Origin: Mitsuokella multacida DSM 20544 | GTDB taxonomy: Bacteria; Bacillota; Negativicutes; Selenomonadales; Selenomonadaceae | DNA length: 64,000 bases | NCBI RefSeq assembly: GCF_000155955.1 | Contig: NZ_GG697142.2 | Location: 95,646-159,645, forward strand | Reading direction: 5' to 3' | Shown: piece by piece, positions 1-64,000 of the stretch | How the letters are laid out: each line of letters starts with the position of its first letter | Numbering within the stretch: position 1 is the stretch's first letter | Program-made: the position numbers and the translations under genes | Notes under the pieces: generated by a model | Told to the model about the DNA's origin: nothing | The model's input: only the letters and a program-made list of their open reading frames with translations | Database searches by the model: none

Positions 1-1
1 C

Positions 2-1039
2 CGGCGCCTGCTCGTGCTGCAGACGAGCCTGCCACAGGAAGAATTGCGTCTCTTCCTGTTCATCAGCCGGACGACAGAGGACGAGATCGATGGACTCGTC
101 CAGAAGGTGAAGCCAGTGCGGCTGGCACTCTCGTATTTCCTGCGCAGCCAGATCGACCTCGGTCAGGAGGTCCGGCGCGTGACCGACCAGATCCTCACGA
201 AGGCGTTTGCCAGTACCCAGTACCGCCTCGAGGACCTGCTGCACCAGAACGGCATCGACCTCGATGCAGCCCAGACGTATCGCGTGATGCTGGTGGACTT
301 CGAAGACCAGTCCATCTCGGATATGGAGGTGGACTTCACGGGCAGCCTACTGCAGCTCGCGCATCGCTACGCTGATGCCATCCTATGTCCACTGACGTGG
401 CAGGGCAGGGGCCTCGTGATCATGCCGGACGTGGACAGCAATCTCGAGCCGGCCCTGCGCGATCACACGGCGGGCATGCAGCAGATGCTGCAGGACTGGC
501 AGCAGGACTTCTCCAAGCGCCATCAGGTACAGGTCGACTGCGGCCTCGGCAGCGTGCACAAGCTGCCTGAACTCCAGCGGAGCTATCAGGAGGCGCGCAT
601 GACGCTGTCCTACGGCAGGACGAAGCACGAGCGCGGCTTTTTCCGCTATTACGAGGACTGCGGCATCCTCAGCAATATCTTTGCTGGCGGCGTGGAGTCG
701 GCCTTCGCGTTCTGCCGCTCAGCGCTCGGGCGCCTGCTCGAATACGACGGTGAGAACGAAGGCGACCTCCTGGCGACGCTCAAGCTGCTGCTGGAGACGA
801 ATTTCAACTACTCGGCGACGGCGGCAGAGCTCTTCGTCCACGCCAATACGGTGCGCTACCGCAGCGATAAGATCGAGCAGCTGCTCATGCGCGACCTCAG
901 TGACCCCGATGTGCGCTTCAACCTCTATGCGGCCGTGCGCGTGCAGGAGATCCTCGTCGACATGCACATCCTGCCGGACGGCTATGTCGGCAAGGTGCAC
1001 GAGAAGGTGCACGGCAGCGAGGCCGCTGTGAACCATTGA
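2..1039 (+). CDS. PucR/CdaR-type transcriptional regulator, 3' part
   Basis: The reading frame is open to the left edge, so the true start lies outside the window; the first GTG inside is not trusted. The last ~70 residues carry the PucR C-terminal helix-turn-helix pattern (LLETNFNYSATAAELFVHANTVRYRSDKIEQLL), and the middle resembles the degenerate GGDEF-like domain that precedes it in PucR/CdaR regulators (LGSVHKLPELQRSYQEARMTLSY). Such proteins control purine, sugar-acid or amino-acid catabolism; the ligand cannot be told without the N-terminus. A 134-base gap with its own promoter separates it from holB, so it is probably not in that operon. Confidence 0.75.
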   Translation, partial: RRLLVLQTSLPQEELRLFLFISRTTEDEIDGLVQKVKPVRLALSYFLRSQIDLGQEVRRVTDQILTKAFASTQYRLEDLLHQNGIDLDAAQTYRVMLVDFEDQSISDMEVDFTGSLLQLAHRYADAILCPLTWQGRGLVIMPDVDSNLEPALRDHTAGMQQMLQDWQQDFSKRHQVQVDCGLGSVHKLPELQRSYQEARMTLSYGRTKHERGFFRYYEDCGILSNIFAGGVESAFAFCRSALGRLLEYDGENEGDLLATLKLLLETNFNYSATAAELFVHANTVRYRSDKIEQLLMRDLSDPDVRFNLYAAVRVQEILVDMHILPDGYVGKVHEKVHGSEAAVNH

Positions 1040-1088
1040 GCCATGTCGGTTGAGACACGCCGGCATGCGGTCTTTTTGCGGGGTGCCA

Positions 1089-1117
1089 TTGCGAAAAAAC
1101 CGGTACGACGATATAAT
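1089..1117 (+). promoter_or_regulatory. sigma-70 type promoter before holB
   Basis: TTGCGA at 1089-1094 and TATAAT at 1112-1117 are 17 bases apart. It lies 56 bases before the holB start and would drive holB-ricT-trmN6-rsmI. Confidence 0.7.
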
Positions 1118-1172
1118 GAAATGAATACCCTGACGGACTTCATCGGGGGCATGGAAGGGGCAGGCAATCGGG

Positions 1173-2177
1173 ATGGAACTGCGATGGGATACGATTTCAG
1201 GTCATGAGAAGCAGAAGGAGGCGCTGCGTACGATGCTGCGCGAGGGCCGTCTGCCGCATGCTCTGCTCTTCACAGGGCCGGATGGCATCGGCAAGCGCAT
1301 GGTCGGCCGCGTGCTCGCCGCGGCCATCCTCTGCGATGCGGAGGACGGCCCCTGCGGGCACTGCGAGTCGTGCCGCGCGATGCAGCTCGGCTCGCATCCG
1401 GACTACCTCGAGGTCGTGCCTGAGCAGAACGGCAAGTCGGCTGCGCAGATCCGCATCGAGGCCATCCGCTCGATGCAGACGCAGGTCTCGCGCTATCCGG
1501 TGCTCGCGAAGCGGCGCACCGTGCTCATCGACGATGCCGACCGCATGAATGAGGCGGCGCAGAACAGCCTCTTGAAGACGCTCGAGGAGCCGGAAGGTCC
1601 TGTGACCTTCATCCTCGTCACGAGCGCACGCAGCGCCCTGCTCGACACGATCTTGTCGCGCTGCATGCCCGTGGCCTTCGGCATGCTCTCGCCGCAGGAG
1701 ATGCGCTCTGTGCTGCTCCAGCACGATGTGCCGGAGGCGGAGGCCGCGGAGCTTGCCGCTCTGTCGGACGGCAGCCTCGGCCGGGCGCTCCTGCTCCACG
1801 AACACGAGGGCCTGCACCTGCGCGATGAGGCGCTCGACTTTTTGGCGCAGCTGCCGTCGTTTGACATGGAGCGCGTCTGGTCACTCGCCGCGGATATGGG
1901 TGCGCGCGACCGCGAATCACTGCGCGAGTATTTCCTGTACCTCAACATGCTGCTGCGCGACCTGCTCGTGCTGGCGGAGGATGGCGGCAGCCCCTTGCTC
2001 TACCACGGGGACATCCGCGCGAAGCTCTTAGCACTCCTGCCGACGTATCCGGAGGGCCGCGTCTTCGCGCTCTTAGCCGAGGTCCGTGAGGTGCAGCGCC
2101 GCCTGCAGGCCAATGTCAATCTTCGCCTTCTGATGGAAGGCTTCTTGATCCGTGCGCGCGATTGCGTGATAGCGTGA
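1173..2177 (+). CDS. holB: DNA polymerase III delta' subunit
   Basis: Clamp-loader subunit delta', 334 aa, the usual length. It acts at the replication fork in the complex that opens the sliding clamp. Residues 35-41 form a P-loop (GPDGIGK). Cys54, 61, 64 and 67 give the zinc-binding module of clamp-loader ATPases, and LIDDADRMN with QNSLLKTLEEP are the conserved AAA+ segments. The start ATG has a GGAAGGGG upstream. It is the first gene of a four-gene group and ricT follows after 34 bases; the holB-ricT-trmN6-rsmI order is a common Firmicute arrangement (known pattern). Confidence 0.95.
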   Translation: MELRWDTISGHEKQKEALRTMLREGRLPHALLFTGPDGIGKRMVGRVLAAAILCDAEDGPCGHCESCRAMQLGSHPDYLEVVPEQNGKSAAQIRIEAIRSMQTQVSRYPVLAKRRTVLIDDADRMNEAAQNSLLKTLEEPEGPVTFILVTSARSALLDTILSRCMPVAFGMLSPQEMRSVLLQHDVPEAEAAELAALSDGSLGRALLLHEHEGLHLRDEALDFLAQLPSFDMERVWSLAADMGARDRESLREYFLYLNMLLRDLLVLAEDGGSPLLYHGDIRAKLLALLPTYPEGRVFALLAEVREVQRRLQANVNLRLLMEGFLIRARDCVIA

Positions 2178-2211
2178 AGCGCGCGTGTTGATATATACTA
2201 GGAGGAACAAT

Positions 2212-3372
2212 TTGGAGACAATCATCGGAGTCCGCTTCAAGACAGCGGGCAAGATCTATCATTTCAGCCCGGGGCAGCTCACGATTGCCAGGGGACAGCA
2301 CGTCATCGTCGAGACCGCCCGCGGCATGGAATGCGGGCGCGTGGTCACGGGACCGGAGGAAGTCGAGCTCGCGCCGGATGCGCAGCCTCTAAAGGTCATC
2401 CAGCGCATCGCCAACGAGCACGACATGCAGCGCGTCGAGGACAACCGCAAGCATGAGAAAGAGGCGCGCGTCATCTGCAAGAAGAAGATCCGCGAGCACA
2501 AGCTGCCCATGAAGCTCGTCGACGTCGAGTACACCTTTGACCTCAACAAGATCATCTTCTACTTCACTGCAGACGGCCGCATCGACTTCCGCGACCTCGT
2601 CAAGGACCTCGCCTCCGTTTTCCGCACGCGCATCGAGCTGCGCCAGATCGGCGTGCGCGATGAGGCCAAGATGATGGGCGGCATCGGCTGCTGTGGCCGG
2701 CCGCTCTGCTGTGCGACATTCCTCGGGGACTTCGAGCCCGTGTCGATCCGCATGGCCAAGGAACAGAACCTCTCGCTGAACCCGACAAAGATCTCGGGGA
2801 TCTGCGGCCGCCTCATGTGCTGCCTCAAGTACGAGAGCGACTGCTACTGCGGCGAGTGCCCGAAGAAGCAGAAGCGGGTCCAGCCGCCGCAGCAGGGCGG
2901 CCGCGTCGTCACGGTGGACGGCGAGGGCAAGGTCATCTCGCTCAACCAGCAGCGCCGCACGGCGACCATCCTGCTCGACAACAGCCGCACGGTCGTCGCC
3001 GCGTGGGAAGATGTCATCGAGCAGGAGATTGAGGTCGAGGAAGGTGAAGGCAAGGCGCCTGAGAAGCAGGAGCCTGATGCCAAGCCGCGCGAATCGCGCG
3101 AGGAGCGCCGTCCGAGACGCGAGCGCAGAGAACGCCGCCCGCACGAGGGCCGCGAGCGCAGTGTCCGCAGCAGCGGGAACGGGAATGGCAACGGGAGCGC
3201 AGCGCAGGGCGCAGAGCACGGCACGCGCAGCCGCCGCAGCCGCCGTCCGCGCGATAACCGCAGCGGCGAACGCCAGAGCCGGCCGCATAATGCGCGCCGG
3301 CCGAAGGCACCGCGCGAGAAGCGCGAGGGCGGTCAGCCGAAGGATGCGGGCCGCCAGGACCAGCCGTCATGA
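2212..3372 (+). CDS. ricT: RicT/YaaT-type PSP1-domain protein with arginine-rich tail
   Basis: PSP1-domain protein, 386 aa. In Bacillus it is part of the RicAFT Fe-S complex that supports RNase Y processing of mRNA; here that role is by family. The start chosen is TTG 2212, six bases after AGGAGG at 2200-2205; an upstream GTG at 2185 in the same frame has no such site. The cysteine-rich core (GGIGCCGRPLCC, then SGICGRLMCCLKYE and CYCGECPKKQ) holds the conserved cluster cysteines. The last ~115 residues are a low-complexity Arg/Pro/Glu tail (RRPRRERRERR, RSRRSRRPRDNRS) beyond the ~275 aa usual for Bacillus RicT. It overlaps trmN6 by four bases. Confidence 0.93.
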   Translation: METIIGVRFKTAGKIYHFSPGQLTIARGQHVIVETARGMECGRVVTGPEEVELAPDAQPLKVIQRIANEHDMQRVEDNRKHEKEARVICKKKIREHKLPMKLVDVEYTFDLNKIIFYFTADGRIDFRDLVKDLASVFRTRIELRQIGVRDEAKMMGGIGCCGRPLCCATFLGDFEPVSIRMAKEQNLSLNPTKISGICGRLMCCLKYESDCYCGECPKKQKRVQPPQQGGRVVTVDGEGKVISLNQQRRTATILLDNSRTVVAAWEDVIEQEIEVEEGEGKAPEKQEPDAKPRESREERRPRRERRERRPHEGRERSVRSSGNGNGNGSAAQGAEHGTRSRRSRRPRDNRSGERQSRPHNARRPKAPREKREGGQPKDAGRQDQPS

Positions 3373-4127
3373 GAGAAGTCGCGCTCGGCGAGCACGAGCG
3401 GCTCGATGACCTTATGAGGAGTGGCCGCAAGATCATCCAGAATACGAGGGAGTTCTGTTTCTCGCTCGATGCGGTCCTTCTGGCCCACTTCCCGCGCTAC
3501 CGCTCGCGGCAGCGCGTGCTGGAGCTCGGCACGGGCACGGGGGTCATCCCGCTGCTCATAGCGGATGAAGTCGCGCACGTCGAGGCAGTGGAAATAAGTC
3601 CCGTCATGGCTGAGCTCGCCGCGCGCAATGTCCATATGAATGAGCTGGAAGAGAAGATCGCCGTCAAAGAGGGCGATTACCGGGCCATCCGCTCGCTCTA
3701 CCCGGCGGAGTCATTCGACGTCGTGCTGGCCAACCCGCCGTACCGCCCTGTGGCACACGGCCAGGTCAACAAGATGAGCGGCGTCGCGCGCGCACGCCAT
3801 GAGTTCACAGCAACCCTTACAGACGTCGTCTGCGCGGCGCGCTACGCGCTGAAGTTCGGCGGCCGCTTTGCGATGGTTCACCTGCCGGAACGGCTCGGCG
3901 AGATCATCGTCGCGATGCACGAGCACCAGATGGAGCCCAAGCGGCTGCGCATGGTGCAGCCGAAGGCGGACAAGGCGCCGAACATGATGCTCATCGAGGC
4001 CGTCGTCGGCGCAGCGCCGGGCGGCCTCAAGGTCATGCCGCCTCTCATCGTGCATCGGGAGGACGGCAGCTACACGGAGGAGATCCTGGCCATCTACGGC
4101 ATGCAGGATGCAGGAGAAGAGACATGA
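3369..4127 (+). CDS. trmN6: tRNA1(Val) adenine-N6 methyltransferase family protein
   Basis: SAM-dependent methyltransferase, 252 aa. It shows the Rossmann motif I (VLELGTGTGVIPLLI, about residues 50-64) and the NPPY catalytic motif of N6-adenine methyltransferases (VLANPPYRP, about residue 121). YfiC/TrmN6 enzymes methylate A37 of tRNA1(Val); the exact target here is by family only. The start overlaps the ricT stop (ATGA) and its own end overlaps rsmI the same way, so the three genes are translationally coupled. Confidence 0.88.
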   Translation: MREVALGEHERLDDLMRSGRKIIQNTREFCFSLDAVLLAHFPRYRSRQRVLELGTGTGVIPLLIADEVAHVEAVEISPVMAELAARNVHMNELEEKIAVKEGDYRAIRSLYPAESFDVVLANPPYRPVAHGQVNKMSGVARARHEFTATLTDVVCAARYALKFGGRFAMVHLPERLGEIIVAMHEHQMEPKRLRMVQPKADKAPNMMLIEAVVGAAPGGLKVMPPLIVHREDGSYTEEILAIYGMQDAGEET

Positions 4128-4996
4128 AGCAACAAGAAGATGAGAAGAGAACGGATGCCGCAGGCACGCTCTACCTCTGCGCGACGCCAATCGGCAATCT
4201 CGAGGACATGACGTACCGCGCGGTGCGCATGCTCGGCGAGGTGGAGCTCATTGCGGCGGAGGATACGCGCCACACGCGTCAGCTCCTCACGCACTTCGAC
4301 ATCCACACAAAGCTCACGAGCTACCACGAGCACAATAAATTCACGAAAGGGCCGGAGCTCATCGAATGGCTGCTGCAGGGCCACGACCTCATCTGCGTCA
4401 GCGATGCGGGACTGCCGGGCATCTGCGACCCGGGCAGCCACCTCGCCATGCTCGCCATCGAGGCGGGCATCCGCGTCTCGCCGCTGCCGGGCTGCAATGC
4501 AGGGCTCTCGGCCCTGATCTGCTCCGGTCTCGACACGACGCGCTTCACCTTTGTCGGCTTCCTGCCCAAGACGGCCAAGAAGCAGAAAGAAGTCCTCGAG
4601 GAGGTCAAGGGCCATCGCGAGACCCTGATCTTCTACGAGGCACCGCATCACCTGCGCGCGACTCTGCGCCAGCTCGCTGAGGTACTAGGCGGCGGGCGCC
4701 GCGCCGCCTTCGGCCGCGAGCTCACGAAGCGCTATGAGGAGTTCCGCCGTGGCACGCTGCAGGAGCTCTGCTCGTACTATGAGGAGCAGGAGCCGCGCGG
4801 CGAGTACGTGCTGATCGTCGAGGGCTTCTCGGGCGAACAGGCGCCGGAAGAGGAGACGGTGAAAGACCCCGTCGTGCTCTGCCATGCACTCATGGAGAGC
4901 GGGCTCAGCAAGAAGGACGCGATGCGCGAGGCGGCCAAGCGGCTCGGCATCGCGCGCCGTGATGTCTACAATGCCTTGCTGCAGGCGGACTCATGA
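4124..4996 (+). CDS. rsmI: 16S rRNA (cytidine-1402-2'-O)-methyltransferase
   Basis: RsmI, 290 aa, normal length. It methylates the 2'-O of C1402 in the decoding centre of 16S rRNA with SAM. Conserved tetrapyrrole-methylase fold segments are visible: LYLCATPIGNLEDMTYRAV, AAEDTRHTRQLL, ISDAGLPGICDPG-like (VSDAGLPGICDPGSHL) and FVGFLPK. It is the last gene of the group and a strong terminator follows 24 bases later. Confidence 0.96.
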   Translation: MKQQEDEKRTDAAGTLYLCATPIGNLEDMTYRAVRMLGEVELIAAEDTRHTRQLLTHFDIHTKLTSYHEHNKFTKGPELIEWLLQGHDLICVSDAGLPGICDPGSHLAMLAIEAGIRVSPLPGCNAGLSALICSGLDTTRFTFVGFLPKTAKKQKEVLEEVKGHRETLIFYEAPHHLRATLRQLAEVLGGGRRAAFGRELTKRYEEFRRGTLQELCSYYEEQEPRGEYVLIVEGFSGEQAPEEETVKDPVVLCHALMESGLSKKDAMREAAKRLGIARRDVYNALLQADS

Positions 4997-5020
4997 GCAC
5001 AATAGAAATCAGTTATAGAG

Positions 5021-5046
5021 GACCAGGCTTCTGCCTGGTCTTTTTT
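5021..5046 (+). terminator. intrinsic terminator after rsmI
   Basis: GACCAGGC and GCCTGGTC form a perfect 8-bp stem around TTCT, followed by six T. It closes the holB-rsmI group. Confidence 0.92.
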
Positions 5047-5066
5047 ATGCCATAGAAACAATTCCA

Positions 5067-5078
5067 GAAAACGTTTAC
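5067..5078 (+). promoter_or_regulatory. LacI-family operator, upstream copy
   Basis: GAAAACGTTTAC is a near-palindrome centred on CG, the form bound by LacI/GalR-family repressors. It sits just upstream of the gal -35. The same 12 bases recur at 5187-5198. GalR encoded at the end of this operon is the likely binder (inference). Confidence 0.6.
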
Positions 5079-5086
5079 AATAATAC

Positions 5087-5115
5087 TTGACAATACAAGA
5101 CGGAAGCGGTAAACT
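5087..5115 (+). promoter_or_regulatory. gal operon promoter
   Basis: A perfect TTGACA at 5087-5092 and TAAACT at 5110-5115, spaced by 17 bases. The transcript would start near 5122, giving a leader of about 180 bases before galK. Confidence 0.8.
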
Positions 5116-5129
5116 AGAGACAACAAGAA

Positions 5130-5175
5130 AAAAGAAGGTGCAAATCGGTAAATAATCGGGTTTGCACCCTCTTTT
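5130..5175 (+). promoter_or_regulatory. leader hairpin upstream of galK
   Basis: The 5' arm AAAAGAAGGTGCAAA and the 3' arm TTTGCACCCTCTTTT pair over about 14 bp with one mismatch around a 16-base loop. The A-rich start and T-rich end resemble a weak terminator, so it may attenuate the gal mRNA. The remaining leader (5176-5299) holds two operators and no gene. Confidence 0.45.
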
Positions 5176-5186
5176 AGGGGCTATAA

Positions 5187-5198
5187 GAAAACGTTTAC
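5187..5198 (+). promoter_or_regulatory. LacI-family operator, downstream copy
   Basis: This is a second exact copy of GAAAACGTTTAC, 120 bp centre to centre from the first. It lies inside the transcribed leader, where a repressor could block elongation or form a loop with the first site. Confidence 0.6.
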
Positions 5199-5215
5199 CG
5201 TGCTGTGTTGACCCG

Positions 5216-5227
5216 GTAAGCGCTTGT
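5216..5227 (+). promoter_or_regulatory. cre-like / LacI-type operator
   Basis: GTAAGCGCTTGT has the central AAGCGCTT of catabolite-responsive elements and differs from the two GAAAACGTTTAC sites. It could bind CcpA or GalR. Which one cannot be told from sequence. Confidence 0.45.
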
Positions 5228-5299
5228 ATCCAAAGCAACGAGCCGTCCAATCGGGACGCAAGGCGATGTAGGGTTACAGAAAAGATGGAGGGTTACAAA

Positions 5300-6475
5300 A
5301 TGGAAATCTTAGCGACGATGAAACAGGAATTCACGAAACAGTTCGGTGGCCAGGCTGAGCGCAGCTACTTCTCCCCGGGCCGTGTCAACCTGATCGGCGA
5401 GCATACGGATTACAACGGCGGCCACGTCTTCCCGTGCGCAATCTCGCTCGGCACGTACGCTGTCGTTGCAGACCGCAAGGACATGACGACGCGCATCTAT
5501 TCGATGAACCTCGCAGACAAGGGCATCATCGAATTCCCGATGACGGGCCTTTCCTACGACGCTGCCAAGGATTGGGCGAACTATCCGATGGGCGTCGTCG
5601 ATGTCTTCGAGAAGGCCGGCCATAAGGCCACGCACGGCTTCGACATCCTGATCTACGGCACGCTGCCGGCGGGCGCTGGTCTTTCCTCTTCGGCTTCTCT
5701 GGAGGTCCTGACGTCGGTCATCCTCAATGAAGCATTCGGCTTTGGCCTCGACATGATCGAGATGGTCAAGCTCTCGCAGAAAGCCGAGAACCAGTTCGTC
5801 GGCGTCAACTGCGGCATCATGGACCAGTTCGCTGTCGGCATGGGCAAGAAGGACTGCGCCATCCTGCTCGACTGCAATACGCTCGCTTATCGCTACAGCA
5901 AGATCGCGCTCGAAGATGCGAGCATCGTCATCACGAATACGAACAAGCCGCACAGCCTCGCATCCTCGGCCTACAACGTCCGCCGCGCACAGTGCGAGCA
6001 TGCGCTCAATGAGCTCAAGGAAGTCAAGCCGGGCCTCAAGGCTCTCGGCGAGCTCGGCAACGATGAGTTCAACCAGATCGCCGGTCATATCGAGGAAGTC
6101 CTCGAGCGTCACCGCGCACGCCACGCTGTCTACGAGAACAACCGCACGCTCGACGCTGTCAAGGCTCTCGAGAACAACGATGTGAAGGAGTTCGGCCGCC
6201 TGATGAACGAGTCGCACTTCTCGCTGCGCGACGACTACGAAGTGACGGGCAAGGAGCTCGACACGCTCGCAGAGATCGCATGGCAGCAGGACGGTGTCAT
6301 CGGTTCGCGCATGACGGGCGCGGGCTTCGGCGGCTCCACGGTCAGCCTCGTCAAGAACGACGCAATCGAAGCCTTCAAGAAGAACGTCGGCGAGCAGTAC
6401 ACGAAGAAGATCGGCTATGCACCGAGCTTTGTCGTGGCCAGCATCTCGGACGGCACGCATCGCATTGAAGAGTGA
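5300..6475 (+). CDS. galK: galactokinase
   Basis: Phosphorylates galactose to galactose-1-phosphate with ATP, the first Leloir step. From ATG 5300, seven bases after GGAGGG, it is 391 aa, typical for GalK; the frame stays open upstream to 5162 but that part is leader, not protein-like. GHMP-kinase motifs are all present: GRVNLIGEHTDYN (27-39), PAGAGLSSSAS (123-133, ATP binding) and GSRMTGAGFGGS near the C-terminus. It is the first gene of galK-galE-galT-galR. Confidence 0.97.
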   Translation: MEILATMKQEFTKQFGGQAERSYFSPGRVNLIGEHTDYNGGHVFPCAISLGTYAVVADRKDMTTRIYSMNLADKGIIEFPMTGLSYDAAKDWANYPMGVVDVFEKAGHKATHGFDILIYGTLPAGAGLSSSASLEVLTSVILNEAFGFGLDMIEMVKLSQKAENQFVGVNCGIMDQFAVGMGKKDCAILLDCNTLAYRYSKIALEDASIVITNTNKPHSLASSAYNVRRAQCEHALNELKEVKPGLKALGELGNDEFNQIAGHIEEVLERHRARHAVYENNRTLDAVKALENNDVKEFGRLMNESHFSLRDDYEVTGKELDTLAEIAWQQDGVIGSRMTGAGFGGSTVSLVKNDAIEAFKKNVGEQYTKKIGYAPSFVVASISDGTHRIEE

Positions 6476-6570
6476 TGCAGGCAAGGTTGGTTTAACAAGA
6501 AGTTAACATCTCAGTCAGATTTCCAGGTGCAATCTGTTGTATCATGAAAGAAAAAAGGAGAAGATTACAT

Positions 6571-7560
6571 ATGTCTATTCTGGTTTGTGGCGGCGCTGGC
6601 TATATCGGTTCTCATGCAGTCCATCAGCTCGTGGAGAAGGGCGAAGATGTCGTCATCGTCGACAATCTGCAGACGGGTCACCGCGATGCCCTGAATCCGA
6701 AAGCGAAGTTCTATGAGGGCGATATCCGCGATGCGGCCATTCTCGACAAGATTTTCACGGAGAACGACATCGAGGCCGTCATTCACTTTGCGGCGAACTC
6801 CCTCGTCGGCGAGAGCGTCCAGAAACCCTTGAAGTATTTCAACAACAACGTCTACGGCATGCAGGTGCTGCTCGAGTCGATGGTGCGCAACCACGTCGAC
6901 AAGATTGTCTTCTCGTCGACGGCTGCTGTCTATGGCGAGCCGAAGCGCGTGCCGATCATGGAAGACGACCCGACGGAGCCGACGAACCCGTACGGCGAGT
7001 CGAAGCGCACGATGGAGAAGATGATGAAGTGGGTCAGCCGCGCTGACGGCATCCGCTACGTCTCGCTGCGCTACTTCAATGCAGCCGGCGCACTCGACGA
7101 TGGCTCCATCGGCGAGGACCACAACCCGGAGACGCACCTCATTCCGCTGATCCTGCAGGTTCCGCTCGGCAAGCGCGACCACATCACGGTGTTCGGCGAT
7201 GATTATCCGACGCCGGACGGCACGTGCCTGCGCGACTACATCCACGTCATCGACCTCGCCGACGCTCATGTGCTGGCACTCGAGTACCTGCGCAAGGGCG
7301 GCGAGAGCAACATCTTCAACCTCGGCAATGGCAAGGGCTTCTCGGTCAAAGAGATGATCGAGGCAGCTAAGAAGGCGACGGGCAAGGATATCAAGGTCGA
7401 GATGGGCGCACGCCGCGCTGGCGACCCGGCCCAGCTCATCGCATCTTCGGAGAAAGCCCGCAAGCTCCTCGGCTGGAAGCCGCGCTACACGAATGTCGAG
7501 CAGGTCATCGGCACGGCCTGGACCTGGCATCAGAAGCACCCGAACGGCTACGAGAAATAA
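6571..7560 (+). CDS. galE: UDP-glucose 4-epimerase
   Basis: Interconverts UDP-galactose and UDP-glucose, 329 aa. The NAD-binding GGAGYIGSH motif begins at residue 7. The short-chain dehydrogenase catalytic set is visible as STAAVYGEP and NPYGESKR (YxxxK). ATG 6571 is preferred over the in-frame ATG at 6544 because AAGGAG lies 10 bases before it and the protein then begins directly at the Rossmann strand. It follows galK after 95 bases. Confidence 0.97.
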
Positions 7561-7614
7561 GACAGCGGCTCTTCAGGAGCCGAGAGCCGAGAAAATCCGA
7601 AAGGAAGGAAAATC

Positions 7615-9120
7615 ATGTCCATCAATACGGAAATCAACCGCTTGTTGAATTTTGCCAAGCAGAACATGCTGATCAATGAGGACGACTACTACTATGCAGC
7701 CAACCGCCTGCTCGACGTCCTCAAGGTAGACGCATTCGAGCCGGAGTTCGTCGACGAGAAGCTGCCGACGGCGATGCCAATCCTCGAGAACATGCTCGAC
7801 TACGCCGCTGAGAAGGGGCTCATCGAGAACACGACGGAAAACCGCGATCTCTTCGACACGCGCATCATGGACTGCGTGATGCCGCGCCCGTCTGAGGTCG
7901 TGCGCCGCTTCCGCAGCGACTACGCTCGCAGCCCGAAGGCCGCGACGGACGAGTTCTACAAGATGAGCATCGCGTCGAACTACATCCGCAAGGACCGCAT
8001 CGACAAGAACATCATCTGGAAGACGGCGACGGAGTACGGTGACCTCGACATCACGATCAACCTCTCGAAGCCGGAGAAGGACCCGCGCGACATCGCCAAG
8101 GCAAAGCTCGCGCCGTCGTCTGGATACCCGAAATGCCTGCTCTGCCGCGAGAACGAAGGATATGCCGGCCATCCGGGTCATCCGGCGCGAGAGACGCATC
8201 GCCTGATCCCGCTGCGCCTCTCCGCACACCGCTGGTTCTTGCAGTATTCCCCTTACACGTATTATAATGAACATTGCATTGTCCTGAATCGCAAGCACGT
8301 GCCGATGAAGGTCTCGCGCAAGAGCTTCGAGAATCTCTTGGACTTCGTGACGATCTTCCCGCACTACTTCCTCGGCTCGAATGCAGACCTGCCGATTGTC
8401 GGCGGCTCCATCCTCTCGCACGACCACTACCAGGGCGGCCGCTACACCTTCGCGATGGCCAAGGCTCCAATCGAGAAGACGTACACCTTCCCGGGCTTTG
8501 AGAACATCAAGGTCGGCCGCGTCAAATGGCCGATGTCGACGATCCGCCTGCAGGGCGAGGACCGCGAAGAGCTGGCTGATCTCGCCGAGAAGATTCTCGG
8601 CGCATGGCGCAAGTACAGCGACCCGAGCGTTGAGATCCTCGCAGAGACGGACGGCACACCGCACAACACGATCACGCCAATCGCGCGCCGCCGCGGCAGC
8701 CTCTACGAGCTTGACCTCGTGCTGCGCAACAACCGCACGACGAAAGAGCATCCGCTCGGGCTCTTCCATCCGCATGCCGAAGTGCACCATATCAAGAAGG
8801 AGAACATCGGCCTCATCGAGGTCATGGGCCTCGCTGTGCTGCCAGCCCGCCTCAAGAAGGAGATGGCTCTCCTCGGCGCAGAGCTCGTCAAGGGTACGCC
8901 TGACATCTCGGGCATGCCGGAGATTGCCAGCCATGCAGACTGGTACAAGATGCTCCGCGAGAAGTATCCAGAGGTCTCGCAGGAGAATGTAGAAGGCATC
9001 CTCCAGGAAGAGATCGGTAAGGTATTCGAGATTGTTCTCACCCATGCTGGCGTCTACAAGCGTGACGCAAAGGGCATGGAAGCGTTTGATCGCTTTGTCG
9101 CAACTGCTGCTGAGGATTGA
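7615..9120 (+). CDS. galT: UDP-glucose--hexose-1-phosphate uridylyltransferase, Firmicute type
   Basis: Transfers UMP between UDP-glucose and galactose-1-phosphate. The 501-aa length and sequence fit the long GalT class of Firmicutes, not the ~350-aa E. coli type. CLLCRENEGYAGHPGHPARETHRLIP is the conserved cysteine/histidine region, and GGSILSHDHYQGG contains the active-site histidines. Its start has AAGGAAGG six bases upstream. It lies 54 bases after galE, and the gap holds a small GGCTC-TTCA-GAGCC hairpin. Confidence 0.95.
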   Translation: MSINTEINRLLNFAKQNMLINEDDYYYAANRLLDVLKVDAFEPEFVDEKLPTAMPILENMLDYAAEKGLIENTTENRDLFDTRIMDCVMPRPSEVVRRFRSDYARSPKAATDEFYKMSIASNYIRKDRIDKNIIWKTATEYGDLDITINLSKPEKDPRDIAKAKLAPSSGYPKCLLCRENEGYAGHPGHPARETHRLIPLRLSAHRWFLQYSPYTYYNEHCIVLNRKHVPMKVSRKSFENLLDFVTIFPHYFLGSNADLPIVGGSILSHDHYQGGRYTFAMAKAPIEKTYTFPGFENIKVGRVKWPMSTIRLQGEDREELADLAEKILGAWRKYSDPSVEILAETDGTPHNTITPIARRRGSLYELDLVLRNNRTTKEHPLGLFHPHAEVHHIKKENIGLIEVMGLAVLPARLKKEMALLGAELVKGTPDISGMPEIASHADWYKMLREKYPEVSQENVEGILQEEIGKVFEIVLTHAGVYKRDAKGMEAFDRFVATAAED

Positions 9121-9158
9121 GGACGAGTCTCCAGATCCAAAGAAAGCAGGGAACACCA

Positions 9159-10190
9159 ATGGAAATGAAGAAGAAAGCCACGATCGTGGATGTAGCCAAG
9201 GAGGCAGGCGTTTCGGTGGCGACGGTATCGCGTGTGGTCAACGGGAACTATCCCGTCAAGCCGGAGACGCGGGAGCGCGTCCAGGCGGCCATCAATGCGC
9301 TGCAGTACGTGCCGAATGTGCAGGCCCGCGAGCTCAACACGCGCCATTCCTCGACGATTGGCGTCGTGGTGCCCGGCCTCTACAACATGTTCTTCGCAGA
9401 GGTCATCGATGGCATCGAGAAGTCCATGCGCCGCCAGGGGTATTCCTTGCTCCTGAACTGTGCACAGAATGATCCGGAGCTCGAGATGGAGTGCATCAAT
9501 GCGCTCGTCTCGCGCAGTGTCTCCGGCATCATCGTCATCAGTCCGAACACGCAGGGCCTGCGCGAGGACTTCTACCGCCGCATCGTCAAGCGCGTGCCGC
9601 TCGTCTTCATCAATGGCTACCACCGCATCCCGAATGTCTCCTACGTCGCCAACGACGAGGCGCTCGGCACGCGGCAGGCCCTTGAGTACCTGACGGGGCT
9701 CGGCCACAAGCGCATCCTCTTCGTCCGCGGTGAGAATTCCGATTCCTATACGGTCAAGGAGAGGGCCTATCGCGCTTTCATGACCGAGCGCGGCCTCTTT
9801 GATGAGGACCATATCGTCGACATCGGCGAGGGTAACAACATCGATACGGTGACGTCCGCGCGCATCAAGCTCATGAAGACGATACCGACGCTTGACCCGA
9901 CGGCAATCTTCTGCTGCAACGACCTCATGGCGACAGGTGCCATCCGCGCCTGCAAGCGCCTCGGCCTCAGCGTGCCGGAGGACATCTCAGTCATCGGCTT
10001 CGATAACATCACGCTCTCCAAGCTCGTGGAACCACAGATCACGACGATGGACCAGAACATGTTTCAGCTCGGCAGCAATGCCGCGGCCGTGCTCGTCGAG
10101 ATGATCCATGGCGGCCAGAGCAAGCGCATCACGCTCGAGAATATCCTGATCACGCGCGAATCGACAGGTCCCTGCAAAATACCAGAATAA
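9159..10190 (+). CDS. galR: LacI/GalR-family transcriptional regulator
   Basis: 343 aa. The N-terminal LacI helix-turn-helix (ATIVDVAKEAGVSVATVSRVVNG) is followed by a periplasmic-binding-protein-like sensor domain (TIGVVVPGLYNMFFAEVIDGIE, VIGFDNITLSKLVEPQITTM). ATG 9159 was chosen because the HTH starts there; the open frame extends to a TTG at 9117 overlapping galT. Being the last gene of the gal operon, it probably represses that operon through the GAAAACGTTTAC sites and so controls itself (inference). Confidence 0.92.
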   Translation: MEMKKKATIVDVAKEAGVSVATVSRVVNGNYPVKPETRERVQAAINALQYVPNVQARELNTRHSSTIGVVVPGLYNMFFAEVIDGIEKSMRRQGYSLLLNCAQNDPELEMECINALVSRSVSGIIVISPNTQGLREDFYRRIVKRVPLVFINGYHRIPNVSYVANDEALGTRQALEYLTGLGHKRILFVRGENSDSYTVKERAYRAFMTERGLFDEDHIVDIGEGNNIDTVTSARIKLMKTIPTLDPTAIFCCNDLMATGAIRACKRLGLSVPEDISVIGFDNITLSKLVEPQITTMDQNMFQLGSNAAAVLVEMIHGGQSKRITLENILITRESTGPCKIPE

Positions 10191-10201
10191 TGAGATCCTT
10201 A

Positions 10202-10237
10202 ATGCTCTCCAAAGCGCAAGCGGCGGAGGGCATTTTT
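10202..10237 (+). terminator. intrinsic terminator of the gal operon
   Basis: ATGCTCTCC pairs with GGAGGGCAT (one G-U), followed by five T. Confidence 0.85.
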
Positions 10238-10240
10238 ATA

Positions 10241-10249
10241 TGGTATAAT
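10241..10249 (+). promoter_or_regulatory. extended -10 promoter
   Basis: TGG-TATAAT four bases after the gal terminator, with no recognisable -35. It is 36 bases before the glucosaminidase gene start. Confidence 0.6.
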
Positions 10250-10284
10250 GGTCAAAAACGATAAATGACAAATTGGAGGTTTCT

Positions 10285-11616
10285 ATGAAGATTTCGCGTG
10301 TGATGCTGGCCACTGCACTCTGCGGGGCCTCGTTCTATTCGCTGCCGTCCATGCTCATGCCGATGACGGCCCAGGCTGCCGCAGCGACCGCCTCGACGGT
10401 AGCGACGGCGGCCTCGACGTCTGCTGCTCCGGTCAAGGCGGCAGTCCCTGCATCGGTGCGCACGATACCGGGGCGGCCTTCGTTCCCCGAGAAGATGGCG
10501 GGCAAGGTCAACCGTCGGGCGATGGACAGCGTCAAGTGGCGCTTGGCGCCGGCCTACGAGGAACCGATGCTCGAGGCGGAGGCCGCTGCCGACACCATCA
10601 CGATCATGGGCGCGGCCGAAGCATCAGAAGAGCAGATGGTCCATTACATCGAAAAGCGCAACCCGCAGCCGAAGCTCAACTGCTCGGTCGAGGACATCGT
10701 CCGCTACTACTATGAGGAGGCCGGGCGCGAGGGCATCCGGCCGGACATCGCGCTCTGCCAGGCCCTGAAGGAGACGGGCTTCTTCGCCTATGGCGGCGAT
10801 GTCTCGCCAAAACAGAACAACTTCTGCGGGCTCGGCGCGACGGGCAACCGCGAGCCGGGCGCGAGCTTCGCGACGCCGCAGCTCGGTGTGCGCGCCCACA
10901 TCCAGCACCTCATGGCCTACGCCACGCAGGAGCGGCCGCACAGCGCGATCGTCGACCCGCGCTACAACCACGTCGTCCGCAACCGCCCCGACATCCACGG
11001 CCACATCACGAAGTGGACGGGGCTCAACGGCGTCTGGGCCGTGCCTGGCACGCGCTACGGCCAGGAGATCCTCTATCTCTGGCAGCAGGCACAGGCGCCG
11101 GATGGCTCCGACGCATCGCTGGCCGCCGCAGAGAAGAAGGTCCGCCAGATGCCGGATGAGGCCAATTCCTACCTGTACCGCGGCATCGTCTACTTCAACC
11201 GCGCTGATTACAAGCAGGCCGAGTCGGACTTCCGGCAGGCAGTCGGGCTCAAGTCCGACTCGATGGCTGCGCATTACAACCTCGCTATAACACAGCAGCG
11301 CGAGGGCAGGCACAAGGATGCGCTCAAGACCTACGATGCGCTGCTGAAGCTCAGTCCGGAGTTCATGCAGGCCTGGTACAACCGCGGCCTCATCGCGCTG
11401 GACCAGAAGAAGGAGTCGGAGGCACTCGCTGACTTCCAGGAGGCGCTGCGCCTGACGCCGCAGACGGCCGATGCCAAGAACGCGCAGGCCGTCGCCTACA
11501 TCCGGCAGAAGAAGTACGAGAAGGCATGGCAGGCCCTCGGCGAGGCGGCCGACATCAATTCGGCGAACATGAACGTGCTTGCCAACCAGTTCATCTTCGA
11601 AGCCTGCCTCAAGTGA
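10285..11616 (+). CDS. exported glucosaminidase-domain protein with TPR repeats
   Basis: 443 aa from ATG 10285, after GGAGG at 10275-10279. Residues 1-31 look like a Sec signal peptide ending in AQA-A, followed by an Ala/Thr/Ser-rich linker. Residues ~115-270 match the GH73 glucosaminidase fold seen in cell-wall hydrolases (GIRPDIALCQALKETGFFAYGGDVSPKQNNFCGLG, with Glu in LKETG as the likely catalytic residue). The C-terminal ~170 residues are four or so TPR units (NSYLYRGIVYFNRADYKQAESDFRQAV and similar). It probably cuts peptidoglycan in the periplasm. The substrate is unproven. Confidence 0.85.
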   Translation: MKISRVMLATALCGASFYSLPSMLMPMTAQAAAATASTVATAASTSAAPVKAAVPASVRTIPGRPSFPEKMAGKVNRRAMDSVKWRLAPAYEEPMLEAEAAADTITIMGAAEASEEQMVHYIEKRNPQPKLNCSVEDIVRYYYEEAGREGIRPDIALCQALKETGFFAYGGDVSPKQNNFCGLGATGNREPGASFATPQLGVRAHIQHLMAYATQERPHSAIVDPRYNHVVRNRPDIHGHITKWTGLNGVWAVPGTRYGQEILYLWQQAQAPDGSDASLAAAEKKVRQMPDEANSYLYRGIVYFNRADYKQAESDFRQAVGLKSDSMAAHYNLAITQQREGRHKDALKTYDALLKLSPEFMQAWYNRGLIALDQKKESEALADFQEALRLTPQTADAKNAQAVAYIRQKKYEKAWQALGEAADINSANMNVLANQFIFEACLK

Positions 11617-11626
11617 GCCGCGCTTA

Positions 11627-11655
11627 TTTCCATTTGCGGAAAATTGTTTTATAAT
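11627..11655 (+). promoter_or_regulatory. possible metG promoter
   Basis: TTTCCA at 11627-11632 and a perfect TATAAT at 11650-11655, spacer 17. The leader to metG is about 75 bases and contains only a 5-bp AGGCG/CGCCT hairpin; no T-box or SAM riboswitch was recognised. Confidence 0.5.
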
Positions 11656-11735
11656 ATAGTGAACACAATCGATTCGCAAGGATCCAGTGAATTTTACGCA
11701 GGCGTTCCATTAGCGCCTAACGGGGAGGAACTTTC

Positions 11736-13688
11736 ATGACGGAAAAGAAACCATTCTACATCACGACGCCGATCTACTATCCGAGTGCCAAGCTCCACAT
11801 CGGACACGCTTACTGCACGACGATCGCGGATTCAATCGCGCGCTTCCATCGCCTCATCGGCGACGATGTCTTCTTCCTGACGGGCTCGGACGAGCACGGC
11901 CAGAAGATCCAGCAGAAGGCCGAAGAGGCTGGCGTCACGCCAATCGAGTACGTCGATAAGATCGTGGCGGGCTTCCAGAATCTCTGGAAACGCCTCCACA
12001 TCAGCAACGATGACTTCATCCGCACGACGCAGAAGCGCCACGAGCGCGTCGTGCAGGAGATCTTCAACCGCATCTACGCGAAGGGTGACATCTACAAGGG
12101 TGCCTACAAAGGCCTCTACTGCACGCCGTGCGAGAGCTACTGGACGGAACACCAACTCGACGAGAACGGATGCTGCCCGGACTGCCACCGCCCGGTGCAG
12201 GAAGTCTCCGAGGAGGCGTACTTCTTCAAGATGAGCAAGTATGCGGACCGCGTGCTGCAGTACATCGAGGACCATCCGGACTTCATCCAGCCGGTCTCGC
12301 GCCGCAACGAGATGATCAACTTCATCAAGCAGGGCCTCGACGACCTCTGCATCTCGCGCACCTCGTTCAACTGGGGCATCCCGGTCCCCATCGATCCGAA
12401 GCACGTCATCTACGTCTGGTTCGACGCACTGACGAACTACCTGACGCCGATCGGCTTCCTCGACGCCCCGGAGAAGTTCCACAAGTACTGGCCGGCTGAC
12501 CTGCACCTCGTCGGCAAGGAGATCGTGCGTTTCCACACGATCATCTGGCCGTGCATCCTCATGGCGCTCGACCTGCCGCTGCCGAAGAAGGTCTATGGCC
12601 ACGGCTGGCTCATCGTCGACGGCGACAAGATGTCAAAGTCCAAGGGCAATGTCGTCGATCCGAATGGTCTTATCGACGAATTCGGCGCCGATGCCATCCG
12701 CTACTTCCTGCTGCGCGAGATCAACCTCGGCCAGGACGGCAACTTCTCGCGCGATGCCCTGATCCAGCGCATCAACAGCGACCTCGCGAACGATCTCGGC
12801 AACCTGCTGCACCGCACGCTCAACATGACCATCAAGTTCCAGAATGGCGTCCTGCTCGCACCGCAGGGCGAGAGCGAAGTCGACAAGTCGCTCAAGGCGG
12901 ACGCCAAGGAGACGGTGGACTTCTTCGAGAAGAACATGAAGGACATGCAGCTCTCTGCCACTATCAAGAAGGTCTGGGCGTTCATCAGCCGCGCGAACAA
13001 GTACATCGACGAGACGACGCCATGGGCTCTGGCCAAAGACCCTGCCAAGAAGCAGGAACTTGCCAACGTCATGTACAACTTGGCTGAATCCCTGCGCATC
13101 ATCAGCGTGCTGATCTCCCCGTTCATGCCGGTCACGGCAGAGCGCATCTGGAAGCAGCTCAACCTGCCACAGGCGTTCAAGGATGTCCAAATCGAGGACA
13201 TCGAGTCGTGGGGCGGCGTGCCAGCAGGACTCAAGGTCGGTGAGCCGGAGCAGCTCTTCCCGCGCATCGAAGTCGAGAAAGAGGCAGAGGAGAAGCCTGC
13301 CAAGAAGGCAAAGCAGGAGAAGGCCGTTAAGCAGAAGAAGGCAGAGCCGAAGGAAGAGGTGCCCGGCGTGATTGGCATCGAGGACTTCGGCAAGGTCAAG
13401 CTGCGCGTGGCAGAAGTCGTGGCAGCCGAGCCGGTGCCGAAGGCCGACAAGCTGCTGAAGCTCCAGCTGAGCCTCGGCGAGGGCCAGCCGCAGCGCCAGG
13501 TCGTCTCGGGCATCGCGCAGTTCTACCAGCCTGATGAGCTCGTCGGCAAGCACGTCGTGCTCGTCGCCAACCTCAAGCCGGCCAAACTCCGCGGCGTCGT
13601 CTCGGAGGGCATGATCCTGGCAGCCAGCGACGGCAAGGGGCTCAAGGTGCTCGAGGTCAACATGCCGGCGGGTACCGAGGTGCGCTGA
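11736..13688 (+). CDS. metG: methionyl-tRNA synthetase with C-terminal tRNA-binding domain
   Basis: Charges tRNA-Met, 650 aa. HIGH is at residues 21-24 and KMSKS at 298-302. A zinc knuckle (CTPCESYW...CCPDCHRPV) lies near residues 130-155. After a Lys/Glu/Ala-rich linker (about residues 509-543), the last ~105 residues form an EMAP/Trbp111-type tRNA-binding domain (IEDFGKVKLRVAEVVAAEPVPKADKLL), which dimerises the enzyme in relatives. Its stop TGA overlaps the tatD start (TGATG). Confidence 0.97.
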   Translation: MTEKKPFYITTPIYYPSAKLHIGHAYCTTIADSIARFHRLIGDDVFFLTGSDEHGQKIQQKAEEAGVTPIEYVDKIVAGFQNLWKRLHISNDDFIRTTQKRHERVVQEIFNRIYAKGDIYKGAYKGLYCTPCESYWTEHQLDENGCCPDCHRPVQEVSEEAYFFKMSKYADRVLQYIEDHPDFIQPVSRRNEMINFIKQGLDDLCISRTSFNWGIPVPIDPKHVIYVWFDALTNYLTPIGFLDAPEKFHKYWPADLHLVGKEIVRFHTIIWPCILMALDLPLPKKVYGHGWLIVDGDKMSKSKGNVVDPNGLIDEFGADAIRYFLLREINLGQDGNFSRDALIQRINSDLANDLGNLLHRTLNMTIKFQNGVLLAPQGESEVDKSLKADAKETVDFFEKNMKDMQLSATIKKVWAFISRANKYIDETTPWALAKDPAKKQELANVMYNLAESLRIISVLISPFMPVTAERIWKQLNLPQAFKDVQIEDIESWGGVPAGLKVGEPEQLFPRIEVEKEAEEKPAKKAKQEKAVKQKKAEPKEEVPGVIGIEDFGKVKLRVAEVVAAEPVPKADKLLKLQLSLGEGQPQRQVVSGIAQFYQPDELVGKHVVLVANLKPAKLRGVVSEGMILAASDGKGLKVLEVNMPAGTEVR

Positions 13689-14464
13689 TGGGCATCGAAC
13701 TCGTCGACACGCACACGCATCTCAATGACGCGAAGTTCCAGGACGATGTCAAAGAGACGGTGGAGCGTGCCAGAGCGGCCGGCGTCACGCGCATGGTCAA
13801 CATGGGCGATACGCTCGCCTCATCAGAGGTAGCTGTCAACCTAGCCGAGGCCTACGACGGTCTCTACGCCGGCGTCGGCATCCATCCGGAGGAAGCCTTT
13901 GAGATGACCTCGCGCGAGGACGACATCCTCGCGGGCTGGACGGACATGCCAAAGGTCGTCGCCATCGGTGAGATTGGCCTCGACTACTACTGGGAAAAGG
14001 ATGCGGAACGGCGCGAACTCCAGCGTCGCATCTTCATCCGCCAGCTTGACCTTGCGCGTGAGCTGCACATGCCCGTCTGTATCCACGACCGCGACGCCCA
14101 CGGCGACACGCTCGCCATCCTCAAGAAAGAGGGAAAGGGCATCCGCGGCGTCCTGCATTGCTACTCAGGCAGCTATGAGATGGCCAGAGAGCTCATCAAG
14201 ATGGGCTGGTACATCGGCGTCGACGGCCCGCTGACCTTCAAGAACGCGGCGAAGCTGCCGGAGATCGTCAAGGCCGTGCCGATGGAACGCCTGCTCGTTG
14301 AGACGGATGCCCCATACATGGCGCCAGTGCCGATGCGCGGCAAGCGGAACGAACCTGCGTATGTGCGATTCGTCGCCGAGAAAGTAGCCGAATTGCGCGG
14401 CATGACGCTGGAAGAAGTGGCGGCGAGGACCACCGAGAATGCGGTCCGATTATACGGTCTATAA
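13688..14464 (+). CDS. tatD: TatD-family metal-dependent hydrolase
   Basis: 258 aa. The metal ligands are visible: DTHTHLND at the N-terminus, GEIGLDYYW, PVCIHDRDA, GVLHCYSG and VETDAPYMAP. TatD proteins are 3'-5' DNases/RNases of DNA repair and quality control. It is coupled to metG by a one-base stop/start overlap, an arrangement common in Firmicutes, and is followed by a terminator. Confidence 0.94.
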   Translation: MGIELVDTHTHLNDAKFQDDVKETVERARAAGVTRMVNMGDTLASSEVAVNLAEAYDGLYAGVGIHPEEAFEMTSREDDILAGWTDMPKVVAIGEIGLDYYWEKDAERRELQRRIFIRQLDLARELHMPVCIHDRDAHGDTLAILKKEGKGIRGVLHCYSGSYEMARELIKMGWYIGVDGPLTFKNAAKLPEIVKAVPMERLLVETDAPYMAPVPMRGKRNEPAYVRFVAEKVAELRGMTLEEVAARTTENAVRLYGL

Positions 14465-14476
14465 GCATAAAACATA

Positions 14477-14519
14477 AAAGTGGTGAGTGGCTCGATGAAA
14501 GAGCGGCTCACCACTTTTT
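14477..14519 (+). terminator. intrinsic terminator after tatD
   Basis: AAAGTGGTGAG pairs perfectly with CTCACCACTTT, then T5. Confidence 0.92.
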
Positions 14520-14575
14520 CATTCCCATTTTTCAGGTTGATTTCAGCTTCAAGTGGGACAATAGAACCATGCAGT

Positions 14576-14605
14576 TTGACACTGCTCGTTTTGCCATGCT
14601 ATACT
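14576..14605 (+). promoter_or_regulatory. strong promoter of the 3D-domain gene
   Basis: TTGACA at 14576-14581 and TATACT at 14600-14605, spacer 18, with an extended TGC before the -10. Confidence 0.8.
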
Positions 14606-14651
14606 GAAATTGTTCTCCTAAGGTTCCCATCACAAAAAAAGGGGGGATTGA

Positions 14652-15464
14652 ATGAGTATAAGACGACTCATTTCCTTGCACAACAAAGCCGAAAAGAAGA
14701 TCCTGGTATGCATGACGCTGGTCATCATGCTCATGATGACGGCGGGATTCACGCGCGCTGGCGCACCCGACAATGCACATCAGGTACAGATCCATGTCGA
14801 TGGACGCACGATTGAACTCAGCACAATACACAGAAATCCAGAAGCAATACTTGAACGAGCTGGCGTGAAACTCAGCGCCAAAGATTCCTACCAGTTACAG
14901 AAACTCGACGACAGAAGTACAGACATCACGATTTATCGAGCGGTCCCTATCACGATTGATTACCAGGGACAGAAAAAGGAAGTCCTGACCAGCACTCGGA
15001 CAGTCAAAGACGCCCTCCTCGAGCAGGGCTACAATCCGGACGATGTGACCGCATCGCCGGGCATGGACGCGAAAATTCACAGCAATATGGACATAGCGGT
15101 GACAGACAGCGCAGCAGCGCAGGCCATCACCGAACCAGAACCCGCAAGAGAACAAGTTGAGACCTCATATGGCATGACACCCTACAGCGCAGTCTACACG
15201 ATGGAAGCGACGGCGTACCTGCCGTGGGATGGCGGCGGTGACGGCATCACGGCCTCAGGCATGCCGGCCCAGTACGGCATCGCAGCCGTCGATACGGACG
15301 TGATCCCGCTCGGGACGCGCCTCTACATCCCAGGCTACGGCGAAGCCATCGCGGCTGACACGGGCGGCGCCATCGTCGGCGACCGCATCGACCTCTGCAT
15401 GGAGGATTACGGCCAGGCAATGGACTTTGGCCGCCGCTATGTGACGGTATATGTACTCGACTGA
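14652..15464 (+). CDS. 3D-domain cell-wall protein with DUF348-like repeats
   Basis: 270 aa, one N-terminal membrane/signal segment (KILVCMTLVIMLMMTAGF). The middle has one or two units like the DUF348 repeats of YabE (VQIHVDGRTIELSTIHRNPEAILERAGV; VPITIDYQGQKKEVLTSTRTVKDALLEQGY). The C-terminal ~90 residues form the 3D domain: MEATAYLPWDGGGDGITASG, AVDTDVIPLGTRLYIPGYGEAIAADTGGAI and DLCMEDYGQAM contain its three conserved aspartates. The fold is shared with lytic transglycosylases, so peptidoglycan cleavage is likely. The start has a GGGGGG seven bases before ATG. Confidence 0.88.
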   Translation: MSIRRLISLHNKAEKKILVCMTLVIMLMMTAGFTRAGAPDNAHQVQIHVDGRTIELSTIHRNPEAILERAGVKLSAKDSYQLQKLDDRSTDITIYRAVPITIDYQGQKKEVLTSTRTVKDALLEQGYNPDDVTASPGMDAKIHSNMDIAVTDSAAAQAITEPEPAREQVETSYGMTPYSAVYTMEATAYLPWDGGGDGITASGMPAQYGIAAVDTDVIPLGTRLYIPGYGEAIAADTGGAIVGDRIDLCMEDYGQAMDFGRRYVTVYVLD

Positions 15465-15497
15465 GGCATAACACACGCATAACGCACATAGGCACAT

Positions 15498-15557
15498 AGA
15501 AAGAAAGAGGAAACGACGCACGAGCATGATGCTCGTGGGCCGTCTCCTCTTTCTTTT
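15498..15557. terminator. bidirectional terminator between convergent genes
   Basis: A long imperfect stem (AAAGAAAGAGGA with TCCTCTTTCTTT, plus an inner ACGAGCAT/ATGCTCGT) has A-rich and T-rich flanks. It serves the 3D gene and the minus-strand gene that ends at 15579. Confidence 0.88.
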
Positions 15558-15578
15558 TGTGTCTGTTTTTTGATGTGG

Positions 15579-16025
15579 TCAGTCTTTCTCGATGGTCATC
15601 TTCGAGTGGTTGGCCTTGGCCTGCTTGATCAGGACCTTGAGACGCTCGATGTTCTCCTTGTGGTGCTGGATCGCGAAGCCGATGCGGATGCGTTCCTCTT
15701 CGGTGAACTCCGGCTTCTCGTAGGCAGCCTCGATGCGCTTGAGGCGCGCCTCGACTTCAGCGAGTTCGTCCTGCATGGGCTTGACATGCTGCAGGGCGAG
15801 GCCGTAGACCGCGCGGATCTGGTCCTCGACGTATTTGGCGTAACTGGGTTCGCCGGAGAACTCACCGAGCCATTTGACCAGGTGGTAGATAATGGCGAAC
15901 GGGTCTTCGGCACGGTTGACCATGTCGAGGACGTCCATCTTGATCTGCTGCTCCTGCCCGTGAGCCCTGTGGATGCTGACGGGCGCATTTTTCTCTTTTT
16001 TCTCGTTCGAGATTTCTTCTGCCAT
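15579..16025 (-). CDS. conserved hypothetical coiled-coil protein
   Basis: 148 aa, soluble, not recognised. The C-terminal half (EVEARLKRIEAAYEKPEFTEEERIRIGFAIQHHKENIERLKVLIKQAK) predicts helices with coiled-coil character; the N-terminus is polar. A ribosome binding site (AAAAGGAAG) precedes the ATG, and codon use matches the neighbours, so it is a real gene. No partner is in the same transcription unit. Confidence 0.8.
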   Translation of the reverse strand: MAEEISNEKKEKNAPVSIHRAHGQEQQIKMDVLDMVNRAEDPFAIIYHLVKWLGEFSGEPSYAKYVEDQIRAVYGLALQHVKPMQDELAEVEARLKRIEAAYEKPEFTEEERIRIGFAIQHHKENIERLKVLIKQAKANHSKMTIEKD

Positions 16026-16058
16026 GGGGAGACACTTCCTTTTCGCTGCGTTTTCTCT

Positions 16059-16067
16059 ATTATACCA
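16059..16067 (-). promoter_or_regulatory. extended -10 promoter (minus strand)
   Basis: TGG-TATAAT on the minus strand, 34 bases before the start of the coiled-coil protein gene. No -35 is evident. Confidence 0.6.
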
Positions 16068-16125
16068 TATGCGCGGTCAGAGGCGCTCTTTGTGTTCGGA
16101 TTCCTTTACAAAGAGACACGTGGTC

Positions 16126-16154
16126 TTGCGCAGATGTACATCCTGTGATACAAT
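16126..16154 (+). promoter_or_regulatory. brnQ promoter
   Basis: TTGCGC at 16126-16131 and TACAAT at 16149-16154, spacer 17, with an extended TGA before the -10. Confidence 0.65.
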
Positions 16155-16211
16155 TAGTATCGCTGGCTGAAAAGTTAAGTGAAAATAATGAAAAGGAAAA
16201 GGAATCAATCC

Positions 16212-17537
16212 ATGAATTCATTCAAGAAGAGCGAACTGCTCACCATCGGCTTCATGATGTTCTCCATCTTCTTCGGCGCGGGCAATCTGATTTTCCCGCC
16301 GGCACTAGGACAGGCGGCAGGCACGAGCACGCCGCTGGCGATGCTGGGCTTCCTGACGACGGGCGTCGGCCTGCCGCTCCTGGGCATCACGGCCATCGCG
16401 CTGCAGGGCGGCCGCTACATCGAGCTCATCAACAGCAGGACCTACCCGTGGTTCGCAACGGCGCTGCTTGTCGTGCTCTACCTCTGCATCGGCCCGGTCT
16501 TTGCCGTGCCGCGAACAGGAGCCGTCTCGTTTGAGATTGGCATCCGCCCGTTCCTGCAGGAGGACTCGCTGATGGTGGGGCAGGCCGTCTACACGGCGCT
16601 GTTCTTCGGCGCTTCGTACTACCTCTCGCTGAACCCCAACAAGCTCATCGATCGCGTCGGCAAGCTCCTGACGCCGGTCCTGCTCATCGTGCTGGCCGTA
16701 TTGTTCATCAAGGCTTTTGCCACGCCGCTCGGCACGATCTTGCCGGCGACGGGCAACTACATCGATGCGCCGTTCACGCAGGGCTTCCAGGACGGCTACC
16801 AGACGATGGATCTCTTGGCATCGGTTGCCATCGGTACGCTCGTCGTCAACGCCGTGCGCATGCGCGGCGTCACGGACAACCGCGCGATCGGCCGCATCTG
16901 CCTGATTGCCGGCCTCATCACCGTCACGCTTATGGCCTGCGTCTACGGCTCACTCGCGTATCTCGGTGCGACGAGTGCCGCTGTGCTCGGCCATTCGGCT
17001 AACGGCGGCCAGCTGCTCGCGAGCGCCGTCAGCATCTTCTTCAGCACGGCCGGCAACGGCCTCCTGGCGGCTATCATTATCCTGGCCTGCCTGACGACGA
17101 GCTGCGGCATGCTCTCAGGCGGCGCCTGGTTCTTCAACCAGCTCCTCAAGAAGAAGGTCTCCTACGAGCGATTGCTGCTTCTCTTTACGCTCTTCAGCTT
17201 TGCCGTCTCCAATGTCGGCCTCACGCAGATCATCGCCTTGGCCGTGCCGTTCCTCGTGACGATCTACCCGCTCGTCATCGTCTTCGTCATCCTCTCGCTG
17301 TTCGACCGCGTCATCGGCTGGCGCAAGAGCATCTATCACTGGGCGCTGAACCTCACGCTCGTCTTCGCCCTGATCGACGGTCTCAATGCGGCCGGCATCC
17401 ACTTTCATCCGCTCAACCAGCTTTTGACGGCCTACCTGCCGTTCTACAAGCTGACGATGGGCTGGGTCGTGCCGGCCATCTGCGGGACGGTAATCGGCCT
17501 TGTGCTGTCATTCTTCCAGAAGAAAGAAGACATATGA
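16212..17537 (+). CDS. brnQ: branched-chain amino acid:cation symporter, LIVCS family
   Basis: Imports Leu/Ile/Val with Na+ or H+. From ATG 16212 (AAAAGGAAAAGGAA upstream) it is 441 aa, with about 12 membrane segments. The N-terminal signature TIGFMMFSIFFGAGNLIFPPALGQAAG is diagnostic. The in-frame GTG at 16179 has no ribosome binding site. It stands alone, followed by DnaA boxes and a terminator. Confidence 0.95.
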   Translation: MNSFKKSELLTIGFMMFSIFFGAGNLIFPPALGQAAGTSTPLAMLGFLTTGVGLPLLGITAIALQGGRYIELINSRTYPWFATALLVVLYLCIGPVFAVPRTGAVSFEIGIRPFLQEDSLMVGQAVYTALFFGASYYLSLNPNKLIDRVGKLLTPVLLIVLAVLFIKAFATPLGTILPATGNYIDAPFTQGFQDGYQTMDLLASVAIGTLVVNAVRMRGVTDNRAIGRICLIAGLITVTLMACVYGSLAYLGATSAAVLGHSANGGQLLASAVSIFFSTAGNGLLAAIIILACLTTSCGMLSGGAWFFNQLLKKKVSYERLLLLFTLFSFAVSNVGLTQIIALAVPFLVTIYPLVIVFVILSLFDRVIGWRKSIYHWALNLTLVFALIDGLNAAGIHFHPLNQLLTAYLPFYKLTMGWVVPAICGTVIGLVLSFFQKKEDI

Positions 17538-17554
17538 CCTTGACAAGTCAGCAG

Positions 17555-17628
17555 TTATCCACACTTTTGGTGGATAACTGCTGTGCAAATTGTGGATAAC
17601 TTGTGCGGAAGGCTCCGACTTATCCACA
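17555..17628. other. cluster of four DnaA boxes
   Basis: TTATCCACA occurs perfectly at 17555-17563 (+), 17591-17599 (-) and 17620-17628 (+), and with one change (last base C) at 17569-17577 (-). The first pair sits in a 13-bp inverted repeat (AGCAGTTATCCAC / GTGGATAACTGCT, 17550-17582). Four boxes in 74 bp with no dnaA or dnaN gene nearby suggest a DnaA-binding control or titration locus, not the main origin (inference). Confidence 0.75.
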
Positions 17629-17629
17629 G

Positions 17630-17672
17630 GAGCAGCGCGTAACAAAAGTTAACGCGCTGCTCTTCTTTTTTT
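17630..17672 (+). terminator. intrinsic terminator after the DnaA-box cluster
   Basis: GAGCAGCGCGT pairs with ACGCGCTGCTC, followed by TTCTTTTTTT. It ends the brnQ transcript, which would run through the DnaA boxes. Confidence 0.9.
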
Positions 17673-17733
17673 GTTACGATAGTAGGTACGATAGAAGATA
17701 CATGGACTTGGAATACAGGAAAGAGGCGATATC

Positions 17734-18111
17734 ATGGATGTCGAGAAGAAGCGGCAGCGGGAGCAGGAGACGGTGGCCAAGATCATCGAGATCTACTGCC
17801 ATGACCATCACGGCAAGCGCAGCGGGCTCTGTCCGAAGTGTGAGGAGCTCGCCCACTACGCAGAGGCGCGCATCGCCGCCTGCCCGCGCATGGAGGTCAA
17901 GAGCTTCTGCAGCGTCTGCCCGATACACTGCTACGCGCCGGCGCGGCGCCAAGAGATCCAGACGATCATGCGCTACGGCGGCCCGCGCATGCTCCTGCAT
18001 CACCCGCTCATGACCTTGCACCACATGATGCTGTCGTGGCAGATGCGCTTAGAGCGCTTTGCTTTTTTCCGCCACTCGCGCCAGTCGGACCGCAGCGTGA
18101 AGGTGAAGTGA
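17734..18111 (+). CDS. YgbA-type nitrosative-stress family protein
   Basis: 125 aa, cysteine-rich. The pattern IEIYCHDHHGKRSGLCPKCEELAHYAEARIAACP...FCSVCPIHCYAPARRQEI matches the nitrous-oxide-stimulated promoter/YgbA family. In enterobacteria, YgbA is NsrR-regulated and helps recovery from nitric-oxide stress. Seven or more Cys plus His suggest metal or cluster binding. It is a single gene between a terminator and the next promoter. An NsrR site was not identified. Confidence 0.82.
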   Translation: MDVEKKRQREQETVAKIIEIYCHDHHGKRSGLCPKCEELAHYAEARIAACPRMEVKSFCSVCPIHCYAPARRQEIQTIMRYGGPRMLLHHPLMTLHHMMLSWQMRLERFAFFRHSRQSDRSVKVK

Positions 18112-18131
18112 GTGGTGCGGAGACATACATA

Positions 18132-18140
18132 TGGTATAAT
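18132..18140 (+). promoter_or_regulatory. extended -10 promoter
   Basis: TGG-TATAAT preceded by ATA, matching the elements at 10241 and 16059. It lies 49 bases before the HAD gene start. Confidence 0.6.
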
Positions 18141-18189
18141 GAGGACGTCAGGAAATACGTTCATGAATCAGAAGGGGAGAAAGAACTCC

Positions 18190-19044
18190 ATGAAACCATA
18201 TGAATCCTATACGATCATCAGCGACCTCGACGGCACGATCATCCCGCACGGCGGCTGCGTGTCAGAGGCGAACAAGCGGGCGATTGCCGCCTTTATCGAG
18301 GGCGGCGGCCACTTCGGCATCGCGACGGGGCGCACGCCGGAAGCGGCGGCGGGCTACCTCACGGATGTCGCCATCACGGCGCCGAGCATCTTCTTCAACG
18401 GCTCGATGCTCTACGACTGGCAGGCTGAGAAAGTGCTCGTGACGAAGCCACTGACAGCAGAGGGCGCGCCGGATCTCTGGCCGCGCTTTGCCGCAAGGTG
18501 CCTTGAGCTCTTCTCGGAGGCCTGCATCGAGGTCTACACGCAGGAAGACTGCCACATCATCAGCGACCCGAAGAACGATGACCCGCGCCTGCCGCACGAG
18601 CACTACCGCTACTGCCACAGCGACCTCGCGGAGGTGGCCGATGTCAGCAGGACGCCGTGGCTCAAGTTCTTTGCCTGTGCCGATCCTGCGGACTTGCGCG
18701 CACTCGAGCAGGAAGCAGAGGTGTTCGGCACGGCAGCTTGCTCGCATCACTTCTACTCGGAGGCGAATTACCATGAGTTCGTCGCCAAGGGCGTCTCGAA
18801 GGGCTCAATGCTTGCGGAGGTCCGCAAGCTGCCGGAATTCGCGGGGACCCGCATCATCGCATTAGGCGACTACCTCAACGACCGGGAGCTCTTAGAGGCC
18901 GCGGACATCGGCATTGCCTCGGGCAATGCGCACGAAGACCTCAAGGCACTCGCTGACTTCACGGGCTGCCGCGCCGAAGAGGACCTGATTGTCTGGCTGC
19001 TCGCGCATTTTGCCGACATCACGGCCATTCATTCCAATCACTGA
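18190..19044 (+). CDS. HAD-superfamily (Cof-type) phosphatase
   Basis: 284 aa from ATG 18190. The nucleophile motif is SDLDGTIIPHGG at residues ~11-22. Motif II is ATGRT (GIATGRTPEAAAGYL). The Cof-type cap follows, then VAKGVSKGSMLAEVRKL and the final ALGDYLNDRELLEAADIGIASGNA. It probably dephosphorylates small phosphosugars or flavin/cofactor phosphates. The substrate is unknown. An in-frame ATG at 18163 is possible, but the fold starts at 18190. Confidence 0.88.
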   Translation: MKPYESYTIISDLDGTIIPHGGCVSEANKRAIAAFIEGGGHFGIATGRTPEAAAGYLTDVAITAPSIFFNGSMLYDWQAEKVLVTKPLTAEGAPDLWPRFAARCLELFSEACIEVYTQEDCHIISDPKNDDPRLPHEHYRYCHSDLAEVADVSRTPWLKFFACADPADLRALEQEAEVFGTAACSHHFYSEANYHEFVAKGVSKGSMLAEVRKLPEFAGTRIIALGDYLNDRELLEAADIGIASGNAHEDLKALADFTGCRAEEDLIVWLLAHFADITAIHSNH

Positions 19045-19054
19045 GGAAAAGAGA

Positions 19055-19095
19055 CAACAAAAATCCGCTACCTGCTAACAGATGCGGATGGAAAT
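19055..19095 (+). promoter_or_regulatory. paired AraC-type operator upstream of alpha-galactosidase
   Basis: Two direct half-sites begin CAACA (19055) and TAACA (19076), 21 bp apart (two helix turns), as is typical for AraC activators. The proximal half (CTAACAGATG, one variable base, GGATGGAAAT; 19075-19095) overlaps the -35. The same arrangement occurs at 21422-21462. Confidence 0.65.
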
Positions 19096-19117
19096 AAAGG
19101 GTAAAACCTCCTATAAT
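19089..19117 (+). promoter_or_regulatory. alpha-galactosidase promoter
   Basis: A poor -35 (TGGAAA, 19089-19094) and a perfect TATAAT (19112-19117), spacer 17. The weak -35 inside the operator fits a class II activator-dependent promoter. Confidence 0.65.
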
Positions 19118-19165
19118 AAGACTAAACGAATGAAAACGAGACAGTCTGATTTTAGGAGGTTTTTT
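19103..19165 (+). terminator. terminator-like hairpin containing -10 and ribosome binding site
   Basis: AAAACCTCCT (19103-19112) pairs with AGGAGGTTTT (19154-19163), with inner AAT/ATT and AGACT/AGTCT pairs, and T6 follows. The -10 lies in the 5' arm and the ribosome binding site in the 3' arm. RNA started at 19117+7 lacks the 5' arm, while read-through RNA would fold and stop. Confidence 0.55.
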
Positions 19166-19167
19166 CT

Positions 19168-21408
19168 ATGGGCATCTCTTTTGCGGCGGCGACTCAGCAG
19201 TTCCATCTCTACAACGACAGGATCAGCTATGTCATGAAGGTCCTGCGCGACGGCCATCTCGGCCAGCTCTATTTCGGCGCGCGCCTGCCGGAAGACCGCG
19301 ACTACGGGCACTTTGTCCACACGGATTACTACCGTCCGACGACGGCCTATGTCTTCGACAATGAGTACGGCTTCTCGCGCGAGCACCTGCGTCAGGAGTA
19401 CCCCTCGTATGGCACGACGGACTTCCGCGAGGGTGCGGTGGAGCTCGCGCAGCCGGACGGCAGCCACATCACGGACTTCTGCTACGTCTCGCATGAGATC
19501 GTCGCGGGCAAGCCGAAGCTGCCGGGTCTGCCGGCCACGTATGTGGAGGCGGACGACGAGGCGGATACGCTCCTCGTGCGGCTGCGCGACGAGAAGACGG
19601 GCGTCGAGCTCGTGCTCTCGTACACGATCTTCCACGACTTCGACGCGATTGCCCGCAATGCTTATTTTACCAACAAGGGCAGCGAGACCGTGGCGCTCAC
19701 GCGCGCGATGAGCCTCGCCATCGACCTTCCCGATGCGGACTACGACTTCGTGCAGTTCTCGGGCTGGTGGGGCCGCGAGCGCCAGAAAAGCGTCACGCAC
19801 CTGCGCCCCGGCATCCAGTCCATCGGCAGCCTGCGCGGCCAGTCGAGCCACGTCCACAATCCGTTCTTCATCCTCAAGCGCCCACAGGCAGACGAGCAGC
19901 AGGGCGAGGCCATCGGCTTCTCGCTCGTCTACAGTGGCAACTTCCTCGCGCAGGCAGAGGTCGACACCTTCGATGTCACGCGCGTGACGATGGGCATCCA
20001 TCCGCAGGAGTTTTGTTGGCAGCTTGCGCCGAACGATTCGTTCCAGACGCCGGAGGCCGTCATGGTCTGGTCGGACCACGGCCTCAACGGCATGAGCCAG
20101 AACTTCCACAAGCTCTATCGCACGCGCCTGGCGCGTGGTGTCTGGCGCGACAAGGTGCGCCCCATCCTCATCAACAACTGGGAGGCCACGTACTTCGACT
20201 TCGATGAGGAGAAGCTCGTGCGCATCGCCAAGACGGCGCATGATGTCGGTGTCGAGCTCTTCGTCCTCGACGACGGCTGGTTCTCCACGCGCTGCGGCGA
20301 GACGAGCGGCCTCGGCGACTGGTGGCCGAACACTGACCGCTTGCCGAACGGCATCACGGGCCTCGCCGAGCGCATCAACGCGCTCGGCATGAAGTTCGGC
20401 CTCTGGGTCGAGCTCGAGATGGTCAACAAAGACAGCGAGCTCTACCGCGCGCACCCCGACTGGATCCTGCACACGGAGGGCCGCCATGCTTCGCATGGCC
20501 GCAAGCAGTACGTGCTCGACTTCTCGCGCCCGGAAGTCGTCGACTACATCCACGACTCCATCTACAAGGTCCTGAGCACGGCGAAAGTCGACTACATCAA
20601 GTGGGACATGAACCGCAGCATCACGGAGTGCGGCTCGGCCGGCTGGGGCCCGGAGCATCAGGGCGAGATCTTCCACCGCTACATCCTCGGTGTCTACAGC
20701 CTCTACGAGCGCCTGACGCATGAGTTCCCGAACATCCTGTTCGAGTCCTGCGCATCAGGCGGCGGCCGCTTCGACCCGGGCATGTTCTACTATGCGCCGC
20801 AGTGCTGGACGAGTGATGACTCCGACGGCGGCGAGCGCCTGCGCATCCAGTACGGCACGAGCTACGCTTACCCAGTGTCGTTCATGGGCTCGCACGTCTC
20901 GATCGCGCCGAACCATCAGATCTTCCGCGAGACGAGCCTCAAGCTGCGCGGCGATGTCGCTTACTTCGGCACGTTCGGCTACGAGCTCGACCTCGGCAAG
21001 CTCTCGGCCAAGGAGCTCGAGGAGGTCCGCGAGCAGATCCGCTTCATGAAGAAGTACCGCAAGCTGATCCAGCAGGGGACGTTCTACCGCCTCAAGGACC
21101 CGTTCACAGGCAACGTCGCGGCCTGGATGGTCGTCTCGGATGACCGCCGTCAGGCCATCGTCGGCTACTACAAGATGCTCGCGCATCCCTGCACGCCGTA
21201 CACGTGGATGAAGCTCGCCGGCCTCGATGAGACGGCCGACTACAAGGTCCGCATCGATGACCATGAAGAGATGGGCGTGTTCACGGGCGCCGAGCTCATG
21301 CGCGCCGGCCTCGACACGACGGACTTCTCGGCTGGCGAGCAGAGCCACGAAGAAGGCAAGCACTGCTCGGACTTCTGGTCGCGCCTCTTCGTTCTTTCGG
21401 CAGAGTGA
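19168..21408 (+). CDS. alpha-galactosidase, GH36
   Basis: 746 aa, the full length for bacterial GH36. It releases galactose from melibiose, raffinose and related sugars. There is no signal peptide, so it is cytoplasmic. The nucleophile is Asp480 in YIKWDMNR, and the acid/base is an Asp of WTSDDSDGGERL near residue 550. DDGWF and the N-terminal beta-sandwich are also typical. Released galactose would enter the galK-galE-galT pathway about 10 kb upstream. Expression is likely activated by the AraC regulator at 22261. No dedicated sugar permease is adjacent. Confidence 0.96.
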   Translation: MGISFAAATQQFHLYNDRISYVMKVLRDGHLGQLYFGARLPEDRDYGHFVHTDYYRPTTAYVFDNEYGFSREHLRQEYPSYGTTDFREGAVELAQPDGSHITDFCYVSHEIVAGKPKLPGLPATYVEADDEADTLLVRLRDEKTGVELVLSYTIFHDFDAIARNAYFTNKGSETVALTRAMSLAIDLPDADYDFVQFSGWWGRERQKSVTHLRPGIQSIGSLRGQSSHVHNPFFILKRPQADEQQGEAIGFSLVYSGNFLAQAEVDTFDVTRVTMGIHPQEFCWQLAPNDSFQTPEAVMVWSDHGLNGMSQNFHKLYRTRLARGVWRDKVRPILINNWEATYFDFDEEKLVRIAKTAHDVGVELFVLDDGWFSTRCGETSGLGDWWPNTDRLPNGITGLAERINALGMKFGLWVELEMVNKDSELYRAHPDWILHTEGRHASHGRKQYVLDFSRPEVVDYIHDSIYKVLSTAKVDYIKWDMNRSITECGSAGWGPEHQGEIFHRYILGVYSLYERLTHEFPNILFESCASGGGRFDPGMFYYAPQCWTSDDSDGGERLRIQYGTSYAYPVSFMGSHVSIAPNHQIFRETSLKLRGDVAYFGTFGYELDLGKLSAKELEEVREQIRFMKKYRKLIQQGTFYRLKDPFTGNVAAWMVVSDDRRQAIVGYYKMLAHPCTPYTWMKLAGLDETADYKVRIDDHEEMGVFTGAELMRAGLDTTDFSAGEQSHEEGKHCSDFWSRLFVLSAE

Positions 21409-21421
21409 GGTTTCAACCTGT

Positions 21422-21462
21422 CAACAAATTTCCGTGAACACCTAACAGATGAGGATGGAAAT
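21422..21462 (+). promoter_or_regulatory. paired AraC-type operator upstream of the YczE-like gene
   Basis: CAACA at 21422 and TAACA at 21443 are again 21 bp apart. The proximal 21 bp (21442-21462) match the copy at 19075 in 20 of 21 positions, and the distal half shares CAACAAA and TCCG. Confidence 0.65.
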
Positions 21463-21484
21463 GCGCCGTCAGAACGACTACAAT
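21456..21484 (+). promoter_or_regulatory. promoter of the YczE-like gene
   Basis: TGGAAA at 21456-21461 and TACAAT at 21479-21484, spacer 17. The -35, spacer and operator placement are the same as at the alpha-galactosidase promoter. Confidence 0.6.
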
Positions 21485-21573
21485 ATCAAATAGTTCGTGG
21501 AGAACCCACGGACGAAATGAGATTGAAGATGGATCTGTCCCTCTAAAGATATAGAAGGAAGAGGAGAGAAAAC

Positions 21574-22218
21574 ATGAAGCGAGAGATGAGACGTAGGCTT
21601 ATGGCATTCAGCGGCGTCATGATCTGCGGTGCTAGCGTTGGCATATTCCAGAAGATTGCACTTGGCGTAGACCCGTTCACGTGCTTTGTCACGGGCATTG
21701 CCAACGTGTTCGGTTCGACGTACAGCACCTGGTACGTGATCCTGACGGGAATCATGCTCGTGGGCGTCGCTGCGCTCCACCGCCATTACATTGGCTTTGC
21801 GACACTCATCAATCTGTTCCTGACGGGCGTGGCGGCCGATGCGATGCACGGCCTGCTGGACCTCTTGTTGCCGGACCCGACCTTTGGCACGCGCTGCCTG
21901 CTCATGGCATTCAATGTCTTGCTCATGAGCCTCGGCGCTTCGCTCTACTACGTGGCGAATCTTGGTGTCTCGGCCTATGATGCTGTCGCCCTGATGGCAT
22001 CGGAGTGCTACCATATCGCATCGTTCCGCGTCTGCCGCGTCACGACCGATGTCTGCTGCGTGGCCGTCGGCTTCTTCCTCGCGGCGGATGTCGGCCTCGG
22101 TACGGTCATCACGGCCTTCTTCATGGGGCCTGTCGTGCAGTGGTTCACTGAGCATCTGGCCCTGCCGCTGCTCAATGGCCGCACGCCTCGCAAACAGGTT
22201 GTGCCGCGCGAGGCTTGA
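21574..22218 (+). CDS. YczE/YyaS/YitT-family membrane protein
   Basis: 214 aa, about five membrane segments. The opening RRLMAFSGVMICGASVGIFQKIALGVDPFTCFVTGIANVFG and the repeat-like LLMSLGASLYYVANLGVSAYDAVALMAS match the YczE family (integral membrane, function unsettled). It shares its operator-promoter with the alpha-galactosidase and faces the AraC gene, so it may serve alpha-galactoside uptake or sensing (inference). Ribosome binding site GGAAGAGGAG. Confidence 0.8.
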   Translation: MKREMRRRLMAFSGVMICGASVGIFQKIALGVDPFTCFVTGIANVFGSTYSTWYVILTGIMLVGVAALHRHYIGFATLINLFLTGVAADAMHGLLDLLLPDPTFGTRCLLMAFNVLLMSLGASLYYVANLGVSAYDAVALMASECYHIASFRVCRVTTDVCCVAVGFFLAADVGLGTVITAFFMGPVVQWFTEHLALPLLNGRTPRKQVVPREA

Positions 22219-22239
22219 ACTTCCTTGAACTTCTATGAT

Positions 22240-22273
22240 AAAAAAGTCCTGACGACTGTGTCAGGACTTTTTT
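22240..22273. terminator. bidirectional terminator, convergent genes
   Basis: AAAAGTCCTGAC pairs with GTCAGGACTTTT around GACTGT, with T6 on the plus side and A6 on the other. The 3' arm includes the stop codon of the minus-strand AraC gene. Confidence 0.9.
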
Positions 22274-23157
22274 GCATGCTTTTTGCCAGTTGCTTCAGCT
22301 GAGGAAGGCGGTTCTGTCGCTTGCAGGTAGGAGCTCTGCTGTTGACGACGATAGGCGGTGGGGGTCATGCCGGCCTTGCGCAGGAAGGCGCGCTGGAAGG
22401 AGTCGCTCTTGGCGTAGCCGCACGAGTAGGCAATCGACTCGACGGAGAAGGTCGTCGTCTCGAGCAGATGCCTGGCCTTGGTGAGGCGGCAGTTCTGGAT
22501 GTACTCGTGGGGCGAGCAGTGCAGGTAGCGCTTGAAGAGCGTCGTCACATAACTGCGGTTGAGGTTCATGTAGTCGGCCAGTTCCTGCACGGTGAAGGGC
22601 TCCTCGAGATGCGTGCGGATGAAGTTCGTCATGTGTGAGATGTAGGCGTTGTTGTCGGCGGGCGGCAGCAGGTCGCGCTGCGCCTCGGCGAGCACGGAGA
22701 GGAACTGCATCAGCAGGCCGAGGCGGTAGTAGCGGCCTGAAAGCGTGAAGCTGTTGTGCGCGAGCATGTCCTGCACATAGGCGGCGAGCTTTGCGCCCTG
22801 TTCTTTGGTACAGGTGTAGATGGGATCCGCTTGGCTGAGCCTGAGCGAGGCGATGATCTCTGCGGCACGGCTGCCGTTGAAGGCCACCCAGATGTAGGTC
22901 CAGGGCTCCTTCGCATCGCTCTCATACGTCGTCTGGTAGTCCGGCTCGATCAGGAAGCCCTGTCCCGCGTGCAGGCAGTACGTGTGCTGATTGGCTTGGA
23001 ATGTTCCCTTGCCTGCGAGGATGAAGTGGATCAGGTGATAGGAGCGAACGGCCGGTCCGTAGCGATGGCCGGGCCCCGTGACCGAATGGCCGAATGTCGT
23101 CAGGAAGAGATCGCTCTCTCCCGCTGGGGGCACGTTGATCGACTGCATATCTTCCAT
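22261..23157 (-). CDS. AraC-family transcriptional activator
   Basis: 298 aa. The N-terminal cupin sensor (residues ~20-150; YHLIHFILAGKGTFQANQHTYCLHAGQGFLIEPDYQTTYESD) precedes a C-terminal double HTH (YMNLNRSYVTTLFKRYLHCSPHEYIQNCRLTKARHLLETTTFSVESIAYSCGYAKSDSFQRAFLRKAGMTPTAYRR). The layout matches MsmR/RafR-type regulators of alpha-galactoside genes. It is the likely activator for the two 21-bp-spaced operators in front of its neighbours (inference). AGGAGG precedes the start. Confidence 0.9.
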   Translation of the reverse strand: MEDMQSINVPPAGESDLFLTTFGHSVTGPGHRYGPAVRSYHLIHFILAGKGTFQANQHTYCLHAGQGFLIEPDYQTTYESDAKEPWTYIWVAFNGSRAAEIIASLRLSQADPIYTCTKEQGAKLAAYVQDMLAHNSFTLSGRYYRLGLLMQFLSVLAEAQRDLLPPADNNAYISHMTNFIRTHLEEPFTVQELADYMNLNRSYVTTLFKRYLHCSPHEYIQNCRLTKARHLLETTTFSVESIAYSCGYAKSDSFQRAFLRKAGMTPTAYRRQQQSSYLQATEPPSSAEATGKKHAKKS

Positions 23158-23189
23158 ATAGGATATCCTCCTGTTCTCATGATGAGTTT

Positions 23190-23195
23190 ATTATA
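23190..23195 (-). promoter_or_regulatory. possible -10 of the AraC gene
   Basis: TATAAT on the minus strand, 33 bases before the start. No good -35 was found. Confidence 0.4.
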
Positions 23196-23306
23196 TCATG
23201 TTTGTCCCATGTTCTGGCAGAGTGTCTTGGCGAGCCCTCTCATGATGCAGATAAAGCAAGAGGCCATCTGATGAGGACAAACAGAATAAAATTTTTGCAA
23301 AATCCA

Positions 23307-23335
23307 TTGACATTTATGGATTACAGTTGTATGAT
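23307..23335 (+). promoter_or_regulatory. strong promoter of the BASS transporter gene
   Basis: TTGACA at 23307-23312 and TATGAT at 23330-23335, spacer 17. An inverted repeat TTACA-N10-TGTAA (23321-23340) covers the -10 and could be a repressor site. Confidence 0.8.
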
Positions 23336-23395
23336 TGTAAACAATCTACCAAGAACTCATAACGGTATACAAAATGCTTGAAAGGGGACGAACTT

Positions 23396-24355
23396 ATGCA
23401 GTTTTTAGAGAAACTCAGTAATTTCATATCGAAGTACATGGCGGTCTTCGTCATTCTCGTCGCTGCGATCGCTCTGTTCCAGCCATGGACGTTCAAGTGG
23501 GCGGCGCCGAACATTGCGCTGCTGCTCGGTATCGTCATGTTTGGCATGGGCACGACGCTGCGCCTGCGCGATTTCCGCCTGGTCTTCCAGCGCCCGAAGG
23601 ATGTCTTCGTCGGCGCCCTGGCCCAGTTCACGATCATGCCGGGCCTTGCGTGGCTGCTCGCCAAGGGCTTTGGCCTGCCGCCAGAGCTCGCCGCAGGCGT
23701 CATCCTCGTCGGCACCTGCCCGGGCGGCACATCGTCGAACGTCATGACGTATCTGGCGCGCGGCGATGTTGCACTGTCCGTCTCGATGACGATGACGACG
23801 ACGATCCTCGCACCGGTCGTCACGCCGCTCTTGACCTGGTGGCTCGCGGGTGCCTGGGTTGACATCTCCCTCTCGGCTATGATGATGTCGATCGTCAAGG
23901 TCGTCATCGTGCCGATCGTCGGCGGCATCCTCGTCAACTCGCTGTTCGGCAATGTCGTACAAAAGTACGTCAAGCTCCTGCCGCTGATCTCCGTCGTGGC
24001 CATCGTCTTGATTGTCGGCGGCGTCGTCGCTGTCAGCTCGCAGCGCATCATGGAGACGGGCGCCCTGATCATGCTCGTCGTCATGCTCCACAACCTGCTC
24101 GGCTATGCGCTCGGCTTTGGCATCGCCAAGGCGCTCCGCATGGATATCGCCAAGGTCAAGGCCATCTCCATCGAAGTCGGCATGCAGAACTCCGGCCTCG
24201 CTACTTCCCTCGCCATGATGCACTTTGGCGCAGCAGCAGCGATTCCGGGTGCCATCTTCAGCGTATGGCACAACATCTCGGGCTCGCTCGCCGCGAACTA
24301 CCTCTCCAGCCGCATGACGAAGGAGAAGGAAGAAGAACCGGCAACAGAAGCCTGA
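23396..24355 (+). CDS. bile acid:sodium symporter (BASS) family transporter
   Basis: 319 aa, about ten membrane segments. The BASS signature is seen in GVILVGTCPGGTSSNVMTYLARGDVALSVSMT and in VGMQNSGLATSLA. Bacterial members move organic anions (bile acids, pantoate or keto acids) with Na+. The substrate here is unknown. ATG 23396 follows AAAGGGG by eight bases. It is a single-gene unit between its own promoter and terminator. Confidence 0.9.
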   Translation: MQFLEKLSNFISKYMAVFVILVAAIALFQPWTFKWAAPNIALLLGIVMFGMGTTLRLRDFRLVFQRPKDVFVGALAQFTIMPGLAWLLAKGFGLPPELAAGVILVGTCPGGTSSNVMTYLARGDVALSVSMTMTTTILAPVVTPLLTWWLAGAWVDISLSAMMMSIVKVVIVPIVGGILVNSLFGNVVQKYVKLLPLISVVAIVLIVGGVVAVSSQRIMETGALIMLVVMLHNLLGYALGFGIAKALRMDIAKVKAISIEVGMQNSGLATSLAMMHFGAAAAIPGAIFSVWHNISGSLAANYLSSRMTKEKEEEPATEA

Positions 24356-24413
24356 TCACCATCATTACCCCCTATTATCGTAAAACCCATAAATTCACCG
24401 AAGTCAAAAGGAA

Positions 24414-24460
24414 CTCCCATGACGCCGCAACTGCCACGCGCGCATGGGAGCTCTTTTTTT
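24414..24460 (+). terminator. intrinsic terminator after the BASS gene
   Basis: CTCCCATG pairs with CATGGGAG, and T7 follows at 24454-24460. Confidence 0.82.
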
Positions 24461-24474
24461 GCGGAAATACATCA

Positions 24475-24483
24475 TGTTATAAT
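24475..24483 (+). promoter_or_regulatory. extended -10 promoter of the asparaginase gene
   Basis: TGT-TATAAT, 41 bases before the asparaginase start, directly after the preceding T-tract. Confidence 0.6.
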
Positions 24484-24524
24484 GAAAAAAATGTGTTGGA
24501 AAGAAGAAAGGGAAGGGAATCACG

Positions 24525-25514
24525 ATGAAGAAACACATCTACATCCTCGCGACAGGCGGCACGATTGCCGGCAAAGCCGCATCAGAGGCGGCGACGACGG
24601 GCTACGAGGCGGGGGCCATCGGCATCGCGGACTTGCTCGCTGCCGTGCCGGAGCTCCGCCAGTATGCGGACGTGGAGGGGGAGCAGATTGCCTCAATCGA
24701 CAGCAAGGACATGACTTCAGCAATCTGGCTGCGGCTCGCCGCGCGCTGCAAGGAACTGCTCGCGCGCGAGGACGTCGACGGCGTCGTCATCACGCACGGC
24801 ACGGACACGATGGAGGAGACGGCGTATTTCCTGCATCTGACGGTTCACAGCGCGAAGCCAATCGTGCTGACGGGAGCCATGCGCCCCGCGACGGCACTGA
24901 GCGCCGACGGCCCGATGAACCTCCTGCAGGCCGTGCGCGTCGCTGCCACTGACGAGGCCGTCGGCCAAGGTGTCCTCATCGTCCTCGATGGCACAATCGA
25001 GAGCGCCCGCGATGCCGTCAAAATGCACACGACAGCGCTCGATACCTTCCAGTCGCCCGAGGTTGGCGCGCTCGGCAGCGTGCACGACGGGGAGCCCGTC
25101 TTCTACCGGGGTCCCTTGCGGCGCCATACGGCTCAGAGTACTTTTTCTGTCGAGGGCGTCATCGAGCTGCCGCGCGTGGCCATCCTCTACGCCCATGCCG
25201 ATGACGACGGCTTCCTCGTCGAAGCGGCCGTGCAGTCCGGCTGCCAGGGCATCGTCTACGCGGGCATGGGCAATGGCAGCATCCCCGCGCGCGCGGAGGC
25301 GGCACTCGCCAGGGCCGCTGCAGAGGGGGTTGCCGTTGTGCGCAGCACGCGCAGCGCGGCGGGGCGCGTCACGCGCGCCGAGGCATCGTACGAGGCGAAT
25401 GGCTTCATCGCGAGCGACACACTGAATCCAGCGAAAGCGCGCGTGCTGCTGCAGCTCACCCTGCTGCAGACTGACGACACTGCAGCCATCCGCAAGATGT
25501 TCAAGATTTATTGA
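24525..25514 (+). CDS. L-asparaginase
   Basis: 329 aa. Hydrolyses asparagine to aspartate and ammonia. The two threonine motifs are ILATGGTIAG (residues 7-16) and GVVITHGTDTMEETAYFLHL. It resembles the type II (AnsB) class but lacks a signal peptide, so a cytoplasmic location is likely. Aspartate could be converted to fumarate and then reduced by the enzymes encoded nearby. It ends 40 bases before a LysR gene on the same strand. Confidence 0.94.
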   Translation: MKKHIYILATGGTIAGKAASEAATTGYEAGAIGIADLLAAVPELRQYADVEGEQIASIDSKDMTSAIWLRLAARCKELLAREDVDGVVITHGTDTMEETAYFLHLTVHSAKPIVLTGAMRPATALSADGPMNLLQAVRVAATDEAVGQGVLIVLDGTIESARDAVKMHTTALDTFQSPEVGALGSVHDGEPVFYRGPLRRHTAQSTFSVEGVIELPRVAILYAHADDDGFLVEAAVQSGCQGIVYAGMGNGSIPARAEAALARAAAEGVAVVRSTRSAAGRVTRAEASYEANGFIASDTLNPAKARVLLQLTLLQTDDTAAIRKMFKIY

Positions 25515-25554
25515 TTGGATTGATACGATAGATAAGATAGATAGGAGCATGCAT

Positions 25555-26463
25555 ATGATTGATGAACACGAATGGCGCAGTGTCCTGCAGGTCGCTAAGG
25601 ACGGGACCTTCTCGGCTGCGGCCAAGCACCTCTACATCTCGCAGCCGTCGCTCTCGCAGTGCATCAAGAAGGTCGAGACGGAGCTCGGCGTGCGTTTGTT
25701 CGACCGGAGCCAGACGCCGCTCGCGCTGACGACGGCCGGCGAGATCTACGTGCGCCAGGCCAAGGAGATCCTGCGCATCCGTCAGGCGCTCGTGCAGGAG
25801 GTCGCCGATCTCTCCGAATTGCGCACGGGCAGCCTGACGATCGGCAGCTCGCGCACGCGTTCGGCTTGTTTCCTCATCGACCCGCTCGTCGCCTTCCACC
25901 GCCAATATCCGGGGATCCAGCTGGCCATCAAAGAGGCGCCCGTGCGGACGCTCGAAGAGTACGCTGCTGCCGGAACCGTTGACTTCGCCCTGCTCTATGA
26001 CAGCTCGCTGCGCGCGGACTTCGATTCGGTGGAGCTCTGCCGCGAGCGCACGATGCTGGCCCTGCCGAAGTCGCATCCGCTGGCCAGGGCTTATGCCGAG
26101 GACGATGTGCAGGGCTTCCCGCGCATCTCATTTGCCGCGATGGACGGCGAGCCCTTCATCCGGCTGCAGCCGCGGCGGCAGATGGCGGAGGTCTACGACA
26201 AGCTCTGCAAGATTTCCGGTGCCGAGCCGCATGTGATCTTCGAGGCGAACAGCATCATCGAGGCGTCGGAGCTCTGCGCGGCCGGCCTCGGTGCAACGCT
26301 CGTGACCGACATGCTCGTGCAGAGCTGGCGCTGGAAGGAGCAGGCTTTCTTCTTTGAGCTCGAGGAAGAGGTGGAGGAGCGCCATCTGATGGCCGTCTAC
26401 AGCCGGCAGCGCCAGCTCTCGCTCGCCGCGCAGCGCTTCATCGACTTCCTGCTGCACGACTGA
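25555..26463 (+). CDS. LysR-family transcriptional regulator
   Basis: 302 aa. The N-terminal winged HTH is EWRSVLQVAKDGTFSAAAKHLYISQPSLSQCIKKVETELGVRLFDRS, and the C-terminal part is a substrate-binding fold (GSLTIGSSRTRSACFLIDPLVAFHRQYPGIQLAIKE). ATG 25555 is preferred over ATG 25549 because AGGAG is then seven bases away. It lies between asparaginase and the exported fumarate reductase; a LysR-type T-N11-A palindrome follows it at 26491. Confidence 0.9.
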   Translation: MIDEHEWRSVLQVAKDGTFSAAAKHLYISQPSLSQCIKKVETELGVRLFDRSQTPLALTTAGEIYVRQAKEILRIRQALVQEVADLSELRTGSLTIGSSRTRSACFLIDPLVAFHRQYPGIQLAIKEAPVRTLEEYAAAGTVDFALLYDSSLRADFDSVELCRERTMLALPKSHPLARAYAEDDVQGFPRISFAAMDGEPFIRLQPRRQMAEVYDKLCKISGAEPHVIFEANSIIEASELCAAGLGATLVTDMLVQSWRWKEQAFFFELEEEVEERHLMAVYSRQRQLSLAAQRFIDFLLHD

Positions 26464-26490
26464 TGGACTGATGCCAAGCTGTACCCTGAC

Positions 26491-26509
26491 CTATAGGTTT
26501 CTTGAATAG
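26491..26509 (+). promoter_or_regulatory. LysR-type box before the exported fumarate reductase
   Basis: CTAT-N11-ATAG (T-N11-A rule), overlapping a weak -35 (TTGAAT, 26502-26507). It lies 28 bases after the LysR gene and 161 before mfrA. The binder and the real promoter are inferred. Confidence 0.4.
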
Positions 26510-26669
26510 AGATTATAAGCAGAATGTATTTTCTCGATAGCTGTGTTTAATGTTAGAATAGGAATGTCCAATAAATACAAGGAATCATCCATCGTAAATC
26601 AGAATGAACAAGAGATATGCTCGTTGAGCATCTGATCATCAACGGAATTGAAATCGGGAGGGGACAGCA

Positions 26670-28520
26670 ATGTCAAGGGAAATTTCGCGTCGTACCTTCA
26701 TCAAAGGCGCAGCGGCAGCCGGTGTCGTCCTGGCAGCGGGATCGTACTTCACCTGGAATGGCCGGAATATACCAGAAAAAGTCCAGCGCGGCGACGTCAC
26801 GTACGACGTGCTGATCATCGGCAGCGGCGGTGCCGGCATGCGCGCCGCACTCGCAGCTGCGGAGAACAAGGACCTCAAGGTTGCCGTGCTGACGAAGCTC
26901 GTGCCGACGCGCTCGGCATCGACGATGGCGCAAGGCGGCATGAACGGCGTCACGGGCGTCACGGACCCGAACGACAGCTTCGAGTCGCATGCCTTCGATA
27001 CAATCAAGGGCGGCGACTACCTCTGCGACCAGGACGCTGTCGAGTACTTCGTCGAGCGCGCCGGCAAGAACATCTACGAGATGGACTACATGGGCTACCC
27101 TTACAACCGTCAGGCTGACGGCCACTTCCACCAGCGCAAGATGGGCGGCCATGCCCATGCGCGCGCTGCTTACTTCGAGGACCGCGCCGGCCACGCGATG
27201 GTCCACACGCTCTTCGAGCAGTGCCTCGCGCACGACATCGACTTCATCTCCGAGTGCCAGATGCTCGAGATCTCGATGGCGGGCGAGAAGAAGGACAAGC
27301 TTGCGGGCGTCATCGCCATGGACATGCGCAGCGGCAACATCATCGGCATTCCGGCAAAGACGATTATCATCGCGACGGGCGGCTACGGCCGCGCCTACTG
27401 GGTCCGCACGTCGAACCCCTACAGCTCGACGGGCGACGGCATCGTCGCCGGCATGAACGTCGGCATTCCGTTCAAGGACCCCGAGATGGTCCAGTTCCAT
27501 CCGACGGGACTCGCCGTCAACGGCGTCCTGCTCTCCGAGTCGAGCCGCGCCGAGGGCGCATTGCTCATCAACAAGGACGGCGAGCGCTTCATGCAGAAGT
27601 ACGCGCCAGAGAAGATGGAGCTCGCGACGCGCGATATCGTCGCCCGCGCCATCGCGACGGAGATCGAGCAGGGCCGCGGCATCGGCGAGGGCATTACCGC
27701 GGGCGTCTACCTCGACTTCACGAAGATCCCGCCCGAGCGCATCCACGAGCGTCTCGGCCAGGTGGCCGACCTCTCACTGCGCTTCGCCGGCGTCGACATC
27801 ACGAAGGAACCTGTCCTCATCAGCCCGACCTGCCACTACTCGATGGGCGGCCTCGAGATGGCGGACTTCCATACGGGCGAGACGCGCGTGCCGGGTATCT
27901 ACACGGCCGGCGAGTGCAGCTGCGTCTCGGTCCACGGCGCCAATCGCCTCGGTGCGAACTCCCTCTCGGAGGTCCTCGTCTTCGGCCATACGGCCGGTGA
28001 CGGCGCGGCGGCCTACGCCAAGGCGCACCAGTACGAGGGCAGTCAGGATCAGCTGACGAAAGATAGCAAGAAGTGGCTCGATTCCTTCGAGGAGGTCACT
28101 TCGCGCCCGCACGACGGCAACCGTACGGTGCCGGAGATCCGCGACGACATGGTCAAGACGATGTGGTTCAAGGCTGGCGTCTTCCGCAATGGCCCGGACC
28201 TCGAGGCGGCTGCCAAGGAGCTCTCGGTCCTTGAGGACCAGTACAAGAATTGCTACGTCGGCGATACGTCGCACGTCTACAACACGGCCTACGAGCAGTA
28301 TGTCGAGCTCGGCAACCTTCTGCAGATCTCGCAGGCCATCGTCCAGGGCGCCATTGCCCGCAAGGAGAGCCGCGGTGCGCACACGCGCCGCGATTACCCG
28401 AAGCGCGATGACCAGAACTTCCTCAAGCACACGCTCGTCTTCAAGGAGGACGGCAAGTACCGCTTCGAATACAAGGATGTCGTCGTCACGAAATATGAGC
28501 CGAAGGAAAGGAAGTATTGA
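26670..28520 (+). CDS. exported fumarate reductase flavoprotein (MfrA/SdhA-like)
   Basis: 616 aa. A twin-arginine signal (SRRTFIKG, Arg7-Arg8, then a hydrophobic run 14-27) predicts export. FAD binding is seen in DVLIIGSGGAGMRAAL. Active-site segments are HPTGL, CHYSMGG and SVHGANRLGANSLSE. The residue that carries covalent FAD in FrdA/SdhA (His in RSHT) reads Ala here (RSASTMAQGG). With the next two genes it matches the MfrABE (methylmenaquinol:fumarate reductase) layout. Ribosome binding site GGGAGGGGA. Confidence 0.88.
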   Translation: MSREISRRTFIKGAAAAGVVLAAGSYFTWNGRNIPEKVQRGDVTYDVLIIGSGGAGMRAALAAAENKDLKVAVLTKLVPTRSASTMAQGGMNGVTGVTDPNDSFESHAFDTIKGGDYLCDQDAVEYFVERAGKNIYEMDYMGYPYNRQADGHFHQRKMGGHAHARAAYFEDRAGHAMVHTLFEQCLAHDIDFISECQMLEISMAGEKKDKLAGVIAMDMRSGNIIGIPAKTIIIATGGYGRAYWVRTSNPYSSTGDGIVAGMNVGIPFKDPEMVQFHPTGLAVNGVLLSESSRAEGALLINKDGERFMQKYAPEKMELATRDIVARAIATEIEQGRGIGEGITAGVYLDFTKIPPERIHERLGQVADLSLRFAGVDITKEPVLISPTCHYSMGGLEMADFHTGETRVPGIYTAGECSCVSVHGANRLGANSLSEVLVFGHTAGDGAAAYAKAHQYEGSQDQLTKDSKKWLDSFEEVTSRPHDGNRTVPEIRDDMVKTMWFKAGVFRNGPDLEAAAKELSVLEDQYKNCYVGDTSHVYNTAYEQYVELGNLLQISQAIVQGAIARKESRGAHTRRDYPKRDDQNFLKHTLVFKEDGKYRFEYKDVVVTKYEPKERKY

Positions 28521-28522
28521 TC

Positions 28523-29467
28523 ATGGCTACACTGAGAATCCATCGCTTCGTAGAAGGGCGCAAGTGGGTGCAGGACTACAAGGTTGAGGTCACGAAGGGC
28601 ATGACGGTCCTCGAGGCCTTGATCAGCATCAAGGAGCATCAGGACCCTTCGCTTTCCTTTACGTGCTCCTGCCGCTCGAGCATCTGCGGCGCCTGCGCCG
28701 TGCGCGTCAACGGCAACGCTGAGCTCTCGTGCGAGAAGCTCGTCTCTGACCTCATCGCGCGTTACCAGACCGAGATCTTGACGATCGAGCCGCTCGGCAA
28801 TTTCCGCGTCATACGCGACCTCATCGTCGACTGGGACCCGAAGTACGCGCGCATCAAGAAGGTCAAGCCCGTCGTGCACCCGAAGGACGAGTTCAGCGCG
28901 GAGGATGGCTGCCGCCAGTCGCCGGCTGATTTTGACAAATACAAGAAATACGCCGGCTGCATCCTCTGCGGCTCGTGCGTCTCGGAATGCAACAAGAACA
29001 CGCTAAACCAGAAGGACTTCCTCGATCCGTTCGCCTTCGTCAAGGCAGAGCGCATCACGGCGGACTCGCGCGACAAAGACACTGAAGAGCACCTCAAGGC
29101 CGTCCTCGACACCGGCCTCTGGCGCTGCTTCAACTGCCAGGAGTGCACGGCGAAGTGCCCGAAGCACCTAGACCCGGCCGGCGCCATCGAGAAGCTCAAG
29201 GCTGCGACCTTCAAGTACCACCTCGACGACAATGTCGGCGCGCGCCATGCGAAGGCCATCTACGATGATATCCAGGAGTCGGGCACACTCGACGAGTCGA
29301 AGCTCAACATCAAGTCGGAGGGCTTCTTCCTGGCTGGCCTGCGCGCCCCGATGGCCCTGCGCCTCATGCGCGTCGGCAAGATGAATCCCTTGGAGTCGCA
29401 CCCGGTCAATCCGGAAGTCAAGACCGTCGCTGCCATCGTCAAAGCGGCAGAGAAAGAGGAGGAGTAA
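28523..29467 (+). CDS. fumarate reductase iron-sulfur subunit (MfrB-like)
   Basis: 314 aa, longer than the ~240 aa of common FrdB. An N-terminal [2Fe-2S] ferredoxin domain (CSCRSSICGACAVRVNG) is followed by two cysteine clusters, CILCGSCVSECNK and CFNCQECTAKCPK. It passes electrons between the flavoprotein and the CCG subunit. ATG 28523 has GGAAAGGAAG upstream; the TTG at 28517 is less likely. It has no signal of its own, so it would ride with the Tat flavoprotein (known for such complexes). Confidence 0.9.
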   Translation: MATLRIHRFVEGRKWVQDYKVEVTKGMTVLEALISIKEHQDPSLSFTCSCRSSICGACAVRVNGNAELSCEKLVSDLIARYQTEILTIEPLGNFRVIRDLIVDWDPKYARIKKVKPVVHPKDEFSAEDGCRQSPADFDKYKKYAGCILCGSCVSECNKNTLNQKDFLDPFAFVKAERITADSRDKDTEEHLKAVLDTGLWRCFNCQECTAKCPKHLDPAGAIEKLKAATFKYHLDDNVGARHAKAIYDDIQESGTLDESKLNIKSEGFFLAGLRAPMALRLMRVGKMNPLESHPVNPEVKTVAAIVKAAEKEEE

Positions 29468-29470
29468 GCG

Positions 29471-30337
29471 ATGAAATTTGCATTTTTCCCGGGCTGTGTC
29501 CTCAAGGGGGCCGCAGCCGAAGCCTATACCTCCATGCAGAAGGTATGTGATGCGCTCGGCATCGAGCTCGAGGAGATCCCGAACTGGACGTGCTGCGGCG
29601 CCTCGCATGCGCAGGGCGTCAACGACCTCGCGGCGCTCGCCGTCAATGCCCGCAACATCTCAATCGCCGAGAACATGGGCCTGCCAATCTTGACGGTCTG
29701 CAACACCTGCACGCTGCAGCTGCGCACGGCCAAGTACCGCCTCGACCACGACAAGGACCTCCGGGACAAGGTCAACGCCATCCTCAAGGAAGCGGGCCAT
29801 CCGTACGAGTACAAGGGCACGAGCGAGATCACGCATTTCCTCTGGGTCCTCGACGATCATCCGGAGCTCTTCGAGGGCAAGGTCACGGACGCCCTGCAGG
29901 GCACGAAGATCGCTGCCTATTATGGCTGCCACATCCTGCGCCCGCAGGACATCATGCACCATGAGGACGGCAAGTACCCTGAGTCGCTCGAGCGCCTCGT
30001 CCGCCGCCTTGGCGGCACGCCGGTCTGGTTCGACGCGCACCGCAAGTGCTGCGGCTTCCACGCACAGCTCGCTGCTGAGCACGACGTGCTGACGGTGACG
30101 GGCCAGATCGTCGACAGCGCCGGCCGCGCCGGTGCCGACCTCATCGTCACGCCATGTCCGCTCTGCCAGATGCAGCTCGACATGTACGAGCCGGAGGGCC
30201 GCGACGCCGTCCAGTCGTCCGTCGAGATCCCCATCCTGCACCTGCAGCAGCTCATCGGCCTCGCGCTCGGCATGAGCAAGAAGGACGTCGGCTTCGACCG
30301 CCACATCTCGGCTCAGGAAAAGCTCAAGATCGGCTGA
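29471..30337 (+). CDS. CCG-domain subunit (MfrE/SdhE/HdrB-like)
   Basis: 288 aa. Two cysteine-rich CCG modules (FFPGCVLKG...WTCCGASHA...CNTCTLQL; YYGCHILRP...KCCGFHAQL...CPLCQMQLD) are those of heterodisulfide reductase HdrB and of the SdhE/MfrE subunit. In MfrABE this subunit anchors the complex to the membrane and takes electrons from menaquinol, replacing a cytochrome b. It starts three bases after the Fe-S subunit, so it is co-translated. Confidence 0.9.
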   Translation: MKFAFFPGCVLKGAAAEAYTSMQKVCDALGIELEEIPNWTCCGASHAQGVNDLAALAVNARNISIAENMGLPILTVCNTCTLQLRTAKYRLDHDKDLRDKVNAILKEAGHPYEYKGTSEITHFLWVLDDHPELFEGKVTDALQGTKIAAYYGCHILRPQDIMHHEDGKYPESLERLVRRLGGTPVWFDAHRKCCGFHAQLAAEHDVLTVTGQIVDSAGRAGADLIVTPCPLCQMQLDMYEPEGRDAVQSSVEIPILHLQQLIGLALGMSKKDVGFDRHISAQEKLKIG

Positions 30338-30371
30338 AGCACCATAAGGCAACGTCACACATCATATACAT

Positions 30372-30416
30372 ACACAAAAAGGCATGCCCTCATCTCAGGG
30401 GCATGCCTTTTTTGTG
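30372..30416. terminator. bidirectional terminator, convergent genes
   Basis: ACACAAAAAGGCATGCCC pairs with GGGCATGCCTTTTTTGTGT around TCATCTCA. It ends both the mfr operon and trpS. Confidence 0.93.
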
Positions 30417-30425
30417 TCGGTAGGA

Positions 30426-31430
30426 TTATTTCTCGAGCAGCAGGCCGACGCGTTTCTTGACCTTCGTCAGCGTCTTGTTGGCGATGTAGGTGGCGCGCTC
30501 TGCGCCCTTGCGCATCTCTTCTTCGAGGTAAGCGCGGTCTTCCATGAGGCGCGCGAAGTTCTCGCGGATCGGGCGCAGCTCGTCGGCCACGCTCTGGCCG
30601 ACAGCGGCCTTGAAGTCGCCGTAGCCCTTGCCCGCAAACTCGGCTTCGATCTCTTCCATCGTCTTGCCCGTGATGGCCGAGTAGATCGTCATGAGGTTGC
30701 TGACGCCCGGCTTTGCCTCCGGGTCAAAGCGCACGCAGGCCTCGCTGTCCGTGACGGCGCTCTTGAACTTCTTGAGGATGGTCTTCTCATCGTCGAGGAT
30801 GGAGATGGTGGCCTTCGGATTCGTGTCGGACTTGCTCATCTTGCTCGTCGGGTCCTGCAGGCTCATGACGCGCGCGCCGGCCTTCGGGAAGTAGCCTTCC
30901 GGCAGCTTGAAGACCTCGCCGTACGTGTGGTTGAAGCGCGTGGCGACGTCGCGCGTGAACTCGAGGTGCTGCGTCTGGTCGGCACCGACCGGCACGTAGT
31001 CCGCCTGATAGAGCAGGATGTCGCCGGCCATCAGGGCCGGGTAGGTGAAGAGGCCGGCATTGATGTTGTCCGGATGCTTGGCCGACTTATCCTTGAACTG
31101 CGTCATGCGAGAGAGCTCGCCGAACTGCGAGCAGCAGTCCATGATCCAGCCCATCTCGGCATGGCACTTGTTGTGGCTCTGGACGAAGACGAGGCTCTTC
31201 TCCGGGTCGATGCCGCAGGCGAGCAGCAGCGCAAATGCCTCGCGCGTCTGCTGGCGGCGCTTCTGCGGGTCGATGTGGATCGTCATGGAGTGCAGGTCGG
31301 CGATGAAGTAGTAGCAGTTGTAGTCCTCCTGCATCTGCTTCCAGCTGCGGACGGCGCCGAGGTAGTTGCCGAGCGTGAAGACGCCCGTCGGCTGGATACC
31401 GGAGAGGATGATTTTCTTGTTGTTTTCCAT
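30426..31430 (-). CDS. trpS: tryptophanyl-tRNA synthetase
   Basis: 334 aa, normal length. It charges tRNA-Trp. The class I HIGH variant is TLGNYLGAV and the KMSKS motif is KMSKSDTN. The start ATG at 31430 has AAAGGAAG upstream; the longer open frame runs into the T-box leader and is not protein. It is controlled by the T-box directly upstream. Confidence 0.96.
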   Translation of the reverse strand: MENNKKIILSGIQPTGVFTLGNYLGAVRSWKQMQEDYNCYYFIADLHSMTIHIDPQKRRQQTREAFALLLACGIDPEKSLVFVQSHNKCHAEMGWIMDCCSQFGELSRMTQFKDKSAKHPDNINAGLFTYPALMAGDILLYQADYVPVGADQTQHLEFTRDVATRFNHTYGEVFKLPEGYFPKAGARVMSLQDPTSKMSKSDTNPKATISILDDEKTILKKFKSAVTDSEACVRFDPEAKPGVSNLMTIYSAITGKTMEEIEAEFAGKGYGDFKAAVGQSVADELRPIRENFARLMEDRAYLEEEMRKGAERATYIANKTLTKVKKRVGLLLEK

Positions 31431-31465
31431 GATGAAACTTCCTTTCTGCTGATCTGTCAGGAAAA

Positions 31466-31750
31466 CAAAAATCCCTGACAGTACAAGAGATACTGTCAGG
31501 GACGAAATTTCTCGCGGTGCCACCCTGCTTCATGGACGAGCCATGCACTTAGCGGAGCACAGGCATGCTCCCGGCAACTGACGCGTGCCTTACGTCGCAT
31601 CCTACTGCACTTAGCGTCTTGAAAACGCCAAGAGGTTCAGTGCGCCCTCAGCGACCCATTTGCCAGACTGCATGCCATCCGGATCCCAGCTCCCCGGACT
31701 CTCTGCGGGCGCTCATCTGACGTTATCCTCGCTTCAACGGTTTTACATTG
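31466..31750 (-). promoter_or_regulatory. T-box riboswitch leader of trpS
   Basis: On the minus strand the conserved T-box AGGGTGGCACCGCG is at 31513-31526. The terminator arm pair GTCCCTGACAGTA / TACTGTCAGGGAT is at 31471-31503, followed by T5. A Stem I with paired bases GCGCCC/GGGCGC lies upstream. A TGG triplet (AAATGGGTC) near 31659 fits a Trp specifier. Uncharged tRNA-Trp would stabilise the antiterminator and raise trpS expression. Confidence 0.93.
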
Positions 31751-31755
31751 CCTAT

Positions 31756-31784
31756 ACCATACCACTGCGCGCAGCGTCTGTCAA
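31756..31784 (-). promoter_or_regulatory. trpS promoter
   Basis: Minus-strand TTGACA (31779-31784) and TATGGT (31756-31761), spacer 17. It lies just past the end of hydA. Confidence 0.7.
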
Positions 31785-31800
31785 GCAGGCGCTGCGTGCC

Positions 31801-33566
31801 TCAGAACGGGTAGGCCTTCGGCACGGCGCGGTAGCCCGTGTGCAGCAGTTCGTGGGCCTTGCCCTCACCTGGCTCACCGAGGAAGTCGCGGTAGAGGACC
31901 TGCAATTCAGGATTCTCGTGTGACTTGCGGACGGGCAGGCTGCGGTCAATCTCGTAGAGCGCCTGCATGCGCTTCTTCTTGACGGCATTCGTCGTGCCGA
32001 TTGGCTGTCCGCCGCCGCCGATACAGCCGCCGGGGCAGGCCATGACCTCGATGAAGTCATAAGGTGAGATGCCCTTGCGCACCTGCTCCATGAGGATCTC
32101 GGCGTTCTTGAGCGTGTGTGCGATTGCGATGTGCAGCGTGCGGCCGCCGAGTTCGAGCGTGCATTCCTTGATGCCTTTGAAGCCGCGCGCCTCCTGGAAG
32201 TCGAGGCGCTCGAGCGTCTTGCCCGTCAGCTTGTCGCAGACCGTGCGCAGGGCGGCCTCCATGACGCCACCCGTCGTGCCGAAGATGGCACCGGCGCCGG
32301 AGGCCGTGCCGAGCGGGCTGTCGAATTCCGTCTCGGGCAGTTGGCCGAAGGAGAGGCCGACGTACTTGATGAGCTTGATGAGCTCGCGCGTCGTCAGCAC
32401 GATGTCGACGTCTGGCCGTCCGTCGCGGCCGAGCTCCGGGCGGGCCGCCTCGAATTTCTTCGCCGTGCAGGGCATGACGGATACCGTCACGATGTCCTTG
32501 ACGTCGATGCCGGCCACCTTGGGGTAGTACGTCTTGGCGACGGCGCCGAAGATGCTCATCGGCGACTTCGTCGACGAGAGGTGGGGCAGGCAGTCGCTGT
32601 AGTGCTTCTCGACGTAGTAGACCCAGCCCGGGCAGCACGAGGTCATCATCGGCAGCACGCCGCCATGTTGCAGGCGGTCGAGGAACTCCGTGCCCTCCTC
32701 CATGATCGTGAGGTCCGCGCCGAAGTTTGTGTCGAAGACTTTGTCGAAGCCGAGGAGATGCAGGGCCGTGACCATCTGTCCCGTGACGATGGCGCCCGGC
32801 TCCATGCCGAAGGCATCGCCCAGGGAGACGCGCACGGATGGCGCGACCTGCACGATGACGTGCTTCTTCGGGTCCTGCAGCGCGTCGAGGACCTTCTCCG
32901 TGTCGTCCTTCTCGACGAGCGCGCCTGTCGGGCAGACGAGGCTGCACTGGCCGCAGAGGATGCAGTCCGTCGTCTCCATCGGCTTATTGTAGGCCGTCGT
33001 GACGACGATGTCGCTGCTGCGCCCCGCGTACGTCAGCGCCGCAATGCCCTGCACGTCCTTGCAGGCGCGGATGCAGCGGCCGCAGCGGATGCACTTCGAC
33101 GGGTCGCGCACGATGGCGGGATTTGTCACGATGCGCGGCTCCTCCTTGCAGACGGACGGCAGCGAGGAGTGCTGGATGTTGAAGCGGCTGCAGAGGCGCT
33201 GCAGGTCGCAGTTCTGGTTGCGCGGGCAGGAGAGGCAGTCCTTGTGGTGGTTGGCGAGCATGAGCTGCAGGATGGCCACCTGCGTGTCGCGGACGATTTG
33301 CGTGTCCGTGTGGACCTCCATGCCCTCCCAGACCTCCGTCGAGCAGGCCGCGAGCAGGCGGCGCTTGCCGACGACCTCGACCGAGCAGAGGCGGCAGCGC
33401 GCCTTGATGCGCTGGTCCTCATGGTAGCAGAGGTGCGGGATGTCGATGCCGAGCTTCTGCGCCGCCTGCATGATCTTCGTCCCCTTGGGCACGGCCAGCG
33501 GGATGTTGTTGATGGTCAGATGGACCATCTCTTGTTCTTGATTTGTCATTTTTGTAGCTTCCGTAC

Positions 33567-33570
<4 letters not shown>
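31801..33570 (-). CDS. hydA: [FeFe] hydrogenase catalytic subunit, NAD-linked type
   Basis: 589 aa. Reduces protons to H2 at the H-cluster. In order: an N-terminal [2Fe-2S] domain (CYHEDQRIKARCRLCSVEV), a His-ligated cluster (HHKDCLSCPRNQNC), two [4Fe-4S] motifs (CIRCGRCIRAC; CILCGQCSLVC), then the H-cluster motifs L1 TSCCPGWV, L2 MPCTAKKFEA and L3 MACPGGCIGGGG. The small-subunit-like C-terminus is fused. It overlaps hydB by four bases as the last gene of hydC-hydB-hydA. Confidence 0.96.
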
Positions 33571-34817
<1,247 letters not shown>

Positions 34818-34835
34818 TTTGCATCCTCCTCCGGC

Positions 34836-35342
34836 TCAGGGCAAAGAGCGCAGCAGCGTCTCAATCTTTTCCTGCGTGTCGAGATGGTCGTAGACATGGC
34901 CGTTGATGCGCACGGCCGGCGCGCGGTCGCAGGCCCCGATGCAGGTGACCTTCTCGAGCGTGAAGCGCCCGTCGTACGTCGTCTCGCCGAGCTTGATGTC
35001 GAGTAGGCGCTCGAGCGTCGAGATCAGGCGGTGCGAATCGACGCGGTTGACGCGGCAGGCCGGCGAGCAGCAGACCTGGATCGGGTATTTCGCGCGCGGT
35101 ACCGGCGAGAGCTCGCTGTAGAATTTCAGGCAGTCGAAGATATTCGTCACGCGCATCTTGAGGCGGTCCGCAATGTAGTAGGCCGTCGGCTCCGGCACAT
35201 AGTGGCGCTCATTGAGCGCCTGCACCTCGAGCAGGATGCCGACGATCTGCGTCGGGTCGCAATCGTGCGACTCAAGCACGAGGTCGATGCGCTCCTGCAG
35301 CTCGCTCGGCAGAGGATATTCCTTCGTCAAGGCAGTCAGCAT
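34836..35342 (-). CDS. hydC: thioredoxin-like [2Fe-2S] subunit (NuoE/HndA-like)
   Basis: 168 aa from the ATG at 35342, after GGAGGG. The cluster ligands are CCSPACRV and CIGACDRAPAVRING, as in NuoE; a helical N-terminus (ILLEVQALNERHYVPEPTAYYIADRLKM) precedes them. It is the first gene of the hydrogenase operon. A longer in-frame reading upstream crosses AT-rich promoter DNA and is rejected. No Rex operator was recognised in 35343-35535. Confidence 0.94.
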   Translation of the reverse strand: MLTALTKEYPLPSELQERIDLVLESHDCDPTQIVGILLEVQALNERHYVPEPTAYYIADRLKMRVTNIFDCLKFYSELSPVPRAKYPIQVCCSPACRVNRVDSHRLISTLERLLDIKLGETTYDGRFTLEKVTCIGACDRAPAVRINGHVYDHLDTQEKIETLLRSLP

Positions 35343-35472
35343 AGTAACCCTCCTAGAAATAAAGGCAATACACAAATGACAGTATACAATGATAACACCC
35401 TTATTATAACGTAATCTTATGCAAAAATAAACGAAAACGTATCTTGGAACAGTAGCATGGCTTACAGTTTTG

Positions 35473-35481
35473 TGGTATAAT
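35473..35481 (+). promoter_or_regulatory. extended -10 promoter
   Basis: TGG-TATAAT, 55 bases before the small HTH gene. Confidence 0.6.
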
Positions 35482-35535
35482 GTACTTGCCCGAAGGTGTC
35501 TTTGTAAATAAGACCAACATTGTGGGGGGATTAAT

Positions 35536-35775
35536 ATGGCAATCAAGAACATTGAAATGGACCGTCGTGACAGTGCGAGTTATCGCAAGATGTTGAAACG
35601 AGGAGGTTTCCTTTCTGCAAGTTACTTGTCCGTCAGTGGCTTTGACGTCAACCAGCTCAAGAAACTGGCGAAACGCGGAGAGCTCGATGCCGTGCGCTGC
35701 GCAATCGGCAAATCCATCCGCTGGTACTACCGGGAACGGCAGGCCGAATCCGCTCACCTTCGTGGCTTGGCTTGA
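35536..35775 (+). CDS. small excisionase-like DNA-binding protein
   Basis: 79 aa. Not assigned to a named family, but FLSASYLSVSGFDVNQLKKLAKRGELDAVRCAIGKSIRWYYRERQAE follows the winged-HTH pattern of excisionase/MerR-like domains (helix, then -KRGELxAVR- turn, then a W/Y-rich wing). GTGGGGGGA precedes the ATG. It is monocistronic with its own promoter and terminator. Its target is unknown; no integrase or prophage lies nearby. Confidence 0.65.
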   Translation: MAIKNIEMDRRDSASYRKMLKRGGFLSASYLSVSGFDVNQLKKLAKRGELDAVRCAIGKSIRWYYRERQAESAHLRGLA

Positions 35776-35823
35776 GCCAGGCCTGTGCCAGGAGGCACGC
35801 CCACCTCAGGCCAATTGAGGCAA

Positions 35824-35849
35824 AGACCGGTCATCCGGTCTATTTTTTT
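35824..35849 (+). terminator. intrinsic terminator
   Basis: AGACCGG-TCAT-CCGGTCT followed by A and T7. It separates the small HTH gene from the phosphoesterase. Confidence 0.88.
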
Positions 35850-35886
35850 CTGCAAGATTTGCTTTTTCGCTTTAGGAGGAAATCGT

Positions 35887-37020
35887 TTGACCTGGTTCAC
35901 ACTCATCATGATCGTCATGGTCGTCTCCGTCATCGCCTGCCTGCTCTTCACGACGCGCTATCTTTTCTCTGGCAGAGCGCTGCGATGGGCCCGCATCATC
36001 ATGCTGTTGTTCAACGTCATCGGCATGGGCTGGTTCCTCGGACGCGCCATCATCTACCATCTCATATCGGGGCCGAGCCTCATCATCGAGACCGTCATCG
36101 TCGGCTTCATGACACAGCTTATCTGTACGGGATTTGTCCTTGTTGCCGTCACGATACGCTTTTTCTGGCGCCGCATGATGGCCGTGCCCGTCGATGAGAG
36201 CCGCCGTCGCCTGCTGGGCCATGCCACCATCTATCCGGCAGTGGCTGCCGGCCTCAGTATCTACGGCGGTTTCTGGGAGCGTGAGGCGACCGTCGAGCGC
36301 TCCTACACGATTCCCGTCAAGGGACTCGGAGCAGGGGCGGGCTACCGCCTCGCGCAGATCAGCGACATCCATCTCGGCAGCTTCTTTTCCGTCGCAGAGC
36401 TCGACAAACTGCTGCGTCGCGTTGCCGCCCAGAAGCCCGATATGCTCGCCATCACCGGCGACCTTTTCGACGATGTGACACAGAACGAAAAAGCCGCTCA
36501 AATCCTCGAACGCTACGTCGATGCATTTCCCGATGGCATCTGGTTTGCCTTCGGCAATCACGAGCACTTCCGCGGCATCGATACCATCCGCAAATACCTC
36601 GCCAAAACGCGTGTCAATGTCCTCTGCAATGAGAATCGCAAAGTACCGGGCAAGAACCTCTATCTGCTCGGCGTCGACTACCCGATGGACCGGCCTCATT
36701 TCGAAGCGCAGCGCAAGAATTACATGCAGCAGGCCATGAAGAATCTGCCCGCAGATGTACCTGCCATCCTGCTCGCCCATCACCCCGAATGCATCGACGA
36801 CGGCGCCGCCAATGATATCGCCTTGACCCTGACCGGCCATACCCATGGCAGCCAATTCGGCTTCCTCGGCCAGCCGCTCTTCCCCGTCTTCAAATACACC
36901 CGTGGCATCGTCAAGATCGGCGATTCCTACGGCTATGTCCACAGCGGCAACGGCAGCTGGTTCCCCTTCCGCCTCGGCTGTCCACCGGAGATTGCTTATT
37001 TCACCTTGAAAAATGCATAA
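35887..37020 (+). CDS. membrane-anchored metallophosphoesterase (YkuE/YpbG-like)
   Basis: 377 aa from TTG 35887, seven bases after AGGAGG. Three or four N-terminal membrane segments (about residues 1-105) precede a calcineurin-like domain with all metal motifs: QISDIHLGS, AITGDLFDD, FAFGNHEHFRG, LLAHHPE and LTGHTHGSQ. It probably hydrolyses a phosphoester at the membrane face, e.g. UDP-diacylglucosamine or a lipid-linked phosphate; the substrate is not known. Confidence 0.88.
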   Translation: MTWFTLIMIVMVVSVIACLLFTTRYLFSGRALRWARIIMLLFNVIGMGWFLGRAIIYHLISGPSLIIETVIVGFMTQLICTGFVLVAVTIRFFWRRMMAVPVDESRRRLLGHATIYPAVAAGLSIYGGFWEREATVERSYTIPVKGLGAGAGYRLAQISDIHLGSFFSVAELDKLLRRVAAQKPDMLAITGDLFDDVTQNEKAAQILERYVDAFPDGIWFAFGNHEHFRGIDTIRKYLAKTRVNVLCNENRKVPGKNLYLLGVDYPMDRPHFEAQRKNYMQQAMKNLPADVPAILLAHHPECIDDGAANDIALTLTGHTHGSQFGFLGQPLFPVFKYTRGIVKIGDSYGYVHSGNGSWFPFRLGCPPEIAYFTLKNA

Positions 37021-37061
37021 CAGAAAAGGCCAGCCTTTATAGAAGGTTGGCCTTTTCTGTT
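37019..37061. terminator. very strong intrinsic terminator
   Basis: AACAGAAAAGGCCAGCCTT pairs with AAGGTTGGCCTTTTCTGTT (one G-U) around TATAG. The stop codon of the phosphoesterase is in the 5' arm. The following 37062-37234 has an AAATCTGCT/AGCAGATTT inverted repeat and a TGC-GATAAT -10 for the next gene. Confidence 0.9.
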
Positions 37062-37234
37062 AGTGCAATAGATTTACGATTTAGGTGCAACAGTTTCTAG
37101 ATACCTGCATTAAAATAACACATAAATCTGCTATGGCACATTTTTCAGCAGATTTGTCTAATGATATCCAACCGGATTTATGCGATAATAAAGAAAACAT
37201 TTACTTCTAGAATTTCTGGAAAGGAGTGGTGTTC

Positions 37235-37747
37235 ATGCGCAAGGTTCTTGTCGTAATCGATATGCAGAATGACTTCATTGATGGAGTGCTGGGGACGAAG
37301 GAGGCGCAGGCGATGCTGCCGCGGCTGGAGGCGAAGCTGGCGCGGGAGGATGCGCTGCTGGTGTTCACGCAGGACACGCACGGTGCGGACTACCTTGAGA
37401 CGCAGGAGGGAAAGAATCTTCCGGTGCCTCACTGCATCAAGCCGGAGAAGGGCTGGGAGATTGCGCCTTCGCTGAAGCCCTTTGTGGAGAAGGCGTCGGC
37501 TGTGGTGGAGAAGCCGACGTTTGGCTCGCTGGAGCTGCCGAAGGTCATCGCGGGGCTGGAGCCGGACGCGATTGAGCTTGTGGGGCTCTGCACAGATATC
37601 TGCGTGATCGCGAATGCGATGATCCTCAAGGCGGCGTTCCCGGAGGTGCCGGTCTCCGTCGATGCTTCGTGCTGTGCGGGAGTGACGCCGGAGAGCCATG
37701 AGAATGCGTTGGAGGCAATGAAGATGTGTCAGGTCGCCGTCCGCTGA
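37235..37747 (+). CDS. cysteine hydrolase, nicotinamidase/isochorismatase family
   Basis: 170 aa. The triad is visible: Asp in VVIDMQNDFIDG (residue ~9), Lys in EKPTFGS, Cys in GLCTDICVIANAM. The metal-site DTHG (TQDTHGADY) points to a nicotinamidase-like enzyme. ATG 37235 follows AAAGGAG by eight bases. It is followed after 43 bases by a sugar-acid SDR. Codons look slightly less biased (more CTG/GCG/GAG, fewer CTC/CGC) than neighbours, a weak hint of different ancestry. Confidence 0.88.
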   Translation: MRKVLVVIDMQNDFIDGVLGTKEAQAMLPRLEAKLAREDALLVFTQDTHGADYLETQEGKNLPVPHCIKPEKGWEIAPSLKPFVEKASAVVEKPTFGSLELPKVIAGLEPDAIELVGLCTDICVIANAMILKAAFPEVPVSVDASCCAGVTPESHENALEAMKMCQVAVR

Positions 37748-37790
37748 ACCTGCGGACTGACAGCTGAGCAACATGGAAAGGAGTAGTATC

Positions 37791-38585
37791 ATGTTTGATG
37801 TCACGAAACAATTCTCTTTGACGGGCAAGGTGGCACTGGTGACGGGCGCGGCCTATGGCATTGGCTATGCAATCGCAAAGGCTTATGCCGATGCGGGTGC
37901 GAAGATTGCGTTCAATTGCCGCAACCAGGCACATATGGACAAGGCTCTGGCAGATTACAAGAAGGATGGCATTGAGGCGCATGGCTACATCTGCGATGTC
38001 ACGGATGAAGAGGCTGTCCGTGCGATGGTCGCGGATATCGAGCAGAAGCTTGGCACCATCGATATCCTCGTGAACAATGCGGGCATCATCAAGCGCATCC
38101 CGATGCTCGAGATGACGACGGAGGATTTCCGCAAGGTCATCGATATCGACCTGACGGCTGCGTTCATCGTCTCGAAGGCTGTGCTGCCCGGCATGTTGCG
38201 CAAGGGACAAGGCAAGATCATCAATGTCTGCTCGATGCTCAGTGAAGTGGGGCGCGAGACGGTGGCGGCGTATACGGCGGCGAAAGGCGGCCTCAAGATG
38301 CTGACGAAGAATATCGCCTCGGAGTACGGCGACCGGAACATCCAGTGCAACGGCATCGGCCCGGGCTACATCGCGACGCCGCAGACTGCACCGCTGCGCA
38401 CGCCGGGCCATCCATTCAATGACTTCATCCTGTCCAAGACGCCGGCGCATCGCTGGGGCACGCCGGAGGATCTCATGGGGCCGGCTGTGTTCTTGGCGTC
38501 GGATGCCTCTGACTTTGTCAACGGCCACATCCTCTACGTGGATGGCGGTATCCTCGCATACTTAGGCCGCAATCCAAGGGGATGA
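37791..38585 (+). CDS. SDR oxidoreductase, gluconate 5-dehydrogenase-like
   Basis: 264 aa. The Rossmann motif is TGAAYGIG, followed by NNAG, and Ser-Tyr-Lys as CSMLSEVGRETVAAYTAAKGG. The start (MFDVTKQFSLTGKVALVTG) and the end (PEDLMGPAVFLASDASDFVNGHILYVDGGILAYLG) match gluconate 5-dehydrogenase/KduD-type enzymes of hexuronate and gluconate use. That fits uxaC 3 kb downstream. ATG 37791 has AAAGGAG upstream. Confidence 0.87.
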   Translation: MFDVTKQFSLTGKVALVTGAAYGIGYAIAKAYADAGAKIAFNCRNQAHMDKALADYKKDGIEAHGYICDVTDEEAVRAMVADIEQKLGTIDILVNNAGIIKRIPMLEMTTEDFRKVIDIDLTAAFIVSKAVLPGMLRKGQGKIINVCSMLSEVGRETVAAYTAAKGGLKMLTKNIASEYGDRNIQCNGIGPGYIATPQTAPLRTPGHPFNDFILSKTPAHRWGTPEDLMGPAVFLASDASDFVNGHILYVDGGILAYLGRNPRG

Positions 38586-38588
38586 AGT

Positions 38589-39017
38589 TCACCAGATGGC
38601 CAGTATCAGTCCGCCTGCCGCGATCATCGCGATGGCGCAGGCGTGGACGAGGCTGACTTTCTCGCCGAACAGGATGATGGCGAGGATGACGGCGAAGACG
38701 ACGCTGAGCTTGTCGATCGGTGCAACTTTGGAGACGGGGCCGTACTTGAGTGCGAGGAAGTAGAAGAGCCACGAGGTCGCGCCGGCGATGCCGCTGAGGG
38801 CGACGAAGAGCAGGCCCTTCTTGTCCTGCAGGACATCGGCCAGATGCGAGAAGTTACCCTGCACGAAGACGACGCCGATCAGGAACACCGCCATGATGAC
38901 GGCGCGCACGGCCGTTGCGACGTTGCTGTCGATGCCCTGCAGGCCAACCTTGCCAAAGATCGAGACGAATGCTGCGCTGACAGCTGAGAGCAGCGCGTAG
39001 AAAAGCCATGGTTCCAT
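38589..39017 (-). CDS. single-domain EamA/DMT transporter
   Basis: 142 aa, about five membrane segments, only one EamA repeat (AVSAAFVSIFGKVGLQGID ... PVSKVAPIDKLSVVFAVILAIILFGEKVS). Half-size members work as dimers; the substrate is unknown. It ends three bases after the convergent SDR gene with no room for a separate terminator. Confidence 0.88.
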   Translation of the reverse strand: MEPWLFYALLSAVSAAFVSIFGKVGLQGIDSNVATAVRAVIMAVFLIGVVFVQGNFSHLADVLQDKKGLLFVALSGIAGATSWLFYFLALKYGPVSKVAPIDKLSVVFAVILAIILFGEKVSLVHACAIAMIAAGGLILAIW

Positions 39018-39120
39018 GATGATTCATCCTTTCTGAGTTATGAGACAATTCTTGTCTTCATGATACCTTATCCATCTGGAGATGGCAATGGGAGAATTGT
39101 TGTTTGGCAGACGACCTCTG

Positions 39121-39171
39121 AAAATCCCTCCTGTGTTAGACTGAAGTCAGTCTGATACGGGAGGGATTTTT
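39121..39171 (+). terminator. long hairpin that buries the next gene's ribosome binding site
   Basis: AAAATCCCTCC (39121-39131) pairs perfectly with GGAGGGATTTT (39160-39170), and pairing continues with a few G-U pairs to a four-base AAGT loop (about 23 bp in all), then T5. The ATG of the next gene is at 39172, so its GGGAGGG site is inside the stem. A weak TTGTTG-17-GAAAAT promoter (39097-39125) would start RNA inside the 5' arm and free the site. Confidence 0.6.
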
Positions 39172-39564
39172 ATGGATTACAGAGAAATGAAGAAAGAGCA
39201 TGTAGGCGCCGCACCACGATGCCCCGCGTTATCGCGGGAGGATTTCCGCGCTTTGCTCTTCCGTTACCTCAACCGCTCGGGGCGCACGAATCCGGAAATC
39301 TACCGCGCGGCGCAGATTGACCGCAAGCTGTTTTCGGCCATCTGCACGAAGCCGCATTATCAGCCGAGCCGCGGGACGGTGATACGGCTGGCACTCGCGC
39401 TGCAGCTGACGCTGCCGGAGGCGATGGAATTCATGGAGCGCGCGGGCTATGCGCTCTCCTCCGCGCGGCCGAGTGATCTGGTGGTGACGTACTACATCAG
39501 CCGCGGCGTCTACGATCTCATGACGATCGAGGCGGCGCTCTACGAGATTGGTGAGCATTTATGA
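39172..39564 (+). CDS. solitary HTH protein related to the C-terminal domain of macro-domain proteins
   Basis: 130 aa. LLFRYLNRSGRTNPEIYRAAQIDRKLFSAICTKPHYQPSRGTVIRLALALQLTLPEAMEFMERAGYALSSARPSDLVVTYYISRGVYDLMTIEAALYEIGE matches the XRE-like HTH tail that in many Firmicutes is fused to a macro (ADP-ribose) domain. Here no macro domain is attached. The role is unknown. Its ribosome binding site is inside the hairpin just upstream. Confidence 0.7.
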   Translation: MDYREMKKEHVGAAPRCPALSREDFRALLFRYLNRSGRTNPEIYRAAQIDRKLFSAICTKPHYQPSRGTVIRLALALQLTLPEAMEFMERAGYALSSARPSDLVVTYYISRGVYDLMTIEAALYEIGEHL

Positions 39565-39649
39565 CATCACAAACTTCACAGGTTTTTTGACACGATTCGG
39601 GCAATGCTCTCTGCTATGATGGAGATGTGAGCAGAGAGGAGAGGATATT

Positions 39650-40360
39650 ATGACGATCAAGGATTTCTTTTTCCATGGAACGAACAAGGATAATAAGGGG
39701 GCTGGCGCTAAGACGCAGAAGAAGAGCATCAAGCCGACGGTTGCAGAGTTCGAGAAGCTCGGGAAGAATCCCTCGCCGCAGGCGGTGATGAAGCTGTTCT
39801 CGCGCTCGTACCGCATCCTCAACGACGTGGAGCTGCAGAATGCGGACTATTCGCCGATGCTGTTAGCGCAGTTCGACGACGGCGCGGCGACGCCGGATGA
39901 GCTGCCGGGGGCCGCAGGCGAGTTCGGCCGCTGTGCGGACAATCCCATCCCGGTCAACGGGCCGACGGGACAGGTCACGTATCTGTCGCGGCTGCTGACG
40001 GATGATACAGGCAGCCGCATGGCGTTCCACCGCCTCGGCTCGACGAGATCGAGTGTCCTCGATGCGATGGTGGACATCTTCGAGCTGGTCAGCGTCGACG
40101 GCACGCGCTATGACCGCCTCTACCTCGATATGTACCACCTGGGCCAGTCACAGAAAGCGCCGCAGGGCTATCACCTCATGGACCAGCTCACGGGCATCAC
40201 CGGCACGAGCATCGGCCTGAGCCGCGACTTCCCGCTGCACATCGAGCAGGACGCCTTCGAGTACGGCTGCTCTGTCTTCGGCGCACCGGTCGTATCGGCC
40301 GTGCTCAAGGACATGGATTTTGTGGCGGCGCGGAAATTGGTGGAAGCGCAGCAGAAATGA
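39650..40360 (+). CDS. hypothetical protein
   Basis: 236 aa, soluble, not recognised. The N-terminus is basic (DNKGAGAKTQKKSIKP). The rest has mixed alpha/beta character (HRLGSTRSSVLDAMVDIFELVSVDGTRYDRLYLDMYHLGQS), with no signal or membrane segment. GAGAGGAGAGG precedes the ATG, and an extended TGC-TATGAT lies about 30 bases further up. It ends at a bidirectional terminator. Confidence 0.75.
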   Translation: MTIKDFFFHGTNKDNKGAGAKTQKKSIKPTVAEFEKLGKNPSPQAVMKLFSRSYRILNDVELQNADYSPMLLAQFDDGAATPDELPGAAGEFGRCADNPIPVNGPTGQVTYLSRLLTDDTGSRMAFHRLGSTRSSVLDAMVDIFELVSVDGTRYDRLYLDMYHLGQSQKAPQGYHLMDQLTGITGTSIGLSRDFPLHIEQDAFEYGCSVFGAPVVSAVLKDMDFVAARKLVEAQQK

Positions 40361-40386
40361 TGATGATTGGCGATTCTGGACATGAT

Positions 40387-40420
40387 AAAAGGAAGTACCC
40401 TTTGCGAGTACTTCCTTTTT
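40387..40420. terminator. bidirectional terminator, convergent genes
   Basis: AAAAGGAAGTAC pairs with GTACTTCCTTTT; T5 on one side, A4 on the other. Confidence 0.9.
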
Positions 40421-40441
40421 GATTGGCTTTTGTGATGTGAA

Positions 40442-41233
40442 TCAGTGGGCGCTGCCCAAGAGGATCAGGCGGATGCCGAGGGCGAACATGGCGAGTGAGA
40501 GCAGCATGAGGATGACCTTGGACTTCGTCTTCTTCGAGAGTTTGGCGCCAATCTGTGCGCCGATGGCGGCGCCAATCGAGATGCAGATGGCCGGGACCCA
40601 AATGATGTGGTCGAGCATGAAGTGGCTGATGACGCCGAAGGCGGAGGAGCAGGCCAGGACGAAGTGGCTCGTGGCCGTAGCGACATGGACCGGGAAGCCG
40701 AGCAGGTAAATCATGAGCGGCACGTGAATGACGCCGCCGCCAATGCCGAAGATGCTCGAGAGAAAGCCGACGCCGAGACTCGCGACGATACCGAGCGTGC
40801 GGTTGTACTGGAAGTCCTTCGGCAGCTCCATGATGTTGGAGACGGGCTTGTGGGTGGAGTTCCAGTACATGATGATGGACATCAGCAGCAGGAAGATGCC
40901 GAAGTAGAGGTCGAGCATCGGGGTGCTGAACTTGTTGACGATCCAGGAGCCGAGCACGGCGCCTGGAAGCGTGGCGATGGCGAACGGGATGGCGGCGCTG
41001 AAGAGCACGCGCTTCTGGCGGATGTAGGCCAACGTGCCGCTCATGGCGTTGGCCATAACGACGACGAGCGAGGTGCCTGCAATCTGGGCCGCCGTGTGGA
41101 AGTACGGATAGACGCCGCCGTCCGACAGGAACAGGATGAAGATCGGCACGCAGATGAGGCCGCCGCCGATGCCGACGAGCGTGCCGAACGTGCCGACACC
41201 GATGCCGAGCAGCAGGAACAGGATGATATCCAT
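40442..41233 (-). CDS. TSUP family (TauE/SafE) transporter
   Basis: 263 aa, about eight membrane segments in two repeats (FGTLVGIGGGLICVPIF; LSSIFGIGGGVIHVPLMIY), the TauE/SafE hallmark. Members export sulfite, sulfonates or other organic anions; the substrate here is unknown. Minus-strand extended -10 TGT-TATAAT at 41291-41299. Confidence 0.92.
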   Translation of the reverse strand: MDIILFLLLGIGVGTFGTLVGIGGGLICVPIFILFLSDGGVYPYFHTAAQIAGTSLVVVMANAMSGTLAYIRQKRVLFSAAIPFAIATLPGAVLGSWIVNKFSTPMLDLYFGIFLLLMSIIMYWNSTHKPVSNIMELPKDFQYNRTLGIVASLGVGFLSSIFGIGGGVIHVPLMIYLLGFPVHVATATSHFVLACSSAFGVISHFMLDHIIWVPAICISIGAAIGAQIGAKLSKKTKSKVILMLLSLAMFALGIRLILLGSAH

Positions 41234-41290
41234 GTGGGGAAAAGACCTTCTTTCTCAGTGACTGATAGATGATGAATCGATATTGGGATT

Positions 41291-41299
41291 ATTATAACA
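41291..41299 (-). promoter_or_regulatory. extended -10 promoter (minus strand)
   Basis: TGT-TATAAT on the minus strand, 57 bases before the TSUP gene. Confidence 0.55.
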
Positions 41300-41474
41300 T
41301 AGAATGGAAGGGCACGTCGGACGAAAACGGTATGCAGGCAATAGCAGGACTGTATGCAGCGGAGGTCCATATTTTGTTCGATTTGTTTGTCCACTCAGCA
41401 GGGATTCTCTGAGCGGGAGGCGAATACTTCTATCAAGATAACGATATGGGAAAAGGAAAGCGAGGCTGGTTATC

Positions 41475-42875
41475 ATGAAACGTTTTATGGACGAAGATTT
41501 CCTCTTGCACTCGGAATTCGCGGAAGACCTGTATCACGAATACGCTGAGAATCTGCCAATCCTCGATTACCACACACACATCCCCGTGCGGGATATCGCA
41601 GAAAATCGCGTGTACCACAACTTGACGGAGGTCCTGGTCGACAATCCTGTCGCACGTCGGCTCATGCGGGCCAATGGCGTCGCAGAGCGGTTCATCACGG
41701 GCGGCGAGGCGCCGGCGCGCGAGCGCTTCCAGTACTTCGCGGAGGCACTCGCGAAGGCGGCGGGCAACCCTGTCTACACGTGGGTCCACCTCGTGCTCAA
41801 GCGTATCTTCGACTGCCACTATGTGCTGAGCGGCGAGACGGCGGACGATGTCTGGTCGGTCTGCTCGGAAAAGTTCGCGGACGGCACGATGACCGTGCGT
41901 TCGCTTTTGGAGCAGGGCAATGTCGCGGCGGTCTTCACGGCGGACCGTCCGGAGGACAACCTCAAATGGCATCGCCAGCTCAAGGAGCAGGGCTATCCGG
42001 TGCAAGTGCTACCGGTCTTCCATCCGGATGCGGCGCTCGATATCGCCAATCTGGAGTGGGGCAACTACATGCTCTACGACCTCGGTCAGACGGCGGACGT
42101 CGAGATCTCGACGATGAATGAAGTGCGCGAGGCGCTCGCAAAGCGCATCGCCTACTTTGACAGCATGGGCTGCCGTACGGCGGACCATGCCTTCCCGCGC
42201 ATCATCTACCGCGAGGCGGAGGAGTACGAGCTCGACGACATCGTCGGCCGCGTCATCAACAGCAAGGGCGCGCCGACGCAGGAGGAGATCGAGAAGTACC
42301 AGACGGCTGTCCTGCGCTTTCTCGGCAAGAAGTACGCGGAGCGCGGCTGGGTCATGCAGCTCCACTACGGCATCCTGCGCGACATGAACAGCAAGATGGC
42401 GGCAGGGCTCGGCAGCGGTGCCGGCTTTGACTGCATCAGCTCGAGCAATGACGGCAAAGGTCTTGCCTCTCTGCTCGACCTGCTCTCTCGCGAAGAGGCC
42501 CTGCCGAAGATGATCGTGAGTTCGATGAACCCGTCGGACCAGATCGTCATCGGCTCAATCCTCGGCGCCTTCCAGACGGAGGATGCCGGGCATCTGCAGC
42601 TCGGCCCGTCGTGGTGGATCAACCAGACACCGCTCGGCATTCGCGCGCAGATCGGCTACATGGCGAGCCTCGGCATCATCGGTACGGCGGTCGGATTCTC
42701 GACGGATGCGCGCAGCGCGCTGTTCTGGCCGCGCCACGAGTACTACCGCCGCATCTTCTGCGATGCGCTGGCCTCGCTTGTCGATGAGGGGCTCTACCCG
42801 CCCGACAAGGATGCGCTGGGCCGCCTGATCAAGGATGTCTGCTACGAGAATGTCAAGAGCTACTTCCACATCTGA
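41475..42875 (+). CDS. uxaC: glucuronate/galacturonate isomerase
   Basis: 466 aa, full length. Isomerises D-glucuronate to D-fructuronate (and galacturonate to tagaturonate). Conserved UxaC segments are seen: LPILDYHTHIPVRDIAENR (metal-binding HxH), YTWVHLVLKR, RMANGVAERF-like (RANGVAERFITG), LHYGILRDMN and TDARSALFWPRHEYYRRI. No other uronate gene is adjacent, though the SDR at 37791 could act in the same pathway. A terminator follows. Confidence 0.96.
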   Translation: MKRFMDEDFLLHSEFAEDLYHEYAENLPILDYHTHIPVRDIAENRVYHNLTEVLVDNPVARRLMRANGVAERFITGGEAPARERFQYFAEALAKAAGNPVYTWVHLVLKRIFDCHYVLSGETADDVWSVCSEKFADGTMTVRSLLEQGNVAAVFTADRPEDNLKWHRQLKEQGYPVQVLPVFHPDAALDIANLEWGNYMLYDLGQTADVEISTMNEVREALAKRIAYFDSMGCRTADHAFPRIIYREAEEYELDDIVGRVINSKGAPTQEEIEKYQTAVLRFLGKKYAERGWVMQLHYGILRDMNSKMAAGLGSGAGFDCISSSNDGKGLASLLDLLSREEALPKMIVSSMNPSDQIVIGSILGAFQTEDAGHLQLGPSWWINQTPLGIRAQIGYMASLGIIGTAVGFSTDARSALFWPRHEYYRRIFCDALASLVDEGLYPPDKDALGRLIKDVCYENVKSYFHI

Positions 42876-42910
42876 CGCATCTGAGCTGATGAGCTGGATT
42901 TGTTGCATGC

Positions 42911-42945
42911 AAAAAGGACTGCCATCCGGCAGTCCTTTGTCTTTT
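42911..42945 (+). terminator. intrinsic terminator after uxaC
   Basis: AAAGGACTGCC-ATCC-GGCAGTCCTTT followed by GTCTTTT. A-rich on the other side, so it may also end the tRNA-Ser transcript from the minus strand. Confidence 0.88.
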
Positions 42946-42950
42946 CTTCG

Positions 42951-43041
42951 TGGCGGAGTGGAGAGGATTCGAACCTCCGCACCGGTTACCCAGTCTAACG
43001 ATTTAGCAAACCGTCCTCTTCAGCCTCTTGAGTACCACTCC
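42951..43041 (-). tRNA. tRNA-Ser (anticodon GCT)
   Basis: 91 bases with encoded CCA. The acceptor stem GGAGTGG/CCACTCC and discriminator G are present, the anticodon loop reads TTGCTAA, there is a long variable arm, and the T-loop is GGTTCGAATCC. It is the distal gene of a two-tRNA unit. Confidence 0.95.
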
Positions 43042-43044
43042 ATA

Positions 43045-43133
<89 letters not shown>

Positions 43134-43148
43134 ATATATAGCAAGCCT

Positions 43149-43178
43149 ATTATAGCAAAAACAGGACAAGGCTGTCAA
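43149..43178 (-). promoter_or_regulatory. tRNA-Ser operon promoter
   Basis: Minus-strand TTGACA (43173-43178) and TATAAT (43149-43154), spacer 18, with an extended TGC: a very strong promoter. Confidence 0.88.
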
Positions 43179-43200
43179 ATCGAAGTGGACTGTCCGCCGT

Positions 43201-43229
43201 TGCAGTACGAAACCAGAACTGTTATAATG
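43201..43229 (+). promoter_or_regulatory. promoter of the short RNA / murI leader
   Basis: TTGCAG at 43201-43206 and a perfect TATAAT at 43224-43229, spacer 17, extended by TGT. Confidence 0.72.
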
Positions 43230-43235
43230 GACTGA

Positions 43236-43283
43236 GACAAAAAAGAACCCGCCTGCTAGCTGGAACCTATGGGCGGGTTTTGT
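43236..43283 (+). ncRNA. candidate short RNA or attenuated murI leader
   Basis: The predicted transcript start is only ~10 bases before a terminator-like hairpin: AACCCGCC (43247-43254) and GGCGGGTT (43273-43280), then T4. The product would be about 48 bases with an 18-base loop. Downstream, 43284-43371 holds another small hairpin (GCCG/CGGC near 43313) and a TATAAT at 43346, then murI. Confidence 0.4.
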
Positions 43284-43371
43284 AAATACTTTAAACCTAC
43301 TATAGAGGGCTGCCGTTAAAGCGGCATCACCTTATGTTCTATTATTATAATCGATTCGGGGGCTGTTGGCA

Positions 43372-44154
43372 ATGAAAATTGCGTTTTTTGATTCGGGTAT
43401 CGGCGGGCTTTCGGTGCTGCACCATGCGATGCGCGTGCTGCCAAAGGAGCAGTTCGTCTTTTATGCGGACGAGGACAATGTGCCTTACGGGGTCAAAACG
43501 ACAGATGAGGTCAAGGGCTTTGTGCAGCAGGCGTTCGATTTCCTCGTGGGCTGTGATGTCAAGGCCATCGTCGTCGCCTGCAACACGGCGACGTCGGTAG
43601 CGGTCCGCGAGATGCGCCACCGCTACGACATCCCAATCATCGGCATGGAGCCGGCCGCCAAGAAGGCGCTCGACCTCGACGGTGAGCATCGCGTGCTCGT
43701 GGCAGCGACGCCGATCACGGTGCATGGCAAGAAGATGCAGATCCTCATCGACCGCTTCGACAAGGACCATCTCGTCGACCTGTTGCCGCTACCGCGCCTC
43801 GTCGAGTTCGCCGAGCGTGAGGAGTTTCGCTCGGAAGCAGTCCATGCGTATCTCGCTCAGGAATTAGGGCGTTTCCATCTCGCGGACTACTCAGCGCTCG
43901 TGCTCGGCTGTACGCATTTCAACTACTTCAAGGACACGATGCGCGAGATCATGCCGGAGAACATGCATTTCGTCGATGGCAACGAGGGGACGGTGCGCGA
44001 GCTCATCCGCCAGCTCGACGCGCGCCATGAGCTCGAGGACCTGCCGCAGACGGTCGACTACTACTACTCCGGCCGCCGCGTCGAGGATCCTGCGGAGCTC
44101 GCGCGCATCGCGCGCTACCTGAAGCGGCTCGACTTCGTCTACGATATCCGCTGA
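43372..44154 (+). CDS. murI: glutamate racemase
   Basis: 260 aa. Makes D-glutamate for peptidoglycan. The two catalytic cysteines are in VVACNTATS and LGCTHF; IAFFDSGIGGLSVL and DEDNVPYG are the other signatures. ATG 43372 begins nine bases after GGGGG; a TTG two codons earlier is also possible. The ~140-base leader carries a terminator-like hairpin. Confidence 0.95.
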   Translation: MKIAFFDSGIGGLSVLHHAMRVLPKEQFVFYADEDNVPYGVKTTDEVKGFVQQAFDFLVGCDVKAIVVACNTATSVAVREMRHRYDIPIIGMEPAAKKALDLDGEHRVLVAATPITVHGKKMQILIDRFDKDHLVDLLPLPRLVEFAEREEFRSEAVHAYLAQELGRFHLADYSALVLGCTHFNYFKDTMREIMPENMHFVDGNEGTVRELIRQLDARHELEDLPQTVDYYYSGRRVEDPAELARIARYLKRLDFVYDIR

Positions 44155-44271
44155 GCTCATGCGATGCCTGCCCTTGGGCAATATTCCCTTGAAAATCTTG
44201 ACTTTCCCCGGCTTTTGTTCTAGGCTATAGAATATGTTTGTAAAGGATATCACATTCTAGGAGGGATTCTC

Positions 44272-44733
44272 TTGCCCATCATTACAGAGCATCATGTGAA
44301 TTTTTACGATACGGATGCGATGGCTGTTGTGCATCATTCCAATTATATCCGCTGGTTCGAGACGGGGCGCGTGGAGTATCTGCGCAAGTACGGCATCACG
44401 CTCGGGGATATGATGGAGGATGGCTACGTCTTCCCAATCACGGAAGTGCGGGCCAAGTACGTGTCGCCGGGCCGCTTTGACGATGTCATCTGCATCGAGA
44501 CGCGCCCGAAGGCTCTGACGAAGGCGAAGATGGCCTTCCAGTACCGCGTCTTCAACAAGGCGACGGGCGAGCTCATGGTCACGGGCTTCACGCAGAACGT
44601 CTTCACGCATCGCGATAGCGGCAAGATCACGCGCCTGCCGGAGAAGTACTATGCAAAGCTGCAGCGCGCCATGGCCGATGAGGCCGTCTGGCAGGAGCTG
44701 CAGGAAAAGGAAGCGGCTGCCCATCGGAAATGA
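44272..44733 (+). CDS. acyl-CoA thioesterase, YbgC/4HBT family
   Basis: 153 aa hotdog-fold thioesterase. The catalytic Asp is in NFYDTDAMAVVHHSNYIRWFE, the YbgC signature. The start is TTG 44272 after GGAGGG. It hydrolyses acyl-CoA or acyl-ACP; in E. coli, YbgC goes with Tol-Pal. Here it is followed after 65 bases by an unknown single-pass protein. Confidence 0.9.
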   Translation: MPIITEHHVNFYDTDAMAVVHHSNYIRWFETGRVEYLRKYGITLGDMMEDGYVFPITEVRAKYVSPGRFDDVICIETRPKALTKAKMAFQYRVFNKATGELMVTGFTQNVFTHRDSGKITRLPEKYYAKLQRAMADEAVWQELQEKEAAAHRK

Positions 44734-44798
44734 ATCGAATCCTATGGATACTATGGATAAATGAATAGTTTGGATAGAAAGAGTCAGGAGGAATCAAC

Positions 44799-45350
44799 GT
44801 GACGGTATTATATGTAATCATTGGCCTGATCGTCGCTGCGGTCATCGTAGCAAAGTTGTATCTGTGCATCGCGGGCAAGGAGAAGATCGTCGTCAAGACG
44901 GACGCTCCTTTTGTGGTGGAGTCGCAGACGGATGACGCGATCGTCATCTCGAAGAAGCTGACGTTCGTCAACGAGGGCAAGCAGTGTGCCACCATCATGG
45001 ATGCACTCGTTCGCCCGCAGCTGCCGTACGAGCAGTACGACGGCATCGAGGCGCGTGGCAAGGCGGAGCGCGAGGGTGAGCCGCGTGAGGATGATTACTT
45101 TGAGGCTGTGCTGATCCAGAAGCTCGGCGATGCGAACCACGAGGATAAGCTCAACATCTTCGCCAAGGTCAAACTGACGCCGCGCAAGGGCATGACGCTC
45201 AAAGAAGCACTCTCGCACATGGTCGACCTGCCGCTCGACGTCATCTGGATGGAGACGGGCCGTACGCCGTGGCATTACACGAAGGTCCGCCTGACGCTCT
45301 CCGCTGAGGAAATCGCCAAGCTCGCCGGTGTGGAACTCGTGAAGGATTGA
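44799..45350 (+). CDS. hypothetical single-pass membrane protein
   Basis: 183 aa, GTG start after AGGAGG. One N-terminal membrane helix ([24 protein letters not shown]) anchors a soluble, beta-rich domain ([48 protein letters not shown]). Not recognised. It is 20 bases ahead of the F420-ligase-like gene and probably co-transcribed with it. Confidence 0.75.
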
Positions 45351-45370
45351 GGACTGAGGGAGGAATTATC

Positions 45371-46045
45371 ATGGCAGAAGCAAAACTCGATTTGATCCCG
45401 GTCCCGACGCGCATCCTGACCGAGAAAGACGATATCGTCGACAGCATTGAACGCTATACGAAGGGCAAGATTGGCCCGGATGACCTGCTCTGCACAGCAG
45501 AGAGTGTCGTCGCCATTACGCAGGGCCGCTTCGTGCGCCCGGAAGATCTCAAGATTACGCGCGTGGCACAGTTCTGCTGCCGCTTCATCCCGGACTACGG
45601 CAGCCTGGCATCGCCGCACGGCATGCAGTCCCTGATGGACGTCGAGGGCAAGTGGCGTGTGGCCTTTGCCCTGTTCGCTGGCTTCCTTGGCAAGCTCGTC
45701 GGCCAGAGCGGACTCTTCTATAAGTGGGGCGGTGAGCAGACGGCCCTCATCGATGATGTCACGGGCACGATGCCGCCGTTCGACAAGTGCATCGTCTACG
45801 GCCCGAAGGACCCGAATGAGGTCGTCAAGAAGATTCAGCAGCGTCTCGGCTGTTTCGGCGCGATGATTGCCGATGTCAACGACCTCAAGCGCTCCCGCGT
45901 CGTCGGCGTGACGGACAAGGTCGATGGCCAGATGGCAGCGAAGCTGCTCATTGACAACCCGTTCGGCAATGCGAGCCAGAAGACGCCAATCTGCATCATC
46001 AAGAACTACAGGCAGTATCAGGAGTCGCAGAAATCGCAGAAATAA
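45371..46045 (+). CDS. coenzyme F420 gamma-glutamyl ligase-like protein
   Basis: 224 aa, CofE/F420-0:gamma-glutamyl ligase domain ([46 protein letters not shown]; later [41 protein letters not shown]). True CofE adds glutamate to F420, which Firmicutes of this kind are not known to make, so another amide ligase role is likely. It is preceded by GAGGAATTATC. Confidence 0.8.
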
Positions 46046-46068
46046 GGAACCGCTGTTTTGCGAGCGGA

Positions 46069-46115
46069 AGAGGTGTTGTACCGCGAGGTCTCGAGGTAGG
46101 GCACCTCTCTTTTTG
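46069..46115 (+). terminator. intrinsic terminator
   Basis: AGAGGTG pairs with CACCTCT, with inner TACC/GGTA and CGAG/CTCG pairs, then CT5. Confidence 0.82.
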
Positions 46116-46158
46116 TTCGAGTGCAGATAGATAGTTTGGAAGAGAGGTAGTTTACATC

Positions 46159-46905
46159 ATGGCAAGACCGGATCGGCGCACGGCGGACGCCCTGCGCCCG
46201 TATGAGATGCATCGTCATTTCCAGAAGTACCCCGCAGGCTCGGTGCTCATCGAGATGGGTAATACGAAGGTCATCTGCGCGGCCTCGATTGAAGACCGCG
46301 TTCCGTTTTTCCTGCGTGGCACAGGTGAGGGCTGGATTGCAGCGGAGTACTCCCTGCTGCCGAGTGCGACGGAGACGCGCACGCAGCGCGAGGCCGTGCG
46401 CGGCAAACAGTCGGGACGCACGCAGGAAATCGAACGCCTGATTGGCCGGAGCCTGCGCTCGGTCGTCGATACGAAGGCGCTCGGCGAGCGCACAATCATG
46501 ATCGACTGCGACGTCATCCAGGCCGACGGCGGCACGCGCACGGCGTCTATCACGGGGGCATTTGTCGCTCTCGTAGAGGCATGCGCTTCATTCTACGAGA
46601 AGGGTAAGATCTTCCCCGTCAAGGACTTCCTCTCGGCCATCAGCGTCGGCGTCAGCCACGAGGGCGTGCCTATCCTCGACCTCTGCTACGAGGAGGACTC
46701 GCGCGCCATTGTCGACATGAATGTCGTCATGACGGGCGTGGGGCGCTTCGTCGAGGTGCAGGGGACGGGCGAGGGACGCCCGTTCACGCATGAGGAGCTC
46801 GGCGAGCTCTTAGCGCTCGGCGAGAAGGGCTGCCGGGAGCTCATCTCGTACGAGAAGGATGTGCTCGGCGGTGAGCTCGTATGGCTCGTCGGCCGCGAAG
46901 GTTGA
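46159..46905 (+). CDS. rph: ribonuclease PH
   Basis: 248 aa. Phosphorolytic trimming of tRNA 3' ends. Signatures: [77 protein letters not shown]. First of three coupled genes, rph-rdgB-yfcE, a common Firmicute order. Confidence 0.96.
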
Positions 46906-46934
46906 AACGCTTGGAGAATTGGAGAGGTGAGAAG

Positions 46935-47534
46935 ATGAAAAAGATCGTGATTGCAACGAAGAACAAGGGAAAGGTCCGCGAGATGCGCGAGGCGCTCTCG
47001 CACCTGCCTGTCGAGGTCGTCTCGCTGGCGGAGTTCGGCGCACTGCCCGATGCCGTGGAGGATGGGAAGACGTTTGCCGAGAACGCGCGCATCAAGGCAT
47101 CGTTCTACCGCGGGAAGACGGGCTGTGCTTGCCTCGCTGATGACTCCGGCCTCGAGGTCGAGGTCCTCGGCGGAAAGCCTGGCATCTTCTCGGCGCGCTT
47201 TGCTGGCTTTCATGCTGACGATGCAACGAACAACGAGAAGCTCATGGAAGAGCTCAGGAAGGCCGGCGTCGAGTCGTCGCCGGCCGACTACCGCTGTGCA
47301 CTCGCCTTTGTCGACGAGGACGGCACGAACCTGTTGACGGAAGGGCGTTGCGACGGCACAGTCCGCATGGTACCAAGGGGGGAGAACGGTTTCGGCTACG
47401 ATCCGTACTTCTACACGGAAGCTTATCCGGACCGCACGATGGCGGAGCTCAGCCTGGAGGAGAAGGATGCGATCAGCCACCGTGGCAGGGCCCTGCGCGC
47501 GATGGTCAAAGAACTGGAGGAGCGCTTGAGATGA
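46935..47534 (+). CDS. rdgB: XTP/dITP diphosphatase
   Basis: 199 aa HAM1/RdgB. Removes non-canonical purine nucleoside triphosphates. Signatures: IVIATKNKGKVREM at the N-terminus, FAENARIKASFYRGKTGCACLADDSGLEVEVLGGKPGIFSARFAG, and GENGFGYDPYF. The start ATG 46935 begins after GGAGAGGTGAG. It follows rph by 29 bases and overlaps the next gene by four. Confidence 0.96.
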   Translation: MKKIVIATKNKGKVREMREALSHLPVEVVSLAEFGALPDAVEDGKTFAENARIKASFYRGKTGCACLADDSGLEVEVLGGKPGIFSARFAGFHADDATNNEKLMEELRKAGVESSPADYRCALAFVDEDGTNLLTEGRCDGTVRMVPRGENGFGYDPYFYTEAYPDRTMAELSLEEKDAISHRGRALRAMVKELEERLR

Positions 47535-48022
47535 AGATCGGTATCGTAAGTGACAGCCATGGCTCGACAAATGCCATCGACCGGATGCTCGCCCATCCGG
47601 CAGCGCAGGGCGTGATGCTCTGGCTGCATGCCGGAGACATCACGCCGGATGCAGAGTACCTGGCCATGATGACCGAGGGAAGGGCAGAGGTCCGCTATGT
47701 TGCGGGCAACAGTGACTGGCCGGAGCCTGGCGCCCGCTACGACGATGTCGTGGAGGTGGCGGGCCATCGCATCTTCCTGACGCACGGCCACATGTACGGC
47801 GTACGCTTCACGACGAAGCCGCTCTGCGATGCAGCTGCACAGTCAGGCTGTGACATCGCCGTCTACGGTCATACGCATGTGGCCGAGATCTCGCCGGGAC
47901 GCATCACCGTGCTCAATCCTGGCAGTGTCGCGCGCCCGCGCGATGCGATGCAGGGGTCCTTTCTGATTGTAGAGCTTGAGCGCGGCCAGAAGCCTGACTG
48001 CCATCTGATCCGTTTCGCATGA
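47531..48022 (+). CDS. YfcE-type metallophosphoesterase
   Basis: 163 aa. Motifs GIVSDSHGS, LWLHAGDIT, YVAGNSDW, FLTHGHMYGV, VYGHTHVAEI and NPGSVARPR are those of the YfcE/MJ0936 family, cytoplasmic phosphodiesterases of uncertain substrate. Its ATG overlaps the rdgB stop (ATGA), so it is translationally coupled. Confidence 0.93.
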   Translation: MKIGIVSDSHGSTNAIDRMLAHPAAQGVMLWLHAGDITPDAEYLAMMTEGRAEVRYVAGNSDWPEPGARYDDVVEVAGHRIFLTHGHMYGVRFTTKPLCDAAAQSGCDIAVYGHTHVAEISPGRITVLNPGSVARPRDAMQGSFLIVELERGQKPDCHLIRFA

Positions 48023-48150
48023 TTTTTTTGCATAGCTGACTTGCGCGCCTGTCATGCATCATAGCAATTGTTCGATGAATAGACTTGCAGAAAAAATTTT
48101 TCTTGGCTGAAAGAAGGATTTTAAAAGCGAATCACTAATATAAAACTTGA

Positions 48151-48164
48151 GTGACAAGTATCAC
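48151..48164 (+). promoter_or_regulatory. CRP/FNR-type palindrome
   Basis: GTGA-CAAGTA-TCAC followed by A, close to TGTGA-N6-TCACA. Its centre is ~120 bases before the predicted fumarase transcript start. The rest of 48023-48242 is AT-rich with no gene. Confidence 0.4.
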
Positions 48165-48242
48165 ATTGCGGCTGTTCAAATGGAAGGTGAAAAAACGAAT
48201 GGAATTCACTTTTTTCAAGGGTTTGCGGGCCTTCAGAAGTGC

Positions 48243-48271
48243 TTGAAAGCCGCTATAAAATGTGTTATGAT
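48243..48271 (+). promoter_or_regulatory. fumarase operon promoter
   Basis: TTGAAA (48243-48248) and TATGAT (48266-48271), spacer 17, extended by TGT. Confidence 0.75.
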
Positions 48272-48273
48272 GA

Positions 48274-48289
48274 ATCACAGATGTGTGAT
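48274..48289 (+). promoter_or_regulatory. palindrome at the fumarase transcript start
   Basis: ATCACA-GATG-TGTGAT is a perfect inverted repeat over the predicted +1, a place typical for a repressor. Confidence 0.45.
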
Positions 48290-48315
48290 AAGTTGTATTT
48301 ATGGGAGGGATCACT

Positions 48316-49158
48316 TTGCGAGAACTCGACGCAAAACAAATCACGGAAACCGTTGCACAGCTGTGCAAAGAGGCGGCTTACTACCTGCCAAAAGACGTCT
48401 ATGAAGGCCTCAAAAAAGGCCGCGAGACGGAGAAGTCCCCGGTTGGCCAGGCTGTTCTCGACCAGATCATCAAGAATGCGGAGATTGCGCGTGACGAAGA
48501 CCGTCCGTACTGCCAGGATACCGGCATGACGATCGTCTTCCTCGAAGTCGGCCAGGATCTCCATATCGTCGGCGGTGACCTCGAAGAGGCTGTCAACGAC
48601 GGTATTGCCAAGGGCTACACGGAAGGCTATCTGAGAAAGTCGGTCGTAGCTGAACCAATCTTCAACCGCGTCAACACGAAGAACAACACGCCGGGTGTCA
48701 TCTACACGAAGATTGTTCCGGGCGATAAGCTCAAGATCACGGTTGAGCCGAAAGGTTTCGGTTCAGAGAACAAGGGCGGCATCAAGATGCTCGTGCCGGC
48801 TGACGGCCTTGAGGGTGTCAAGAAGGCTGTCATGGAGATCATCCTGCACGCTAGCATGAACCCGTGCCCGCCGATGGTTGTCGGCATCGGCATTGGCGGC
48901 ACGATGGACCGCGCCGCTGTCATGAGCAAGATTGCCCTGACGCGTTCGATCAACTCGCATAACCCGATGCCAGAGTATGCGAAACTTGAAGACGATCTCC
49001 TCGAGCTCATCAATGAAACGGGTATTGGACCGCAGCTCGGTGGCACGACGTCCTGCCTCGGTGTCAACATCGAGTGGGGCCCGACGCACATCGCCGGCCT
49101 GCCGGTCGCTGTGACGATCTGCTGCCATGCATGCCGTCATGCAACGCGCGTTCTTTGA
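48316..49158 (+). CDS. fumA: class I fumarase (Fe-S hydro-lyase) alpha subunit
   Basis: 280 aa. Interconverts malate and fumarate; oxygen-labile [4Fe-4S] enzyme of the two-subunit (Ttd-like) class. Cluster cysteines: RPYCQDTGM, GGTTSCLGVN and ITICCHACRH. TTG 48316 is chosen, six bases after GGGAGGG; the ATG at 48301 overlaps that site. The beta subunit follows after 44 bases. Tartrate dehydratase is the closest alternative, but the setting beside fumarate reductase supports fumarase. Confidence 0.9.
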   Translation: MRELDAKQITETVAQLCKEAAYYLPKDVYEGLKKGRETEKSPVGQAVLDQIIKNAEIARDEDRPYCQDTGMTIVFLEVGQDLHIVGGDLEEAVNDGIAKGYTEGYLRKSVVAEPIFNRVNTKNNTPGVIYTKIVPGDKLKITVEPKGFGSENKGGIKMLVPADGLEGVKKAVMEIILHASMNPCPPMVVGIGIGGTMDRAAVMSKIALTRSINSHNPMPEYAKLEDDLLELINETGIGPQLGGTTSCLGVNIEWGPTHIAGLPVAVTICCHACRHATRVL

Positions 49159-49202
49159 TCTGTCGAAAGACTGAGCTAAAACTATCAGGAGGAGAGATAA
49201 TC

Positions 49203-49769
49203 ATGGCAGAACCTATTCGCATTCATACCCCGTTTACGGAAGAAGATTCCCATAAGCTCAAGATCGGCGACAGCGTCCTCATCACGGGTGAGATTTACGC
49301 TGCCCGCGATGCTGCGCACAAGAAGATGTGCGAAGCACTCGCAAAGGGCGAGAAGCTGCCGATTGACTGGCACGACAAGATGGTCTATTACCTCGGACCG
49401 ACGCCGGCAAAACCGGGCGATCCGATTGGCTCCTGCGGCCCGACGACTTCTGGCCGCATGGATGCTTACACGCCGACGATGCTCGACCAGGGCATCAAGG
49501 GCATGATCGGCAAGGGCTCCCGCTCGAAGGAAGTCGTCGATTCCATGAAGAAGAACGGCGTCACGTATTTCGCAGCTGTCGGCGGCGCTGCAGCGCTCAT
49601 TGCGAAATCCGTCAAGAAGTACGAAGTCCTCGCTTATCCGGAACTCGGTCCGGAGGCACTTGCCCGCCTGACCGTTGAGGATTTCCCGGCCATCGTTGTC
49701 ATCGACTGTGAAGGCAATAACCTTTACGATGTCAACCAGAAGAAGTATCGTACCCTGAAAGGTTACTGA
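49203..49769 (+). CDS. fumB: class I fumarase beta subunit
   Basis: 188 aa from ATG 49203 with GGAGGAGAG upstream. Segments DSVLITGEIYAARDAAHKKM, YYLGPTPAKPGDPIGSCGPTTSGRMD and TYFAAVGGAAALIAKSVKKYEV match the C-terminal fumarase domain, including the substrate-binding GPTTSGRMD. It forms the active enzyme with the alpha subunit and is closed off by a terminator. Confidence 0.93.
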   Translation: MAEPIRIHTPFTEEDSHKLKIGDSVLITGEIYAARDAAHKKMCEALAKGEKLPIDWHDKMVYYLGPTPAKPGDPIGSCGPTTSGRMDAYTPTMLDQGIKGMIGKGSRSKEVVDSMKKNGVTYFAAVGGAAALIAKSVKKYEVLAYPELGPEALARLTVEDFPAIVVIDCEGNNLYDVNQKKYRTLKGY

Positions 49770-49781
49770 TAAAGTGGGAAG

Positions 49782-49826
49782 AAGGGAAGTTTCTGGGAGG
49801 CTCGCTTAGAAGCTTCCTTTCTTTTT
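49782..49826 (+). terminator. intrinsic terminator after fumarase
   Basis: AAGGGAAGTTTCT pairs imperfectly with AGAAGCTTCCTTT, then CTTTTT. It separates the fumarase genes from the sdh/frd genes 25 bases further on; no new promoter is evident, so read-through is likely. Confidence 0.7.
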
Positions 49827-49850
49827 CCAAGAATCAACAGGAGGTATAGA

Positions 49851-50477
49851 ATGTTCCATACAACTTTTTATCTGCGCCGTCTGCATTCGTTAGTCGGCCT
49901 GCTGGCAATCGGCATTTTCCTCTTCGAGCATATCATCACGAATGCTCGTGCACTCGGCGGTGCCGAGTCCCTTAACGGTGCTCTGGCAATGATGGAGCTC
50001 ATCCCGCATCCGATCTTCCTCGGCCTGGAAATCTTCGGTGTTGCACTGCCGATCCTCTTCCATGCCATCTACGGTATCTACATCGCCCTGCAGGCCAAGA
50101 ACAACCCTGGCCGCTACGGCTACGTCCGCAACTGGCAGTTTGCTCTGCAGCGCTGGACGGCATGGTTCCTCGTCGTATTCCTCATCTGGCACGTATTCTA
50201 TCTGCGCATTTTTACGAAGGCCATCAACGGCACGCCCATCTCGTATGAGCTCCTGCAGACGCTCTTCACGAGCAGCCCCATCACGACGCTGCTCTACACG
50301 ATTGGCATGTTCGCCGCTATCTTCCATTTCTGCAATGGTATCACGACTTTCTGCATGACCTGGGGCATCGCCAAGGGCCCGCGCATCCAGAACGTCATCA
50401 ACGTTCTCTCGATGTGCCTTTGCGCATTCCTCTGCCTTGTCACGATCGCGTTCATGGCAAGCTACTTTGTCATGTAA
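49851..50477 (+). CDS. sdhC: succinate dehydrogenase/fumarate reductase cytochrome b subunit
   Basis: 208 aa, five membrane helices, the Bacillus/Wolinella type that binds two haems. Candidate haem histidines: RRLHSLVGL, LFEHIITN, LFHAIYGI, IWHVFYLR and IFHFCNG. It links the cytoplasmic flavoprotein to the menaquinone pool. AGGAGG is eight bases before ATG. First of three adjacent genes C-A-B. Confidence 0.93.
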   Translation: MFHTTFYLRRLHSLVGLLAIGIFLFEHIITNARALGGAESLNGALAMMELIPHPIFLGLEIFGVALPILFHAIYGIYIALQAKNNPGRYGYVRNWQFALQRWTAWFLVVFLIWHVFYLRIFTKAINGTPISYELLQTLFTSSPITTLLYTIGMFAAIFHFCNGITTFCMTWGIAKGPRIQNVINVLSMCLCAFLCLVTIAFMASYFVM

Positions 50478-50512
50478 GACCCGATACGCTGTGTAAGAAA
50501 AGGAGAATATAA

Positions 50513-52420
50513 ATGGCTAAGAAACCAGAAAATAAGATTATTGTCGTAGGCGGCGGCCTTTCGGGCCTCATGGCTACGCTGAAGATCTGCGAAGGCGGCG
50601 GCAAGGTTGACCTCTTCTCTTACTGCCCAGTCAAGCGCTCGCATTCCCTCTGCGCCCAGGGCGGCATCAACGCCTGCATGGATACGAAGGGCGAGCACGA
50701 CTCGATTTACGAGCATTTCGATGATACGGTCTACGGCGGCGACTTCCTCGCAGACCAGCTCGCAGTCAAGGGCATGGTCGAAGCTGCTCCGAAGCTCATC
50801 AAGATGTTTGACCGCATGGGCGTGCCGTTCACGCGCACGGCTGAAGGTGTCCTCGACCTCCGCAACTTCGGTGGTCAGAAGAACAAGCGCACGGTATTTG
50901 CCGGCTCCACGACGGGCCAGCAGCTCCTCTACGCTCTCGACGAGCAGGTTCGCCGTTGGGAAGTAAAGGGCGGCGTCAAGAAGTATGAGTTCTGGGAATT
51001 CATCAAGATCATCAAGAACAAAGAGGGTATCTGCCGCGGTATCGTCGCACAGAACATGAACTCCAATGAGATTGTCTCGTTCCCGGCGGATGTCGTCATC
51101 CTCGCAACGGGCGGCCCGGGCCAGGTTTACGGCCGCTGCACGGCTTCGACGATCTGCAACGGCTCGGCTGTCTCCGCTGTCTACCAGCAGGGTGCTGAGC
51201 TCGGCAATCCGGAATTCCTCCAGATCCATCCGACGGCCATCCCGGGTTCCGATAAGAACCGCCTGATGTCCGAGGCTTGCCGCGGTGAAGGCGGCCGCGT
51301 CTGGGTTTACCGCAAGAACCCGCAGACGGGCGAGAAAGAGCGCTGGTACTTCCTCGAGGATATGTACCCGGCATACGGCAACCTCGTTCCGCGTGACGTC
51401 GCATCGCGCGCCATCTACAAGGTCGTCGTCCACATGGGCCTCGGCATGCACAACCCGAACCGCGTCTACCTCGACCTCTCGCACATCCCGGCTGACTACC
51501 TCGAGCGCAAGCTCGGCGGCATCCTCGAGATGTACAGCGACTTCATGGGTCAGGATCCGCGCAAGGTCCCGATGGAGATCTTCCCGTCGATCCACTACTC
51601 GATGGGCGGCATCTGGGTCGATCGTGAGCATCATACGAATATCCCGGGCCTGCTGGCTTCGGGCGAGTGCGATTACCAGTACCACGGTGCAAACCGCCTC
51701 GGTGCAAACTCGCTGCTGTCGGCAACGTATTCGGGCACGATCTCTGGTCCAGAGTCCCTGCGCCTCGCACGCAGCGGCAAGCTCGGCTCCCCGCTCACGC
51801 AGGAAGAGCTCGAGGCTGCTCGCCAGGAGTGCGTTGCAGAGTTCGACAAGATCCGCAACATGAACGGTCCAGAGAATGCGCATAAGCTCCATCATGAGCT
51901 CGGCGACATCATGTACAAGTACGTCTCCATCGAGCGTGACAACAACGGCCTCAAGGAGTGCGTCAAGGAGCTCAAGGAAATCCTCAAGCGCTGGGACAAC
52001 ATCGGCGTCACGGACCATGGCACTTGGGCAAACCAGGAAGCGATGTTTGTCCGCCAGCTGCGCAACATGATCATCTATGCGATGGCCATCACGCAGTCTG
52101 CTCTGCAGCGTGACGAGAGCCGCGGTGCTCATGCGAAGATCGTCCTGAAGTCCGACTACGATAAGATGGATGATCAGCTCAAGGAAGCCCTCACGAAGAA
52201 GTACGGCAAGTTCCACTTCGACGCTGAGACGGGTCGTGGCACGACGGATGACGGCAACGACGACCTCGTGTTCTTCGAGCGCAACGACAAGAAGTTCATG
52301 CGCACGACCATCGTCACTTTCGATCAGGAGAAGGAAGAGCCGGTCGTTTCCTACCGCGAATTCGAGCACTCTCTCATCAAGCCGCGTCTGCGTAACTATG
52401 CCGTAGCTAAGAAAGAGTAA
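50513..52420 (+). CDS. sdhA: succinate dehydrogenase/fumarate reductase flavoprotein
   Basis: 635 aa, no signal peptide, so cytoplasmic. FAD motif IIVVGGGLSGLMATLKI. Covalent-FAD His is present in KRSHSLCAQGGINAC, in contrast to the exported flavoprotein at 26670. Active-site regions: IHPTAIPG, HYSMGGIWVDREH and HGANRLGANSLLS. In an anaerobe it most likely runs as fumarate reductase (inference). Confidence 0.96.
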   Translation: MAKKPENKIIVVGGGLSGLMATLKICEGGGKVDLFSYCPVKRSHSLCAQGGINACMDTKGEHDSIYEHFDDTVYGGDFLADQLAVKGMVEAAPKLIKMFDRMGVPFTRTAEGVLDLRNFGGQKNKRTVFAGSTTGQQLLYALDEQVRRWEVKGGVKKYEFWEFIKIIKNKEGICRGIVAQNMNSNEIVSFPADVVILATGGPGQVYGRCTASTICNGSAVSAVYQQGAELGNPEFLQIHPTAIPGSDKNRLMSEACRGEGGRVWVYRKNPQTGEKERWYFLEDMYPAYGNLVPRDVASRAIYKVVVHMGLGMHNPNRVYLDLSHIPADYLERKLGGILEMYSDFMGQDPRKVPMEIFPSIHYSMGGIWVDREHHTNIPGLLASGECDYQYHGANRLGANSLLSATYSGTISGPESLRLARSGKLGSPLTQEELEAARQECVAEFDKIRNMNGPENAHKLHHELGDIMYKYVSIERDNNGLKECVKELKEILKRWDNIGVTDHGTWANQEAMFVRQLRNMIIYAMAITQSALQRDESRGAHAKIVLKSDYDKMDDQLKEALTKKYGKFHFDAETGRGTTDDGNDDLVFFERNDKKFMRTTIVTFDQEKEEPVVSYREFEHSLIKPRLRNYAVAKKE

Positions 52421-52438
52421 GAGGGAGGACAAATAGAA

Positions 52439-53191
52439 ATGGCAGAACAGAAAAAAGTCAGAATCATCGTCGAGCGCCAGGACGGCCCGAAAGAGAAGCC
52501 GTACAACCAGGAGTTCGAGATCGACTATCGTCCGGGCCTCAACATCGTTGCTGCCCTGATGGAAATCCAGAAGAACCCGGTAACCGTCGACGGCAAGAAA
52601 GTCCCGCCAGTGACGTGGGAGTGCAACTGCCTCGAGAAAGTCTGCGGCGCCTGCATGATGGTCATCAACGGCAAGGCCCGCCAGGCTTGCTGCACGCTCG
52701 TTGACACGCTCAAGCAGCCGATTCACCTGCAGCCGGCCCGCACGTTCCCGGTCATCCGCGACCTGCTCATCGACCGCTCCGTCATGTTCGAGAGTCTCAA
52801 GCGCATCCACGGCTGGGTCGAAGTCGATGGCACGTGGGAAGTCAAGGATGCTCCAATCCAGAATCCGTACACGGCACAGACGGCTTACGAGATCTCGCAC
52901 TGCATGACCTGCGGCTGCTGCCTCGAGGCTTGCCCGAACGTCGGCCCGCAGTCCGACTTCATCGGACCGGCTCCGACGGTACAGGCCTACCTCTTCAACC
53001 TCCATCCGCTCGGAAAGTTCGACGCACCGAAGCGCCTGAACGCCCTGATGGAGAAGGGTGGCATCACGAGCTGCGGCAACAGCCAGAACTGCGTCGAAGC
53101 TTGCCCGAAGAACATCAAGCTGACGACGTACCTCGCACAGCTCAACCGCGACGTCAACAAGCAGGCTCTGAAGAATATCTTCAATCATTGA
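52439..53191 (+). CDS. sdhB: succinate dehydrogenase/fumarate reductase iron-sulfur subunit
   Basis: 250 aa, normal length. [2Fe-2S] ligands WECNCLEKVCGACMMVING...ACC, then CMTCGCCLEACPNVG ([4Fe-4S]) and CGNSQNCVEACPKNI ([3Fe-4S]). It starts 18 bases after the flavoprotein gene with AGAGGGAGG upstream and ends before a terminator. Confidence 0.96.
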   Translation: MAEQKKVRIIVERQDGPKEKPYNQEFEIDYRPGLNIVAALMEIQKNPVTVDGKKVPPVTWECNCLEKVCGACMMVINGKARQACCTLVDTLKQPIHLQPARTFPVIRDLLIDRSVMFESLKRIHGWVEVDGTWEVKDAPIQNPYTAQTAYEISHCMTCGCCLEACPNVGPQSDFIGPAPTVQAYLFNLHPLGKFDAPKRLNALMEKGGITSCGNSQNCVEACPKNIKLTTYLAQLNRDVNKQALKNIFNH

Positions 53192-53241
53192 TCACGGATT
53201 ACTGATATTGTTACTGAGCCGGATAAGACTTAGCATAGAAG

Positions 53242-53281
53242 AACCCCGCATCACGATTCTCGGATCGGATGCGGGGTTTTT
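53242..53281 (+). terminator. intrinsic terminator after sdhB
   Basis: AACCCCGCATC pairs perfectly with GATGCGGGGTT, then T5. Confidence 0.92.
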
Positions 53282-53370
53282 GTATGCTTGATTATTCTTT
53301 AAGGATTCGCTATGATAGGAGTTATAGATTTAGACGTTATAGATTATATGGATATATGGAGGGACGCTCA

Positions 53371-53865
53371 TTGTCACGCGATAAATCCCAGGAGGACATC
53401 ACGCTCCTCGGCAAGAAGAATGTCAAGTACCACTACGATTACTGCCCGGAGATCCTCGAGACGTTCGAGAACCGCCATCCGGACAACGACTACTGGGTCA
53501 AGTTCAACTGCCCAGAGTTCACGGCGCTCTGCCCCATCACGGGCCAGCCGGACTACGCGACCATCTACATCTCCTACATCCCGGGGCGCCGCATGGTCGA
53601 GAGCAAGTCGTTGAAGCTCTATCTCGTGAGCTTCCGCAATCACGGCGACTTCCACGAGGATGTCGTCAACGTTATCATGAAGGACCTCATCCGCCTCATG
53701 GACCCGAAGTACATCGAGGTCTGGGGCAAGTTCCTGCCGCGCGGCGGCATCTCGATTGACCCGTACGCCAACTACGGCCGTCCGGACACGAAGTACGAGC
53801 GCCTCGCAGAGCATCGCTTCATGGAGCACGACCTCGTCGCCATGGACAAGGTCGACAACCGCTGA
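53371..53865 (+). CDS. queF: NADPH-dependent 7-cyano-7-deazaguanine reductase
   Basis: 164 aa, short (Bacillus-type) QueF. Reduces preQ0 to preQ1 for queuosine tRNA modification. The nucleophilic Cys is in [23 protein letters not shown], and [24 protein letters not shown] is the QueF signature. TTG 53371 is seven bases after GGAGGG; the open frame upstream runs through the terminator. No preQ1 riboswitch was recognised; the leader has a GTTATAGATT direct repeat. Confidence 0.95.
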
Positions 53866-53913
53866 GCCGTAAGAGTATTGAGTTGCAGAGAAGTAGAGGA
53901 TGGAGATAGAGAG

Positions 53914-54738
53914 ATGAAACGTCAGAAGCGAATTGCGCTCGTCAATGACATCACGGGATTTGGGCGCTGTTCCGTCACGGTGGAGCTGCCGCTCATATCC
54001 GCCATGAAGATCCAGGCATGCCCCTTGCCGACCGCCATCCTTTCGGTCCACACGGGCTTCCCGAATCATTACCTTGATGATTATACGGCGCGCATGGAGC
54101 CGTACATCAAGAGCTGGGAAGTGAATGGCCTGGCATTCGATGGCATCTGTACGGGCTTTTTGGGCTCGGCCGAGCAGATCGCTATCGTGCTCGACTTCAT
54201 CCATCGCTTCAAGGGGCCTGAGACGCGCGTCATGGTGGACCCTGTCATGGGCGACTACGGCAAGCTCTACCCGTCGTACACGCAGGAGATGTGCGACAAG
54301 ATGCGCAGCCTGCTCGGCGTGGCGGACCTCGTCACGCCGAACCTCACAGAGGCGTGCCAGCTGCTCGACATCCCGTACCCCGAGGACGGCATCGTCACGG
54401 ACGGTGCGCTGCAGCAGATGGCGGAGGCACTCGCTGCGCGCGGACCGCATCAGGTCGTCATCACGGGCCTCCACGAGGGGGACTTCATCAAGAACTTCCT
54501 CTACGATGCGGGCCATATGGCCATCGTGCGCGCGCCGAAGATCGGCGGGGACCGCAGCGGCAGCGGCGACGCCTTTGCGGCCATCGTCGCGGCCAGCCTG
54601 ATCAACGGAGAGGGGCTCGAGGCTGCTGTGCAGAAGGCTGCCTCGTTCATCAGCCGTTGCCTTCAGTATGCACTGGAACTCGACCTGCCGTGGAATTACG
54701 GCCTGCCTTTTGAGGAGTATCTGACCGAGCTGCACTGA
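53914..54738 (+). CDS. pdxY: pyridoxamine/pyridoxal kinase
   Basis: 274 aa ribokinase-fold kinase that phosphorylates B6 vitamers. NDITGFGRCSVTVELPLISAMKIQACPLPTAILSVHTGF is the family N-terminus, DPVMGDYGKLYPSYTQEM and PNLTEACQLL follow, and GDRSGSGDAFAAIV is the ATP/catalytic-base motif. It is followed after 43 bases by a radical SAM gene. Confidence 0.9.
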   Translation: MKRQKRIALVNDITGFGRCSVTVELPLISAMKIQACPLPTAILSVHTGFPNHYLDDYTARMEPYIKSWEVNGLAFDGICTGFLGSAEQIAIVLDFIHRFKGPETRVMVDPVMGDYGKLYPSYTQEMCDKMRSLLGVADLVTPNLTEACQLLDIPYPEDGIVTDGALQQMAEALAARGPHQVVITGLHEGDFIKNFLYDAGHMAIVRAPKIGGDRSGSGDAFAAIVAASLINGEGLEAAVQKAASFISRCLQYALELDLPWNYGLPFEEYLTELH

Positions 54739-54781
54739 TGGCCGATGAGTGTTTTCTGGATTACTTTTAGGAGGGATTTCC

Positions 54782-55444
54782 ATGATTGTCTATGCAACAC
54801 ATGCCGGCGGCAAGTACCTGCCGCTCGATGAATCCTTGCGCGTACAGCCGGAGGGCAAGCGCAATCTCTACGTCAATATCACGAATCACTGTAACTGCGC
54901 CTGCACGTTCTGCCTGCGCACGATGAAGCACATGGCTGAGCAGTCTTCGCTGTGGTTCAAGGGGAAGGAGCCGACGGTCGAGGAGGTCAAGGCCGCGCTC
55001 GCGACTGTTCCCTGGGACTACATCAAGGAGGTCGTCTTCTGCGGCTTCGGCGAGCCGACGATGCGCCTCGATGTGCTCTTAGAGCTTCTGCGCTATGTCA
55101 AGCAGCAGCATCCAGAGCTGACGACGCGCCTCAACACGAATGGCCTCGGCGAGCTGGAGAACGGCCGTGAGTTTGCTGCCGAATTTAAGGGCATCCTCGA
55201 CACGGTCTCCATCAGCCTCAACGCCTCGAACGCCGAGCGTTACCTTGAGCTCACGCGCTCGAAGTTCGGCATCGGGTCTTACGATGCCATGCTGACCTTC
55301 GCGCAGCACTGCAAGCCATACGTGCCGAACGTCGTGCTGACGATCGTCGACCACGTCGAAGGCCCCGAGGAAATCGCAAAATGCCGGAAGATCTGCGAAG
55401 AGCGCGGCCTCACGCTGCGCGTGCGCCCTTACGAAGATTCCTGA
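54782..55444 (+). CDS. TatD-associated-type radical SAM protein
   Basis: 220 aa. The radical SAM cysteines CNCACTFC (CxxxCxxC in HCNCACTFCL) are at residues ~38-45; FCGFGEPTMRLDVL is the GGE-like strand, and RLNTNGLG follows. The N-terminus (MIVYATHAGGKYLPLDESLRVQPEGKRNLYVNITNHCN) matches the family often encoded beside tatD. Here tatD is 40 kb away. The reaction is unknown. AGGAGGG is five bases before ATG. Confidence 0.83.
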   Translation: MIVYATHAGGKYLPLDESLRVQPEGKRNLYVNITNHCNCACTFCLRTMKHMAEQSSLWFKGKEPTVEEVKAALATVPWDYIKEVVFCGFGEPTMRLDVLLELLRYVKQQHPELTTRLNTNGLGELENGREFAAEFKGILDTVSISLNASNAERYLELTRSKFGIGSYDAMLTFAQHCKPYVPNVVLTIVDHVEGPEEIAKCRKICEERGLTLRVRPYEDS

Positions 55445-55453
55445 AGACTCCTG

Positions 55454-55481
55454 AGTGCTTAAGTGCTTAAGTGCTTAAGTG
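55454..55481 (+). repeat. 8-bp tandem repeat
   Basis: AGTGCTTA three times and a further AGTG, ten bases after the radical SAM stop codon. Confidence 0.9.
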
Positions 55482-55517
55482 GGGATATCCAGGTCATACA
55501 ATCGAATAAGCACAACA

Positions 55518-55554
55518 AAAGCGGCTTACATTCTCTCGTAATGTAAGCCGCTTT
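55518..55554. terminator. terminator of the decayed minus-strand gene
   Basis: AAAGCGGCTTACATT pairs perfectly with AATGTAAGCCGCTTT around CTCTCGT. The minus strand continues with TTTTGTTGTG, so it works best in that direction. It overlaps the last stop codon of the decayed gene. Confidence 0.8.
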
Positions 55555-56069
55555 ATACGTAGTCAACCATAAATAATGTGATCCTTCTTCTATATTCTGT
55601 TGTCACGTAGCAAATTTCCCTCGCGAACAGGAACTTTGCAAATATCTCATCATGCTCAGCTGAAACAGTTGTGATCTCAAAATCACGTTGTGCACATCTG
55701 GTTCATCTTGGTCCGTTACCGATAACATAGGAGATACCGACTACTTCTCGATGGATTCTCGATGATTTACCGTTACCCAGGGCTGCGTTCCTTCAATCCA
55801 GTTACTGACGTTGCGCTCCAGACTTCCATTGGCATCGAGCACGACTGGCGGCCCCTGGCCATCATTACGTGCATTCCCCGCGCTATGGATATTCTTGTAC
55901 TTCACCAGTGCGCTTGCTAGTCAGGTTGGAAAGAAGTTCTGCTCATCATAATCTTCAATAACCATCCACATCCTTTCGTGTAAGGTTTTGAAGAGCGCCT
56001 TTTTCGGCAGGACATGCACCTGCTACTTTTCGACCTCCAGGACTACTTAGCGGTGGTTTGCTTGTCCAT
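55553..56069 (-). pseudogene. decayed gene of unknown family
   Basis: About 170 codons readable on the minus strand but broken. One frame gives QVHVLPKKALFKTLHERMW, then ...EDYDEQNFFPT, stop (55921), LASALVKYKNIHSAGNARNDG...GSLERNVSNWIEGTQPWV, stop (55741). Further stops are at 56047 and 56023. Reading then shifts frame and, after one more stop (55703), ends ...DFEITTVSAEHDEIFAKFLF...REICYVTTEYRR, stop (55553). Base composition is more AT-rich than the neighbours. A promoter (56087) and a terminator remain. The family was not recognised. Confidence 0.6.
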
Positions 56070-56086
56070 CTCCTCTTTACAGTTAT

Positions 56087-56095
56087 ATTATACCA
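56087..56095 (-). promoter_or_regulatory. extended -10 promoter of the decayed gene
   Basis: TGG-TATAAT on the minus strand, 18 bases before the first ATG at 56069. Confidence 0.55.
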
Positions 56096-56213
56096 TGGGT
56101 GTCAGATAATTGCAATGCTTTACACAAGGCTGACAAAAATAAATTATTTCAGGTAGATTATGTCAATTTATAGTATAATAAAAGAGAGACTATAGGGAAA
56201 GAAGGTTCCATCT

Positions 56214-57053
56214 ATGAAACATCTGATCATCATCCGCGGTGGCGGCGAACTCGGCAGCGGCATCGCGCATTGCCTGCATCGCGCGGGCTTCCGCGTGCTG
56301 ATCCTCGAACAGAAGAAACCGACGGCGACGAGGCGCAAGGTCACGTTCTCCGATGCCATGTACTGTGGCGAATCGGAAGTGGAGCGCGTGAGCTGCCATC
56401 GAGCCAAGAGCCTGGAAGAGGCGCAGAAGCGCCTCAAGAAGGGGGAGATCATGATGATTGCAGACCCGGAGGCGAAGTGCGTGGCTGAACTCAAGCCGGA
56501 TGTGCTCATCGACGCCATCGTCGCACACAAGAGCCATGGCAAGGAGAAGGGATTGGCGGAGCACACGATCGCGCTCGGACCAGGCTTCTGCGCGGGACGC
56601 GACGTCGATGTCGTCGTGGAGACGGGGCGCGGCCACAACCTCGGCCGCCTGATTTACGAGGGCTATTCCTCGAAGGACATCGACCACGGCAATGGCACGG
56701 TCGGCGAAAGCCCGAATATCGAGCACCTCGTCTTTGCGCCGGCTGATGGCCGCGTCGAGATGCTGCGCACGATCTCGCTGATGGTCAAGAAGGGCGAAGT
56801 CATCGGCCATCTCCACGTCAAGGAGGGGGAGTCCGTCGATATCAAGGCGACCATTGACGGCGTCCTGCGTGGCGCCATCTACGATGGCAGCAAGGTGGTG
56901 GCCGGCCAGAAGATTGCGGACATCCACCCGACGATGGGGCAGGAGGAGTGCTACACGATCTCGGACAAGGCCCGCTGCATCGGCGGCTCCGTCCTCGAAG
57001 CGGTTATGGCCTGGGAGAGCAAGAAGCCGAAGCATCGTTTCTTCGGGCGTTGA
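56214..57053 (+). CDS. yqeB: YqeB/EF2563-type selenium-dependent molybdenum hydroxylase accessory protein
   Basis: 279 aa. IIIRGGGELGSGIAHCLHRAGFRVLILEQKKPTATRRKVTFSDAMYCGE and later GPGFCAGRDVDVVVETGRGHNLGRLIYEGYSSKDIDHGNGTVGE are typical of this family, linked by genome context to maturation of selenium-dependent molybdenum hydroxylases (xanthine dehydrogenase type). No hydroxylase or molybdenum gene is in the window. TATAAT at 56174-56179 is a likely -10; AAGAAGG precedes the ATG. Confidence 0.85.
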   Translation: MKHLIIIRGGGELGSGIAHCLHRAGFRVLILEQKKPTATRRKVTFSDAMYCGESEVERVSCHRAKSLEEAQKRLKKGEIMMIADPEAKCVAELKPDVLIDAIVAHKSHGKEKGLAEHTIALGPGFCAGRDVDVVVETGRGHNLGRLIYEGYSSKDIDHGNGTVGESPNIEHLVFAPADGRVEMLRTISLMVKKGEVIGHLHVKEGESVDIKATIDGVLRGAIYDGSKVVAGQKIADIHPTMGQEECYTISDKARCIGGSVLEAVMAWESKKPKHRFFGR

Positions 57054-57118
57054 GAAGCTGAGGACCGGTGCCTTGAAGGAACGTTGCTTTTTGGACGGCA
57101 GGGGAAGGGGGAATCGCG

Positions 57119-57775
57119 ATGGGCAGGGGACTCTGGCAGATGCTCGTGGACTTTGTCTTTCCGCCGCATTGCCCCGTCTGCCACGCCTATGTCGAGCACC
57201 TCGGCGCGTGGTGTCCGGATTGCATGGCGGCGGCGCAGAAGCCGCATGTCATCCTGCTGCCGGCGGCCATGCAGCCGCTGATCGGGACGGCGTGGGCGCT
57301 CGGCCGCTATCACGGCGGCCTGCGCAGCCTGATCCATGCGCTCAAGTACAAGAAGAAGCGCAGTGCGCTGCCGTGCATCGCGACCTTCCTGCGCGAAAGC
57401 GATTTCGTGCTGCCCACTGCTATCGACATGGCGGTACCGGTCCCCTTGCATGAAGCGCGCTATCGCGAGCGCGGCTTCAACCAGGTGGAGCTGATCTTCG
57501 GAGCATGGCTGGAAGGGCAAGGGCTGCCCCTGGAGCAGGCACTCGTGCGCACGAAGCAGACGGGGCCGCTCTACAGGATGCGGCCGTCGGAGCGGCGGCA
57601 GAGCCTCAAGGACGCCTTCTCCATGGCGCGGGATGCCGACGTCAGCGGCAAGCACATCCTGCTGCTTGATGACATCCTGACGACAGGCGCGACGCTCTCT
57701 GCCTGTGCTGCTGTGCTGCGGCGCGCCGGGGCAGCGCGCGTCGACGTGCTCGTCTTTGCGAGTGACCATCGCTGA
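57119..57775 (+). CDS. comF: ComF/ComFC-family phosphoribosyltransferase-like protein
   Basis: 218 aa. The N-terminal zinc motif is FPPHCPVCHAYVEHLGAWCPDC; the PRPP-binding loop is LLLDDILTTGATLSACAAVLRRAG; the middle RYHGGLRSLIHALKYKKKR and ERGFNQVELI are ComF signatures. ComF proteins support DNA uptake during competence. It follows yqeB after 65 bases and precedes the ilv promoter. Confidence 0.92.
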   Translation: MGRGLWQMLVDFVFPPHCPVCHAYVEHLGAWCPDCMAAAQKPHVILLPAAMQPLIGTAWALGRYHGGLRSLIHALKYKKKRSALPCIATFLRESDFVLPTAIDMAVPVPLHEARYRERGFNQVELIFGAWLEGQGLPLEQALVRTKQTGPLYRMRPSERRQSLKDAFSMARDADVSGKHILLLDDILTTGATLSACAAVLRRAGAARVDVLVFASDHR

Positions 57776-57816
57776 ACCGCATGGCGTTCCATTCCGAGAA
57801 AACTTGTCTGCATCGG

Positions 57817-57846
57817 TTGTAATGTTGTATACTTATGCGGTATAAT
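57817..57846 (+). promoter_or_regulatory. ilvBN promoter
   Basis: TTGTAA (57817-57822) and TATAAT (57841-57846), spacer 18. The 60-base leader has no T-box or leader peptide that could be seen. Confidence 0.6.
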
Positions 57847-57906
57847 AAGAGAATCCCATTTTCAATTGGTCTTTTTGTTGAATTCAAGATATAAGGGGGC
57901 TTTCAC

Positions 57907-59598
57907 TTGTTGATGAATGGTGCAGAGGCTGTGCTCACGAGCCTGAAGAATGAAGGCGTGGACGTCGTATTCGGATATCCCGGCGGCGCGGTGCTCACGC
58001 TCTACGATGCTGTCTATAAAATGAAGTTTCCGCACATCCTGACGCGCCATGAGCAGGGAGCTGTCCATGCGGCAGACGGCTATGCGCGCGCGACGGGCAA
58101 GGTCGGCGTCGTCTTCGCGACCTCCGGCCCGGGTGCGACGAATCTCGTCACGGGTATCTCGACGGCCTATACGGATTCGGTGCCGCTCGTCTGCATCACG
58201 GGACAGGTGGCTAACTCCTACATCGGCAAGGATTCCTTCCAGGAGGCGGATGTTTGTGGTATCACGACGCCAATCACGAAGCACAATTACCTCGTCAAGA
58301 AGGTAGAGGACCTGCCGCGCGTGCTCAAAGAGGCGTTCTACATCGCGCGCACGGGCCGCCCGGGGCCTGTCGTCGTCGATGTGGCCAAGGATGTCTTCGA
58401 TACGAAGCTTGACTATGCATATCCAGAGTCTGTGCATCTGCGCGGCTACAGCGGCGAGAACATCGGCGATGAGAGGGAGATTGACGCGGTGGTTGAGGCC
58501 ATCCGCGCGGCCAAGAAGCCGCTGGTCTTTGCGGGCGGCGGCGTCATCCTCTCGGAGAAGGCAGATGTGCTCCAGGACATCGTGCGCCGCCTCGGCGCAC
58601 CGAGCACGGCGACCCTGCTCGGACTCGGCGCCATCCCGGCCGACGAGAAGGGCTTCCTTAGCTTTGCGGGCATGCATGGCTCTTATGGGGCCAACATGGC
58701 CATCCAGGAGTGTGACCTGCTGCTCTGCGTCGGCATGCGCTTCAGTGATCGCGTGACGGGCAAGGTCTCGGAATTCGCACCGCATGCGAAGATCGTCCAC
58801 TTCGAGATCGACCGTGCCGAGCTCAACAAGAATGTTGCGGCAGATTACCGCGTACTCGGCGACCTCAGCTGGTCGCTGCCCATCCTGCGCGACAAGCTCG
58901 CCGCCTGCCCGGATGACTTTGCTGCAAAGTTTTCGCCGTGGCTCGCGCATGCGCTGGAACTCGAGGCTAAGCATCCGTTCGGCTATCGCGAGGAAGGCGA
59001 TGCCATCAAACCGGGCGCACTGATCAGCAAGGTCAGCAGCCTCATGGGCCGCGATGCGATTGGCGTGACGGATGTCGGCCAGCATCAGATGTGGGCGGCG
59101 CAGTTCTTCAAGGTCTACAAGCCTCGCCACTTCCTGACATCCGGCGGTCAAGGCACGATGGGCTACGGCCTGCCGGCAGCGCTCGGTGCCAAGGTCGGCT
59201 GCCCGGATTCCCCGGTCGTGCTCTTCTCGGGCGACGGCAGTATCATGATGAACTGCCAGGAATTTGCGACGATTGCCGACAACGATATCGACGTCAAGGT
59301 CGTCGTCATCCGCAACGAGATTCTCGGCATGGTCGGCCAGTGGCAGCGCCTGTTCTACAACCATCATTACTCACAGTCGGAGCTCAAGGGCAAGACGGAC
59401 CTCGTCAAGCTCGCAGAGGCCATGGGCGTCAAGGGATACCGCCTGACGAAGAAGGAGGAGCTCGAGACGCGCTTGCCGGAAATCCTGTTGGAGAAGGGCG
59501 CCGTCCTCATCGATGTCGTCATCCCGGAAGAGGAAGATGTCCTGCCGATGGTGCCGGGTGGCAAGCGCCTGGACCAGATGGTCCTCGGTTATCTCTGA
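57907..59598 (+). CDS. ilvB: acetolactate synthase large subunit
   Basis: 563 aa. Condenses pyruvate (or 2-ketobutyrate) for Val/Leu/Ile synthesis with ThDP and FAD. Motifs: FGYPGGAVLTLYDAVY, RHEQGAVHAADGYARATGK (the ThDP glutamate is in HEQ), and the ThDP/Mg motif GDGSIMMNCQEFATIADNDIDVKVVVIRN. The start is TTG 57907, seven bases after AAGGGGG; two further in-frame starts (57910, 57913) are possible. The small subunit follows after 35 bases. Confidence 0.96.
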   Translation: MLMNGAEAVLTSLKNEGVDVVFGYPGGAVLTLYDAVYKMKFPHILTRHEQGAVHAADGYARATGKVGVVFATSGPGATNLVTGISTAYTDSVPLVCITGQVANSYIGKDSFQEADVCGITTPITKHNYLVKKVEDLPRVLKEAFYIARTGRPGPVVVDVAKDVFDTKLDYAYPESVHLRGYSGENIGDEREIDAVVEAIRAAKKPLVFAGGGVILSEKADVLQDIVRRLGAPSTATLLGLGAIPADEKGFLSFAGMHGSYGANMAIQECDLLLCVGMRFSDRVTGKVSEFAPHAKIVHFEIDRAELNKNVAADYRVLGDLSWSLPILRDKLAACPDDFAAKFSPWLAHALELEAKHPFGYREEGDAIKPGALISKVSSLMGRDAIGVTDVGQHQMWAAQFFKVYKPRHFLTSGGQGTMGYGLPAALGAKVGCPDSPVVLFSGDGSIMMNCQEFATIADNDIDVKVVVIRNEILGMVGQWQRLFYNHHYSQSELKGKTDLVKLAEAMGVKGYRLTKKEELETRLPEILLEKGAVLIDVVIPEEEDVLPMVPGGKRLDQMVLGYL

Positions 59599-59633
59599 GA
59601 TTGGATGTAGATTGGGTGTAGGAGGAATAGAAG

Positions 59634-60134
59634 ATGAAGAAATACCTGCTTGCCGTGCTGGTCGACAATAAGCCGGGCGTCCTGACGCATGTGTCGGGGC
59701 TCATCAGCCGGCGCGCCTTCAATATCGAGAGCATCTCCGCTGGCTACACGGAGGAGCCGGAAGTCACGCGCATCAACATTGTCGTCTCGGTGGAGTCGGA
59801 GGGCGAACTCGATCAGGTCATCCAGCAGCTCAGTAAGCTCATCGATGTCATCAAGATCGTCAACCTCAGCGAGGAAGACGCAATAGAGCGTGAGCTCGTG
59901 CTCATCAAGGTCAAGGCGACGCGCGAGACGCGCAGCGACATCGTCAATGTCGTCAACATCTTCCGCGCCAATATCGTCGATGTGACGCCGGATGACGTCG
60001 TCATCGAGCTCACGGGCACGCAGAACAAGATCGACGCACTCTGTGAGGTCATGCGGGAATACGGCATCATCGAGATTGCCCGCACGGGTGCCATCGCGCT
60101 CTCGCGCGGACCCGTTCCGGTCAAAGAGATGTAA
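59634..60134 (+). CDS. ilvN: acetolactate synthase small subunit
   Basis: 166 aa, regulatory subunit. The N-terminal ACT domain (YLLAVLVDNKPGVLTHVSGLISRRAFNIESISAGYTEEPEVTRINIVV) binds valine for feedback control. It is followed by the typical C-terminal domain (ELTGTQNKIDALCEVMREYGIIEIARTGAIALSRG). GTAGGAGGAA precedes the ATG. Confidence 0.96.
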   Translation: MKKYLLAVLVDNKPGVLTHVSGLISRRAFNIESISAGYTEEPEVTRINIVVSVESEGELDQVIQQLSKLIDVIKIVNLSEEDAIERELVLIKVKATRETRSDIVNVVNIFRANIVDVTPDDVVIELTGTQNKIDALCEVMREYGIIEIARTGAIALSRGPVPVKEM

Positions 60135-60160
60135 CGCGCAAACGATAATGTATTCTGTTG

Positions 60161-60196
60161 ATAACGCATACTTCAATCGAAGTATGCGTTATTTTT
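60161..60196 (+). terminator. intrinsic terminator of ilvBN
   Basis: ATAACGCATACTTC-AATC-GAAGTATGCGTTAT followed by T4. Confidence 0.92.
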
Positions 60197-60202
60197 ATAG
60201 TT

Positions 60203-60231
60203 TTGACAATGATTCCCATTAGTGATAAGAT
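60203..60231 (+). promoter_or_regulatory. promoter of the ATPase operon with Fur-like box
   Basis: TTGACA (60203-60208) and TAAGAT (60226-60231), spacer 17, extended by TGA. TGACAAT-G-ATTCCCA at 60204-60218 matches the Fur consensus TGATAAT-N-ATTATCA in 12... precisely, mismatches only at positions 4, 12 and 13, i.e. 11 of 14. It overlaps the -35, so a Fur-family repressor would block the promoter (inference). Confidence 0.6.
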
Positions 60232-60318
60232 AAAGGATAAACAGGACGACTGTCTTGTTCCAGCGATGGGCAGTGCCTTGGAACTGCTCGTCAGAAATGA
60301 AAAAGGAGGATGGATACG

Positions 60319-60525
60319 ATGTTCCAGAAAACAGACTTTTGGATTGGCCTTGCAGTAGGTGCCGTAGCTGGTATCTTCGGCTACCGCTTCATGCAGGAGC
60401 GTGAGCAGCAGATGGCAGCAATGCAGCCGGCTGCACCGGCAGGTGAGATTCCTCTTGCTGAGCTTCAGCGCCAGAAAGAAGAACTCGAAGACCTCATCGC
60501 CGCTCAGCAGGCAAAGAAGAACTGA
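60319..60525 (+). CDS. small membrane-anchored protein
   Basis: 68 aa from ATG 60319, nine bases after AAAGGAGG; an ATG at 60310 touches that site and is rejected. One N-terminal glycine-rich helix (FWIGLAVGAVAGIFGYRFM), then a polar helix (PLAELQRQKEELEDLIAAQQAKK) with coiled-coil character. No family assigned. It is the first gene of the HMA/ATPase unit and may be an assembly or regulatory partner (inference). Confidence 0.7.
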   Translation: MFQKTDFWIGLAVGAVAGIFGYRFMQEREQQMAAMQPAAPAGEIPLAELQRQKEELEDLIAAQQAKKN

Positions 60526-60544
60526 TTTCTTGTAGAATGAGGGG

Positions 60545-60576
60545 GAGAGACTGCCAAACGTCTGGCAGTCTCTTTC
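60545..60576 (+). terminator. hairpin between the small protein and the HMA genes
   Basis: AGAGACTGCCA pairs with TGGCAGTCTCT around AACGTC, then TTCT. The T-run is weak, so it could reduce but not stop expression of the downstream ATPase genes. Confidence 0.65.
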
Positions 60577-60594
60577 TGTAAGGGAGGAACTATC

Positions 60595-60891
60595 TTGAAT
60601 CTCATGGGAAGTCTGCAGATCCCCACTACTAAACTGGACTTATTCATCCGTTCCGTCGAGATCGCTTCGTATCTGCCGGGGCGCATCCGCTTGCGCAGCA
60701 AGAAGCTCCTGGGCAATCTGGAGCTCGAGCGCCAGGTACAGCAGCAGCTCCGCGCTTTTCCAGAAATTGCGCGCGTGGAGACGAGCATCGTCACGGGCTC
60801 GATCCTCATCCACTACGAGCCGGAGAGGCTGCGGCAGAATCCGGATCTGCGCAAGGTAGAAGAATACATCATGACGCATGCAAGGAGGTAA
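60595..60891 (+). CDS. HMA2-type metal-binding domain protein
   Basis: 98 aa, TTG start after GGGAGGAA. The body (EIASYLPGRIRLRSKKLLGNLELERQVQQQLRAFPEIARVETSIVTGSILIHYEPERL) has the ferredoxin-like pattern of HMA2 domains, without a CxxC. These are found as separate proteins or N-terminal parts next to P1B ATPases of Firmicutes. Its last codons contain the AAGGAGG that serves the next gene three bases later. Confidence 0.8.
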   Translation: MNLMGSLQIPTTKLDLFIRSVEIASYLPGRIRLRSKKLLGNLELERQVQQQLRAFPEIARVETSIVTGSILIHYEPERLRQNPDLRKVEEYIMTHARR

Positions 60892-60894
60892 AAT

Positions 60895-61548
60895 ATGTCG
60901 TACGTATCTGGTTTCATGATGGGGGCAGCGATCGGCAAGAGTATCCGGCAGATGTTCGGGGGCTCTTCCGCAACGCCTTCATCCGGCCGTGCTGCCGTGG
61001 GGCGGCGCAGCTGGGCGGCCGCCAAGCCGCAGGCGGCGCCCTTGAGGGCTGTGCCGTCCTTTGCTCTCGTATCGGCCCTGCCAGGGCGCCGCCGCTACCG
61101 CGCGGCCCGCATCGCGCCGTCCATCGCAACGCTCTTGGAGGAGCGGTTCGCAGCACTGGACTTTGTCAAGAGCTGTGAAGTCAGCGCCTTGAGCGGCAGC
61201 ATCCTCATCGAGTTCGATGAGGCGGACAGCCTGCGCGTCGATGCGCTGGCAGCCTGGCTCAAGGAGCATCTGTTCCCCACAGCGCCGGCTGATGGTGCGG
61301 AAGCGGAGTGCGCCGGACTCGACGAATCGCATGCTGGCAGAATCACGCGCAGCGTGCGCAACTCGGGCCGGGAATTCTCAGCCTGGATCAACCGCCACAC
61401 GGCCGGCTGGTTCGACATGAGCTCGCTCGTGTCGCTGCTCTTTGCCCTGCGGGGCATCCGCAAGGTGCTCATGACGTATTCTTCTCCATCGGGAGCGCAG
61501 ATGCTCTGGTGGGCTCTGTCATTGATGAGAGGATGGCGTACCGTATGA
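60895..61548 (+). CDS. HMA2-like protein with glycine-zipper start
   Basis: 217 aa. The N-terminus (SGFMMGAAIGKSIRQMFGG) is glycine-zipper-like; residues ~65-125 (ALPGRRRYRAARIAPSIATLLEERFAALDFVKSCEVSALSGSILIEFDEADSLRVDALAAWLKEHLF) repeat the HMA2 pattern. The C-terminus has a hydrophobic stretch (SLVSLLFALRGIRKVLM). It overlaps the ATPase gene by four bases (ATGA). Confidence 0.75.
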   Translation: MSYVSGFMMGAAIGKSIRQMFGGSSATPSSGRAAVGRRSWAAAKPQAAPLRAVPSFALVSALPGRRRYRAARIAPSIATLLEERFAALDFVKSCEVSALSGSILIEFDEADSLRVDALAAWLKEHLFPTAPADGAEAECAGLDESHAGRITRSVRNSGREFSAWINRHTAGWFDMSSLVSLLFALRGIRKVLMTYSSPSGAQMLWWALSLMRGWRTV

Positions 61549-63647
61549 TGTATGGGAGTTGTTACCTTCATCTGCAGGCCGCACTGCCGCGTGAAGAACG
61601 CGCGCTGCTGGCCGCGCAGATCCGCCGCTATCGCACGGTCAGGGCGGTGACGGTCACAGACAAGCGCGTCCAGATCTGGTATCGGGGCGCCCTGCCGTTC
61701 CGTGAGATCCAGAAGCTGGCTATCGCGACCGTGCGCCGCGCGCAGGAAGCGGCTGTGACACCGGCTGAGCGCCTGGCAGAATACCGGCGCGATGCGCTCT
61801 TCTCGCTGGCCAGCTTTGCCGGCATGGAGATTCTGAAGCGCACCTCGCCGCAGCTCTTCCTCAGCATGAAAGTCGCGCGCAGCCTGCTCGTGCTCGCAAT
61901 CGCGCGCAAGTTCATCCAGAACGGCGTCCAGGGCATGATCAAGGATCACCGCCCGAACGCCGATACGCTGACGGCCACGGCCGTCATTGCCTCGGTGCTC
62001 GCCGGCAAGCCGGAGTCGAGCCTGACACTGCTGGCCATCTCCAACGGCGCCGAGATGCTCACGAGCTACGCAGCAGAGCGTGCCCGCACGCAGATCTCCG
62101 GCCTGCTGTCCCTTGACCAGCGCTACGTCTGGCTGGTTGACGGCGAGGTCGAGCGCAAGGTGCCGATCGAGCAGGTCAAGGCTGGCGACGTCATCGCCGC
62201 GCACACCGGCGAGAAGATCGTCATCGATGGCCGCGTCATCCGCGGTGATGCCGCCATCAATCAGGCGTCCATCACGGGCGAGTCGAACCCAGCCATGAAG
62301 CACAAGGGGTCGCCGGTCTACGCGGGCTCTGTCGTGGAAGCAGGCGAACTCATCATCTCCGTCGAGAAGGTCGGCAAGGATACGAGCCTCGCGCACATCG
62401 TCCACCTCGTCGAAGAGGCGCAGACGCGCAAGGCACCGGTGCAGAACTTCGCCGACCAGATGGCGAATTTCCTCGTCCCGATCTCCTTCCTCGGTGCGGC
62501 CATCGTCTACGGTGCGACACGGGACTGGCAGCGCGTCCTCAACCTGCTGTTCATCGACTTCTCCTGCGGCCTGAAGCTCTCGACGGCCACGGCCATCTCG
62601 GCGGCCATCGGCGCCGCAGCCAAGCGCGGCATCCTCGTCAAGGGCGGCAACTACATCGAGGCGCTGGCTGAGACGGATACGGTCGTGCTCGACAAGACGG
62701 GCACGCTGACGATCGGCGTGCCGCAGATCGCGTTCGTCAAGACGGCGAGCGGCGTGACGGAGAAAGAAGCCGTCCTGCTCGCGGCTTCTGCTGAGATGCA
62801 CTCCGTCCATCCGCTGGCCGTCGCCATCCAGAAGTACGTCAAAGAGCACGAATGGCAGACGCCGCATCACAAGAGCTCCAAGACCATCGTCGCGCGCGGC
62901 ATGCAGGCCGAAGTCCCCGACTTCGATGGCTTCAAGGGCGGTGTCGTCCGCGTTGGCAGCAAGAAGTTCCTGCGCGAGAGCGGTGTCAAGGATACCGAGC
63001 AGCTCGATGTCGACCTGATCGGCAAGAACCTGCTCTACGTGGCAAGGAATGACGAGCTCATCGGCGTCATCGGCATCGAGGACCCGATCCGCCCGAAGAT
63101 GAAGAAGACGCTGAACCAGATGCGCCGCTACGGCATCGATGAGATCGTCATGCTGACCGGCGACAGCAAGGCCGTGGCGCAGGAAGTCGCGCGCAGCATG
63201 GACATCGATTCGTACCATGCGGAGATCCTGCCCGAGGACAAGTCGAGCTACGTCAACAAGCTCAAGCAGCGCGGCACGGTCATGATGGTCGGCGATGGCA
63301 TCAACGATGCGCCAGCACTCGCGTTTGCCGATGTCGGCGTATCCCTCGGCGGGCGCCAGACGGATATCGCGGCGGAATCTTCGGCCGTCACGATCCATTC
63401 GGAAGACCCGTCCCGCCTCATGGAGGCCCTGCGGCTCGGCCGCCGCACGATGGACCTCGTCCAGCAGAACTTCATGGCGACGATTCTCGTCAACAGTGGC
63501 GCCATGCTGCTCGGCGCACTCGGCAAGATCAACCCGCTCTGGGCAGCCGTCATCCACAACACGGCGACACTGGCCGTCGTGCTCAACAGCTGCCGCATCC
63601 TGCGCCCGCAGGGCAGGACTTTGATCCGCCGCCGCAGAGCCGTCTGA
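61545..63647 (+). CDS. heavy-metal P1B-type ATPase
   Basis: 700 aa from ATG 61545, which overlaps the previous stop. An HMA2-like N-terminus (YLHLQAALPREERALLAAQIRRYRTVRAVTVTDKRVQIWYRG) is followed by the actuator motif TGES (ASITGESNPA), DKTGT (VVLDKTGTLT), the HP motif (SVHPLAV) and GDGINDAPAL. The membrane metal motif is FSCGLKLSTA where most P1B pumps have CPC, so the CPx proline is Ser. The metal is unknown; the Fur-like box suggests iron or a linked metal. Confidence 0.92.
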   Translation: MMYGSCYLHLQAALPREERALLAAQIRRYRTVRAVTVTDKRVQIWYRGALPFREIQKLAIATVRRAQEAAVTPAERLAEYRRDALFSLASFAGMEILKRTSPQLFLSMKVARSLLVLAIARKFIQNGVQGMIKDHRPNADTLTATAVIASVLAGKPESSLTLLAISNGAEMLTSYAAERARTQISGLLSLDQRYVWLVDGEVERKVPIEQVKAGDVIAAHTGEKIVIDGRVIRGDAAINQASITGESNPAMKHKGSPVYAGSVVEAGELIISVEKVGKDTSLAHIVHLVEEAQTRKAPVQNFADQMANFLVPISFLGAAIVYGATRDWQRVLNLLFIDFSCGLKLSTATAISAAIGAAAKRGILVKGGNYIEALAETDTVVLDKTGTLTIGVPQIAFVKTASGVTEKEAVLLAASAEMHSVHPLAVAIQKYVKEHEWQTPHHKSSKTIVARGMQAEVPDFDGFKGGVVRVGSKKFLRESGVKDTEQLDVDLIGKNLLYVARNDELIGVIGIEDPIRPKMKKTLNQMRRYGIDEIVMLTGDSKAVAQEVARSMDIDSYHAEILPEDKSSYVNKLKQRGTVMMVGDGINDAPALAFADVGVSLGGRQTDIAAESSAVTIHSEDPSRLMEALRLGRRTMDLVQQNFMATILVNSGAMLLGALGKINPLWAAVIHNTATLAVVLNSCRILRPQGRTLIRRRRAV

Positions 63648-63657
63648 TGCGCTTATA

Positions 63658-63701
63658 CTGCAAAGAAAAAGCTGGGGTTGCCCAGCTTTTTTTCTTTGCA
63701 G
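63658..63701 (+). terminator. intrinsic terminator after the ATPase
   Basis: GCTGGG-GTTG-CCCAGC flanked by A5/T7, extended by CTGCAAAG/CTTTGCAG, so almost 20 bp pair. Confidence 0.9.
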
Positions 63702-63737
63702 TATAATATAACAGAAAAATCTTGAAATAAAAATTAC

Positions 63738-63766
63738 TTGCACTTTACGGACTTTGCCTATATACT
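63738..63766 (+). promoter_or_regulatory. promoter of the zinc-ribbon gene
   Basis: TTGCAC (63738-63743) and TATACT (63761-63766), spacer 17. The leader is about 87 bases. Confidence 0.75.
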
Positions 63767-63859
63767 GGTTTATAGACGTTCTATTTTCTTCGCATATCTG
63801 CATTGAGAGAACCGGACATCTAATACGTTATTCTAATTTTTCAGTAAGGGGATTATCTT

Positions 63860-64000
63860 ATGGCTTTCCAGGACAAGACACTCACGTGCAAAGAATGTGG
63901 CAAGGAATTCATCTTCACCGCTGGTGAACAGGAATTCTACGCTGAGAAGGGCTTCGAGAACGAACCGGCTCGCTGCCGTGATTGTCGTGACAAGCGCCGC
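63860..64000 (+). CDS. zinc-ribbon domain protein, 5' part
   Basis: 47 codons before the window edge. MAFQDKTLTCKECGKEFIF and ARCRDCRDKRR give two CxxC pairs around EFYAEKGF, the pattern of the small zinc-ribbon proteins annotated as probable zinc-ribbon domain (zf-trcl). AAGGGGAT lies seven bases before the ATG. Function unknown; it continues past position 64000. Confidence 0.85.
   Translation, partial: MAFQDKTLTCKECGKEFIFTAGEQEFYAEKGFENEPARCRDCRDKRR

Follow-up and report, generated by a model that had tools for sequence, protein, structure and literature searches.

A candidate AraC-type operator shared by an alpha-galactosidase gene and a neighboring yczE-like membrane-protein gene in Mitsuokella multacida

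Introduction

Why should a gene for a membrane protein, of a family with no settled function, carry what looks like a copy of the operator of an alpha-galactosidase gene? The question is raised by a locus within the 64,000 nucleotides of Mitsuokella multacida DSM 20544 DNA analyzed here (the window), where aga, a yczE-like gene and an araC-family gene lie side by side (Table 1). E. coli AraC and MelR are activators that combine cupin and double helix-turn-helix domains and work by class II activation. Class II operators of the AraC type follow a spacing rule, namely two direct repeats about 21 bp apart with the proximal one reaching −35, and both AraC at araI1–I2 and MelR conform to it. A previous inspection of the window (the sequence-only reading) proposed that aga and yczE share a duplicated 41-bp operator-promoter of this type, that this predicts a small alpha-galactoside regulon, with an AraC regulator encoded alongside, and that the membrane protein is thereby tied to sugar use.

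Results

Genes of the locus

The aga product contains the PF02065 Melibiase catalytic domain together with PF16875 and PF16874, the composition that defines membership in GH36. The regulator has the C-terminal double helix-turn-helix of the AraC/XylS family (HTH_18, E = 8.8e-24, and HTH_AraC in two stretches) as well as an N-terminal AraC_binding domain (E = 5.2e-21) of the sugar-sensing type. On the + strand, no terminator-like site was found between aga and yczE, so that read-through from the first gene into the second is possible. Further upstream, at 17734–18111 of the window, lies a gene for a protein of the YgbA-type "nitrous oxide-stimulated promoter" family; between it and aga is a Cof-type HAD phosphatase gene.

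Table 1. Features of the aga–yczE–araC locus (window coordinates)
Feature	Position	Strand	Remarks
Candidate AraC-type operator of aga	19055..19095	+	Half-sites CAACA 19055-19059 and TAACA 19076-19080, seen in sequence
−10 box TATAAT, aga promoter	19112..19117	+	Starts 36 bp past the start of the second half-site; weak −35-like TGGAAA 19089-19094
aga, GH36 alpha-galactosidase, 746 aa	19168..21408	+	Pfam Melibiase, GH36 N- and C-terminal domains
Candidate AraC-type operator of yczE	21422..21462	+	Half-sites CAACA 21422-21426 and TAACA 21443-21447; 33/41 identity with the aga operator
−10 box TACAAT, yczE promoter	21479..21484	+	Weak −35-like TGGAAA 21456-21461
yczE-like membrane-protein gene, 214 aa	21574..22218	+	NCBIfam NF052291, E = 6e-23, under the curated cut-off
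Terminator-like hairpin between converging yczE and araC	22239..22274	.	Sequence
araC-family regulator gene, 298 aa	22261..23157	-	Pfam AraC_binding, HTH_18, HTH_AraC

Two copies of a 41-bp site

The two repeats lie where they had been reported. In each, the AACA half-sites are spaced by 21 bp, and at both promoters 36 bp separate the start of the second half-site from that of the −10 box. Since the half-sites are direct repeats at this spacing and the proximal one reaches −35, the arrangement has the layout of a class II operator. Identity between the sites is concentrated in the proximal part, where 20 of 21 positions agree, as had been claimed, compared with 13 of 20 in the distal part. The reported combination of TGGAAA with a 17-bp spacer to the −10 box is also present in both (19089–19117 with TATAAT and 21456–21484 with TACAAT).

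With just two copies in the genome, the resemblance between the promoters could in principle be accidental. In 200 first-order Markov shuffles, searched on one strand, the best match to the aga 41-mer ranged from 21 to 29 identical positions, and the 33 of 41 observed for the yczE site, above the shuffle maximum, exclude chance resemblance. The next-best match in the window reaches 23 of 41, and the yczE site has no mismatch to the two-half-site pattern drawn from both sites. Together with conservation of the site at the corresponding place in promoters of a second genus (below), this leaves accident with almost no claim to belief. The pair may have arisen through the copying of a site or through convergence under one regulator.

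Two details of the earlier description have to be revised. TGGAAA had been taken for a shared, poor −35 element, but it is not conserved: the aga promoter of a second genome of the same genus (G001) has TGGTAC at the corresponding place, and hence TGGAAA is probably not a selected −35. The suggested search motif, YAACARAWK repeated at 21-bp spacing, misses the aga site, so that a genome search with it returns the yczE site only. The proximal half alone, at up to three mismatches, matches 26 places in the own genome versus 22 for the reversed pattern, which is the control level.

The site is conserved together with the AraC regulator

At up to three mismatches, the two-half-site pattern was found at two places in the own genome and at one in G001 among 60 genomes scanned; the remaining 58 gave none, nor did the reversed pattern. 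For the exact motif, the two own-genome copies thus support the idea of a small regulon. In G001, AraC is 75% and aga 95% identical to those of the window, and the gene order is HAD phosphatase, aga, araC (converging) and panS, without yczE. Its aga promoter retains both half-sites and the −10 box while nearby letters differ. In genus g21, where AraC is 54–57% identical, two genomes (G103 and G107) carry the site upstream of aga, the latter with one change in the second half-site.

A pattern built from these five sites (two own, G001, G103 and G107) was then run over 189 genomes of the family, again at up to three mismatches. It matched six places in five genomes, that is, its five source sites and one new site, in G047. 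The new site precedes a run of genes for a cytidylate-kinase-like protein, an MFS_2 transporter and aga; an AraC ortholog converges on the run, and lacZ-, galK- and galT-like genes lie beyond. Each of the six places is an aga locus, and the AraC encoded next to it is at least 54% identical to that of the window. Because the reversed pattern gave three matches in the same 189 genomes, single matches alone prove little. In G037, too, where the AraC protein is just 36% identical, aga is preceded by an exact pair in the 21/36 layout. Non-conservation of the repeats in relatives had been named as grounds for rejecting the proposal; instead, they recur in another species and another genus, which argues for the predicted pairing of operator and AraC.

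A wider search of named genomes with the AraC protein returned 13 loci at 34–43% identity, titled Lachnospiraceae, Eisenbergiella, Blautia, Hungatella, Eubacteriales or Clostridiales. In nine of them (37–43%) the regulator adjoins galK, with galT recognized after galK in six of the nine; in three (L110, L111 and L114) it adjoins aga and ABC-transporter genes, and in L112 another AraC gene and a binding-protein gene. The exact YAACA-N16-YAACA pair is present in all nine galK upstream regions and in one of the three ABC operons (L114). Across 644 upstream regions of 250 bp each, from the window and the fetched loci, the pair occurs in 14 (galK, nine; aga, four; the aga-linked ABC operon of L114, one), a count to be read in light of the fact that the loci were selected for holding such proteins and that the nine galK loci came from one similarity search. 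Two sites fall outside the 14: that of yczE, where the simple gene caller took a longer reverse frame, and that of G047, which lies just beyond 250 bp. The half-site spacing shared with these distant relatives at galactose genes further suggests that operator and regulator belong together.

Loci without the exact pair

The pair does not accompany every close relative of the regulator. Seven g12 genomes encode an AraC 54–56% identical to that of the window, and the exact pair is absent from the gap between regulator and operon. At the six g12 loci that are sufficiently long, the gene for an MFS_2 transporter lies beside that of the regulator, accompanied, to the extent that the contigs cover them, by galK, epimerase, galT, lacZ, aga and galM genes (galK unrecognized in L186). 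Pairs with one half-site mismatch, three in all, occur in mutually similar DNA of L187, L188 and L192, away from the regulator–operon gap. G023 has the layout with one mismatch in each half-site, whereas the exact pair is missing at G216, G048, G009, L110 and L111, and before the binding-protein gene of L112. Either the site has drifted in these lineages or their regulators read another sequence.

A cytidylate-kinase-like gene recurs in first position of gal/aga runs, by an AraC gene or operator (L120, 5616–6218, PF13189; L186, 5523–6134; L189, 4010–4621; L190, 9381–9992; L191, 1905–2516).

The seven genomes with a close AraC and no exact pair could mean that the repeats are bound by another regulator while the adjacent AraC acts elsewhere, the more so as the own genome has 12 further AraC-like matches, any of which might read such sites. 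The nearest AraC paralogue of the own genome (43%) adjoins genes for a sodium:sulfate-type symporter and an MFS protein, showing that the AraC subfamily is not galactose-only. That explanation nevertheless has to account for the adjacent AraC, at least 54% identical, at all six operator matches of the 189-genome scan, and for the recurrence of the pair at other galactose genes beside distant relatives of this AraC. We regard it as improbable and take the adjacent AraC to be the probable ligand of both sites.

Family and structure of the YczE-like protein

The assignment of the membrane protein to the YczE family stands in part. It matches the NCBIfam equivalog model for YczE, NF052291, over its length (residues 6–192), but the score of 81.6 bits is below the curated cut-off of 205, so the protein is YczE-like rather than a certified YczE. 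A Pfam search at 1e-3 returned nothing, YitT and DUF6198 included; the relative in G037 matches YitT_membrane (E = 4e-6) and DUF6198 (E = 5e-6).

An AlphaFold2 model built with 26 aligned relatives (mean pLDDT 90, pTM 0.83) has eight helices, arranged as two sets of long, short, long, long. Gly 31, Asp 33, Gly 131 and Asp 136, which are invariant in the alignment, are located near the starts of the short helices. Foldseek detected no match among solved structures at E 1e-3. In a comparison with TRIC-type channels, the best Z-score was 4.7 (rmsd 3.5 over 114 aligned residues), with other folds close below; neither search gave a convincing counterpart among solved structures. The model is compatible with a small transporter or channel but is proof of neither.

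YczE-like genes next to aga

How typical is the association of yczE with aga? In the 189 family genomes, YczE relatives (E 1e-20 or better) occupy 32 places in 30 genomes, and aga relatives (E 1e-100) are found in 78. A YczE-like gene lies by aga in four genera, represented by the own genome (165 bp apart), G145 (1 bp), G216 (next gene) and G037 (a Gfo/Idh-type gene in between); 28 of the 32 YczE places are not by aga. An aga at least 60% identical to that of the window occurs in 12 genomes, one of which (G169) is split over contig ends, and four of the 12 have a neighboring yczE. In a tree of 33 YczE sequences, the proteins of the own genome, G145 and G172 form one clade and that of G216 groups with G035, while the G037 protein stands apart on a long branch and its placement is unsure. 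Judging from this tree, at least two YczE lineages, perhaps three, have come to adjoin aga. In G172, whose YczE belongs to the same clade as the window's protein, an aldose 1-epimerase gene comes after yczE.

Outside the family, 71 YczE places were listed from 398 genomes of the phylum. Among the best 60, none had aga, galK, galT, lacZ, galM or MFS_2 detectable by BLAST within about 4 kb, with the proviso that the script recognized no YczE gene at five of these loci and that some contigs are short. One of them, L195, encodes a protein with weak similarity (28%) to a sugar-type binding protein. The link between YczE and aga is therefore a local, repeated association and not a family rule. The aga neighborhoods in three other genera independently support the proposed role of the membrane protein in sugar use, and the 60 outside-family loci count against it.

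This distribution bears on a further explanation, in which the operators are real and yczE is a passenger: its promoter would have been copied or captured from aga, and the protein would be unrelated to galactoside use. The sister species G001, which has aga, araC and operator without this yczE, fits such a history, as do the absence of galactoside genes from the 60 outside-family loci and the many family YczE places away from aga. On the other hand, a passenger would hardly be expected by aga in three further genera, drawn from at least two YczE lineages, at a distance of 1 bp in G145, or, in the same-clade relative of G172, ahead of an aldose 1-epimerase gene. We consider a passenger role rather unlikely, and a function in galactoside use is the reading pursued below.

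Among the aga loci inspected, a recognized transporter gene neighbors aga at six (G047, G103, G107, L110, L111 and L114), a YczE-like gene at four (the own genome, G145, G216 and G037, the last with an MFS gene some 4 kb further off), and neither at four others (G001, G018, G023 and G009). This is as expected if YczE can replace a transporter, although the numbers are too small for a test.

Several other YczE-like neighborhoods deserve mention. In G216, the AraC relative beside aga–yczE (G216:C8:79704-80483, L135) contains in-frame stops, perhaps the mark of a regulator in decay. The genus of the window has another YczE-like gene that likewise adjoins an AraC-family gene (G000:C5:71746-72351, L116; G001:C1:407923-408519, L118). 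In three g12 genomes, what precedes the yczE-like gene is a gene for a spermidine-synthase-like protein, not a sugar gene (L128, 2546–4132; L129, 6205–7794; L131, 8172–9761; Pfam for L128 only).

Discussion

The best reading of the locus, which we hold to be likely on the comparative evidence, is that both sites are class II activator operators through which the adjacent AraC protein switches on aga and yczE. AraC would sense an alpha-galactoside or galactose and bind as a dimer to the direct repeat of half-sites with its 21-bp spacing. With the proximal half-site reaching the −35 position, it would recruit RNA polymerase to promoters whose −10 box is good but whose −35 is poor, that is, act by class II activation rather than repression. 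This would switch on aga, and yczE through its own promoter, perhaps with read-through from aga in addition. YczE, in turn, may be the membrane transporter of a substrate of alpha-galactoside breakdown or of one of its products. That YczE-like proteins at aga loci are permeases, or product exporters, for alpha-galactosides or their sugars is a guess to which we give modest odds.

The predicted switch resembles those of E. coli AraC and MelR in the spacing of the repeats, in the proximal repeat at −35 and in a good −10 combined with a poor −35, unconserved here. It differs from them in the half-site letters, AACA, and AraC itself serves other sugars.

The closest documented parallel is RafR of Streptococcus pneumoniae, an AraC/XylS regulator located beside aga that controls aga and the raf transporter genes; exchange of the rafR allele alters aga expression on raffinose (PMC6336424). 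Unlike the unit described here, that of S. pneumoniae has an ABC transporter, and the available text of the report does not mention YczE (PMC6336424). In another setting, YczE genes have been described under neighboring MocR regulators, with metabolite transport suggested and the function called unknown (PMC4944035). Control of yczE by a neighboring regulator, as predicted here, is common to both cases, but there the regulator is MocR instead of AraC, and amino acids instead of galactosides were suggested (PMC4944035). In Oenococcus oeni, a protein named Ycze, whose gene shares a conserved cluster with those for fructokinase and mannitol dehydrogenase, has been named as a candidate sugar (fructose) permease, with a role called unclear (PMC5131533). 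It is likened to the window's protein by name alone, and its presumed sugar is fructose rather than galactosides (PMC5131533). Among the papers listed by literature searches, none dealt with the operator described here, or with YczE together with alpha-galactosidase.

Regulator and operator represent a known type of switch, and the new part is the link between YczE and galactosides. The analysis defines an operator layout, YAACA-N16-YAACA with the second half-site 36 bp before the −10 box, for a galactose/alpha-galactoside group of AraC regulators in Negativicutes-like and clostridial bacteria. If the proposed reading is true, a membrane-protein family without a settled function would acquire a transport role, with its gene at this locus controlled from a separate copy of the alpha-galactosidase operator. 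The shared operator makes the function of YczE-like proteins directly testable.
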